Assembly: GCA_026397395.1 (NCBI GenBank)
Contig: JAPLUV010000013.1
Span: 1 to 56,342, forward strand
Reading direction: 5' to 3'
DNA: 56,342 bases
From: a candidate division SR1 bacterium
Lineage (GTDB): Bacteria > Patescibacteriota > Gracilibacteria > Absconditabacterales > Absconditicoccaceae
Positions within the stretch are counted from its first letter, which is position 1. Each line of letters opens with the position of its first letter. Both the position numbers and the translations under genes were made by a program. The notes under the pieces are model-generated. The model was not told the origin of the DNA and did not search any database. It worked only from the letters and a program-made list of their open reading frames with translations. Positions 1 to 56,342 of this stretch are shown here, piece by piece.

Positions 1-239
1 CCCACCATTCTCTTACACGCTTGCTTAACTACGGCAAAAGCTTCTGGCAGAATATCGTCGAGGGTCTCCCCCTTAATAAGTCTGTCTTTGAATTCTGGTG
101 TCTTTGCCTTAATCTCGTCATCAGACAAAGATTCATACGAATCGTATCGTTCATTAATCTTCGTAACTATAGGCATCAGCTTAGTTATTTGCTTTTTATT
201 ATAATCTCAAGTAATAAGCTTCATGATTCCTTCAAACAT
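1..239 (-). CDS. secA: SecA preprotein translocase ATPase, N-terminus (partial)
   Basis: This is the first 79 codons of SecA, the ATPase motor of Sec protein export; the rest lies beyond the window. The ATG at 239 opens MFEGIMKLITG, followed by PIVTKINERYDS, LSDDEIKAKTPEFKDRL and GETLDDILPEAFAVVKQA, which match the conserved SecA start (family knowledge). Residue 11, in ITGDYNKK, is a TGA codon read as glycine, matching the Gly of the usual LFG(S/T)xNxR segment. A 27-bp sequence that also occurs upstream of guaB lies about 60 bp upstream of the start. Confidence 0.93.
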
Positions 240-300
240 TTTTTTCAAATCGTAATCGTATAAAAATTACCGCAAAAACGGGTAAAATATAGTATAGGAA

Positions 301-327
301 AATAGAGACAAAAAACAATGAAAAAAA
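301..327. repeat. 27-bp direct repeat, copy 1 (upstream of secA)
   Basis: The sequence AATAGAGACAAAAAACAATG plus seven A is identical to 3470-3496. On the minus strand copy 1 precedes secA and copy 2 precedes guaB. The flanks differ, so the shared block itself may be a regulatory site or a mobile remnant. The role is unknown. Confidence 0.6.
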
Positions 328-332
328 CATGT

Positions 333-369
333 AAAAAAAACTTCCCATGCGGTTAAGCACAGGAAGTTT
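333..369 (-). terminator. Rho-independent terminator of guaB-purA
   Basis: On the minus strand, just after the purA stop, the stem AAACTTCC/GGAAGTTT (362-369 with 338-345) is followed directly by a run of eight T. This is a standard intrinsic terminator shape. Confidence 0.8.
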
Positions 370-389
370 CTAGCTCAGTAAAAAAAGAG

Positions 390-1781
<1,392 letters not shown>

Positions 1782-1792
1782 TTAGTAATTTA

Positions 1793-3292
1793 TTATTTTT
1801 TTCCACTTGGCACATCAGGCAAGAATATGAGACTGTGTGGATGACTTTCAGCTATACCGGCACTAGTAATTTTACAAAAACGACATGCCCATAATTGATG
1901 TATCTTTTCACACCCAGTATATCCCATGCCCGCTCTTAATCCGCCAATAAAGTCATGAAGGACAGACGACAAAGGTCCTTTACATGGCACCAGAGCAGGG
2001 ACTCCCTCAGAAACGAGTTTATTTACATCATACACATCGTCCTGAAAATACCTACCTCCTCCTCCATGTTCCATCGCTTCTATCGAGCCCATACCTCTGT
2101 ATTTCTTGTATTTTCTGTTCTCGTAAATAATTGTTTCCCCAGGAGTTTCATCTGTACCTGCTGCGATAGACCCAATCATAACAGCAGATCCGCCAGCAAC
2201 CAATGCCTTGAGAACATCTCCTGAATAACGGATACCACCATCAGCTATAATGGGGATTCCACTACCAGCTAAAGCCCTTGCAACATCAAGAATTGCATAA
2301 AGTTGAGGAACACCAATACCAGCAATAATACGTGTTTTGCAAATAGATCCAGGACCTATGCCTACTTTTACTGCATCAGCACCTGCTTTTTTAAGAGCTT
2401 CTGCTGCTGCACCAGTAGCAATATTTCCAGCGACCAGATCTACATGAGGATATTTCGTCTTAATTTTTTTCAAAAGATCAATAATACCCTTCGAATGTCC
2501 ATGAGCACTATCTAAAACCAAAGCATCAACATCTGCAGAAACAAGAGCATCCACTCTTTCCATTGCATCCTTAGCAACGCCAACTGCAGCAGCACAAAGA
2601 AGTCTTCCTTTTGAATCTTTAGCCGCATTAGGATTGTTTTTTGCCTTTTCCAGATCTTTCAAAGTATAAAGACCAATAAGTTTACCAGTCGTATCAACGA
2701 ATGGCAACTTCTCAATCTTATGTTCAGAGAATAATTCTGATAATTCGGAAATACCTTTTTGTGTATTCACAACTATCAACTTATCCAATCCAGTCATGGT
2801 GTTTTTAACCAACTTATCTTGATGTGTTTCATGACGAACATCACGATTAGTTATAATTCCCATCAAAATACCGTCGTCTACTACAGGAATGCCTCCAATG
2901 TTATTTGATTTCATCAAATCAAGCACGTCTTTTACAGATTTACTTGATTCAATAGTAATTGGATCAAAAATCATTCCATAGTCTGAACGTTTGACCGCAC
3001 GTACTTCTGCAGCTTGTAGTTCGATTGTCATGTTTTTGTGAATAACTCCAATTCCTCCATAACGAGCCATTGCGATAGCCATAGGGCTTTCTGTAACCGT
3101 ATCCATAGCAGCCGTAACAAAGGGAATATTGAGAACTATATTCCTGGAGAATTGCGTGCCCAAGTTTGTATTCTTGGGTAAGATTTCAGAATACTTTGGC
3201 ACAACAAGTACGTCATCATATGCCAATGTCTGCTCCGGAATAAATTTGTTTTTTTTCGAGAAAGAATTCCCGAGACTTTTTTGTTTTTCCAT
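1793..3292 (-). CDS. guaB: IMP dehydrogenase
   Basis: The product is 499 residues and oxidises IMP to XMP with NAD, the committed step to GMP. The TIM-barrel start ([21 protein letters not shown]) is followed by a CBS pair (about residues 95-210, with GGIPVVDDG and KLPFVD) and then the catalytic barrel. GPGSICKTR carries the active-site Cys and [11 protein letters not shown] is the flap region. The C-terminus ends in a Cys-containing tail and TAA. It lies just upstream of purA. A TTGACA-type promoter sits about 130 bp before the start, leaving a long leader in which no known riboswitch was recognised. Confidence 0.97.
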
Positions 3293-3421
3293 ACGCTTTT
3301 AAATTTGAATTTTGAATATTAATAATTATTTTTTGAAAAAAATTTTGTTTTTTACAACAAATTGAAAATGTTAAAGATCCTTAGTCTTTTGTTTTAAATT
3401 GTTATTTTTATTTTATTTACA

Positions 3422-3833
3422 TTAACAATAATGATATCTCGATAAATGTCAACTTACTTTAAAAAAAAGAATAGAGACAAAAAACAATGAAAAAAAAGAA
3501 GAAAAATACTCATAAAGAAGCGCCTTGATTTCAAAATATGGATAAGTAGTATACCTCCATACAAAGAAAAAAAAACTTATGAAAACAACGCGAATTTTAT
3601 CAGGGATGAGCCTGATTTTTTTATTATGGTTCGCTCCTAGTCGGACCAGAATGGTAAAAAAAGATGAGGAGATTGCACTGGTTATAGAACCAAGAGGCAT
3701 TCCTCCACAGACATGTTCGGAGCAAAAAAGAATCCCATTTCGGGCAATCCAAACTCCAATGGTAATCAGATCTCAGCGAGTTCCCAAAAACCAACCAACC
3801 AAAAAAGTATTATTTAAGAAGCGCACATTCTAA
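3422..3833. other. Unresolved stretch with opposing open frames
   Basis: Two frames overlap here. The plus frame 3579-3833 has an ATG and a signal-peptide-like start (MKTTRILSGMSLIFLLW), then a basic tail. The minus frame (about 3825 down to 3422, with one TGA read as Gly) is hydrophobic and looks like a membrane protein, but it lacks an ATG near its beginning and overlaps the guaB promoter. Neither was recognised. The minus frame matches the orientation of its neighbours and could be a decayed gene. The second copy of the 27-bp repeat (3470-3496) lies inside this stretch. Confidence 0.3.
3425..3452 (-). promoter_or_regulatory. Predicted promoter of guaB-purA
   Basis: Read on the minus strand, a perfect TTGACA (3452-3447) is followed by a 16-bp spacer and TATTGT (3430-3425). 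The roughly 130-nt leader to the guaB ATG is AT-rich and contains small inverted repeats. Confidence 0.55.
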
Positions 3834-3878
3834 TCACTGGATTTCAGTAAGAGAGAAGCGCTTTTTCATTTAAGAAAT

Positions 3879-4823
3879 TTATTTCTTTGTCTTAGATATT
3901 TTTTTTACAACCTCTCAACTCTCAACCTTCAACCTCTCAACTGAAATATTTTTTCCTCTCTGTAACAATCGCATCCATTTTTTTTCTCTTTGTAAGAAAT
4001 CCATATGTCCAGTATACATAATTTTCACTCAATAGCTTCAAGCCTTAAACTTTAAGCCTTCAGCCAACTGTTGAAAACAGTTTTCTATTTTTTCTAATTT
4101 ATGAAATCTAATCTTTTTGAAATTCAAAAATTTAGTAATAGTATTTTGATAATTAAAATAACCATAATTTAATGGTATCAAGGTATCTACCATTGCGTCT
4201 TTAAAATATTTAAGATCTTCTTTGACTACTCTATTGACCATCATACTCGAGAACGAAAACTTCGCAAGAAAATATTTTCGTAAAGGAACTTCTTTCGCCC
4301 ATCGAGAAAAAGGGAAATGGAATTTCCTAATCGATTTCTGGGTATCGGTGATTTTGTAAGTAGATCATAAATCGTGAAGCAACTTTTCTGCTACCTGCAG
4401 ATCAGCAAAATCACCTAGCAAACCAATCTTTCCCACCAATGAATAGGCAAAACATTCTTTCATTATATATTCTTGAAACAGAGGAAGAATTTTATTCTTG
4501 ATGTCATCCTGAGCATTAACGAAGGATATAAGTTTTTTATTATTTTTCTTAGACTCTTCATTTCACCTGCCTGCCGGTAGGCAAGGTTCAGAGTGACACA
4601 ATATCGCCAATTCGTAAAGAGGAGGCAAAATAATATAATCTACTCATTCTTTCGTTAAGCAATCAATTCACGACTGCACATTCAGTAAAGATTCTTCAAA
4701 TGTTTGGTCACCATAAAACTGATGCGATTGATCATAATACACAACATATTCATGATCATATTTCGTCAAGAATTTGAACAAAGTAAGCATATCATTACTG
4801 GAAGTAACTATTCCTATTTTCAT
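3879..4823 (-). CDS. Asp/Glu racemase-like protein (glutamate racemase family, tentative)
   Basis: The product is 314 residues when TGA is read as Gly (at least five TGA codons). The start MKIGIVTSSNDMLTLFKFL, then YVVYYDQSHQFYGDQTFEE, a GVDYIILPP strand, SLVGKIGLLGD and a late MYTGHMDFLQRE segment resemble the order of motifs in MurI-type racemases, but the canonical cysteines are not clearly in place, so substrate and activity are inferred only. A 20-bp palindromic repeat is read in frame (4566-4586, peptide CLPAGRG). Two word-like repeats are also in frame: TTCAAGCCTTAAACTTTAAG near 4034-4064, and CTCAACCTTCAAC words at 3909-3943, read as VERLKVESGEVV. The ATG overlaps the upstream gene by 10 bp. 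It ends in TAA. Confidence 0.6.
4566..4586. repeat. Palindromic repeat R1 inside a gene
   Basis: CCTGCCTGCCGGTAGGCAAGG belongs to the same palindrome family as 6539-6577, 23828-23847, 26901-26921, 32401-32420 and 44042-44079. Here it is read in frame within the racemase-like gene. The following TTCAGAGTGACA resembles one end of repeat family R2, suggesting R1 nested in an R2 remnant. Confidence 0.8.
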
Positions 4824-5395
4824 CAAATTTGTTGTTTAAAATAAATATATCCATTGAGCAAAGGAACTAATTCTTCAAATGTTTTAACCTGAGCAATCTT
4901 ATCTAATGTCTGAACTTGACCTGACATGAGAGAAGTAAGCCTCAGCACTTCTGCTGGTTGACCTGAACCAAGTGCAGCTAATTGAGCCAAGGACTTCGTC
5001 AATTGTAATTTATAAGGAGTAGTTTTTAGTGTAAAATAATCGACTGATTTTTTCAATAAGGTAAGTTCAAATGTTTTCATACTTTCAATAATATTGAGTC
5101 TCAAAGCTTGCAAGGTATCAATACTCAAAAGCTTTTCCTGTTTGACCTGAGTCCAATAGGTTACATCTTGTCACTTATTGATATATCATTGGAGCGTATA
5201 CAGTTCTCTCGCAGTCTGCCTCATCGTTTGCTCCATATAGAGTATGTATGATTGACACTTCGAACCATCTTTTGGACTGATAGAGACTTTAATAGCTTCT
5301 TGATTGATACGGCAAAAAAGTCTAGCTTCCATATATCAGAAGCTCACTGAGGGCAAACAGGCTAGCACCAAAACTATCAACACTATCTTTTTCAT
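4814..5395 (-). CDS. Small secreted protein, unknown function
   Basis: The product is 193 residues with a clear signal peptide: MKKIVLIVLVLACLPSVSFG, whose last Gly is TGA. The mature part is mostly helical and rich in Gln, Leu and Lys, with no recognised domain. Two Cys (in FCRIN and SKCQSY) could form a disulfide. Four or more TGA codons are read as Gly, including GG just before the TAG stop at 4816-4814. It overlaps the racemase-like gene by 10 bp, which suggests one transcript. Confidence 0.7.
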
Positions 5396-5444
5396 ATAAC
5401 GAATAATAGCAAAACAAAACAATATTACCATATTAATTTATGCT

Positions 5445-5525
5445 TGTCATTCCGAAGCAAAGCGAAGAATCCTACAAAAGATACAAGGAGATTTCTCACC
5501 CGAAGAGTTAGGTTCGAAATGACAA
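5445..5525. repeat. Inverted repeat R2 (GTCATTC...GAAATGACA)
   Basis: The left end TTGTCATTCCGAAGCAAAGC and right end GGTTCGAAATGACAA form a long imperfect inverted repeat between the secreted-protein gene and holA. Its family members lie at 32351-32449, 34239-34326 and 42016-42073. It has the size and layout of a REP/MITE-like element. Confidence 0.75.
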
Positions 5526-5527
5526 TA

Positions 5528-6517
5528 TTATACTTTTAACATTCTTTTGATTCCCAGCCAGAAATAGGTATCGGGATATTTTCATGATTTAATGCTATAA
5601 TCGAGCTCGACAAGCTTACTATAAAACACTTTCATATCAGCATTATGATCTTGCAATTGCTTGAGTTGTTTCAATGTCTTACTTATTTGCCAAGGATTAG
5701 CAGCCATGACGGCAGCAATTTCCTTAGAATCCTTAATGCCATTCGCCACCAAATCGACTATAAAGAGCGATAGTTTCAATGACCAGTATAACATGCCTGC
5801 GAAGGCATTTCGATCTTCACCATCTTCTTGTATTTTATCGATAATCTCGATCGCCTTCTTGGGATGTGTAAATAATGCATCCAAAAGACTAAATGCATTG
5901 GTTTCTACTTGTCAAAAAACAACCTTATCGATAAGTAATTGATCAACAGTTTTTATCTGTTTCACTTCACATCGTGTTTTGAGTTTTTCACATTCAAATC
6001 GTAGACGATACAGATCAGCTCCGACTTTAAACAAGAAATATTCTACCACATCATTGGGAATATAGATACCAGGTAATTGTGAAATAACGAAGTCTTTGAG
6101 CTGAGCTTCCTTATATTGATCATAAGATTTGACCATCGCATTTCTTTCGAGAAATTTATATAATTTCAATCTCTTATCTGGTTTACTACTTACGAAAACG
6201 AGCATACTTTCTTCAGGAATTTTTCCTTCCTTAGCCATCAGATCATCAGCAAATTTTTCTACATAATCTTGTTGTTCTTTGCTTGGTCTCTGCAATCATT
6301 CATAAGGGATACCACTAATGATAATCATCTTCTTGGTCACAAATAATCCTCCACCATACACAGCTTGCTTGATCATACCGACATCAAGATTTTCAAAATC
6401 AAAAGAAAAAATAGCTTCTGACCCAAATTTCTGGGCAAACCCTTCCTTTCGACGTAAGAGCTCCTTATCTAGCAGGAATCTTTCTTCTCCGGTAAATAAT
6501 ACAAGATTGCTTAACAT
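5528..6517 (-). CDS. holA: DNA polymerase III delta subunit
   Basis: The product is 329 residues; it is the clamp-loader subunit that opens the sliding clamp. The start MLSNLVLFTGEERFLLDKEL is typical of HolA, followed by the AAA+-like region (FSFDFENLD, GGLFVTKKMIIISGIPYEG) and the helical C-terminal domain (GADLYRLRFECEKLK, NAFSLLDALF, NPWQISKTLKQ). TGA codons join three segments that would otherwise be separate frames, for example PYE-Gly-LQRP and VVF-Gly-QVET. I chose the ATG at 6517 over an upstream in-frame TTG. It ends in TAA at 5530-5528, right beside repeat R2. Confidence 0.88.
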
Positions 6518-6538
6518 ACAAAACAAATTAAGAATGAA

Positions 6539-6577
6539 GCCTGCCTGCCATCCACGGCTGGTAAACCGGTAGGCAGG
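6539..6577. repeat. Palindromic repeat R1, long form
   Basis: GCCTGCCTGCC at the left and GGTAGGCAGG at the right enclose ATCCACGGCTGGTAAACC. The same long form occurs, inverted, at 44042-44079. The shorter 20-bp palindromes in the window look like the same element without the centre. Confidence 0.8.
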
Positions 6578-6699
6578 AATTAAGAATGTATAATTATTTA
6601 TTTTTCAAGATACATTCGAGAAATAACAGTATGTATTTCCCTACAAAATTCAACGAGAATACAAAAAGCAACTTATTGTAACAACAATATCTCGAAACA

Positions 6700-6866
6700 G
6701 TCCAAACACGATGATTTCGGCTGGAATACCGTACAACGACTAAACAAGCCTAAAGGCCGAACCAACATGGCGGATGGTGAGCCTGCCCCGGACCACCGGG
6801 GGCCAAGCCTTTTTTGCCTACTTTTTTTGGCGATGAAAAAAAGTAGGTCCCAGCGAAGCGCCAAAA
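6700..6866. repeat. ~150-bp structured repeat R3, copy A
   Basis: The stretch AGGCCGAACCAACATGGCGG (6753-6772) and the flanking ~120 bp recur nearly unchanged at 9948-10100. It holds two strong hairpins: CCCCGG/CCGGGG at about 6786-6801, and CCTACTTTTTTT/AAAAAAAGTAGG at about 6817-6847. It is GC-richer than its surroundings. A 63-codon minus frame here is spurious. It may be a structured RNA, a non-autonomous mobile element or both. The rest of 6518-6952 shows no gene. Confidence 0.75.
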
Positions 6867-6952
6867 AAAAACAAAAAAGAATAATTTACACATTGAGAAA
6901 AGACAAACAATCATTACAAGTACATAAATAATTTATATTCAGCCAAAAGATT

Positions 6953-8254
6953 ATGTTTCAAAAAATACACTCAACCACCAAAAGAACAAGTAAAACGAAG
7001 TTATTTTGGATGATTGAGGTATACCGAATCAATCCTCTTCGTTTCTTTCGAAAAAAATTCGGTATAAATAAAATCCTAGCAATTCCAGCAATTCGATTCA
7101 TTCGTTTGTATCAATACACGCTCTCTCCTGACAAAGGACTACCATCACTTCGACTCAAGGGCAGAGTCTGTATGCACATACCACATTGCAGTCAATATTC
7201 ACTGCAAGTCATGAAAAGATATGGGTTTTGGCCTGGAATTGGCTACGCTATGGATAGAGTGTTACATTGTACAGGAGGAATGCATAAAATCTACGATCCT
7301 GATCATTACAAAGTAGTATTCTTCTCTTGAGCGCCTATCGGCGTGCCTTTTTTGCAAGCATTAGCACAAGATAAAAGATTCGAAATTGTTTGAGTGGTAA
7401 GCCAATGAGATAAACCCGTCGGCAGATGAATGGAAATGGCAGAAAATATTATCAAAATTGAAGGGAAGAAAATACAAAAGTCTCAACCCTCAACATCTCA
7501 ACTCTCAACCTTTATTCAGACGCCAAGCAAACTCAATCCCGAGAAATCCGAAGAAGGACGTCAATTCGCCGAGCGACTCAAAGAAAAAAATCCAGATTTT
7601 TTAGTCGTGATAGCATATGGCAAAATTATTCCTCAAGCAATTTTGAACATTCCAACCATTGCACCAATCAATGTCCACGGATCCTTATTACCCAAATATC
7701 GCGGAGCCTCTCCTATCCAATCTTGTTTACTCAACAACGATAAAGAAACTGGCATTACTATAATGAAAATGGACGCTGAAATGGACACGGGAAATATGAT
7801 AGATAAATTATGATTTAAAATTGGTTTCGATCGAACCAGTAAAAATATTATAGAAAGATTTCAAACCTATGGACCAAAATTTCTCAATGACACCCTACGA
7901 AAATACGGTAAAAAAATGTTAGGAGAAGTCAAACAAGATGATAGTAAAGCAACGTATTGTAGCAAAATAGAAAAAGAATCCTGACTCATAGATCCACGAA
8001 AAGATAGCCTTCACGATATCTATTGTAAATACCGTGCGTATGCTCAACGACCAAAAATCTACTTCATGATAGAGGACAAAAGAGTAATCGTAGAAGAATT
8101 AAAACTCTATGAAAATATTTATATGAAAGAAAAAGACATTCCTCTGATGTATCAGAATAATTCACTCAATGAAAGTGTAGAGCATCTTTCTCTCAAACCA
8201 GAAGGCAAGAAAGCAATGGACCGAAAGGAATTTTTACATGGATACTTGAGATAG
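6953..8254 (+). CDS. YidD - methionyl-tRNA formyltransferase fusion
   Basis: One 433-residue frame joins two unrelated families. Residues ~35-117 are YidD, the membrane-protein insertion efficiency factor: IRLYQYTLSPDKG, CMHIPHCSQYS and YGFWPGIGYAMDRVLHC, ending IYDPDHY. Residues ~118-433 are Fmt, which formylates Met-tRNA: KVVFFSGAPIGVPFL, GVVSQGDKPVGRG, and INVHGSLLPKYRGASPIQ with the catalytic Asn/His, then Asp in AEMDTGNM. The C-terminal domain is short. No TAA or TAG separates the halves; the junction (TTC TTC TCT TGA GCG) uses TGA=Gly, and no good independent fmt start exists except an in-frame ATG at 7279, one base after AGGAGG. A CTCAACCCTCAAC-type repeat is translated in a Fmt loop (7480-7514). 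Confidence 0.85.
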
Positions 8255-8878
8255 ATGATCAAAGCAGTTTTTCGAGACTTCGATGGAACGATAGGAGATA
8301 CTTTGGACCTTATTATTGAAGCAGCTAACCAATTAGCCAAGAGATATCATCGAAAAGACATTCCTAACAAGGGAACATTCCGTACTCAAAGTATGAGAAC
8401 AATAATTCAAAGCATGTGAATTCATCGACGGCAAGTTCCTTTTTTTGTACGAAAAGTAAGAACATATATGCAATTGCACCAAAAAGGAATACAAACATTT
8501 CCAGGGATACAAGAAGTGCGAAATACCCTTTCCCAAAACTACATAACCTGAATCATCACTTCAAACAAAATTTCTACCGTCAAAGCATTTATCCACAACA
8601 ACGAATTTATCGAGAACAGTGAAGTATATAATTGCGGCATGTGGAATAAGGCCAGAAAAATAAAAAAAATGATGAAGAAATATCAGCTCAAAAATGATGA
8701 AGTAATTTATATAGGAGATGAAGTAAGAGACATTCATTCCTGCAAAAAATTGTGAATCAAGATAATTGCTGTCATTCGATGATATGACAATGAACAACTT
8801 CTTGAAGAAAACAAACCGGATAGCATCGTTCATACACCAAAAGAAATACCTCAAGCTATTAAACAATTAGAAAAATAA
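8255..8878 (+). CDS. HAD-superfamily hydrolase
   Basis: The product is 207 residues. Motif I DFDGT (Asp8 and Asp10, nucleophile and acid/base), motif II IITSN, the Lys-bearing WNKARKIKK and motif IV GDEVRD are present in order, as in phosphoglycolate phosphatase-type HAD enzymes. The substrate cannot be told from sequence. The ATG follows the yidD-fmt TAG directly (ATAGATG), so translation is probably coupled. At least four TGA codons are read as Gly (for example SMGIH, ITGIITS, KLGIK, IRGYD). It ends in TAA. Confidence 0.82.
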
Positions 8879-8930
8879 AATAAAACAAAATACGTAAGAC
8901 AAATCTTTTACTTATGTATAAAAAAGCATT

Positions 8931-9236
8931 ATGACAGAAGGAATTAAGGAGATTGGCTGAAGTTGCGATGACAGACCATACGGAATATTCGCAGATAAAG
9001 TTGTATATGACTTTCTTTGCGCTGAAAGAGTCATTAGAGGAAATTTTGACTTGGCTGGTGTGGTACATATAGGCGACGAAAATGGGGCAAATGCAAACAT
9101 TTTGTGGGCACTAGATGACTTTAGGTATCATTGCTCTTCATGTAAAGCTAACTGCATACAAGAACAGAAAGAACATATTATAGAACTTTTCCAAACAGGA
9201 AAATTACAAGGGACAATAGGATTACAAGAAAAATAA
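8931..9236 (+). CDS. Small cysteine-bearing protein, unknown function
   Basis: The product is 101 residues with one TGA (EIGGSCDD). HCSSCKANC near residues 70-78 could bind a metal, with another Cys at about 12 and 33. No family was recognised. A 12-bp inverted repeat, TTAAGGAGATTG (8944-8955) and CAATCTCCTTAA (9247-9258), brackets most of the gene. The stop codon lies inside a perfect 10-bp hairpin. Confidence 0.6.
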
Positions 9237-9246
9237 AATCCTATTG
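9214..9246 (+). terminator. Hairpin across the stop codon (possible terminator)
   Basis: CAATAGGATT (9214-9223) and AATCCTATTG (9237-9246) form a perfect 10-bp inverted repeat that includes the stop codon in its loop. No T-run follows directly, so it may stabilise the 3' end rather than terminate. Confidence 0.4.
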
Positions 9247-9311
9247 CAATCTCCTTAACGATATGTATAAATCGTATGTCCTAACGACACTTTATTTTTT
9301 ATCACATAGCA

Positions 9312-9875
9312 ATGCTATTTGATTTTCAAGCATTTATAGAAGAGCTTAGAGAAAAAGCTGAGAAGAAACAAATCGTAGAAAAATACGAGACACTTTTTGG
9401 TCCCATCACTGGTGACACCAAAGACCAGATATGGTATACAGAATACCTAAGCAAATTTGAACCAATGCCATACGCTGTACCAGAAGAACTCAAAAACGAC
9501 TTTGATCGAGGCTTATTGCAACAATTGGTCACAGGATCATTTAGTAGTGATTATGAACTAAAAAAAGAAGAATCCAAAAAAGATAAAGAACTCTACATTG
9601 CGGTCAAAAGTGGCGAACAAAGCGTAGTCAAAACCGTCTCAGAGTTACGATCATTCCAAATCTTGAGATTATATGAAATCTATATCGAAGAGCAGATGAA
9701 TCTTCATTCGCTCAAAGCTGAAGATGAGAATGAAAAGAATGCTATCGAACAAGAAAGAGAAATGAGAATCAAAAGATGGAACGCTGTCCTTTCCACAGCA
9801 GATAGAGAAGAACTCGCTGGCAAAGCAAAAGAAGAACAAGAATCCAAGCTCGGCGATTTGATGGGAAAATTGTAA
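9312..9875 (+). CDS. Hypothetical soluble helical protein
   Basis: The product is 187 residues with no TGA, highly charged (Glu/Lys-rich) and probably largely helical. The stretch from about 120 to 187 (RLYEIYIEEQMNLH, ENEKNAIEQEREMRIKRW, ELAGKAKEEQESKL) looks like a coiled coil. No family was recognised. It stands alone and is followed by a good terminator. Confidence 0.7.
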   Translation: MLFDFQAFIEELREKAEKKQIVEKYETLFGPITGDTKDQIWYTEYLSKFEPMPYAVPEELKNDFDRGLLQQLVTGSFSSDYELKKEESKKDKELYIAVKSGEQSVVKTVSELRSFQILRLYEIYIEEQMNLHSLKAEDENEKNAIEQEREMRIKRWNAVLSTADREELAGKAKEEQESKLGDLMGKL

Positions 9876-9901
9876 TATCGAGAATATATTTTCATTATGG
9901 A

Positions 9902-9927
9902 AAAACTCCGCGTAAGTGGAGTTTTTT
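9902..9927 (+). terminator. Rho-independent terminator
   Basis: The stem AAAACTCC/GGAGTTTT (9902-9909 and 9918-9925) has an 8-nt loop and a T-tract, 26 bp after the stop of the preceding gene. Confidence 0.85.
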
Positions 9928-9947
9928 ACTATTTTAAATAAATAGCA

Positions 9948-10100
9948 AACCAGACAAGATGGTTCCAGCTGGAAGACCATACGACGACTAAGCAAACTCA
10001 AAGGCCGAACCAACATGGCGGATGGTGAGCCTGCCCCGGACCACCGGGGGCCTAGCCTTTTTTGCCTACTTTTTTTGGCAATGAAAAAAAGTAAGTCCTA
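9948..10100. repeat. ~150-bp structured repeat R3, copy B
   Basis: From AGGCCGAACCAACATGGCGG onward this matches copy A (6700-6866) closely, including both hairpins. Upstream parts align with differences (TTCCAGCTGGAAGACC here, TTTCGGCTGGAATACC in copy A). Divergence is concentrated at the ends, and the hairpin core is conserved. Confidence 0.75.
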
Positions 10101-10148
10101 CGGAAACAAGAATAGATGGAGATTATATATCCGAAACAAAAACTATAC

Positions 10149-11021
10149 TTAGAAATTCAAGTATCCATTCAATAAGAAATCTGGTATCGGCTGCTTATAC
10201 ACGGCCTCTAAACCAAGTGTCTGATGATCATAGGTTCCTTGACTCTGGATATAATATTGTTGGGTAGGAAGCGCCTGAGGTCATGCCAAACAAAATGATA
10301 TTGGTTCTTGATGAGAATTGGAAATCATAAAGAAAAATCTATATGGAGAAATATCTTCTCTACTAATATCTGTAAGTGCTGAAATATTTCTAAAATATGT
10401 ATCAAATGATGTGAGAAAAGCTGGAAGTCCTCATTTGATATCTCCCGTTTGAAAAAATATTCCATTGTCTGCCAGGTCATTACCAGAAAGTACAACCATA
10501 CCAAAAGTTACTTGTGATAAGTTTGATGTTTGGATTTCTGCGGCTGCCAAAGCGCCATAAAGATTGGTGTATACAATACTCGTGGTGAATCCATCCGTCA
10601 AAGAACCAATAAAATTATCTTGGAACAAAGGTAGGATAAATGATTGTCATCCAGATACTACAAAAGGAAACTGACATGCTGTCACGGAAGAATCTATAGA
10701 CTGTGTTTGGAATTGCTGAGACAGATGAGTTGTCATTCACGAAAGACCAACAGACAGAGAGCATCTTCCCGCACAAATAAAATTCCCAGACAAAAACGAA
10801 GCGTCAGAAAAGGTTTGTTCAAATCCTATCCCACGATGTCCAAGCTCCGCAAGACTCAATTCTACTCACGCCTTCGCTAAATAATATGATTGATAATAAT
10901 TATACACAGTGGCAGATTGTTTCATCATAGACTGAACGAAATTCATTGCCAAAACACCCAAGAGCGAAGAAGCTAGAAGGACGAAGATAACTAGAATACT
11001 AATGTTTCACTTGGGTTTCAT
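10149..11021 (-). CDS. PilX-like type IV pilus minor pilin
   Basis: The product is 290 residues. The N-terminus MKPKGNISILVIFVLLASSL continues as a long hydrophobic helix and then YYLAKAGVELSLAEL, the PilX/PulK-type arrangement (Gly-hydrophobic start with a Glu-bearing helix after the membrane part). The Gly at position 5, the probable cleavage residue, is TGA. Several more TGA codons are needed downstream. It is the last gene of a four-gene pilin cluster on the minus strand. Its target or adhesive role is not visible. Confidence 0.72.
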
Positions 11022-11049
11022 ACAAAGCAATCAAACGATAAACGACATG

Positions 11050-11118
11050 AGTGTAGAGTGTAAAGTGTAGAGTAACTATAGAGTGTAAAGTGTAGAGTAA
11101 CTATAAACTATACACTAT
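11050..11118. repeat. Degenerate word repeat (GAGTGTAAAGTGTAGAGTAAC)
   Basis: Imperfect tandem words related to GTGTAGAGTGTAAAGTGTAGAG and its complement fill the gap between two pilin genes. Reverse-complement relatives occur at 33606-33645 (ACTCTAAACTATACACTATA). Confidence 0.7.
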
Positions 11119-11126
11119 ATTTTTTA

Positions 11127-11735
11127 TTAGAAGAATAATTGCAATGGGATATGTACTCTATTAGTCCACTGTGTTCCATAATTGATACCATAAGCATCGA
11201 GCAAGAGCCAGAAGCCAGGCTTTTGCACACAATGCAAATAATCATTATTTGGACATGGAACGTCTTTTTGGAGATAATCATCACTAGAAGCGAAAGGAAT
11301 TATTTTGAATGCAAGATTACGAATATTTACTCTATTGATTTCTGTAAGTGGGATTACTTCTCATGATTGAACCATTTCTATCCAACACTTTCACGTTAAA
11401 ACCAAATTACCCGAAATCACAGGACTAGCACAATCCCCTGTCATATAAAATGATAAAGTTCCATCTTTACCCTTGAGATATAATGCATCTACAATTCATT
11501 GCGTAGTAGCCAATCATGTATATGCAGAAAAATCTATAGCATTATTGTCTGCAAAATTCTGCATCACTTGAGCCAAATGCAACGCTTCTTGATGAACATT
11601 TTTGGTTTGCTGAACACGGAAGGTCATCTGAGTAATCCATGTATATGTTTTCAGAAGAATGACCGACAAAATACCTATAATTGCCATCACAATCACAAGT
11701 TCTATCAAGGTAAATCATTTTTTCCACTTAGCCAA
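11127..11735 (-). CDS. Type IV pilin-like protein (prepilin signal)
   Basis: The product is 202 residues. The class III prepilin signal WKKG|FTLIELVIVMAIIGIL is complete, and its cleavage-site Gly is a TGA codon. No ATG precedes it in frame; a TTG at 11735 (LAKWKKG) is the best start. The globular part has four Cys after the first helix (GDCAS, KCWIE, PCPNN, HCVQ). It probably works with the neighbouring pilin genes as a minor component of a pilus or secretion fibre. Confidence 0.75.
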
Positions 11736-11781
11736 TTGAGAATTACAAGAGATAAAATGCAAATATTAATTTTGAATTTTA

Positions 11782-11883
11782 CAGTTTAAGAATTTAACAA
11801 TCAATGATTAATTTTTAATTTTAAATTTTCAAATTACAAATTGTTTCTTAAATTTTTAAATTCCTAAATTCTTAAATTTATAA
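11782..11883. repeat. Degenerate AT-rich word repeat (TTAAATTTTTAAATTC)
   Basis: About ten imperfect copies of a 9-12 bp unit (TTAATTTTTAATTTTAAATT, AAATTTTTAAATTCCTAAATTC) occupy the whole gap between pilin genes. No coding signal is present. Confidence 0.7.
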
Positions 11884-11885
11884 GC

Positions 11886-12527
11886 TTATTTTTTTCATAT
11901 TAGACTCTCAAGAACGATCTCTCCCGTACTTGCTCATTTACTAAAGAGTACATGAGATTCAACTTTCAACACGCTGTCGAGAGGCAAAGCATTTGCACCA
12001 TCTTTAACAGCTTTAAACACCACATATCTACCAAATATCTGAAGGCCTCATGTTTCATCTGACTGACCAGGCGTGTATCGAGAAATATCTTTTTCCCCGA
12101 CCTTCATCGTCTTTTGTACTAAGGCAAAATTTTTAAAGTTTTCTGAAAAGTTTATTTCAATCGGTTTATGTTCAGCAAAGAAATAACCACTATTCGAAAA
12201 TCCAAGGGACAAGACATCTCCACCGTTCGCACCAGAAGAGAAATATCGCTCACAAGCTTTGTCTGCATCACCCTGACCATACAGATCCAAGTTGATGGTA
12301 TTGGTCAATAAACAATTCCATGGTAATCATTTTTCTATATTTGCATCTCTCATATTATAAACCATTTCTATCCCTTCTTTAGCAAGAAACGTTGCAATCG
12401 TTCTATTCTGGGTCTTGTCCATCATTACGAGATTACTGGTCAGCAAACGCAAAACTGCCAAGACACCAATCGCAAAGACCGTAATGGCAATCATGACTTC
12501 AATGAGAGTAAATCAACTTTTACGCAT
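11886..12527 (-). CDS. PilV-like type IV pilus minor pilin
   Basis: The product is 213 residues. MRKSG|FTLIEVMIAITVFAIG is a typical prepilin leader and helix; the cleavage Gly is TGA. LLAKEGIEMVYNMRDANIEK-type sequence after the helix (ATFLAKEGIEMVYNMRD) is characteristic of PilV/GspI-like pseudopilins. It ends with GKK and TAA, the Gly again TGA. It lies between two other pilin genes on the same strand. Confidence 0.78.
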
Positions 12528-12554
12528 GGAAATATTATTATATAAATAGTTTTT

Positions 12555-12655
12555 GATGGTAACGCATTGTTATGTGTGGTTATATATTGTCTATCTTATT
12601 ACGACACATTACAATCCATTACAATTTATTACGATACATTACAATTTATTTTATG
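12555..12655. repeat. Degenerate word repeat (CATTACAATYCATTACAATT)
   Basis: Imperfect tandem copies of ATTACRATACATTACAAT together with TGTTATGTGTGGTTATATAT fill this gap and run into the 3' end of the next pilin gene. A mixed-strand relative lies at 25230-25328 (ATAACCACACATTACGATGC). Confidence 0.7.
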
Positions 12656-13110
12656 CATACTAACTCTTTCAAGGTACAAGTATTTGGATTGATAGAGAAG
12701 CAATAGGTCTTATTTCCATTCACTTCTAAACTAAAGGATATTCAAGTTCAGACATTCAAGCTACATCCCATGTGATAGGGAGTCAAAGATAAGACAGGAG
12801 TTCAGACAATGTTTTTGAGTTTCATATGGTCCATATCTGAGAATAATTGCGTATCTCCACTGCCATCATATTGTGCAAGTATTCCTTCTCCAAATGTTAA
12901 CGTCATTGTTGTATAATGTATTTTCCCATGATAACTTGATGCAAGATTTTGTGATTGAGCTAATGCATAGGAATCAACAAATGCATCTTTCAATGATTGT
13001 GCTTTGAGATCAACAATACGATTGGAACTAAACTTCATCGTTACACCCATCAAGATGCCAATTATCACAAGCACGATCACAATCTCAATTAGGGTGAATG
13101 CTTTTTTCAT
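12646..13110 (-). CDS. GspH/FimT-like type IV pilin
   Basis: The product is 154 residues, starting MKKAFTLIEIVIVLVIIGIL; in this gene Ala replaces Gly before the cleavage site. The helix continues into MKFSSNRIVDLKAQSLKDAF as in FimT/GspH pseudopilins. The C-terminal part (GCSLNVGTGISFSLEV, TYCFSINPNTCTLKELVC) depends on TGA=Gly and holds four Cys. It is the first gene of the pilin cluster, divergent from the copper operon. Confidence 0.75.
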
Positions 13111-13301
13111 ACAACGACAAAAAATAAAGACAAACTGAATGTAGTGATTATATAAATATTTTCAACAAGAGATTAGAGCATTCATAATGTATGAATGTTC
13201 GAATTATTCCGAATTACCGAAACAATTTATTAATTTAAGAATTCTGTAATTTTAAACTTATTTTGGAACAATTTGGAATAATTTTTAGCAAGAAGATTCT
13301 C

Positions 13302-13329
13302 TTGCATTATAAATTTTTCTGAGTATACT
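13302..13329 (+). promoter_or_regulatory. Predicted promoter of the copper operon
   Basis: TTGCAT (13302-13307), a 16-bp spacer and TATACT (13324-13329) sit about 60 bp before the first copper gene. Otherwise the 277-bp gap 13111-13387 shows AT-rich sequence with no gene. Confidence 0.5.
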
Positions 13330-13335
13330 AAACCT

Positions 13336-13354
13336 ATACCTATGGTTATGGTAT
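13336..13354. promoter_or_regulatory. Candidate CsoR operator
   Basis: ATACCTATGGTTATGGTAT is an inverted repeat (ATACC-9-GGTAT) just after the predicted -10 element. CsoR operators such as that of Bacillus copZA have ATACC(C)...GGGTAT arms (family knowledge). The csoR gene ends this operon, so the site would allow autoregulation. Confidence 0.45.
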
Positions 13355-13387
13355 TAGAGAAAAATATTTTTATTATTACCTTTCATC

Positions 13388-14689
13388 ATGCTAAAGACAA
13401 TATATATTCAAGGAATGCACTGTACTTCTTGCGAGATGCTCGTCAAACAAGCTTCGGAAAAAATCGATGGAGTAAAAGTAAAATCTATCTCCGCAAGGAA
13501 ATGAGTTATGGATGTTGAGATACAAAACGAAGAACTTCTCTCTCAGATCGAGCAAGCCATTCGTGATAGTGGATACCGTATCGGAGCAGCCAAACAAACA
13601 ACTGAGTCAGAAAAAATAAATTGGAAAAATGTAGTACTATCACTTATTATTGTTGCTATCATAGCAGCAATATTTTCTCAGATCGACGTCTCGAAATTTC
13701 TTCCGTCTATAGGAGATAAACTCTCACTGGGAGTAGCATTACTCATGGGAATTATTGCATCCGTATCGACCTGTCTAGCAATTGTCGGAAGTATCGTCAT
13801 AGGATTTTCTGAATTTGCAGACACGAATCAAGGGACACGACAACATGTCAAAACGCAATTGTCATTCCATGCAGGCAGAGTTGGTGGATTTTTCTTACTC
13901 GGAGGGATTCTCTGATTGATAGGTCAAGCAATAGCACTCTCATTAACGACGACGACTATATTAACCATCATTGTTGGCATTATCGTCCTCTGGATGGGAT
14001 TGCATTTATTGCATATCGTACCAAACATTACCTCACTAGGCGTTCATTTACCCAAGAAACGATCCGAGCGCACACTTACAACAAAAAATCCCATTTTTGC
14101 TCCACTTATTGGTGCGTTAACCTTTTTCTTGCCTTGCGGATTTACTTTGTCAATGCAATTGATTGCCATCAATACCGGTAGTTTCTTACGAGGTTGATTA
14201 GCCATGGCTATCTTTGCACTTGGAACCGTTCCCGTATTATTTGCGGTAGGATTATGATCTTCATATATCAAAGAAAAAAAGTTTACATTATTACACACTA
14301 TAATCGGAACGCTTATCGTCTTCTTTGGCATCTTTATGATTATGAATGGACGACGCCTTTTGTGAGGAATAACTGGGTTAAGCAATACAACACAAAGTGC
14401 GACATTCACTGGCGAATATCAACGTATAGAAGCGTGATTTGATGGCTTAGCGCTAGTACCAGGGACGATTACCTTAAAGGCTTGAGGAAATTATGAGTTA
14501 GTGGTAACTCCAACGGAGAATGGGAAATGATGTATGGTCACCCAAACAATACCTGGACTTGATAGTTCGGTACACACTATTGTCAAAGGGCAGCCTATCA
14601 TCTATAAATTTGTTAACATCAAAAAATGAACATATAATGTCATTTGCTGAACGATGTGAATGTATCAATGAAAAATCATCGTCCAATAA
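13388..14689 (+). CDS. HMA - TauE/SafE-like membrane - cupredoxin fusion protein
   Basis: The product is 433 residues. Residues 1-70 are a heavy-metal-associated domain with GMHCTSC (Cys12, Cys15). About 75-300 hold several membrane helices of the SafE/UreH_2 type, related to DsbD-like transporters, with FAPLIGALTFFLPCGFTLSM. The last ~100 residues form a cupredoxin-like domain (PGTITLKAGGNYELVV, Cys382, then ICGTMGMYQGKIIV). More than ten TGA codons are read as Gly. As the first gene of the operon, it could pass copper from cytosol to an outer cupredoxin site, which is inference. A stop-free frame supports a true fusion. It ends in TAA. Confidence 0.85.
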
Positions 14690-14727
14690 TCCAACCCGTT
14701 AACACGTTAACTCTTTAACCCTTTATC
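14690..14727. repeat. Degenerate word repeat (CCCGTTAACACGTTAACTC)
   Basis: GTTAAC words repeat four times between two copper genes. Related words are translated inside the UPF0489-like gene at 36648-36685 and 36860-36890. Confidence 0.65.
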
Positions 14728-14734
14728 TTCAAAT

Positions 14735-15226
14735 ATGACCCACAAAAAAAATAATACCTGACGAATCATCGCCGCAGGCATAGTTATCGTAGGATGAATA
14801 GCGTACAGCGTATTTTCTAGTTTTGGTTCAGGAGACGCCGGCGTTGCTTGCTCTTTGAACGCAAGCAAACAATGAACAAACTGCGCCACAAATACCAATA
14901 CATCAGTAACTACCCCCGTCGCCACGACTCCAACAACCTCAACAACAAGTACTTATGAGACAGTAAATATCGGACATGATGCCGCTAGTCTTATTCCCGC
15001 TACGGTAAATTTAGTCGCAGGGAAAAGTTACAAATTAATTATTACCCCATCTGCTAATGGCGCATGATGTATGAATACCATGACCATCCCCGGCTTAGAT
15101 AGTAATGTGTATCCTGTAAAGAATGGAGTTCCCGTTACCATAACTATAGACAATGCTAAAGCAGGCAATTACGAAATGATTTGTGGAGCTATGGGCATGC
15201 ATCAAGGAAATATTGTAATACAATAA
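14735..15226 (+). CDS. Membrane-anchored cupredoxin
   Basis: The product is 163 residues with a single N-terminal membrane segment (RIIAAGIVIVGGIAYSVF), a Thr/Ser/Pro-rich linker (TTPVATTPTTSTTSTY) and a cupredoxin-like domain. The domain parallels the C-terminal domain of the upstream fusion: Cys112 in GCMNTMTIPGLDS and Cys150 in CGAMGMHQG. The Cys/Met/His arrangement suggests copper binding outside the membrane. TGA encodes Gly before Cys112. It lies between the HMA-SafE fusion and the copper ATPase. Confidence 0.8.
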
Positions 15227-15236
15227 CTAAGTAATT

Positions 15237-15300
15237 TTTATCGCGAACGTTAGTGAGCTTTTATCGCGAGCGTAAGCGAGCATTTATCATTTTATCATTC
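15237..15300. repeat. Degenerate word repeat (TTTATCGCGARCGTNAGYGAGC)
   Basis: Two copies of TTATCGCGAACGTTAGTGAG followed by ATCATTTTATCATTC words precede copA. Close relatives precede csoR (18359-18427) and folD's 3' end (35174-35262). Confidence 0.75.
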
Positions 15301-15303
15301 TGT

Positions 15304-18354
<3,051 letters not shown>

Positions 18355-18358
18355 ACCA

Positions 18359-18427
18359 TTTTATCGTGAGCGAGAGCGAACTTTTATCGCGAACGCCAGT
18401 GAGCTTTTATCATTTTATCATTCATTC
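18359..18427. repeat. Degenerate word repeat (TTTATCGNGAGCGNNAGYGARC)
   Basis: This is the same family as 15237-15300 and again ends in ATCATTTTATCATTCATTC directly before a start codon, here csoR. Confidence 0.75.
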
Positions 18428-18428
18428 C

Positions 18429-18707
18429 ATGAAGAAGGAACATTCCGATTGTCTCAAAACTGCCGTCAAAAAATCAGCTGGCATGATCAAAAAAATTGAA
18501 AAATTAGTAGATGAAGGCGCCTATTGCGTAGACATTGTGCAACAGGTAAATGCAACAATTGGCCTGCTAAAAAGCATCAACACAAAACTTTTGGAAAGCC
18601 ATATCAAATGTTGCTGATCCAAAAAACTTCTCTCCAAAGATCCGAAAGAAGTTGATGCATTTGTCAAAGAATTAGTAAGAACACGAGATGTAAGCACGAG
18701 GAAATAA
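18429..18707 (+). CDS. csoR: Copper-sensing repressor CsoR
   Basis: The product is 92 residues. It has the all-helical CsoR/RcnR fold pattern with Cys33, His58 and Cys62, the spacing (25 and 4) that binds Cu(I) in CsoR. Local motifs are GAYCVDIVQQVNATIG and LLESHIKCC. An extra Cys8 and Cys61 are present. It closes the copper operon, so it likely represses the operon through the site at 13336-13354. One TGA (CCGSKK). A 28-residue near-copy of its C-terminus lies at 21671-21757. Confidence 0.88.
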
Positions 18708-18714
18708 CGCTAAA

Positions 18715-19692
18715 TTATAATAGTCGATTAAAAATATATCCTGCAATGATCATAAACAATGCTACTATACCAAAATAACTAAACAATAATTTTGGTTTCA
18801 TTACTTTTCTCAAAATCAAAAATTCAGGCAACGAAAGACCTATTACTGCCATCATAAAGGCAAGCGCCGTCCCTATAGGCACTCATTTTGCGATTAAGGA
18901 TTGAACAACTGGGATTACTCCAGCCGAATTTGTATACATGGGAACTCAGATAATAACTGCTAATGGGACAGCAAAAGGATTGCTTTTGGCAATATATGAT
19001 TCAAAAAATCCCGTAGGAACAAATCCGTGAATAACGCCTCCTACCGCGACTCAGAGCAATACGTAAGGCATAATTTTCCATATTAAAGAGAAAGATTCGT
19101 TACTTATCTGTTTTAATAATAGAGTAAATTTCTTCTTTATATGTTGATTCATTGTATCACTTGTTTTTCTTGCTTTGATGATAAAATCTGCCACTTGATT
19201 TTCCATCTTTAGTTTTCAAATAATGAATCATCAAAGAATTCAGAGAAGAATACCAGTAATGACATAAAGAGCCATTATTTTAAATCCAAATAATCACGCC
19301 AATAATGCTATAGCAACTTCATTAACCATTGGCGAAGTAATGAGAAAAGTTGTCGTTACTCACAAAGGAATTCAGGCCTTGAGAAATCAAACAAATAATG
19401 GAATCGCAGAGCAACTACAGAAAGGCGTAATTACACCAAAAAAAGAAGCAAAGAGATATTCCAGTCAGTAAAGTTTGTTTCTTGCCAAAAAGTCTCTTAT
19501 TTTTTCAACAGGAAGATAATGATTGATAAGTGTCATAATATGGACAATCAGTATCAATAAGATGAAAATTTTAATAGAATCAAAGATGAAAAAATTAAGT
19601 GCTTGTGCTACATGAGCACTCACAGACAAATGTAGTACAGTATACGTAAACCAATCTGTTAAATTTTGTAATCGAATAAACATACAACACAT
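18715..19692 (-). CDS. ArsP/YraQ-type permease (DUF318)
   Basis: The product is 325 residues with about eight membrane helices. GAITPFCSCSAIPLFVGFL and GVPMYTNSAGVIPVVQSLI are the paired motifs of the UPF0718/YraQ/ArsP permeases, some of which export organoarsenicals. It is last in an ArsR-led operon. Start choice is uncertain: ATG at 19692 or 19683. Numerous TGA codons are read as Gly, several inside the motifs. Whether the substrate is arsenic or a sulfur compound cannot be told. Confidence 0.82.
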
Positions 19693-19706
19693 ATAACAGA
19701 TAAAAA

Positions 19707-20018
19707 TTAATGACAGGAACAGTGGCCACAACAATCGTCATCATCATTATCACAAGATCATCCACCGCAGCTCTTAGTAGTAGCATACTGCGTCAAAAGT
19801 TCCATCATTACTTTCTCTTCTGGTACATTTCCTACAAAGACTACTTGTTCGTCAATAACTAATCCTGGTGTCGCCATAATATCATATTCCAAAATTTCAT
19901 CCATATCATCTACTTTGATGATTTCACAGTCAATATTTAGCTTTTTGACAGCATCTTCGACCGTTTTCTGCAAAAGTTTGCATTTAGCACATCACGTACC
20001 AAGAATTTTGATAATCAT
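19707..20018 (-). CDS. Small thioredoxin-like protein with Cys-rich tail
   Basis: The product is 103 residues. MIIKILGTGCAKCK (Cys10, Cys13; Gly9 is TGA) followed by a short thioredoxin fold with cis-Pro in MATPGLVID matches the MTH895-type redox-active disulfide proteins. Beyond the usual end (~residue 78) comes an unusual tail with CGGGSC, four Asp, and CCGHCSCH, seven Cys and two His in about 20 residues, which could bind metal. It lies between the DUF2892 gene and the permease. Confidence 0.85.
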
Positions 20019-20042
20019 AGGTATAATAATAAAGAAATAAAT

Positions 20043-20933
20043 TTATCCCTTGATAAGATATACTTTTACAAAGCTTGTTTTAAGATCTTGAGCTTGTTTG
20101 GATAAGAGATCCACCTGATTATTGTTTGCCATATCTAGAATTGCATCCAAATTCTTTCTTATTGCCTGGATGCCTGCATCATTAAGCTCCAGTTCTATTT
20201 CTTTCAATTTCTCATCAGCTCTAGGATAGGTGCTTATGATCTTTTGTACATCTTTGGCATCAGCCCCTGCAATAATTTCTTCCATAATATCGTGAAAATC
20301 AACCAATACTACAGCCAATAATGAGATTCCATTTCTCTTAAACATGTCCTGAAAAATTGGTCTAACTTCTTCTAATTTTTTGTGAGTCACCAACAAATCA
20401 CCAGAATAAACAGCGCCTTTGATATCAGATAATAAAAGAGCTACTTTCTGTAGATCACTAACCAGTTGCTTGTCTCCCCTTAGGACAAGAGGCTGATAGT
20501 TGCTATATTTCTTTTGAGATTGAGCATATGCTGGAATAAGTTTATCATAGTAAGAAATAGATTCCGCTCTTTTTTCTTTCCCGGAATTAAAAAGCAATTG
20601 TTTGTAACTATCATTCATTGTGGCAAAGTCTTCCAAAAAAAACTTTCTGCTAAAGAAATTACTCAAGAAAGCAAAAATTCATCATACGACAAGAACAACA
20701 ATAATTCATAGAATAACTTTCCACAGGCTTGTATGTTTAGATTGAAAAGTATTGATTTTGAGCAAAGGATATAGTGCACAAAATCATGTAACACTGGTAA
20801 CTAATGCTATGATAGCAATAATATAGACGATAATTTGTCCAGCTCCATGAAGCCAGAAATATCATCCTATCAAAAGTAAAAGACCAATCACTAATCTAAT
20901 CAAACGATCAGACATTCATTCGTTTTTTTTCAT
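20043..20933 (-). CDS. DUF2892 membrane protein with helical C-terminal domain
   Basis: The product is 296 residues. Residues ~7-60 match the DUF2892 (YgaP membrane) pattern: SDRLIRLVIGLLLLIGGYF and GFCALYPLLKINT. A third hydrophobic helix (VILGIIVVLVVGGIFAFL) follows, then ~210 mostly helical residues with no recognised domain. TGA=Gly joins the membrane part to the long downstream frame. In E. coli YgaP the same membrane domain is fused to a rhodanese; here the rhodanese is the adjacent gene. Confidence 0.72.
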
Positions 20934-20960
20934 AATAAGGAAGAAGGAAATAAAAAGATA

Positions 20961-21305
20961 TTATCTTTGCATATTGTACATCAGGATACCCCCATCGATA
21001 TTGATAATCGTATACTGTGGTAATCTAGGCTGTAATTGCATTTGCACATATCCAGATGAGCCACCAGAATGACAATAGAGACAGAAAATCGTCCCTTCAG
21101 AATATTGATTACCAAAAAACATATCATTAGAAATAGGAAGAGCATCCTCTACTGGATTGTTGATCATATCTACAAGCACAACACGGACACCTTTAGATTC
21201 TAAATCTTTTTTATTCGCAAAGTATTCAGTCCGAGTCCATTTATCCTTGGATTGTTTGCCACGAATATCACAGGTATTGGGAGAGAAAAGAGATGAAACG
21301 TCCAT
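20961..21305 (-). CDS. Rhodanese-domain protein
   Basis: The product is 114 residues, a single rhodanese domain with the active-site loop CHSGGSS (Cys78) and the closing NIDGGILMY. Rhodaneses move sulfane sulfur or act on arsenate-like oxyanions. It follows arsR by 9 bp and precedes the DUF2892 gene by 27 bp, so the three are likely co-transcribed. No TGA is needed. Confidence 0.85.
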   Translation of the reverse strand: MDVSSLFSPNTCDIRGKQSKDKWTRTEYFANKKDLESKGVRVVLVDMINNPVEDALPISNDMFFGNQYSEGTIFCLYCHSGGSSGYVQMQLQPRLPQYTIINIDGGILMYNMQR

Positions 21306-21314
21306 TGGAATATA

Positions 21315-21608
21315 TTATATACTAAAAGTATGTTTGATATTATATTTGAGATGTTGATATACTTTTTTATCCAAAGCATAGAAGATATTTTTACCCTCCC
21401 TTCTCGTTACAAGCAATCAAATATCTCTCAACGATCATAAATGATGTGATGCTAAATTTTGCTTGAGTCATAGTTTTTCCATGATTTCACAGACACAAAG
21501 TTCTCATTTTTTACCAAGCAAACAGATAATCTGTAGTCTATTTGGCTGAGCAATAAGAACAAGAACATCAGAGATGGACTGCATATCCATCTTAGCACAA
21601 CATTTCAT
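21315..21608 (-). CDS. arsR: ArsR-family metalloregulator
   Basis: The product is 97 residues with a winged helix-turn-helix: IAQPNRLQIICLLG, GELCVCEIMEKLGLKQN, ASHHLGSL and EGKNIFYALD. ELCVCE (Cys38, Cys40) is the As/Sb-sensing motif of ArsR; Cys3/Cys4 may add ligands. Five TGA codons are read as Gly. It is the first gene of the operon. A 20-bp perfect palindrome lies 24 bp upstream. Confidence 0.9.
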
Positions 21609-21631
21609 TTTAGATAATAGAAAAAATAAAC

Positions 21632-21651
21632 ATATCAATGTATATTGATAT
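21632..21651. promoter_or_regulatory. Candidate ArsR operator
   Basis: ATATCAATGTATATTGATAT has two exact 8-bp arms around GTAT, 24 bp before the arsR start. Size and symmetry fit ArsR-family operators. Confidence 0.55.
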
Positions 21652-21670
21652 ATAGAGAAAAATCAAGTAG

Positions 21671-21757
21671 AAAAAACTTCTCTCTAAAGATACGAAGGAA
21701 GTTGATGCATTTGTGAAGGAGCTAGTCAGAACTCGTGATGTAAGTACAAGAAAGTAA
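21671..21757 (+). pseudogene. Orphan C-terminal fragment of a csoR paralogue
   Basis: Twenty-eight codons plus TAA encode KKLLSKDTKEVDAFVKEL... and match the csoR C-terminus (18705 region) at 27 of 28 residues. The DNA differs at about 13 synonymous sites and one replacement (Pro to Thr). The rest of the gene is missing upstream, where the arsR operator region begins. The pattern says a second csoR evolved under selection before truncation. Confidence 0.8.
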
Positions 21758-21775
21758 TTATATTTTCGACTTAAT

Positions 21776-22594
21776 TTATTTCGGATATTTTGTAATGTAT
21801 GTTTTTCATGCTTCACTTGTCCAATCGATCTCCCATGGAGCCTCAGGCTTAATTCATATCATAGAGCAAGCTTGTTCATATGACTTTCACCATGCTAAAT
21901 AGTTTCATAAAAGAGTCATTCTATTTGAATGAGATCCATTAAGTCAGCCTGGGGGTTCCTGAACCACACCAACATATCAAGAGTTTATTCATGCAATTGG
22001 TTGTTGAAGAAAATGATGTACCGATTTAAATATTCCAAAGTTTTCATATTTAGGATAGAGTAATTTTATGATTTCTTTCAGTTGGACAATATCATATGTA
22101 TACAAGATACTATCATAGTTATGATCTAGCACTTTTGCTCATAGAGTAATTCTTTTTTCTTTACAAAGATTAACCAATTCTAGAGCAAATTTTTCTGCCT
22201 TATCTTTTTTTTCATTGGTACTTAAATCAAAGGAAAAATAAACCTTATATCTTAGCCTATTATTTAAATGATCATAGCTTGCTCCAGTCTGGAAATATTT
22301 GGCAGGCTGTAGATCAATAGAGAAAGTAGTACAAATAGGGGATCTACGGACAATTGACGCAAAAGATAATAGTTCTTCTCATTCGTGTAATGCTGAAAGA
22401 GGTGACTCTCATCATAACAAAGCTCCCAAAGAAACATGCTCTTTTTGAGCTAAAGGTTTGCAAATATTTTGTATATATTTTTTGATTACGTCTATTTTTT
22501 GTTTATCTAACAGTGGTGAACGCAACAGAGAGAATAGAGATATTGGTGTTGTATCTCAAAGATTTATAGTATCTTTATCGGATAATGATTCCAT
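21776..22594 (-). CDS. Hypothetical protein, unknown family
   Basis: The product is 272 residues in an open frame with about a dozen TGA codons read as Gly. It starts MESLSDKDTINLGDTTP, contains FSIDLQPAKYF and LRYKVYFSFDLSTNEKK, and ends with EPPGGLNGSHSNRMTLLG and KPEAPWEIDWTSE. No signal peptide or membrane segment is evident. It begins 26 bp after pilC, on the same strand, so it may be co-expressed with the pilus genes. I do not recognise a family. Confidence 0.65.
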
Positions 22595-22619
22595 CAGTAG
22601 ACAATCAAATAAAATACGA

Positions 22620-23750
22620 TTACATTCCTGCTCCTTGCATAATCTGCAGAATCAGTCAGAAGATTCCGAGCGCTATCACGACAATAATTCCACCGACAAA
22701 TATCAGCATAATTGGCTCAATAACTTTCGCTAAACGAGAAATCAGGTTATTTAAATCGGATTCATACATATGGAGAACATTGTCTAATGAATTACTCAGG
22801 TTGGCAGTTTCTTCGCCCACCTTGATCATCACGGACACATCGGCAGGGATGAGATCTGTTTCATCTTTGAGACTATTGTAAATCGTATCACCTTTGGTCA
22901 AGCCGTCCAAGACGCGGGAAATCATATCTTGATACGCAGGGATACCGAGAATATCCTTCAGCAATTTAAATGTTTGGACATAACTTAAACCAGAATTCAA
23001 AAGCAATTTCATATATCTACATCGTCTGACCAGATAGAAATATTTGGTCATTTTTCCTACCAGAGGAATATTTAATAATATTTGAAATCGACTTTTCTTA
23101 CCTGCATCACTAGAAAAGAATACTCATCCAACTAAAGAAACACCAACAAGAATACCGAGTAAAAGCTTTCGTTGATTTTGGAAGAACAAGGTAATATCTC
23201 GTAAGGTCTGAGTAATCCAAGGCAATTTCAATCCAGAGAAACTACTGGCGATAGAGAAGATATTTGGTAGAACCAATAAGAATAATCCAAACACTGCAAC
23301 GATAGCAATAATAATCAGTATCGTAGGATAAATTAATGCACCGATATATTTATCTTTGATATCTTTGGTATACACATATTCTTGGGCTAATGAGGTCAAC
23401 ACTTGCGGCAAATTACCTGAAGCTTCACCAGCTTTGACAATACTATAATCACCCTGATCGAAATAATCAGGCAATCTATTGAGCGCATAAGAAAGAGATT
23501 TTCCTTGATGAACAAAATTGGAAATAGTTTTGGCGATTTCCTTAATCGCATAATTTGTGGAGGTATCTCAGATCAATTCTAGCGCTTGCATAAAGGATAC
23601 TCCTCCACCAAGCAAATACGAAAGTTCCTTAAAAAACAAAATCTTATCTTTGGTACCAAAGCTTGATTTATCCATGGATTGCAAAGTAGATACGATCATA
23701 CCATCGATCGGCCCTGCCTTGTATGTTTCTTGAAGTTCTTGTTCAACCAT
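22620..23750 (-). CDS. pilC: Type IV pilus inner-membrane platform protein PilC
   Basis: The product is 376 residues of the type II secretion F family. Two copies of the T2SF domain are visible: FFKELSYLLGGGVSFMQALELIG (begins ~37) and YLVRRCRYMKLLLNSGLSYV (begins ~240). Each is followed by the GEASGNLPQVL / GEETANLSNSLDN signature and membrane helices, ending VIEPIMLIFVGGIIVVIALG. TGA=Gly joins three segments. It anchors the pilus assembly ATPase, which is not in the window. It ends in TAA at 22622-22620. Confidence 0.9.
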
Positions 23751-23786
23751 TCTTTGCCCTATGATAATAAAATATACAATCTTGAT

Positions 23787-23853
23787 GTAGGGGCGTTTAG
23801 TAAACGCCCGGGCGAATGATATTCGCCCCTGCCTACCGGCAGGCAGGCCTACG
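23787..23853. repeat. Three consecutive palindromes
   Basis: GGGCGTTTAGTAAACGCCC (23791-23809), GGGCGAATGATATTCGCCC (23810-23828) and the R1 palindrome CCTGCCTACCGGCAGGCAGG (23828-23847) abut. GTAGGGGCG and CCTACGC flank the set. It looks like an element carrying R1 inserted near its right end. Confidence 0.8.
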
Positions 23854-23860
23854 CACTTTT

Positions 23861-24640
23861 TTAATTTGTATAATAATAAGCATTAAGGTCGATGTCCACA
23901 CTTTGCTGCGCAGTATAATTTGCAACATCGTAAGATACTTTATCTATCTTGTACAAGACACGGAACGCTGGATCAGGTAAAATTTTGGTCTCTACATTAC
24001 TAAGAAAAGAAAGGAGACTATCTTTATTATCAAAGGTTATAGATAATTTGAGTGGCGCAAATCGGAGATTGCCAGCGTATTGTTTGGGCTCGCCGATAGC
24101 AATTTTACTAATGTTACCATTTAGATTACCATTAGATCACTTGAGTAAATATTCATTAATATTGGTAAGTAATACTCTTTCATTGATCACCATCTTGGGA
24201 TCTGTTAAATTATTTAACTGAATATATGATCTTGCAAATCAGAAATTATTTTTGATAGCCGCATCGATATCAGTACATCATTTTCTATCATTGAGACAGG
24301 AAACAATCAGATTTTGTTGAGCTTCCATCTTGGTAATCAAAGCTTTATCAGATTCCATTTGCATTTTTTTGGTAGCAAAACTAGCTACTTGCAAAGCAAT
24401 AGTTTGCGATTCATCTGTGGTAGCCTGAAAGGTATCCCGCGCAGGCAAGAGCACATAATTCCCGAAGACGACAACCGCAACCAAGGCAATCAGAAAATAT
24501 ACTCTGTATCTAATATCTACAACTCTCGTAGTAGTAATCATCACCTGATTATCATCAGCAGTAAGGATTTGCTGAGGCGTTGCAGCCTGTTGTTCACCGA
24601 GCAATCTGCTGATAATTTGTTCGTTATTTGCTGTTTCCAT
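23861..24640 (-). CDS. PilO-like pilus alignment protein (tentative)
   Basis: The product is 259 residues. After ~40 cytosolic residues comes one membrane helix (VYFLIALVAVVVFGNYVLL), then a coiled-coil region and a compact end domain with FDNKDSLLSFLSNVETK, the layout of PilO (short N-terminus, helix, coiled coil, ferredoxin-like domain). Its start overlaps the PilN-like gene by 17 bp and pilC follows on the same strand. Three TGA codons are read as Gly. Confidence 0.65.
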
Positions 24641-25175
24641 CGTTGATCACATTAGCTTCTAAAACAAATTCAAACACTCCCGTATCAGCAACTTTATCAT
24701 AGGTCTGGATGCGGATATCTTTGATGAAATCTAACTGACTAAATCTATCCAACAGTCCAACAACTTTCTGTTGAGGGTTGGAATAATACAAAAGTGCTAA
24801 ACTAGAAACTTGTCCCTTGAGACTAATTTTATTCAGATCAACTTTGAAATCGGACAAAACGATACTATTATTAGATTGGACCGATTTAATATTTTCCAAC
24901 ATTTGGATAACTTTATTAATATGATCTGACCACGGAATATCGCTTTGTTTGCTTTCCAAAGATTTGACTGCCTGGAGTTTGTTGTATCCCGTCAACAGCT
25001 TGTAAGAATCCTCTATCTTGGTTTGATCAGCTAATACTTTCTTCTGATCAGTAATTTGCTGGTTGATAAAAAATCCATAGCCCTTAAAGAAGACTCGGCC
25101 CAGTACGGCAATCACAAGCACTGCCAGCATCATCTGAAAATAGAACTTTCGTCTAGAATGAAATCAGCTCGCCAT
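24624..25175 (-). CDS. PilN-like pilus assembly protein (tentative)
   Basis: The product is 183 residues. The start MASGFHSRRKFYFQ uses TGA=Gly at residue 4, followed by a membrane helix (MMLAVLVIAVLG), a coiled coil (ADQTKIEDSYKLLTGYNKL) and a domain ending DFIKDIRIQTYD. It overlaps the PilO-like gene. Together with pilC it forms part of a pilNOC-type set; pilM was not found. Confidence 0.62.
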
Positions 25176-25229
25176 AATGGATTAACTAAAGAATAAAGGA
25201 GGATCACTAATCATAGATTGAATACATAT

Positions 25230-25328
25230 GGTTGCGTAATGAATAGTAATGTACTTCGTGGAATGAATAGTAATGGATTACACAACACATAACCACACAT
25301 TACGATGCATAACCACACATTACAATTT
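25230..25328. repeat. Degenerate word repeat (ATAACCACACATTACGATGC)
   Basis: Imperfect words in both orientations (GAATGAATAGTAATG; ATAACCACACATTAC) fill much of the 306-bp gap between the pilus operon and the next plus-strand gene. Related to 12555-12655. Confidence 0.7.
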
Positions 25329-25406
25329 CTTCATATGATTCTTCTTCAATTATACCCTATCTAACTAGATTTTGCAAATTCTCAAAAGGCATATTTCTAT
25401 AAAGAC

Positions 25407-25434
25407 TTGACATTAGATATGAAATATATATAAG
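25407..25434 (+). promoter_or_regulatory. Predicted promoter
   Basis: TTGACA (25407-25412) and TATAAG/TAAGAT near 25429-25436, about 50 bp before the membrane-protein gene. Confidence 0.5.
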
Positions 25435-25481
25435 ATATATAATAAAAAAATTAATAATCATTAATAAATACAAAAAAAGGT

Positions 25482-26054
25482 ATGAAAAACACAAGATTAA
25501 CCGATCTAATGATCATTGGTCAATTGATCCTTTTAGCAGGGATTGTAGTAGGGTTCTTAAATGAGACAAACAATATTTCAGTCAGTTTAGGGGCCACCCT
25601 TATCAACCACATCTATTGGGCGCTAATGGTTATTGCTTTAACACTAATAAGCATAACCAGCTACGATTTTGTCCAATATATAAGAGATGAACTTAACGAT
25701 AAAGTAAAGGGAACTGAAGGAACTCCAATAATTCATCTACTTTCTGTCATGGGAATACTCGGATGTTTATTCTTCATCGGGTTCGTTGTGCCATCAGCCG
25801 GATATATATGGGCAATATTTTGTGCCATCGGTTGTATCGCTACTATTATCTTCTACAAAGAAATCAAAGCTAGTCATGGTATGATTTGGGCAATTCTTAC
25901 AATGGTCTTAGTCCTAATGACCAGTAACAAGTGGACTTTTCTGGAAAATAATGCACCAAACAAGAAATTACAGATCTTGATTACTATGGTATCAATCTTC
26001 ATCATTAGCTTCATTGTAAAACAAGGGAGTATAAAATTCAAAAAGGAAAAGTAA
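25482..26054 (+). CDS. Hypothetical membrane protein
   Basis: The product is 190 residues with about six hydrophobic helices (for example LTDLMIIGQLILLAGIVVGF, IYWALMVIALTLISI, VMGILGCLFFIGFVV, ILITMVSIFIISFIV). No conserved motif was recognised. No TGA is used. A TTGACA promoter lies close upstream. Another small gene follows 54 bp downstream. Confidence 0.72.
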   Translation: MKNTRLTDLMIIGQLILLAGIVVGFLNETNNISVSLGATLINHIYWALMVIALTLISITSYDFVQYIRDELNDKVKGTEGTPIIHLLSVMGILGCLFFIGFVVPSAGYIWAIFCAIGCIATIIFYKEIKASHGMIWAILTMVLVLMTSNKWTFLENNAPNKKLQILITMVSIFIISFIVKQGSIKFKKEK

Positions 26055-26108
26055 GCAATTCGGTTTGAGCAAACACAAGAAGATCTACGACACAATGAAT
26101 AAGCTTTT

Positions 26109-26507
26109 ATGAACACAATACAACAAACCATAATGTTGATATTAGCAGCTCAACATTATGAAGTTTTCGAAGACGGATTCGAGAACAATGAAAGGCAATT
26201 CATCTACAAACTAGGACTATCGTATTATCTGGATAATCTTAGGGTACACAGACTCGTAAATAAACAATTTGCGCTGATATGGAAAACCAGATCAGAAACA
26301 AAATTGGATATATATGTGGGCTGTTCTATTTCACATGAGGGAATCGACTTCTCTGATTTAAAACTGTACAACGAAACAAGAAATTGTTTAGAAAGTACCT
26401 TAAATCATCTCCCTATGGGCCTAAAGTTCGAAGCATGGGAAGAAGCAGATGAGATTAAAGATCTCTTCTTGAGCTACTCCACTCATAATGTAAATTATTT
26501 TAAGTAA
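26109..26507 (+). CDS. Hypothetical soluble protein
   Basis: The product is 132 residues, mixed alpha/beta and acidic, starting MNTIQQTIMLILAAQHYEVF. No family, signal or membrane segment was recognised. No TGA is needed. It is followed by a strong terminator, so it may be the second gene of a two-gene unit with the preceding membrane protein. Confidence 0.65.
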   Translation: MNTIQQTIMLILAAQHYEVFEDGFENNERQFIYKLGLSYYLDNLRVHRLVNKQFALIWKTRSETKLDIYVGCSISHEGIDFSDLKLYNETRNCLESTLNHLPMGLKFEAWEEADEIKDLFLSYSTHNVNYFK

Positions 26508-26541
26508 GACAATCAACCAAGTCCATCAACTATGGCAGATG

Positions 26542-26575
26542 ATCTCTCGTTGCATAAGCGAGAGATTTTCTTTTA
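26542..26575 (+). terminator. Rho-independent terminator
   Basis: ATCTCTCG/CGAGAGAT (26542-26549 and 26559-26566) forms an 8-bp stem followed by TTTTCTTTTAT. Confidence 0.85.
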
Positions 26576-26632
26576 TCAAAAAAATTACCTTCACTCTCAA
26601 CCCTCAACAGGCGCAGCCTTCAACCCTCAACT

Positions 26633-27478
26633 TTATACTCAAGCCGATTCTAATTCCGCTCATCGCAATTCCGCCATTTTCTTCAATACTCCACCTACCT
26701 TGTATCTCGGATCTCGCTGATTTGCATAATACCACTTATGAGGATCGACTCGAATAATTTTTTTTTTTTTTTTTTAATCTTGAAATATCTCTGCATAGGT
26801 ACACAAAATAACTGACTGCATCCCCTTCTTGATTTCCCATCGGTGAACATCCTTTTGCTTCTCCGTCTGACTTGCTAATAACGTAACCAATCATCCTCCA
26901 CCTTGCCTACCGGCAGGCAGGTCGTCCATTTTCAATCCTCCATTTGTTAACGTTCGTAGATCTGGAAAAACTACTAATGTCTGTCACTGGGAAGAACAGA
27001 TAAAAGATCAAAGATTAAAGTTCAAAGATTTTCTCGGACTTTCATCTTTTGTCTTTCATCTTTTGTCTTTAATCTTCCCTTCACGTTCTAGAAGTTTTTG
27101 AAGTTCGTCAGTTACAAAATGTTTCACGACAGATTTATAGGTCGTATAATAGGTTTCCACCATTCGGTGTAATAAGGCCATCGTTTCCTTACTTAAGAAT
27201 CCCTTATAACATATTTCCATATTTCCATTTTTCAATTCTTCCATTTTTAGGTACAGTTCTTCAAATGATATTTTTTTTCCAAGACACAAAAAATATTCTG
27301 ATCATAATTGCAACAAATCTCAGCTCTTCATCTTTAGTGATTTTTTATAGACATTCTCTGGAATTTTCTGATCTTTCTCAGGAATTCTCTCGCCATTCTC
27401 CGGAATTCTCCCGTCATTCTCAGAAATTCTGAACACCCTATCAAATCACCCAAATCTTGTGAAGGAATACAAATACAT
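26633..27478 (-). pseudogene. PriA-like primosomal protein, broken
   Basis: The frame starts MYLYSFTRFGGFDRVFR and carries KSGDLLQLGSEYFL, QTLVVFPDLRTL, QTEKQKDVHRWEIKKG and ILCTYAEIFQD, which resemble the N-terminal and early helicase part of PriA-type primosomal proteins. A TAA (26776-26774) interrupts it right before an 18-A tract; the same frame resumes (IIRVDPHKWYYANQRDPRYK) and ends at 26633 after only 47 codons. The rest of the helicase is absent. Three word-repeat families and one R1 palindrome (26901-26921, read DLPAGRQG) are inside. It could be a pseudogene, a lineage-specific short protein or an assembly error at the A tract. Confidence 0.55.
26901..26921. repeat. Palindromic repeat R1 inside the priA-like gene
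   Basis: CCTTGCCTACCGGCAGGCAG is read in frame on the minus strand as LPAGRQ between DD and GGGG. Confidence 0.8.
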
Positions 27479-27593
27479 TTTATATAATGTATAATTTAGA
27501 ATGTAAAATATAGAATTACCAGGTGATTATAAAAAAATCTTCATATAATACAAGAACCACAAAACGATAAATAAACCATATAAGTTGATTTCA

Positions 27594-27805
27594 GCTGGAA
27601 GACAGCAGTATATAATTCAGCTTCTCACAAAGGTGTCGACATTAATCTACCAACGAGAAAAGAATCCAAAGTAGGCTAATGGAAAGCAAAACATGAAACA
27701 AGGAAACCCCAGATATTGCCTAATGGCGACGAGGGGTTTTTGGTTACTTTTTGACCCGGGAGCAAAAAGTGACACCCCGTAGGGCCCCCGCCGGGAGGCA
27801 CCAGT
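27594..27805. repeat. Structured GC-rich intergenic element related to R3
   Basis: TTTCAGCTGGAAGAC matches the start of R3 copy B. Later TTACTTTTT/AAAAAGTGA around GACCCGGGAGC and CCCCGTAGGGCCCCCGCCGG form hairpins in the same order as R3. The middle is different, so this is a distant relative. The gap 27479-27946 has no other gene. Confidence 0.55.
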
Positions 27806-27946
27806 AAAAGAGTATGGTACGAACGAGTCCTTGCAATGACTAAAAAAGTTATAAACTTTCACCCCAATTTACTTGCTTTTTATAATAAAATATGTATAGT
27901 TATATCGCAAATGTATTTCTTTTGTATCGATTAATCAAACAAAACA

Positions 27947-30928
27947 ATGCTCAAAACAATGGAAAAAATGGGTGAAATGCTGGTATCCGGCTCCAATCCA
28001 AGACCTTCAACGACACTTACAAAAACCACAAATACTTCTGGGATGGTTTTTTTTCAAATTAAGCCATTTAAGGACAATGACCGTGGTATCAGCCATCGAG
28101 ATACCGTAAGCAAAAATCTTATTAGCCTCAAAGGCAAGAAGATGATATTTGTCATTAGTGGAAATATGGCAGATATTAAGATGTATGTCGGTGTCCCAAA
28201 TAGTTTCAAAGGGTACTTCCAAAATACATTTTTTGCCAGTTATCCAACATCAGACTTGATAGAATGTGCAGCGCCAAATATCTCCGAGCACAGAGAACAT
28301 ATTATTTTTTCTAAGACAGGAAAAATATTTGCCAAAGAAGATTTCACTAGAGATGGGACCTATATGGATCCTATGAATGCGCTCTTTGCCTTGTACAACA
28401 GTGTCGACTTAGAGTCTCAATTGAATCTCTATTTCACCTATACCTTTAAGTTACCCAAGACATTTTTCCGTACCATGGCTAAATTTGCGAAGATAATTCG
28501 ATGAACCAAGAAGCCAAAAGAATGAGAAGAATCTAAACCAGTGGAAATCAAGCCAGAACTTTTCGCATCATTCAGTTACAAGATTATCAGCAAAGACAAA
28601 TATATGGCCGAACAACTCAGACACAACATCAAATCTGCCTACTCTCCATTCATTTCTGATGGAAAATTAAAAATCAAGACAACAGAGAAGTTGATTGGAT
28701 TGACTCATTCACAGGCTGATAATTTCTTTCATCTACCTACGATTGCCAATTTTGTCAAAGGATTGGACTACTGTGTCTATAGAAAGCTTCCCTATCCAAC
28801 GAATTTACCAACGACAAAAAACACGCCATCCAACGATCTAACCGTACTTGGAAACACGGATTATAGAGGAGAAAAACTTACGTTTGGCATCAAGAAAGAA
28901 GACAAGTTTAGACATATGTATATTGTCGGAAAGACAGGTACAGGTAAATCCGTATTTCTCAGCAATATGATCATCAGTGACATGAAGGAAGGCAATGGAC
29001 TCTGTTTGCTTGATCCTCATGGAGAACTTGTAGACGCAGTACTCGAACATATTCCTACCAATAGAATCAATGACGTCATCTTATTTGACGTAGCGGATTC
29101 GGATTTTCCTATTGGATTTAATTTGCTGCAAGCAGAGACAGAAGACGGAAAAAATCTGATCGCATCTGGAGTCGTAACGACATTCAAAAGATTGTTTGGG
29201 ACTTCACGGGGACCTAGACTTGAATATATCTTGAGAAATGTAGTCCTTTCCCTCGTAGAATATCCAAACGCAACATTAATGCATATTCTCAGAATTTTGA
29301 CAGATAAAAATTTCCGTGATGAAGTAATCTCCAATATCAAAGATACGGTCGTAATGAAATTCCGAGTCAATGAATTTGGGAAATGGAACGACAAGCAAAG
29401 GGAAGAAGCCGTTGGACCGATAACCAACAAAGTTGGACAATTCCTTTCGTCCAAGTTGGTCAGAAATATTTTTGGTCAACCAAGAACAAAGTTGAATATG
29501 AGAAAAGCTATGGATGAAGGAAAGATCATCTTAGTAAATTTGAGTAAAGGAAGAATCGGAGAAGATAACGCCAATATGATTGGATCGTTACTTGTAACGA
29601 AGATACAGATCGATGCCATGTCCAGAGCAGATATTCCAGCCCATATGAGAAGAGATTTTTATATGTACATTGATGAGTTCCAGAACTTTGCATCAGAATC
29701 ATTTGTGACGATTTTGTCAGAAGCGAGAAAATATAAATTATCATTGATCGTAGCAAATCAGTATACTTCACAGCTTATTCCTGAAATCAGAGACGCTATC
29801 TTTGGTAACGTAGGAACGACTATTTCCTTTACGGTAGGAAAAGATGATGCCGATGTCATTGCTGGACAATTTAAATCTATGGTAGAAGTAAATGATCTTA
29901 TTTCATTACCTAAATATACGACCTATACGAGATTGATGGTCGATGGAATCTCATCAGATCCATTTAGTATGAAAACATTGCCACCAAATTTGGTCGGCGA
30001 CGGATCATTGGAACTTATTGATAAGATTAGAAAACAATCGAGACAAAGATATGCAATGCAAAGAAGCCAATTAGAGAAATTGATGGACGCTTGGAGCAAA
30101 AAAACCTTCTCGTTGCAAGAAAAGATCGCTGAAAAAGCAAGATACGAAGCATTGGGAATGTCGCAAGAAGAAGCAGAAAATCTCCAACATCCATTCGTCT
30201 TACAACACGAATCCAAATTTACTGAATATGAAATCGAGTGAGAAGCTCCTGATGCAATTATTTTTGATACTGATCATTTCGTTCACAAAGCAGTACGATA
30301 TACCAAGCCCAAGATGCTAGAAGATCAAGCAACCATCAAATATCAGAAAGGACAAAAAGTTGATATAGGCAATGGTGAGATTACCATGCATGTAGATATT
30401 TATCAACACCAAACGATTGTCACAGAAGGCAATAGTCCATTGATGATCTGGATTGGTAGCAAAGAAGATGCGAAAGCACAAATAGACGATATTACCAAAA
30501 GCGCAGGCTATACTATCGAGCAGCAAAACTTCTTGAAATATTGTCCCAATGTAGAGAAACTTCAACTTCTCCATCCAGAAGTGGTAGCACCAGCAATGCC
30601 AGTAGCAACAACAACAAGTAGCTCAGCGACCGCTAGCTCCGAACCAAAAAAAGTTGCATTCAATATCCCTACAGCAGAAACTGCTGGCTTTTCTATAAAA
30701 GACATCAAGCTAGGAGAACGATATGAATGATATATCAAACTCAGTTACAACTATGGGATGTTTGTTACCGTGAAATGAGTAGAAGGACTATTACACAAAA
30801 ATTTCATCGTCGCTCCTGATGGAGTCGATTGGAAAAAATATTTCAATATCGGCGATAAGATCAAGGTGAAAGCCAAGGAATTCAAGGATATTAATGGCGA
30901 GAAGAAGGTGGTACGAAGCTTGAAATAA
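27947..30928 (+). CDS. VirD4/TraD-like ATPase with C-terminal S1 domain
   Basis: The product is 993 residues. The central ATPase carries Walker A VGKTGTGKS (~326-334), DPHGELVD and Walker B MYIDEFQNF (~571-579), then IVANQYTSQL, as in type IV secretion coupling proteins and related CPR ATPases. Residues 1-300 form an unrecognised N-terminal region without clear membrane helices. Near the end (~920-993), GERYEGYIKL, YGMFVTVKGVEGLLHK and GDKIKVKAKEF match an S1 RNA-binding fold. The domains are joined by a Ser/Thr/Ala-rich linker. Five or more TGA codons are read as Gly. No relaxase or other type IV secretion genes lie nearby, so a role in DNA or RNA handling is open. Confidence 0.8.
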
Positions 30929-30957
30929 GAATTTTACTATAAATAAAAATCATTTAG

Positions 30958-31674
30958 ATGAAAACAGAAATAGTAAAAGAGACAACAGAAACCAAATATA
31001 TAGAATGAGCAGACAAAAAGAAACAATTCATCTACACTGTTGATTTCCAAGATTATTTAACTCTATCCAACATAAAACTTTATCTATCTTTCATAAAAAA
31101 ATTAGAAAAAGACACAGATATGTCTCCTATTATGCAGAATGAAATTTTTATAGACAAAATAGGTGAAAAAAAAGATCATGCATGAAAACCAATGACATAT
31201 TATTTCAAGATAAATCACGACAATAGCTCATTCTTTATTAAGCATTCCATAGCTCCTCCCAATTTACTCGGTATAGGTGGATACAAAGAAGGAATAAGCA
31301 CAAAAGAAGCAGAAAATATCTTATTAGAGAACAAGATTGATTGGGCAAGAATCATACCTTTTAAGCTTGGATATTCTGATAAAAACGATAAATATTATAT
31401 CTCAGAACGGAAAGACATCAGTAATTTACAGCCAATTGATGAATATTTAGATGGCTTTATACCAGATACTCAAACATCAGTATACAATAGTTCTAAAAAA
31501 AATACTGAAGAGAATACTCGCACAGAAATATACAAAAAATTTAATATATTAAAAATATTATTCAGAAATTTCTTTGACTTTGCTCCTGGACACAATGTAC
31601 TTGTAGATACAAACACAAAAGAATTATATCTTTTTGATCTTACAAAACGAGATTTAAAAAAATCCCCAAGCTAA
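30958..31674 (+). CDS. Hypothetical protein with faint kinase-like end
   Basis: The product is 238 residues with two TGA codons (YIEGAD, HAGKPM). The C-terminal APGHNVLVDTNTKELYLFDL loosely resembles the catalytic-loop-to-DxD stretch of aminoglycoside-phosphotransferase-type kinases (N..LVD..liDf), but the catalytic Asp/His and the N-terminal Lys region are not evident. It follows the VirD4-like gene by 29 bp and ends in a terminator. Confidence 0.6.
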
Positions 31675-31690
31675 ACCCAGGGATTTTTTT
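31656..31690 (+). terminator. Rho-independent terminator
   Basis: AAAAATCCC (31658-31666) and GGGATTTTT (31680-31688) with extra T residues; the stem begins within the last codons of the preceding gene. Confidence 0.8.
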
Positions 31691-31727
31691 CGGAATAATA
31701 TGATAATGACCACACGAAAAATACACG

Positions 31728-32153
31728 TTAAGCAGCCATAGCTGAGACAGGAATCTCTTCGAGAACACGATCAATCATGGTTTGGACTTCAGAAACCAAA
31801 AGTTGAAAGGTGTTGTAGAAGAAGTTATTGGAAAGTAACAATTGCTGTAAATTATCTGATGAACTCATCAATCATTGGACGATAGTTTGCATTTCTTCAC
31901 TAGATTTGAAGGAAGTAAGTCATTTTCTAAGATCAAGAAGATGATTTTTCATATTGTGCAAAGCGACGACGATAGTATCGACGAACTCGGTATCACACTT
32001 CTGCGTAAGTGAAACACTGTGTTGAGCAACCTTATCTCCATTTACTTCGAGACAAAATGCGAGCGCCTTCTCTATGTCTTTGGTCAGAGAATCAATCTTC
32101 TGAACTAAACTGTTTACACTGTTGAATGAAGCTGAATTGAATGAATTTTCCAT
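31728..32153 (-). CDS. Hypothetical small helical protein
   Basis: The product is 141 residues (MENSFNSASFNSVNSLVQKI...), likely all-helical, with one Cys pair (AFCLEV, QKCDTEF) and two TGA codons (LRKGLTS, VQGLMSS). I chose the ATG at 32153; an upstream non-ATG extension to 32273 lacks coding character and runs through TGATAAAATGATAAAATG words. No family was recognised. Confidence 0.65.
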
Positions 32154-32350
32154 GAAGAGATGATAAAATGATAAAATGTTTAAATGATAAATCTGTTTTT
32201 GCTTTGACGATATAATTATACCCCGAAACCAAATTTTTCCAAAAGAAACAAAAAAATCTGACCCACAAACCACGGAAATAGATATTACACCGGATTTACT
32301 ATTTACAAAGCAAATTTTCCATATGTAGTTGCAAACTTATGGTTAGCGAA

Positions 32351-32449
32351 AATTGTCATTTCGAACAATTCAGTGAGAAATCCTAGAAAAAGACCCAGGA
32401 CTTGCCTACCGGCAGGCAGGGATTCATCTCTTTGCTCGGAATGACAGGT
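32351..32449. repeat. Composite repeat: R1 nested in R2
   Basis: TTGTCATTTCGAACAATTCAG opens and TTTGCTCGGAATGACAG closes an R2-type inverted repeat. The R1 palindrome CTTGCCTACCGGCAGGCAGG lies inside at 32401-32420. This shows R1 can insert into R2. Confidence 0.8.
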
Positions 32450-32463
32450 TGGATTATTTGATA

Positions 32464-32558
32464 CATCCTACTTCAAAAACATGTTTCAGTGTTTTTGATT
32501 GAAGGATGGATGAAATTTTTGGGATACCAGAATCCAACCAAAAGAATCCCAAAAATTT
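32464..32558. other. Two strong inverted repeats before corA
   Basis: CATCCT..TCAAAAACA/TGTTTTTGA..AGGATG spans 32464-32508. AAATTTTTGGGAT (32513-32525) pairs exactly with ATCCCAAAAATTT (32546-32558) and runs into the -35 box of corA. They could be operators or the ends of a small element. Confidence 0.6.
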
Positions 32559-32584
32559 GACAGGAATCGTTTTTGGAGTATAAT
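32557..32584 (+). promoter_or_regulatory. Consensus promoter of the corA-like gene
   Basis: Perfect TTGACA (32557-32562), 16-bp spacer and perfect TATAAT (32579-32584), 32 bp before the ATG. It is the strongest promoter match seen in the window. Confidence 0.8.
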
Positions 32585-32616
32585 TAAGCTAGATTATTTA
32601 GCATTTACACTCATTC

Positions 32617-33543
32617 ATGCAACAATCACTCCAGATAGGAAAAACTCAATGGATTTATGTCCAAGAGCCTAACAAAGAAGTCATCAATCAGCTCGCTCAA
32701 GAGTATGGTTTTCATGAAGTTATCGTGGATGATTTGATCGAGATCAACGCTCAGTCCAAGATTGATAGTAATAGCAAGCATTTTTTCCTTGCACTTACGT
32801 TTACGAAATATTTGGAAAACGAACAAAGATATCTCTTTAATGAACTCGATGTTATTATCGGAGATAATTATATTATTACGACAAACTCATTGGAATCTAC
32901 TACTATCAACAATCTTTTTGAAGCGATGAAAAATCAATGAGATCTCAAAGAATGATCAGAAAAAGAATCTCCCTACTATATTCTTTATAGAATCATCGAT
33001 GAATATTATGATAAAACCATGAAATCATTAGCCTTATCTAGCAAAAAGCTCTTAGATATTCAAGAAAATATTGCTAGTAAAAAAGCTGAAAATGAAGTAG
33101 TACAAGACCTTATGAATGAAGATTTGAATAAGATATTTGTTAAACACAACTTTCTTTCTCAAGAAGATGTCATGGATGATTTGATAGAACATGTAGATGA
33201 TTTACATGCAAAACAATTAAATGTGTATTTCAATAGTCTGAAAGTAAAACTTGCAAGAATTATTAGCACAATAAATGCACTGACAGAAAAAAATGAATCC
33301 TTAATGTCTGCATACAACACCTTTATCGGCATCAAGAGTAATAATAGTGTCTCAAGATTGACCTTTGTGAATGCCATCTTTATGCCACTTACCCTCATTG
33401 CTGGTATTGGATGAATGTCAGAACGAAGCATGATGACGGGATCAGAAAATTGGAGAATTGCTTATCCATTATTCCTATTGCTTTGTGCAGGACTTTGATT
33501 CATTACCTTCTTGATTTTCCGCAAACTAGTTATGAAAAAATAA
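32617..33543 (+). CDS. CorA-family transporter with altered GMN motif
   Basis: The product is 308 residues. The N-terminal cytosolic domain (GKTQWIYVQEP, YGFHEVIVDDL, LNELDVIIGDNYIITTN) and the long helix lead to two C-terminal membrane helices (FVNAIFMPLTLIAGIGG and IAYPLFLLLCAGLGFITFLI), the CorA layout. The pore-entrance motif usually reads YGMN; here it is GGMS (about residues 266-270, first or second Gly by TGA). ZntB-type members vary here too. Ion choice is therefore uncertain. It stands alone with its own promoter and terminator. Confidence 0.85.
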
Positions 33544-33568
33544 ATATTTTGTCCGAAATAAAAAAATG

Positions 33569-33592
33569 GAGACGGATTGTCTCTTTTTTTTT
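33569..33592 (+). terminator. Rho-independent terminator of the corA-like gene
   Basis: GAGAC (33569-33573), loop, GTCTC (33579-33583) and nine T. Confidence 0.8.
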
Positions 33593-33605
33593 GATATAAA
33601 AATTA

Positions 33606-33645
33606 CATTCACTCTACACTCTAAACTATACACTATACATTCATT
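33606..33645. repeat. Degenerate word repeat (CACTCTAAACTATACACTATAC)
   Basis: ACTCTACACTCTAAACTATACACTATACATTC-type words (shortened here) lie at the 3' end of the flavoprotein gene and supply its last codons and its TAG stop. Complement relatives at 11050-11118. Confidence 0.65.
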
Positions 33646-34732
33646 TTGCACAGCAATACGCACTACTCCAGGCTCGTTGCAAATTAAATCAGCCACTCCT
33701 CCCAGTAATATCGAGGATTTCTCCAATGAAATATAAACCAGGAACAGTTTTGACCTGAAAATATTTATCTAATGCCTGCAAACTTACTCCTCCTCACGTT
33801 ACCTTTGCTTCTTCCCATGATCTTAGCTGCTTCAAACTAAATTGAAGTTTTGTATCTCTTTCTAATGAAGGAAAAAATCTGAATATCTTTTTGCTGGTAT
33901 GCTCGAGATCCAAGTCCAGTTGTATTGTCACATCTTTCTTGTGTTCTGCAAGAAAACTAGCTGCTCGCAAGCTCGCATCGAATACCACAGGACCAGAAAG
34001 TCACCAATGAGTAAATAGTAATGGTCACGAAGCCGAGTAAATTATCTTTTTACCTTCCATTGTCTCCATACCACACAAAGCCGCACGCGGAGCGACAAAG
34101 CGAACGCCAAATTGCTCAGCAAGCTCATATCCCAATCCCGTCGCTCCGACTTGTGGATAACTTTTTCCTCCAGCTGCGACAACAAGATTTTTAGCGAAAA
34201 ATATTTCTTTATCGGTAATGATTTTAAACCTATATTCTTGTCATCCTCAAATCATTTGTCATTCTGAATGCAATGAAGAATCTAATTTACCTCAATTATA
34301 TCCTTCGTTTCACTCAGGATGACACGATACTTTTATAATGTTTTGCCCAAGAAAAAATTCTACTCCATTTTCTGTTGCAAGATCCACCAAAAGATCACGC
34401 AATTGCTTTGCCTTGCCACTTTTGAGCAATACTCTACCACGATCTTCAACTATCGTCTCTATACCATGAGAAGCCAAAAAATTAATCATATCTTGATTAC
34501 CAAAAGCATGAAATATTCCAGGTAATGCCTTAATATTCTCACCTACATAATCTCTGGATGGATTGAGATCATTATTCGTCACATTACATCTCTCTCCTCA
34601 CGATAATAATAATTTTGTTCATAGCTTATCTGCTTTATCAATAATACATATCTTTTTATCTTTAGGCAAAAAGACAGAAGCAAAGAGCCCTGCCGATCAT
34701 CAACCTAAGATAATAATATCGTAATACTGCAT
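33626..34732 (-). CDS. HI0933/YhiN-type flavoprotein
   Basis: The product is 368 residues. It starts MQYYDIIILGGGSAGLF, an FAD-binding Rossmann motif in which Gly11 and Gly12 are consecutive TGA codons, and continues with LLSGGERCNVTN. It closes with VTGGGVSLQALD, VPGLYFIGEILDITG and GGFNLQRAWSSAY, all diagnostic for this family of predicted NAD(P)/FAD oxidoreductases. A palindromic R2 element is translated inside (34239-34326), adding about 28 residues rich in Gly, Ser and His between two strands. The final residues come from a word repeat. It ends in TAG. Confidence 0.88.
34239..34326. repeat. R2 inverted repeat inside the flavoprotein gene
   Basis: TTGTCATCCTCAAATCATTTG and GTCATTCTGAATGCAATGAAG at one side and CACTCAGGATGACACG at the other. 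On the minus strand it is an uninterrupted frame (CHPEGNEGYNGGKLDSSLHS...), kept open by six TGA=Gly codons. Confidence 0.85.
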
Positions 34733-34745
34733 TATACCCTGCAAA

Positions 34746-35153
34746 TTAAAGCGTACAGTGTTTCAAAAATGCCACTACATTAGGACGAATATTCATTTTT
34801 TCAGCTTCTTCTTTAGTAACAAATTTTATTTCCTGACATTCTTCAGAAGGAGTAAAATTAAAATCTTTAACTTTGGTTTCATAGAATGGATGACCCAATC
34901 GCACATCGTGTTCAGGATTATAGGAAACAACAAAATATAATGGCGCTGAAGCTACCCAAGTAACTTCAAGTCAGGCCTCTTCTTTGACTTCTCTGATAAT
35001 ACTTTCTGTAATATCTTCACCAAACTCTAGCCCGCCTCCAGGAAAATCTCGTGAACCATTATCTTCTCTCATCAAGAGAAATTTTGTTTTTGTCTCATCA
35101 AAAATAAGTGCTTTCGTACTGACTCTATAAAAACATGGCCACATCTTGTCCAT
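34746..35153 (-). CDS. Nudix hydrolase
   Basis: The product is 135 residues. The Nudix box GGGLEFGEDITESIIREVKEEAG (about residues 39-61) is complete (shown here split: GGGLEFGED, then REVKEEAG); the invariant Gly after EEA is TGA. It hydrolyses nucleoside diphosphates linked to another group; the substrate is unknown. It sits 13 bp upstream of the flavoprotein start on the same strand. Confidence 0.88.
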
Positions 35154-35173
35154 AAAATAAAATTTAAAAATTA

Positions 35174-35262
35174 AAATTTATCGCGAGGAACGAGCTTTTA
35201 ACGACCGAAGGTCTTTTATCGCTGAGCGTCAGCGAAGCTTTTAACGCGACCCCGGCGAGCCG
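35174..35262. repeat. Degenerate word repeat (TTTATCGCGAGGAACGAGC family)
   Basis: Four imperfect units (TTATCGCGAGGAACGAGC, TTTTAACGACCGAAGGTC, TTTTATCGCTGAGCGTCAGC, TTTTAACGCGACCCCGGC) fill the gap between the Nudix gene and folD. Same family as 15237-15300 and 18359-18427, but each unit has a different core with inverted symmetry. Confidence 0.75.
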
Positions 35263-35269
35263 AGGGGAG

Positions 35270-36211
35270 CTACAATTTATAAGGTTTCAATACTTCAGCA
35301 TAACTTTGCAAAGTTAACACGTTCGCGAAAATGCAGGCTACCGTCAAAGGTCAGACACCACCAGGTACGGGCGTATACGCCGACACTTTGTCAGCAATTT
35401 CTTCTATTTTCACATCTCCGACAGGTTTTCCATCAATGTGTCCGTATCCAACATCCACAATAATTTGTGTTTGATCATCACGAATAAACGTGCTATCTAC
35501 CAAATGCACAGTACCAGTACAAGAGATAATATAATCTGAATATTTACAAATGGCTTTGATTTTTTTGATTGGAGTATCGATATTGCATGAATACACCGTT
35601 GATCCTCTCTTGATACATTCTAATGCAAGCGGTTTACCGACAATATTACTTTGTCAGATAATAGTGACTAGCTTACCACGTAGATCAGCAAGTTCATATT
35701 GTTCCAAAAGATATAAGACTGCTCTGGGCGTTGCAGGTACGAAATCTATCAGTCATATTTCTGATATTCACAAAATTACCCCACCCAATCCATCAACATC
35801 TTTTTCTGGAGTAATAGCAGCAACCATTTTTTCTTTGTATTCTTCAAATTGCTGAGGCAATGGCATCTGGATAAGAATCCCGACACAATCAGCGTCATAA
35901 TTAAGATAATCAATCAGCTCCATAACTTTGAAAATAGTATCATAAGTTTGATTGACATAGATCACAACATCTTCATCACTTTTGACCTGCGTCTTGTCAT
36001 ATTCAGGCAAATGATTTTGCCCAAAAACAACGACTGGCAATCCAACAAGTTCACCATATTTTTTCTTATTTTTGACATATATAGCTGATCATGGATTATC
36101 ACCAAGAAAAATAACCGCTACATAGGGGTTTTTACCAGCGAACACTGTTTTCACTTGCTCTGCTAGCTCTTGCTGAAAGCGAATGGAAATATCTTTTCAC
36201 GAAAGGATCAT
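35270..36211 (-). CDS. folD: Methylenetetrahydrofolate dehydrogenase/cyclohydrolase
   Basis: The product is 313 residues. Motifs appear in order: VIFLGDNPGSAIYVKNKKK, CVGILIQMPLPQQF, EKDVDGLGG, PATPRAVLYLL, IIGQSNIVGKPLA and YTPVPGGVGPLTVA. The first carries the catalytic Lys (KNKKK). It interconverts 5,10-methylene-THF and 10-formyl-THF, the formyl donor that Fmt uses. TGA codons encode Gly in DNPG, GLGGVILG and VGPLT-type positions. It ends in TAG. Confidence 0.95.
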
Positions 36212-36350
36212 AGATATATTTTTTAATCTATAAAAAACTAGCAAGAGTATAGGGAATCCCTACGTATTCTCAACAGATTTTAAAAGAAAATTCAATTTCT
36301 AGCTTGAAAAAAACAAGCCAAACAATAGCTTTTGAAGGAAACATTTAGTT

Positions 36351-37067
36351 ATGCTCAAAAAAATGTACGAGAAAGAAACATATATAGACAAACCAATTTG
36401 AAACAACGAATTTTCTTATAAACAAAGAATCTCCTTATGATCAGTAGGCAAGCTTTACATCCCGAGCCTCATCCAAGGAAACGTAACCGACCTCCAACAA
36501 GGTTCAGAAATATGTTTTGAAGAAGTTATAAACAAAAAATTAATATCTTGTACGGGACTAAAACATTTTTTACAGACCACCTATCATGGCATACCTGTCT
36601 ACATCGTTGATAATCACAATCACGCCTTCTCCTTTCGACTTACACAACACGTTAACCTTTTAACTCCTGAACCCGTTAGCCTAATCCACATTGATCAACA
36701 CACTGACATCAAAGAAAATAAGAATATTTTTTCAGTTGGAGAAGATATTGAAACATTTGTTAATGAAAAAACCAATGTCGGCAATTTCATCACTGTTGCA
36801 ATCAATTCATGAATAGTAAAAGACGTAATCCAAGTAAGAACAGATTATGCATTAAACGAACTCGTTAACCCGTTAACACGCAAACCCGAGAACCATATCC
36901 TAGACATCGATATCGATTTCCGAGTAGACAAAGAGATCACAGAAAATGATATACAAATAGTAAGAGAATTAATTACAAAGGCTGAGTTGGTAACGATTGC
37001 CACATCGCCTTACTTTATACAACAAGACAAGGCAATTGATATTATTAAACGTCTTTTATCTGAGTAA
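36351..37067 (+). CDS. UPF0489-like protein (tentative)
   Basis: The product is 238 residues. VYIVDNHNHAFSFRL, SLIHIDQHTDIKEN, NVGNFITVAINSG and NHILDIDIDFRVDK form a metal-site-like pattern (DxHxH, HxDxHxD, DxDxDF) typical of UPF0489/arginase-like folds. Two copies of the GTTAAC word repeat are translated in loops (QHVNLLTPEPVS and NELVNPLTRKPE). Three TGA codons are read as Gly. It ends 10 bp before a Nudix gene. The biochemical role is unknown. Confidence 0.65.
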
Positions 37068-37077
37068 AAAAATAATA

Positions 37078-37578
37078 ATGGATTTTCTTAGCATGTCCTA
37101 TGATGAAATAATTGCTTATTTCAGAAAAAAATTACCGCCATTTTCTGATAGCAGAATGGATTATAGCACAAGCAAAGAATGCTTTGTGTTGAATATTTGG
37201 ATTAGTTACAACAATAAGCTACTTCTTTTCAAAAGAAGCGATAAAGTAGCAGCATTCAGATGAAAACGAAATTGTATCTGATGATATATTGATGAAGAAA
37301 AAACTGCCGAACAAAAAGTAGCTGAAGAAATATATGAAGAGTTGGGGATTACAACAGAAGGAATAGCATCGATACACAAAGGGAAAATTCACATCATGGT
37401 AGATCCAGAAACAGGAAGATCACGAATAAATTATCCCGTCATAGTAACTTTAAAACAAGAACCAACCATTACATTGGATCGAGAAAATACAGAATACAAA
37501 TGGATCAATCCAGAAGAAATCAATTCTTTTGATACCTTACCAGAATTGGACAAAAGTTACGAATATGCACAGAAATAA
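37078..37578 (+). CDS. Nudix-domain protein
   Basis: The product is 166 residues. A Nudix-like box IGGYIDEEKTAEQK then VAEEIYEELGI lies at about residues 67-91; the usual Arg before Glu is replaced by Glu and the spacing is one residue longer, so activity may be altered. WINPEEINSFD is the common C-terminal Nudix segment. Two TGA codons (FRGKR, IGGYI). It follows the UPF0489-like gene closely. Confidence 0.75.
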
Positions 37579-37583
37579 ATAGT

Positions 37584-40500
37584 TTAGGCGGCGGGTGTTG
37601 TCGGTGGAACAGGTGTAGATGTAATAACATCTTCATCTTCATTTGCCTGTTTGATCTTAGCCCTGATAGCAAAAACTATAATAAGGAGGACAAAAATACC
37701 TACAGCAATACCAACAATTCGAAGAAGTATTTTTAGCCATGAAGTAGTAGATGGATTAGCTGTAGCCACAACAGTATTAACAATTTTAATACCAGAATTT
37801 GGACACGTCGTGCTAGCTATAGAATAAAAGTTCATAATCTTACAAACATTTGGCAAAATAATACCATCGATATCTATTGGATCTATCTGGTTTTCTTTGA
37901 CTGGTTGTCCAGCAACAGCTGCATTTTTTTGTATAAGATTTAATATAGACTGAAGGATCTCTTTTCTTTTATCTTGTTGAGTAGTGGTAGTTCCATCAGA
38001 TACTGCAGTTTCAAAGTTCGAAAACAAAGCATCTATATCCACTCTAAGGTTGACAGGTAATGCATCCAAAATATCAGCCTTGGCCTGTAAATACACATTA
38101 CCTCATTCAGCAGCTACAGTAGATTTATCTGATAAGCTACTAAAGACAGCATCTAAAGTTGCCTTTTGTGTACCATTCAAAGTGATAGTATTTTTACTTT
38201 GATAATCTTTGACCGCTACAAGATTTGATTTGGTAGCTATTTTGTCTATGAGATTATCTCTCAACTGAGAAAGCAACATATTGAAGTTAGCATCAGAACC
38301 CGTACCCACAGGCAAGCTACCAATAAGTGTATCCAATTGTTTGTATGTAGTCAGCGTAGCTGCGTCCATCTGTGATTCAAAATCCAGGAAAGAGACAGTA
38401 AAATCTTTGGAGACAAGTTGATTATTGCTATTAGTATAATAGATTCTACCATGAGTTGATTGAAACTTTGGTTCATAGGTTTGGAGATGTAATGCATTAC
38501 AATCAAAATCATGATCTCACTCGACATTACCGTCTCCATTACTATCTACAGACAAATCAGCATCTACATAACAAGCAGCTGAAGAATTAGATAATACGTA
38601 AAACAAGATACTATTATTAAGATTTTTACCCACAAAAAATTCAGTTCATTGAGAAGAAGCAGAAGCTTGAGGAATAGATAAGATATGAACATCCGAAATG
38701 GTATCTCCTGTAGTCAAGGTTAATGCCCATTTTTTGTTGGCTATATTTGCATTGGAATCTGTCACATCCAAAGAGATATAATATTTATCATAGCTTGGAT
38801 ACACAGCAGAAAACATAAATCCTGTTGTCTGAATATATCATGTCTGAGCAGTACATTCTTTGAGATTAAGACAGACCGATTTACTAACAATATCTCCAAT
38901 ACTTACATCTCTAAAAATAGCTAATTTTCCAAAGGAATCTGACAAAAGCATTGGTTTGAGTCAATTTTTGACAACAACAGTGCCTCCGTTACCTACTCCT
39001 TTATATCATCTATAAATAACTGCTGCTCTTGGCTTATAGCCAAATTCATTAGGCTTGGTGTACACATATTTTACACGATCAGATTTAGTCGTCATATCTC
39101 GTGTTCCATCGCCATCAAAATCATATTGAATAGTTCTCTCTTGGATGAAATCAGGTCTATCAGAAATAATTTTGGAGATCACATCAAATTCCACTTCATC
39201 TCATATATTAACCGTAGATTGACTAGACTTCAAGGTAACAAGCGGAATATCTGGTCTCGTAACATCTGGAGGAAAGAAGACTATTGGTCCATTACCAACG
39301 ATATCTTCATTACTTTGTTTTCCATCATCATTATCATACATAATCACACCAAAGAGGAATTCTCCTGGCACTCTAGGAAGTGAGAAGAAAGCATAAGGAA
39401 TAGTTCCAGGAGTGATCTTCGTTTCTAGATATCTTGTAGGATCATCTTTGTAGGTATAATACCATTTGTAGTAAGAAATAAATCCATCAGAATCGCTAGG
39501 ATTCACCGCAGACACTTTTACAATCAAAGGATCGAAGGTATCATTAAAAATATCTTTTACATTATTTTCATTAAATCATACACCTACTTCATTGCCATAC
39601 TGAGGAAAGGCAAGGATGACATTATCCAAGACAGGAAGTGCATTTACCACTTTAAATCGGATTCTAATCTTATCGTCCTTACTAATAGCAGTATCTTCTA
39701 CGGTAAGATCGACATAATTACATCACAACTCATTAAATTTATATGCAAAAGTTTTGGATTTGTAAATATCCGCATCTTTGGGTTGATAATAAAATTGAAG
39801 ATCTGATTGTTGTCACTTAGTATTTACTGAAACACTAGGATCTATAGTGATATCTTGATATCTATCGATTTGGAAAGCAGGATAGGTAAGTTGATTCCCA
39901 CCGACGGTTTGGAGACAGGTTTCGTTTTGAGTCAGAATATTACTTTTTTTATCCAAGACGACATATCATCAAACAGGGTTTTCTTTCTCTCAGATAAAGG
40001 CCATTTTAGTCACTTCATTCGTCATTCCATCAGCACCACTCACCTTGAGAATAACTTTATATACACCAGATTTTTTATAGGTATGACTAATTTTATCTGT
40101 TTGAATCGTTCTCGTATCTCCATCTCAGAAATCTCGAATATAATTGATAATAGATTGATTAGATTTTACCACAAAATTAACCGGGTTCCCTCGTTGTGTT
40201 GCCACAGGGACAGCATAAATCTCAGGTCTCAAGGTAGATTTCACTTCTATATCTTTGGATATTTCTGCTTGTTTTCCAAATTGATCCTTAGCAACTAATT
40301 TGATAGTATGGACACCTATAGCATCAAATTGTACTTTCACTTTCTCATTATTATTTTCTGTGCTAACTAACTTTGCCTTCCCAGAATCTCCCAAAAACCA
40401 TTCATAGGTAAGTTTATCAAATCCATTTGTTTGATCAACATCTGAACTTACTGATGCATCAAAAACAAATTCTGACGGATCTTTCCACGTATTACTTGCT

Positions 40501-41834
40501 ACATTGGTAAATTGTGGAATCGGATCACTCGACTCGACGAAGACTTGAACACTATCTACATTTGTTTGCCCAAGTTGATCTTGGACAGTTAACTTAATGG
40601 TATACGCTCCAGGCTTTTTGAAATTTTGTTTGATAGATTGACCTTGATAGGTCTCCATCTTATTTCCTTCTTGATCATAGACATCCCAGGTATAGAGCTT
40701 AAGTGAAGAGACAATAGAATATGATGCTGTTGCATCAAATCCAAAGGTAGTAGAGGTTGTTCATTTATTTGGGATTTGTTTGATAATAGCTACAGGATCA
40801 GAAACAATAAGATGATAGGTCTCGGAAACCGTATTGCCTTCATTATCTTTGGTAGTAAGAATTAATTTATATTCTCCTTGTCCCGGCATCACCACTCTAA
40901 TAATGTCTGGCTTACCATCACCATCCTTGGAGAAAACAAATCCATCTTTGCTCGTCAGTGATCGATTATGCGTCAATAATTGTCTTCCTCACATAGGCAC
41001 GGTTGCACTACCATCAAAGACAACTCACTTCTCTGCCTCTTGGATAGATATTTTGGTATTGATGTCTTTATTCATTTTTTGACTATTTGCATAGACGGCA
41101 ATATTAGCGGTCTTTGGTGTTACATCCACCGTAAGTGTTTTTTCTCCATCAAAAATGCCATCAGTTGTTTTATTGGAACTTCTGACAGTCAGGTGAACAA
41201 GGTAACTTCATGCATTAGCAAAAGTAGCATTAACGACTGGTCATACACCGATAGCTTTATCTTGACCATCTATATCTCTATAATATCGAAAATAATTATT
41301 GGAAGGAATCGTATCATTAGAAGGATCGGTACTTGCTCTTGCATCTAAGGTAACAACGAGCGGAGCTGGGCCACTCTGAGGAGAAAATTTTGCATTTGCT
41401 ACGACGGTATATTTAGTATTAATTTGTTTGAGGATATCACTAAGTGGTTTATAACACGTTGTAAGGAAAGCGCTTAATTTATTTTGATAATCAACACTCG
41501 TATACGTAGTCAATCCTTGAGAAAGCGTTAAACATTGTTGATACGTTACTTGAAAGGTATATTGTTGAGGAAGCTTGGGAAAGATAGTTTGGAAACTTGC
41601 ATTGAGCTGAGTGAATTTAGCCTGAGGTACTTGTGTCCCAATCTTGCTATCTGCATCTATTTCAATCAAAACAGAATTCATGGTATTTCGATCTGCTGTG
41701 ATTTCGTAATTTGCAATATATTCGTTGGAAACGGTTGCGTGACTGGAGTTGAACAGACAAAACAAACCAACCAAGGAAACTACCATCAGCAAAACCTTTA
41801 TTATCCATGTCCTTTTGGCAACATACTTTTTCAT
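37584..41834 (-). CDS. Large PKD-repeat surface protein
   Basis: The product is 1416 residues in one frame (no TAA/TAG; many TGA=Gly). A signal sequence (KVLLMVVSLVGLFCLF, ~14-30) precedes an N-terminal helical region and a series of PKD/Ig-like domains: FSPQSGPAPLVVTLDARAST (~150), FGFDATASYS, EFVFDASVSSD, and IRDFGDGDTRTIQTDKISHTY, the clearest PKD signature. Further beta-rich parts hold DFDGDGTRD and DSNGDGNVEGDHDFDCNA, which look like calcium-binding loops. Near the C-terminus come ~250 helical residues, a membrane helix (IVGIAVGIFVLLIIVFAI) and a short acidic cytosolic tail. The protein is thus anchored at its C-terminus and exposed outside, probably for adhesion. Confidence 0.85.
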
Positions 41835-42015
41835 AGAAAGAAGAAGAAAATTAAAATATGGAGAACAATTATATATTACATTTTCGATAAAAAAACAACA
41901 TACGCAATGTATACCCATGTTGATACTATTTGCAAAAATAAATGCAAGTAAAACTTTCACAAAAAGCCAATTGAAAAAGCAAAGAAAAAAAGTAAATTCC
42001 ATACAACACGTATTG

Positions 42016-42073
42016 TGTCATTCTGAGTGAAACGAAGAATATAATTATATCCTTCACTCTGTTCAGGATGACA
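42016..42073. repeat. Inverted repeat R2, intergenic copy
   Basis: TGTCATTCTGAGTGAAACGA and TCACTCTGTTCAGGATGACA bracket a short centre (AGAATATAATTATATCCT). The promoter region of the FKBP lipoprotein gene lies next to it. Confidence 0.85.
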
Positions 42074-42100
42074 AACAATTTTATCCTTTCTATCAAATCT

Positions 42101-42754
42101 ATGAAAAAACTTATATTATTAGCTTCTGGACTGGTGATAACTACACTTGTAGTCGGCTGTGGAAAAACAGAAACACCATCGGCAGAAACTCAATCAACAC
42201 AACAAGCTACCGTTTTACCTTCTTATTCATGAACAATGTGTGCAAACGCCATCAAAGATTATTTAGCCAAAGCTGATACCAAAGGTAAAGCTGGCAAAAA
42301 AGTAGAAAAAGGACATCAAATTGTTGTTCACTATATCGGAAGATTAGATGAAGAAACAGTATTTGATACGAGCATAGAAGAAATTGCTAAAGCTTGTGGA
42401 AAATATAATGCACAGAGAAACTACAACGAAGGACTCGCATTCCAAGTCGGAGCTGGTCAGATGATCGCAGGATTTGATAAAGCTGTCGAAGGAATGAGTA
42501 TCGGACAAACCAAAACCGTTCACATAGAAGCTAGTGATGCATACGGAGAACGAAGCGACAAAAATTTGGTGAAAGTACCACGCGAACAAATTCCTGATGC
42601 AGATAAATTAGAAAAAGGAATGAAAGTATATGCATCTACAGGGCAACCATTTACGGTCTATGCAGTAGATAGCAAAGAGATTACGCTTGATGCTAATCCA
42701 GAACTTGCAGGCAAGAAGCTAATTTTTGACATCACCGTTACAGATATTAAGTAG
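42101..42754 (+). CDS. FKBP-type peptidyl-prolyl isomerase lipoprotein
   Basis: The product is 217 residues. MKKLILLASGLVITTLVVGC gives a lipobox (VVGC, Cys20). After a Ser/Thr/Gln linker the FKBP domain shows VVHYIGRLDEETVFDTS, FQVGAGQMIAGFDKAVEGM and an insert-in-flap segment (AYGERSDKNLVKVPREQIP) as in SlyD-like enzymes. It probably folds exported proteins, such as the large surface proteins on either side. One TGA (YSGTM). A terminator follows. Confidence 0.93.
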
Positions 42755-42767
42755 GAAATCATACAAA

Positions 42768-42806
42768 TAAAAAAAGCCAATCCTGTAAATTCAGCGATTG
42801 GTTTTT
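42768..42806 (+). terminator. Rho-independent terminator
   Basis: AAAAAAGCCAATC pairs with GATTGGTTTTTT around a 13-nt loop, just after the FKBP gene. Confidence 0.85.
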
Positions 42807-42837
42807 TCATTTTCCATTTTTCATTTTCCATGTTCCA

Positions 42838-43995
<1,158 letters not shown>

Positions 43996-44041
43996 AAAGT
44001 TTCAAAAAAATAAAAAAAAACTTTATACTTTCTATTTTCTA

Positions 44042-44079
44042 CCTGCCTACCGGTTTACCAGCCGTGGATGGCAGGCAGG
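44042..44079. repeat. Palindromic repeat R1, long form (inverted copy)
   Basis: CCTGCCTACCGGTTTACCAG followed by CCGTGGATGGCAGGCAGG is the reverse complement of 6539-6577 with almost no change. Confidence 0.85.
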
Positions 44080-44686
44080 CTTTATACTCACTTCTATATA
44101 TAAGGATTTCCTAGAAATTTGAAAGATAAAGAAAAAAATAATGTAATTACATTATTATTCACTTTTTCAAAAAAAATTATTTTTTTTCTCATTCGAAAAA
44201 GAAGAAATATTTTACAACAATATGAATTTTTGTAAAGCCGAAATGTAATATGACATAGACAAGACAACTGTCTACATCTCCGACTGTCAAAATAAAAAAA
44301 ATATGCGAGACAGGCCGATTTTTTTAGCAGTTCTTGTCTACGTTGACAGAGGCGAAAAAAAATTACGCTTTTTGTCTATTTTTGATGTCCTTGAAAAGAT
44401 ATCGAGAATGTGCATAAAAAGTAGCGTTTCGACAAGATTTTTTTCTAATTTTGGAGGAAATATTGCTTGCCCATATTGAGCGGGAATAAACCCATGAAAA
44501 GCAAGAGCAGAAGCTGGATAAAAATAGCTATATCATTACAGGCGATTATTAGCAAATAAATAATCTCATCTATCGATTTTGTCAATTAATTATGGCTCGA
44601 TTTAGGCCGATTTCTTGCCTCAAAAAGTGCTTATGAATATAATTGAGAAGTAATAAATCACTACTATTTAGATTGGGGAAATATCT
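44080..44686. other. Long non-coding leader region of the giant surface gene
   Basis: No gene was found in about 600 bp. It contains a perfect 20-bp palindrome AATAATGTAATTACATTATT (44137-44156), a run of A/T tracts, and several GTCTAC/GTAGAC and TGTC/GACA words around 44255-44400 that could pair. It may regulate the giant gene or hold an unrecognised RNA. Confidence 0.5.
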
Positions 44687-47600
44687 ATGCGAAAACGTGT
44701 TCATACACACATCACATCATGGATCCAGAACATCAATCTGGAACTGGTAAAATCACATATTTTATCATATTTTTCGTTTCATAAAATTTCACATCATATC
44801 ACGAGAGCACACCAACATATCAAGAAACACCACAAGAAGTACCTTCTGGGCTCACTTGGAGGATTTGCAATAATCAAGATGATGGTCATTTTTGTTGGAT
44901 CGGTAAGTGTATTACTCTATAGTAGAAGTTTTGCCACGTTTGATGCTACAAAAGTATGTGCCGATGTCACAGCAGTCTCTATTAGAGAATGCGAAGCATT
45001 ACTTAATCTCTATAACAATACTGATGGAGATAAGTGGTGAGATAGTTCAAATTGGTGAGATATTGCAAATATTTGCAAAAATCGACAGGGAGTAACCTGT
45101 ACTGATGGGAAAGTAACAAAGATAGACCTCTCATCCAACCTCCTCTCAGGAAAAGCCGACTTCTCATGATTACCTAGATTAACAGAAATAAATGTAGATG
45201 ATAATCTACTCACGAGTATCAATGTTTCCAAACTTACTAATCTTGGGTCACTTATTGTAAGCAACAATACACTCACGAGTATCAATGTTTCTGATCTAAT
45301 AAATTTAAACGCACTAAATATAGAAAACAATAAAATCACCACGATAGATATTGGGGGATTACATAAGCTAGATTGATTTTATGCAAGTAACAATCTTCTT
45401 AGCAAACTTCCAGAATCAACTCTTGAAGACGAAAACTTATGAAAAGGCAAAATAATAACATTAAATAACAACTGTCGAGATGCTTGATCTATGAGTTCTT
45501 ATCTTCTTACTTTCTTAGACGAAATAACTGACGGTGAACGAGAAATATCTATTAGCAACTCCTGTCCTGCCACCACACTCTGTCAATCAATCACCGATGT
45601 TCCAAAATCAGAATGTGAAGTACTAGCAAACCTCTACAAAAGTACGAACGGAGATGAATGGAAATCAACAGAAGCCCGATTTAAAAATACTACCGTTGGG
45701 AAACGATATGGTATCACCGTAGACGGTAAAGAAGAACAACATGTGACAGCAATTGATTTACATGGGAACTGACTTGTATGAACAGCAAGTTTTGTTGGAT
45801 TACCAAATGTAATAAGCCTCCTTCTATGAAAAAATCAAATTACGAGCATAGATGTTTCTGATTTAACAAACTTAGAAACACTTTCTATAGGATGAAATTT
45901 ACTCTCAACGATCGATGTTTCTACACTAACGAACTTAACAACACTAGAAGCTGGATCTAATAATCTTTCTACAGTTGATGTTTCTAAAAATACTAGTCTA
46001 GTAAATCTCGATCTCAGAGACAACAAAATTTCTTCATTTGATAGTAAACATCTAGACAATCTCAGTACCCTTTATCTCAATAGTAATCAGTTTTCTACTA
46101 TTGATATCAATCCATACACAAACTTAACAGAGCTTGATATTAGTGACAACCAAATCACTTCACTGAGTAATAATGACTTTAGCTCACTTACGAGTTTATC
46201 CTCACTCAATATTTCACCTTCATGCAATACCAATGGAACTGAATACATTACGTATCAATGATGAACGGCAAGCACAGATAGTGATAATTGTGTAGCTCCA
46301 TCCAGTACAGATGTTGCTGACTTTACAGGAGAACTAGAAACAAAATGATATACACGAGATGGGACATACAATGCATATGTAGGATGACGTCCAATTAGCT
46401 TCAATAATCCCAGCGCAAGCAATGAAATACTAGCACCACTTCTTATGACATCATCAGATGACATTCCTGCAGCAATTCTGTATCAAGACGGAACAACTAT
46501 CACACAAAATTGAGATGATTTTACAGACACCTTATATAATCCTACCCTATATCATACAGGAAATGTTCCAGGGATAGACAATGCTACTACACTTATGAAA
46601 TTTGGAAATCTTACCAAGAGAATAGATTTCAGTCAGGATGTTACCATCATTATGCCAGCACCTGGTAAGGCTATTGATGAAGAGGTTAATATTTATAGTT
46701 CTGATGCAGAGAATATTTTCACTACGCAAGATCCAGAATGGCATTTCGAAGCCACAATCAAAGTAAAAGACATAAATGGAGAACCATATGTTCAGTTTAC
46801 TACTAATCATGCAAGTCGATGGACAATTGGAGACCCAACATTTTGTAATTCCGTTACCGATGTCCCATGGGATGAATGTAATGCACTCATTAGTCTCTAC
46901 AACACAGCAGGAGGTACTGAATGGTTCGACACAGGATATCGATGAACTACGACTGTGGGTAATCGATACGGTATCACGGTTGATGGATGACATGTTACAG
47001 AAGTAAATCTATCTTCAAATAATCTCTCTGGTGTCATCCCAAAGGAAATAAATGGACTCATAGATCTAACATATCTAGATCTTCACGACAACAAGATTAC
47101 TGCAATAAGAGATGGAACGTTCAACACATTGAATAAAATTAACTACTTAGACCTTTCTACTAATCGATTGAGTAAACTTCCAGAATCTACTCTATGACTA
47201 GCAAATCTCACAACAGTAAATTTAGATAGCAACTGTCGATACGGTCCTGCAATGAGTGTTAATTTACTCGATTTCATCACAAACATTGCAGACAATGGTG
47301 ATTGGCTAAACTCAACAAGTCTCTCTTGTCCAGCAGCGGCATTCTGTCAATACATCGTAGACGTACCGCAAAGTGAATGTGAGGCACTAGTGAATACCTA
47401 CTATACAGCAAATGGAAATGGTCGGCTATATAAGACAAATCGATTAAAGTCCAACAAGGTGCACGATTGGTATGGTATCACCACCTATTTATGACATATT
47501 ATAGAAGTTGATTTACACAATAATCTCCTCTCTTGATCAACAAATTTTTCTAACCTAAGTAGATTAGATTATCTCGACCTAGCAAAAAATACCATTACAG

Positions 47601-50600
47601 CGATTACACTTTCTGGACTAACTAATTTAACATCACTGCTATTAAGTGATAATCATATCCAATCGATTGATTTGACAGATCTCACAAGTCTCGAGACTCT
47701 TGATCTAAGAACTAATTGGCTCAGCTCACTTCCAGAATCTACAACTCATCTCACACACTTAACAACAGCAAATCTAGAAGATAACTGCCGATATCTTCCC
47801 TATATGAGCAAAAATTTACGTGACTTTCTAAAATATGTAATAGGAAACAGCAATCGAGAAACAGCACTCAGCGAAAACTGTCCGGTACCAAGTTTTGACT
47901 GTAGTAAGCCATCAGTATCCTTCACCAAAGCAGATTATGTAGATTGGACACTTCCATGAAATCAAGACTGTATCACAGACAACGTCTGTATCACGAGAAA
48001 AAACAATCAAGGAATTTACAACTATGCTACAGAGAATGGATATATATCTTCTAGTCCAGACGATACCGAACGAGCATATGGCAATTGTATCAGCAAAGAT
48101 TCACTCACTTTTGACACCCGAACAAATACTCATGGGAACAATCCACCAGACACCATAGGACAAGATATGTGTCTCCACTTGATAAGTGATGATAAGTATT
48201 ATGATCTTATATTTACAGCTTGGACGCCAAGTAATGCATGAGGATGATTCTCCTATACGAGGACAGAATATATTCCTCCTCCACAAATAGATTTTACCAA
48301 AGCTGACTACGCAGACCGGACTCTCCCAGAAAATCAGGATTGTATCACCAACAACGTATGTCTCACCAGACAAGATACCAAAGAGTTATTCAATAGTATT
48401 TCAGAATCATCAGATAATGATTCAACAAGTCCTCTTGATACAGAATGGATAGTAGGAAATTGTACCAATAGAACGAAAGCAACTTTTGATACATGGCACA
48501 ATACCATTTCATCAATTTGATGAAATCCAGGAAGTCTAGTAGGAGAAGATATATGTCTTCATCTCATTACAGATAACACATATTATAACATTCATTTAAA
48601 TTCTTGGACAGCAGAGGGAAATGGCTGATGATTTTCTTATACAAGAACAGATTATCCTGGCACACAAATAGAAATTCCACAAAACGAATGTGAAGCACTA
48701 GTCGCTTTATATTCCAAGACCAATGGAAACTATTGGACCGATCACAGCAATCGATTACGCTCCAAAACTATTGCTGACTGGTATGGCATAACATTAGATG
48801 GATGACGTATCAGTGATTTGGTTACAAATAGCAACAATCTCGTGGGAGTCATTCCAAGTGAATTAAGTAAATTATCTAGGGTAAATTCCATAGATTTTGA
48901 TGACAATAAAATTACTTCCATAGAAACAGGTGCATTTAGTTGATTGGGAAACCTCAGTTATCTAGACATATGAAGTAATAGAATTTCTTCACTCAAAAAA
49001 AATGCATTCTACACATTACCAAACTTATCATATTTAGGCCTATATAATAATCAACTTAAATCTATAGACACAAGCACATTCTACGGGCTTGATAATATTA
49101 ACCAATTAGATATTAGCTCAAACCAAATCACATCCATACAGACTCAAGCGATGAAACCATTAACCTCTTTACATGAATTGGATGCAAATAACAATCAGAT
49201 TGCCTCACTCAGCAAAATAGATTTGAATGGATTAGATAATCTGGGTGTATTAGGCTTAGGAAGTAACCAAATCACAACAATTCCATGAGACTTTTTCAAC
49301 TGATTATGAAGTCTATCTACACTATATCTTGATTGGAATCCACTTATTTCATTTAATGGTGCTAACATTCCTTCTGGTGTAACCAATCTCAATATAAGTA
49401 ATGCATGTAATACCAATGGGACTCAGACCATAGAATTCAATCAAACAGCTACTAGTATTGATAGTAATCGTTGCGTACTTATTATAAGTGATATTGCTAG
49501 TGACTTTAGCGGAGCGCTCGTAAACAAAGGATACAGCAAAGATAATAATGGATACTATGTAGGGAATTATCCTATCAGTTTCAATGATGAGAACACAGAC
49601 ATTATCTTAGTTCCTACGATTATGGAATCATCCAATTCAAATGGATACTCACAAGACTACTACCAAAATAAAGTACAGGCACAATTTGATGCAGGCACAG
49701 AAATTACACAAAATGGAAATCCATTCACCTGAGTCTTACAGAGTCCCACCTTATTTGATACAGGAGATGTCTTTGGCATGAAAGAAGTTGATGCACTTAT
49801 GAGATTTGGAGATCTGAGTAGAAGAATAGATTTCAGCCAAGATGTTACAATTAGGATGCCAGTACTTGGTAAAAATATTGATGATGTGGTAAATATATAT
49901 AGCTCTGATGCAGAAGATATTAGTAGTAATTGAGCAACCCGAACTTTAGAGACGACAGCAACTGTATTTGACGGTGGAAATGGAATTCCTTATGTAGAAT
50001 TTACAGCTAGCCATGCAAGTCGATGGAGCGTAGGAGTAGCGAGTTTTTGTGCAACAGTAACTGATGTCCCATCATACGAATGTGAAGCGCTAGCCGCACT
50101 TTACAATAACACGGAAGGATCATGATGGATCAATACAGGTGGTCGATGAGTATCAACAACAGTAGGTAGCTGGGATGGAATTACCGTAGTAGGATGACAT
50201 ATACAGCAAATTAATCTATCATCATACAATCTCGTCGGAACTATTCCTGCCTGATTTAGTAACCTCACAGGACTACAAAATCTAAACCTTTACGGTAATC
50301 AGATAGTTTCTATAGAAACAGGCGCATTCAGTGGATTTTCAAGTTTGGAAATGATAGATGTCAGTAGTAATCTGATTAGCTCTCTTCCTGCTGGTATCTT
50401 TGACTCTCTTACAAATCTATTAACACTTTATATATATAGCAATCAATTAACCTGACTGCCTCCAGGCATTTTTGATTCCCTCACAAATTTGACAAATTTA
50501 GATATCGACAGTAATCAAATAACCTCACTTCCTGTAGGAATTTTTGATTCACTGTCTAGTTTGATCTATTTATATATCAACTACAATAAATTAGCTTCAC

Positions 50601-53600
50601 TTCCTGCAGGAATTTTTGACACTCTTACAAATTTATCAGAGCTATATTTGGATAATAATCAATTAACTTTGCTCCATGATGGCATCTTTAATTCACTATC
50701 TAACCTAAACTATTTATACGCAAACAATAATCAATTAGCGTCACTTCCTGCTGGCATCTTTAATTCACTGTCTAGCTTAAACTATTTGGATCTAAGTACT
50801 AATAAACTGACATTGCTTCCTACTGGGATCTTTGATACGCTCAGTAATTTATATGGGCTTTATTTATCTAACAATCCAATAACATCATTTTCTGCTGGAA
50901 TTTTTGATGGACTTACAAATGTAACAACGCTGTTTATCTATTCTGCTTGTAACACAGCAGGCACAGAGACTATCGGTTTTCCTTTGGGAAGTACAACTAC
51001 GGATAATAGTTATTGTGCTGCTCTACCAGATACTAATCCCACAGACTTCACAGGAGAATTAGAAGCAAAGGGATATACACGAGATGGAACTTATAGTTCT
51101 TATGTGGGGAATAGCCCAATTAGCTTTGACAATCCCAGTACTAGCAATCAATTTTTAGAGGCTGTTGCAATGGCATCTCTTGATACATATCCTGGAATAG
51201 TACGATACCAAAATGGCACACTAATAACACAAAACTGAAATCCATTCACAGGGGTATTGCATAGTCCCGTCTTGTTTGCTACAGGGAACGTACCTGGCAT
51301 GACAAATACCACTACATTGATGAGATTCGGAGATTTAAAAAATAAAATAGATTTTGATACGCTCATAACTGTTGTTATGCCAGCTCCTGGTAAAACGATG
51401 GGTGATGTGGTCTCGGTCTATAGCACTGATGCAGAAAGCATCTTTGACGGTGGACGACCAGCTTGGCAATTAGAGACTACTGGCATTGTATCAGACGTGT
51501 TAGGAATAGGAGAACCATACATTTCATTCAATACAAGACATGCAAGTCGATGGGCAATCTGAGATTCTTTTTGTAGTACGGTCACAGACGTCCCATCATA
51601 TGAATGTGATGCACTTGCAGCACTCTATGGAAGTACAAATTGACAATCATGGAATGATAATACAAACCGATGAATAGATACAACAGTTGGCAACTGGTAC
51701 GGAATCACTGTCGGATGATGACAAGTACAACAAATTACTTTATGATCAAATAATTTATCTGGTACTATACCTGCATGATTTAGTAACCTTGGATGATTAG
51801 AACTCTTGGATTTATCAACAAATTATCTTCCTGTTATTCAGACAGGGGCTTTTGATGGATTTACTAGCCTTCTACAATTATCGTTAGAAGATGATAAGAT
51901 TGGTTATCTTATCAGTGATGAGTTTGCTGGAGCACCAAATTTAGTATATTTAGCGATTGGTAGTAACGGGATATCAAATATTGATTATCCTATATTCTCC
52001 TGACTACCAAACTTAAACTTCCTCCTTATAGATAAGAACAAAATTTCACATATTGCTGGAGGAACTTTTGACTGAGCACCAAACTTAATTGGTATATCTA
52101 TTGGTTCGAATACAATTAAGTCAATCGATAGTGGAACCTTTGCCTGACTCTACAATCTAACAGGAGTAAATCTAAGTAGCAACAAAATTGCATCTATCAA
52201 CAGCTGAACCTTTGATGGGCGACCCCCTTTGGAATATCTAGACCTTTCCAGTAATTACATCTCATTACTCCCAAGCAACACCTTTGACGCTCTACCAAAT
52301 CTAGTAACACTTGATCTTAGGGGCAACCAGATACCATCACTCTACAATGGAATATTTTCTTCTCTATCTAATCTGACCACACTCGATGTATCTGCAAATC
52401 AAATTGCATCACTTCATAATGAAGATTTTTCATGATTACCAGCATTAGATATACTAAGGATTTGATCTAATCAGATATCTTCTATACAAAGTTGAACCTT
52501 TGATGGACTATCATCATTAACTGCGCTAGATGTTGCCAGTAACAACATGATAGATATTGCAAGTGGGACTTTTAATGGACCGACAAACTTAACAACACTA
52601 TATCTCGGCAATAATCAATTTTTAAATCTTAACAGTAGCATCTTCTGAGGGCTAGGTAGTCTTAGTTCCCTAGATATATCTTATTCTTGTAACACAAATG
52701 GAGCGGGGACAATATATTATGCTGGAGGATCGGCATCGATAGATAATGATTATTGTGTAGCAATACCCGATGTCATTCCTGCAAATTTTACAGGAGAATT
52801 AGTAAATAAGGGATACATCTATAATGGATCGGAGTATGAAGGAAGTTATCCTCTTAGTTTTAATAAAAGCCCACCTGCAGACAATGTATTTCATGCAAAT
52901 GTTGTAATGACATCTACCAATCCAAATAGCTACGGACAAAGTTATTACCAAAGCCTTGTATATATATTGTACAAAATAGGAACCAACATCAAACTCAATG
53001 GGAATCCATTTACAGGAGTCTTGTACGGGCCAACACTCTTTGCTACAGGCGACATTCCTGGATTGACGCATGTCGTAGCAGTCATGAGATTCTGAGACCT
53101 CAAACAAAAGATAACCTTCAATCAAGATGTTAAAATACAAGTTCCTGCAATAGGCAAAACTGTTTGAGATCTAGTCAACATTTATAGCTCTGATAATGAA
53201 AATATTTATAGTGATTCAGGAGTTAGTTGAACTTTCGAGACAGGGATAACCGTGACAAGTCTAGGTGGTCAACCTTACATTCAATTTTATACTAACCATG
53301 CAAGTCGATGGGTATTCGACGCACCAGGTGCATGTTCGATAGTGACAGATATCCCACCGATAGAATGTGCTGCATTAGTTGCACTTTACAACAATACAGA
53401 TGGACCACACCGAGGCGACAGCACCAATCGATTAAGTGGAACACTTGCAGAAAACTGGTATGGAATACAGGTGTACCCAGGATGAGGCACAGGAGTAGTT
53501 TCACGTATCGACTTACACAACAACAGACTATCTTGAGCCATTCCACCAGAGATAGGAGATCTAAGCTCATTAGGAGCACTTGATATATCTGAAAACAATA

Positions 53601-56342
53601 TAACTGATCTTCCCAAAGAAATTGGAAATCTTTGAAATCTAGTATGGCTACAAATAAATAATAACAAACTTACTTCCCTTCCTCGAGAGATCGGCTATTT
53701 ATGAAATTTACAAGGACTGTTCGCCGGAGGAAATCAGATCTCAAGTATTTCAGGAACATCAATGGCATGATTAACAAGTTTACTTTATCTAGATTTTGGA
53801 TGAACACTAAGCAATATAGCTTTTTGACGCAATATTAATAAATGAGGAAACAATCTTACTTCTGTTCCATGAGCATACCTTCCATCCTTAGAACGACTCG
53901 ATCTTTCAGATAACAATATATCTTCCTTATCTCCATTTGGGAACACTACAAATCTCCAATATGTACTTCTAAACGACAACAATCTTACCAGTCTTCCTAG
54001 TTGGATAGGCAATGGTTCTAGTATAATTGCGCTTACCTTATGATGAAATCAACTTACTTGACTTCCTGCAGATATAAGTGGATTGGTACACTTACAATTG
54101 CTTGACCTATGATCAGATTTAGTGAATAAGTATCTTCTGGATACTTATGGGGTAACGGCACATCTATCTACTGGATGAAATCAGATAACAACACTTCCTG
54201 CAGAATTATGGGGATTAACAGGATTATCATCCCTTGGACTTTCTCAGAACAAAATAACTACCATTCCTACAAATATTACTAATCTCTCAAATCTAAGTAG
54301 TCTTTATATAAACAACAACCGACTATTCTGACTTCCTGAGGAATTCACCTGAATGACATCTCTCACAGATACCTGATGAATGAGAGCAGAACTTAACTGT
54401 TGGGATACCTGATCTATGAGTTCTTTGTTGTTAAACTTCGTTAATCTTAAGGTAGGCGATACTGCTTGGCAGAGCCCATTAAATCCAACCTGTCCTATAC
54501 CTCCTGTAGTAATATTTACCGGTGCCAATCCTGCAGACAATATTTGGATAAGAACAAATTCCTTTACAGGACAACTAGATATTACTGAGGCTTACCCCAA
54601 CCAATTTGAACGAAGACGAAGTGGAGTAAATTATTCTCTCTACGATTCATGATTAGTCTTCATGGCCAATTTTGATAATGTAAGTTCATTATGAGAAAGC
54701 AATGGAGTTGCTACAGACCTATCTAGCTATGGAGCAAATATCGTTGGATATGGATGAGTCAACTGGACAGGCAATGGAAGACGAAATGGAGCTTATGCAT
54801 TCAATGGGACCAATGGATATTTTGAAATAGCAGATAACTCAGGAATAAATATCGCAGGAAGTAATATTACCATGTCCGTATGGATCAAAATCAATAAATG
54901 TCCTACAGCAGCGAATCTAATCTTCGAAAAAGAAGCACAATATACACTTAATTTATACAATGGCTGTACGATTAGTTATGCTGACAGTAGCAATCGATCA
55001 TACGTAAACTTTGGATACAAAGACATAGGAATTACTACAGGAGCATGGAACTATATCGTCGTCACCAAAGATTCATCTAATTTTGTTTCCCTTTATCGCA
55101 ATGGAATATATCAGACAGGAAAAACATTTGGTTGAGCTATTTCACAAACAAGCAACAATCTCCTTATTGGAAATTATCTATTTTCTACGGCCTACTTCTC
55201 CTGACTCATAGATGAACCACGTATCTATAATCGCACACTCTCATCTGGAGAGATAGCACGACAATATAATGCTAATCTAAATAAATATGATACCAACAAA
55301 TGGAATTTTATAACCTTCCAGACAGGACTAACAGATGGTATATTTAGATATACATGATTTGTCAGTAATATTAATTTGATCAGTACAACAACAGGCAGAA
55401 ACATTGGACGTGATACAGCGAATCCATTAACGACATTCCTTCTTTCTCCAACCAGTGGCCAAGTGCTCAGTACATGAAATATAACGCTCCTTCGAAGTGG
55501 TGCAGTCGATACGGGATCAGGAATCAGTGGATATATTTATCAAGTAAGTACAGGTACATCATTTACAACGTTTGTAATTTCTTGAACCAAAACAACCACA
55601 GGGGTCGGCTTACTTGGTTTTACAGATGGAACCTACTATCGACGCGCATATGCTTTTGATCTCGCAGGAAATACTTGAGCACGAAGCACATGATGGAATT
55701 TTATTATCAATATTACAACAATCCCAGTAATTACTTTCACCTGATCTACACCAGCAGACAATGCATGGATCACTACTAATTCATTTACTGCACAATTAAA
55801 TATCGCAACAACAAATCTCTCTCAATTTATACGATCACGAAGCGGGACAAATTACAGCATATATGACAGTGGAGTTTGATTATTAATGAACTTTGATAAA
55901 ATCACAGCACGCTGAGAATCAGATAGCAATATCAAAGATTGGACAATAAACGGGAACACATGAGCTATATCAGGAGCAGTAACATGGACAGGAAATGGAA
56001 AATTTTGATGAGCCTATATCCTAAGTGGTGGCTATATTACTGTACCTAGTTCAGGATCTATTGATCCTACTACATGACGAACATTATCTGCCTGGATCAA
56101 AAGAAATGTTGTTGGTCAACAACAAGGTATTATGGAAAAATTTGACCGAACAGCTGGCAGAGGAAGTTATGCATTAAGAATAGAAAATGATAAACTTATC
56201 GCATATGTCCTAAATGGAACAAGTTATGACGTGTGTGGAACCACAACTACATTACTAGCTCAATATGTGCGATATTATGTTACGGCTACTTTTGATAGTA
56301 CTACCCACATCCTAAAGTGTTACGTAAATGGCGTTGGAGAAG
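44687..56342 (+). CDS. Giant LRR and LamG surface protein (partial)
   Basis: One frame of at least 3885 codons, with no TAA or TAG and over 100 TGA=Gly codons, runs off the window. A His/Lys-rich cytosolic start and a membrane segment (SLGGFAIIKMMVIFVGSVSVLL, ~60-82, given here in part) lead outside. Eight modules start with a cap like VTDVPxxECxALxxLYNxTxG, ending WYGITV (near 44957, 45583, 46840, 47340, 48660, 50045, 51570, 53330), followed by leucine-rich repeats (LTNLTTLDLSxNxIxSL). Four copies of a beta domain (TGELETKGYTRDGTY ... YVQFTTNHASRW) follow LRR blocks. Two copies of a Cys-containing domain (DFTKADY...DCIT..VC) lie at 47.9-48.7 kb. From 54.5 kb two LamG-like domains occur (ITMSVWIKINKC; TLSAWIKRNVV). 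A host-adhesion role is inferred. Confidence 0.9.

Follow-up and report, generated by a model that had tools for sequence, protein, structure and literature searches.

An in-frame CGTC-type REP doublet in a flavoprotein gene of a code-25 bacterium, with evidence for frame bias and linkage to a GIY-YIG nuclease gene

The HI0933-like gene and its R2 insertion

The stretch analysed here, referred to as the window, is 56,342 nucleotides long and constitutes one contig (C33) of a 39-contig, 1.25-Mb candidate division SR1 genome (G000), whose genes contain many in-frame TGA codons and thus fit genetic code 25. On its minus strand, at 33626-34744, the ORF list places a gene for an HI0933-like/TIGR00275 FAD-binding enzyme, supported by matches to PF03486 (E 7e-62) and to TIGR00275 (E 6e-81, above cut-off). 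This gene is the host of a palindromic repeat, R2, that occupies 86 nt of the same strand (34239-34324) and comprises two arms (34300-34324 and 34257-34281) and a third, partial arm (34239-34249). Read under code 25, the element yields SCHPEGNEGYNGGKLDSSLHSEGQMIGGGQ and contains five in-frame TGA codons; the corresponding peptide in the protein is CHPEgNEGYNgGKLDSSLHSEgQMIgGgQ, where g denotes TGA. Elsewhere in the genome the element has fifteen matches (E 1e-16 to 3e-4). An earlier reading of the window, made from sequence only, had proposed that R2 lies in frame in an HI0933 flavoprotein and adds about 28 residues. The code-25 translation, the genome matches and the family matches bear out the in-frame position, and alignment with 29 homologues puts the net addition at about 26 residues rather than exactly 28.

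Homologues of the HI0933 protein are present in seven of the eight same-genus genomes and in many genomes of the same family, and the R2 insert is missing from all 29 that were aligned, which is the outcome that the sequence-only reading had asked an alignment to show. The corresponding site in same-genus homologues reads, for example, HSIKKSDEHIF, and two homologues (G004 and G010) carry different short inserts in the same loop. On a solved HI0933 homologue (PDB 2gqf), the break maps near residue 133. As judged from these alignments, both the insertion and its clean absence in relatives are established. No DNA-level empty site was obtained from a closely related genome, so the insertion ends and any target duplication remain undefined, and a search for named HI0933 homologues among genome contigs returned a single distant Bacteroidales match only.

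Further copies of R2 are found within the window. One, at 42016-42073, is a 58-nt head-to-head pair of REP hairpins between a PKD-domain gene and an FKBP gene, and when used as a query it identifies approximately 15 R2 sites in the genome. Another, a diverged R2-like copy at 5445-5524, adjoins the holA gene (DNA polymerase III delta). Both had been described as lying between genes, the latter at 5445-5525, and both are indeed intergenic. A third copy, on the minus strand at 4502-4598, is read in frame (CHSE-PCLPAGRG-NEES...NAQDD) within an ORF without a family match (3879-4826), and bears a second palindrome, R1, nested in one arm. Elsewhere in the window, positions 45500-54400 hold a number of large repeat blocks, a 72-nt tandem unit among them, that resemble genes for leucine-rich-repeat surface proteins.

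When R2 sites in the rest of the genome were scanned under code 25, reading only the stretches around the repeats, further family-supported in-frame hosts were found: a PriA fragment (contig C19), HemW (C9) and a CsaB-type pyruvyl transferase (C21). HemW has two separate R2 inserts, both in variable loops of an alignment with 29 relatives; the HemW proteins of four same-genus genomes (G001, G003, G005 and G008) have neither insert and possess short loops at the corresponding places, and HemW of G028 also carries a REP insert at the first of the two sites. A search with the HI0933 protein also matched the R2 segment of PriA, although the two proteins are unrelated. In-frame R2 insertion with absence from orthologues, a trait of Rickettsia palindromic elements, is seen for HI0933, HemW and PriA. 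The PriA ORF (L002; 397 aa) spans the C-terminal half only, so that G000 may have a split or incomplete PriA. As separate observations, the leuS gene (L003; contig C2, about 2360-2920) contains an in-frame GxxExxY/PDDEXK_3 domain at ORF residues 318-430, which separates the catalytic part from the editing part and has short tandem ATTCTCAGAA repeats after it, and in another code-25 genome (G037) contig C11 carries tandem arrays of R2 arms, repeating every 96-97 nt or so, at 25684-26637 and 34061-34776.

Architecture of R2 and the nested palindrome R1

Each R2 arm is a 25-nt unit (TGTC + ATYCT GA NN GNA NN GA AGRAT), and two arms are arranged head to head. Covariation was assessed in 98 distinct arms from code-25 genomes and 86 from standard-code genomes with shuffled columns as the control, and is found at pairs 7-23, 12-18 and 13-17, all well above the shuffled level and at about twice that level except for 13-17 in the standard-code set. 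A tandem G.A step is nearly invariant and a GNA triloop occurs in 82-84% of the arms, in both code sets. The stem can be drawn as nine positions with the tandem G.A step and a triloop or, equally, as eight with a loop of five, and the single-strand hairpin is strong (z -3.2, DNA parameters). The tag preceding it is TGTC in 152 and CGTC in 18 of 189 code-25 arms, and TGTC in 139 and CGTC in 19 of 167 standard-code arms, counts that must be read with the fact that TGTC formed part of the search pattern, in which at most three mismatches were allowed.

These features are those of the CGTC REP superfamily, whose members possess a CGTC or TGTC tag, a stem of 8-9 positions starting with A-T, a loop of 4-5 and a three-nucleotide tail that is mostly CCA, and occur predominantly as head-to-head dimers, mostly in intergenic DNA (PMC3733652). 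The superfamily includes Rickettsia RPE-4 and RPE-6 and Neisseria dRS3, and its intragenic dimers encode 20-30 residues, often in replication or repair genes (PMC3733652). R2 fits in that the dimer scan and place lists often show its arms as head-to-head dimers and that it lacks association with a RAYT. It does not fit in its tail, which is AT or ATAT in G000 and CCC or CTG in other genomes; the CCA tail is not strictly defining, since the published description says "most" (PMC3733652). On these sequence features R2 is classed as a head-to-head pair of CGTC-type REP hairpins, in the superfamily that includes RPE-4 and RPE-6, and the earlier comparison with Rickettsia palindromic elements was right in kind. 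Translated insertion into genes has likewise been reviewed for RPEs, which are about 150 nt long (PMC10969869).

The second palindrome, R1, is 20-21 nt long, and its pattern has 66 forward and 64 reverse matches in the genome against none in the control. It had been reported in frame in a racemase-like gene and in a priA-like gene. The open frames hold, and the gene identities are unverified: neither the ORF at 3879-4826 nor that at 26774-27478 has a Pfam, NCBIfam or PDB family match, a racemase-like BLAST match is weak (E 0.003 for a single comparison), and the verified PriA fragment, with an R2 of its own, is on another contig. The R1 copy at 4566-4586 (minus strand) is where it was said to be and, being 21 nt long, is frame-neutral, with the correction that it is nested inside the R2 copy at 4502-4598. 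The other, at 26902-26921 (minus strand), is read in frame as LPAGRQ. At 32401-32446, R1 is joined to an R2-type arm (32422-32446), and R1 likewise interrupts or joins R2 arms at C9:71905 and C36:41541, as well as in the standard-code genome G437 (L249, L252, L257 and L258). Deleting exactly 20 nt at C9:71905 and C36:41541 restores the R2 arm, indicating clean R1 insertion without obvious duplication. With host genes unverified and one copy nested in R2, what had been claimed for R1 is weaker than what had been claimed for R2.

Reading frame and genetic code

In-gene copies were compared among code-25 genomes, four of them from one family (G000, G028, G037 and G044) and one from another (G165), and standard-code genomes of the same phylum. 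An element was listed as in-gene if it spanned an ORF of at least 130 residues, and its host was kept on a Pfam family match (NCBIfam for PriA); hosts were thus called by Pfam and not by expression. They include Tex, IF2, SecA, ClpB, UvrC, UvrD, MutL, DnaE, TilS, RsmF, MurD and MnmA. In four code-25 and nine standard-code genomes, 36 of 140 copies (26%) are in genes in the former and 15 of 125 (12%) in standard-code CPR (Fisher p 0.005; genome-level p 0.015). By code-25 genome the shares are 4/13 (G000), 12/43 (G028), 8/43 (G037) and 12/41 (G165). This is a first survey in which some genomes were only sampled and some are incomplete, and for G505, G292, G310 and G305 arms were taken among the matches listed only.

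The frame in which these copies are read is strongly biased. Among code-25 in-gene elements with Pfam-supported hosts (five genomes), frame R2 of the 3' arm, which gives ...SSLRSE-TGA-Q, is used in 32 of 37, the remainder being three in frame R0 and two in R1. In standard-code CPR, all 14 in-gene 3' arms use R0. Extragenic code-25 copies have the three frames open about equally, with the TGA frame making up 29% of open frames, so that stops at other positions do not account for the bias and frame openness is ruled out as its cause; the in-gene excess over this background (p 5e-13) is evident from the counts themselves. The sequence-only reading had argued that TGA as glycine, by removing one of three stop codons, would ease insertion into genes, and had called for the comparison of in-gene shares with standard-code CPR; both the higher share and the excess in the TGA frame support this. 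The hydropathy of the whole peptide was considered as a cause of the bias and rejected, for F2-R2 is surpassed in hydrophilicity by the F0-R0 combination. Taken by itself, the 3' arm reaches its highest hydrophilicity in the TGA frame (SSLRSE-G-Q; a simple count over the three frames). Selection on the peptide as the cause of the bias remains an inference.

If the enzyme that inserts R2 preferred certain target sites and so happened to fix the codon phase, a skew of this strength could stem from that and not from tolerance under code 25, and the failure of hydropathy alone to rank the TGA frame first leaves room for such a preference. A fixed DNA target does not predict, however, that standard-code CPR bearing the same repeat should be equally skewed to a different frame. 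Nor does it account for the standard-code genome G340, where most extragenic dimers are 72 nt long and the in-gene ones are 73, 74, 74 and 80 nt, the lengths expected if length were selected to avoid the TGA frame. We consider a target-site origin of the bias improbable. Even less credit, amounting to very little, is given to the notion that the insert is never translated, being cut out of the mRNA or skipped by the ribosome: the strong single-strand hairpin would suit such an event, but in tens of genes no stop interrupts the frame across the insert, a condition that would be needless if the insert were skipped, and R. conorii proteins decorated with RPE-1 are expressed in vivo (PMC3733652).

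Two features of the hosts were observed in passing. Three mnmA genes, two code-25 (L233 in G037, L348 in G044) and one standard-code (L298 in G428), have REP insertions that fall in one and the same loop region, and each is read in the frame that its code permits. Hosts in G037, G165, G340, G428, G447 and G517 are rich in UvrA, UvrC, UvrD, MutL, DnaE, DnaX and LigA and in tRNA enzymes, an enrichment for DNA repair, replication and tRNA enzymes that matches earlier reports for CGTC and GTAG REPs.

REP-bracketed GIY-YIG genes and the mobility of R2

CGTC REPs have been described as lacking a dedicated transposase (PMC3733652). Pairs of a forward and a reverse R2 arm lying 200-1000 nt apart define eight cassettes, seven of which enclose an ORF of about 91 residues encoding a GIY-YIG protein (PF01541, E 1e-15 to 1e-18). 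Such cassettes occur in code-25 and standard-code CPR alike, and one is on contig C16 of G000. The motif residues Y7, Y18, G20, R28 and E65 are invariant in an alignment of six of the CPR proteins; two weaker GIY-YIG matches in CPR have no arm nearby.

Because the CPR loci had been chosen around arms, an unbiased locus test was made, in which a consensus of the CPR proteins was searched against plasmids and a profile against viral contigs, and 24 loci were taken by protein similarity alone. The plasmid matches come from Rhizobium, Sinorhizobium, Shinella, Neisseria, Azospirillum, Sphingobium, Novosphingobium, Planktothrix and others, a list that partly coincides with the taxa given for CGTC REPs (PMC3733652). 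An inverted repeat pair (score at least 20) surrounds the gene at 16 of the 24 loci and in none of 400 random windows. By a separate hairpin criterion, CGTC-type hairpins are present on both sides of the gene at 16 of the 24 loci, as against none of 1000 random windows, and on at least one side at 21 of the 24, as against 70 of 1000. The loci include some near relatives, and the random windows were drawn from four alphaproteobacterial plasmids only. The linkage of REP, GIY-YIG gene and REP is a direct observation at these loci, and it recurs in independent lineages. A GIY-YIG search of annotated phages found none; a literature search found no paper that links GIY-YIG proteins with REPs, and the text of a GIY-YIG survey does not mention palindromes (PMC1564403). 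The nuclease may be the missing mobility enzyme of CGTC REPs, its action on REP DNA and their movement being inferred from linkage.

An obvious candidate for moving R2 is a Y1 (RAYT/IS200-type) transposase, as for GTAG REPs, and G000 does contain three Y1_Tnp matches. Against this, Y1_Tnp is missing from most R2-rich genomes (G028, G037, G044, G165, G340, G428 and G447), there are no R1 or R2 arms near the five Y1_Tnp loci examined (three in G000, one each in G437 and G008), and RAYTs are not flanked by CGTC units (PMC3733652). The arrangement that marks a REPIN-RAYT system, a Y1/HUH transposase gene flanked by REPs, is thus not met, and we rejected the Y1 enzymes as mobilisers of R2, a role we regard as very unlikely. 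Harder to dismiss, if still doubtful, is that the GIY-YIG gene is a passenger in REP doublets, such as a homing-type nuclease that lands on REPs without moving them. In favour of a passenger, homing endonucleases of the GIY-YIG type cleave target alleles without recognising the mobile DNA to which they themselves belong (PMC1564403); against it, the linkage is found in several phyla and with different families of REP, a pattern suggestive of co-evolution between enzyme and hairpin.

We therefore prefer, with reasonable though incomplete confidence, an overall explanation in which R2 is a REPIN-like CGTC doublet that is tolerated in loops, retained in the TGA frame and probably a non-autonomous form of a REP/GIY-YIG/REP element. 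R2 would be a mobile doublet, each hairpin of which bears an unpaired TGTC tag, a covarying stem, the tandem G.A step and the GNA triloop. Copies landing in coding regions would survive if the frame is kept and the site is a surface or variable loop. With TGA as glycine, a frame would become open in which the 3' arm encodes a hydrophilic SSLRSE-Gly-Gln linker, and it is this frame that most retained in-gene copies use. The complete element, REP/GIY-YIG nuclease/REP, is present in G000 and would be widespread in bacteria. Nuclease-driven mobility and actual production of the inserted peptide are inferred, in the absence of transposition, cleavage or proteomic data. In a broader form, to which the evidence inclines us only slightly, CGTC REPs across bacteria, R2 included, would be non-autonomous units of a new class of REP-GIY-YIG-REP element driven by the 91-residue nuclease and not by a tyrosine transposase, with the reassignment of TGA in code 25 opening one more frame and so widening genes as landing ground.

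A genetic code that decides which frame of a mobile repeat is usable would constitute a natural experiment on the tolerance of proteins to insertions, and predicts that stop-codon reassignment alters how much small mobile DNA a genome carries and where it lies. If true, the GIY-YIG linkage supplies the dedicated enzyme described as missing for CGTC REPs, among them Rickettsia RPE-4/6 and Neisseria dRS3, and the long-open question of their spread becomes directly testable in common laboratory alphaproteobacteria. Translated REPs are themselves of a known kind; the dependence on the genetic code and the candidate mobility enzyme look new.

Comparison with known systems places R2 closest to the CGTC REP superfamily (PMC3733652), with which it shares the TGTC/CGTC tag, the short stem starting with A-T, mostly intergenic head-to-head dimers, some copies in frame in known genes as 20-30 residues, and the lack of RAYT association. 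It differs in occurring in CPR, including code-25 lineages, in a gene frame containing TGA, a stop in previously described hosts, in a tail other than CCA after the stem, and in the GIY-YIG gene proposed to be associated with it. Like R2, RPE-1 and other Rickettsia palindromic elements are palindromic, mobile-like DNA in frame in unrelated genes whose proteins tolerate them, but they are longer (PMC10969869) and use the standard code, and the shared superfamily is only as reported in PMC3733652. REPIN-RAYT systems, with GTAG REPs and a Y1 tyrosine transposase, offer the parallel of non-autonomous REP doublets and of an enzyme gene with those REPs on both sides, whereas the enzyme proposed for R2 belongs to the GIY-YIG nucleases and not to the HUH/Y1 transposases, and the tag is CGTC/TGTC, not GTAG. 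Finally, the REP-bracketed nuclease has the catalytic domain (PF01541) and conserved motif residues of GIY-YIG homing endonucleases but, unlike these, is a 91-residue protein without an intron or intein and with no room for a NUMOD domain.
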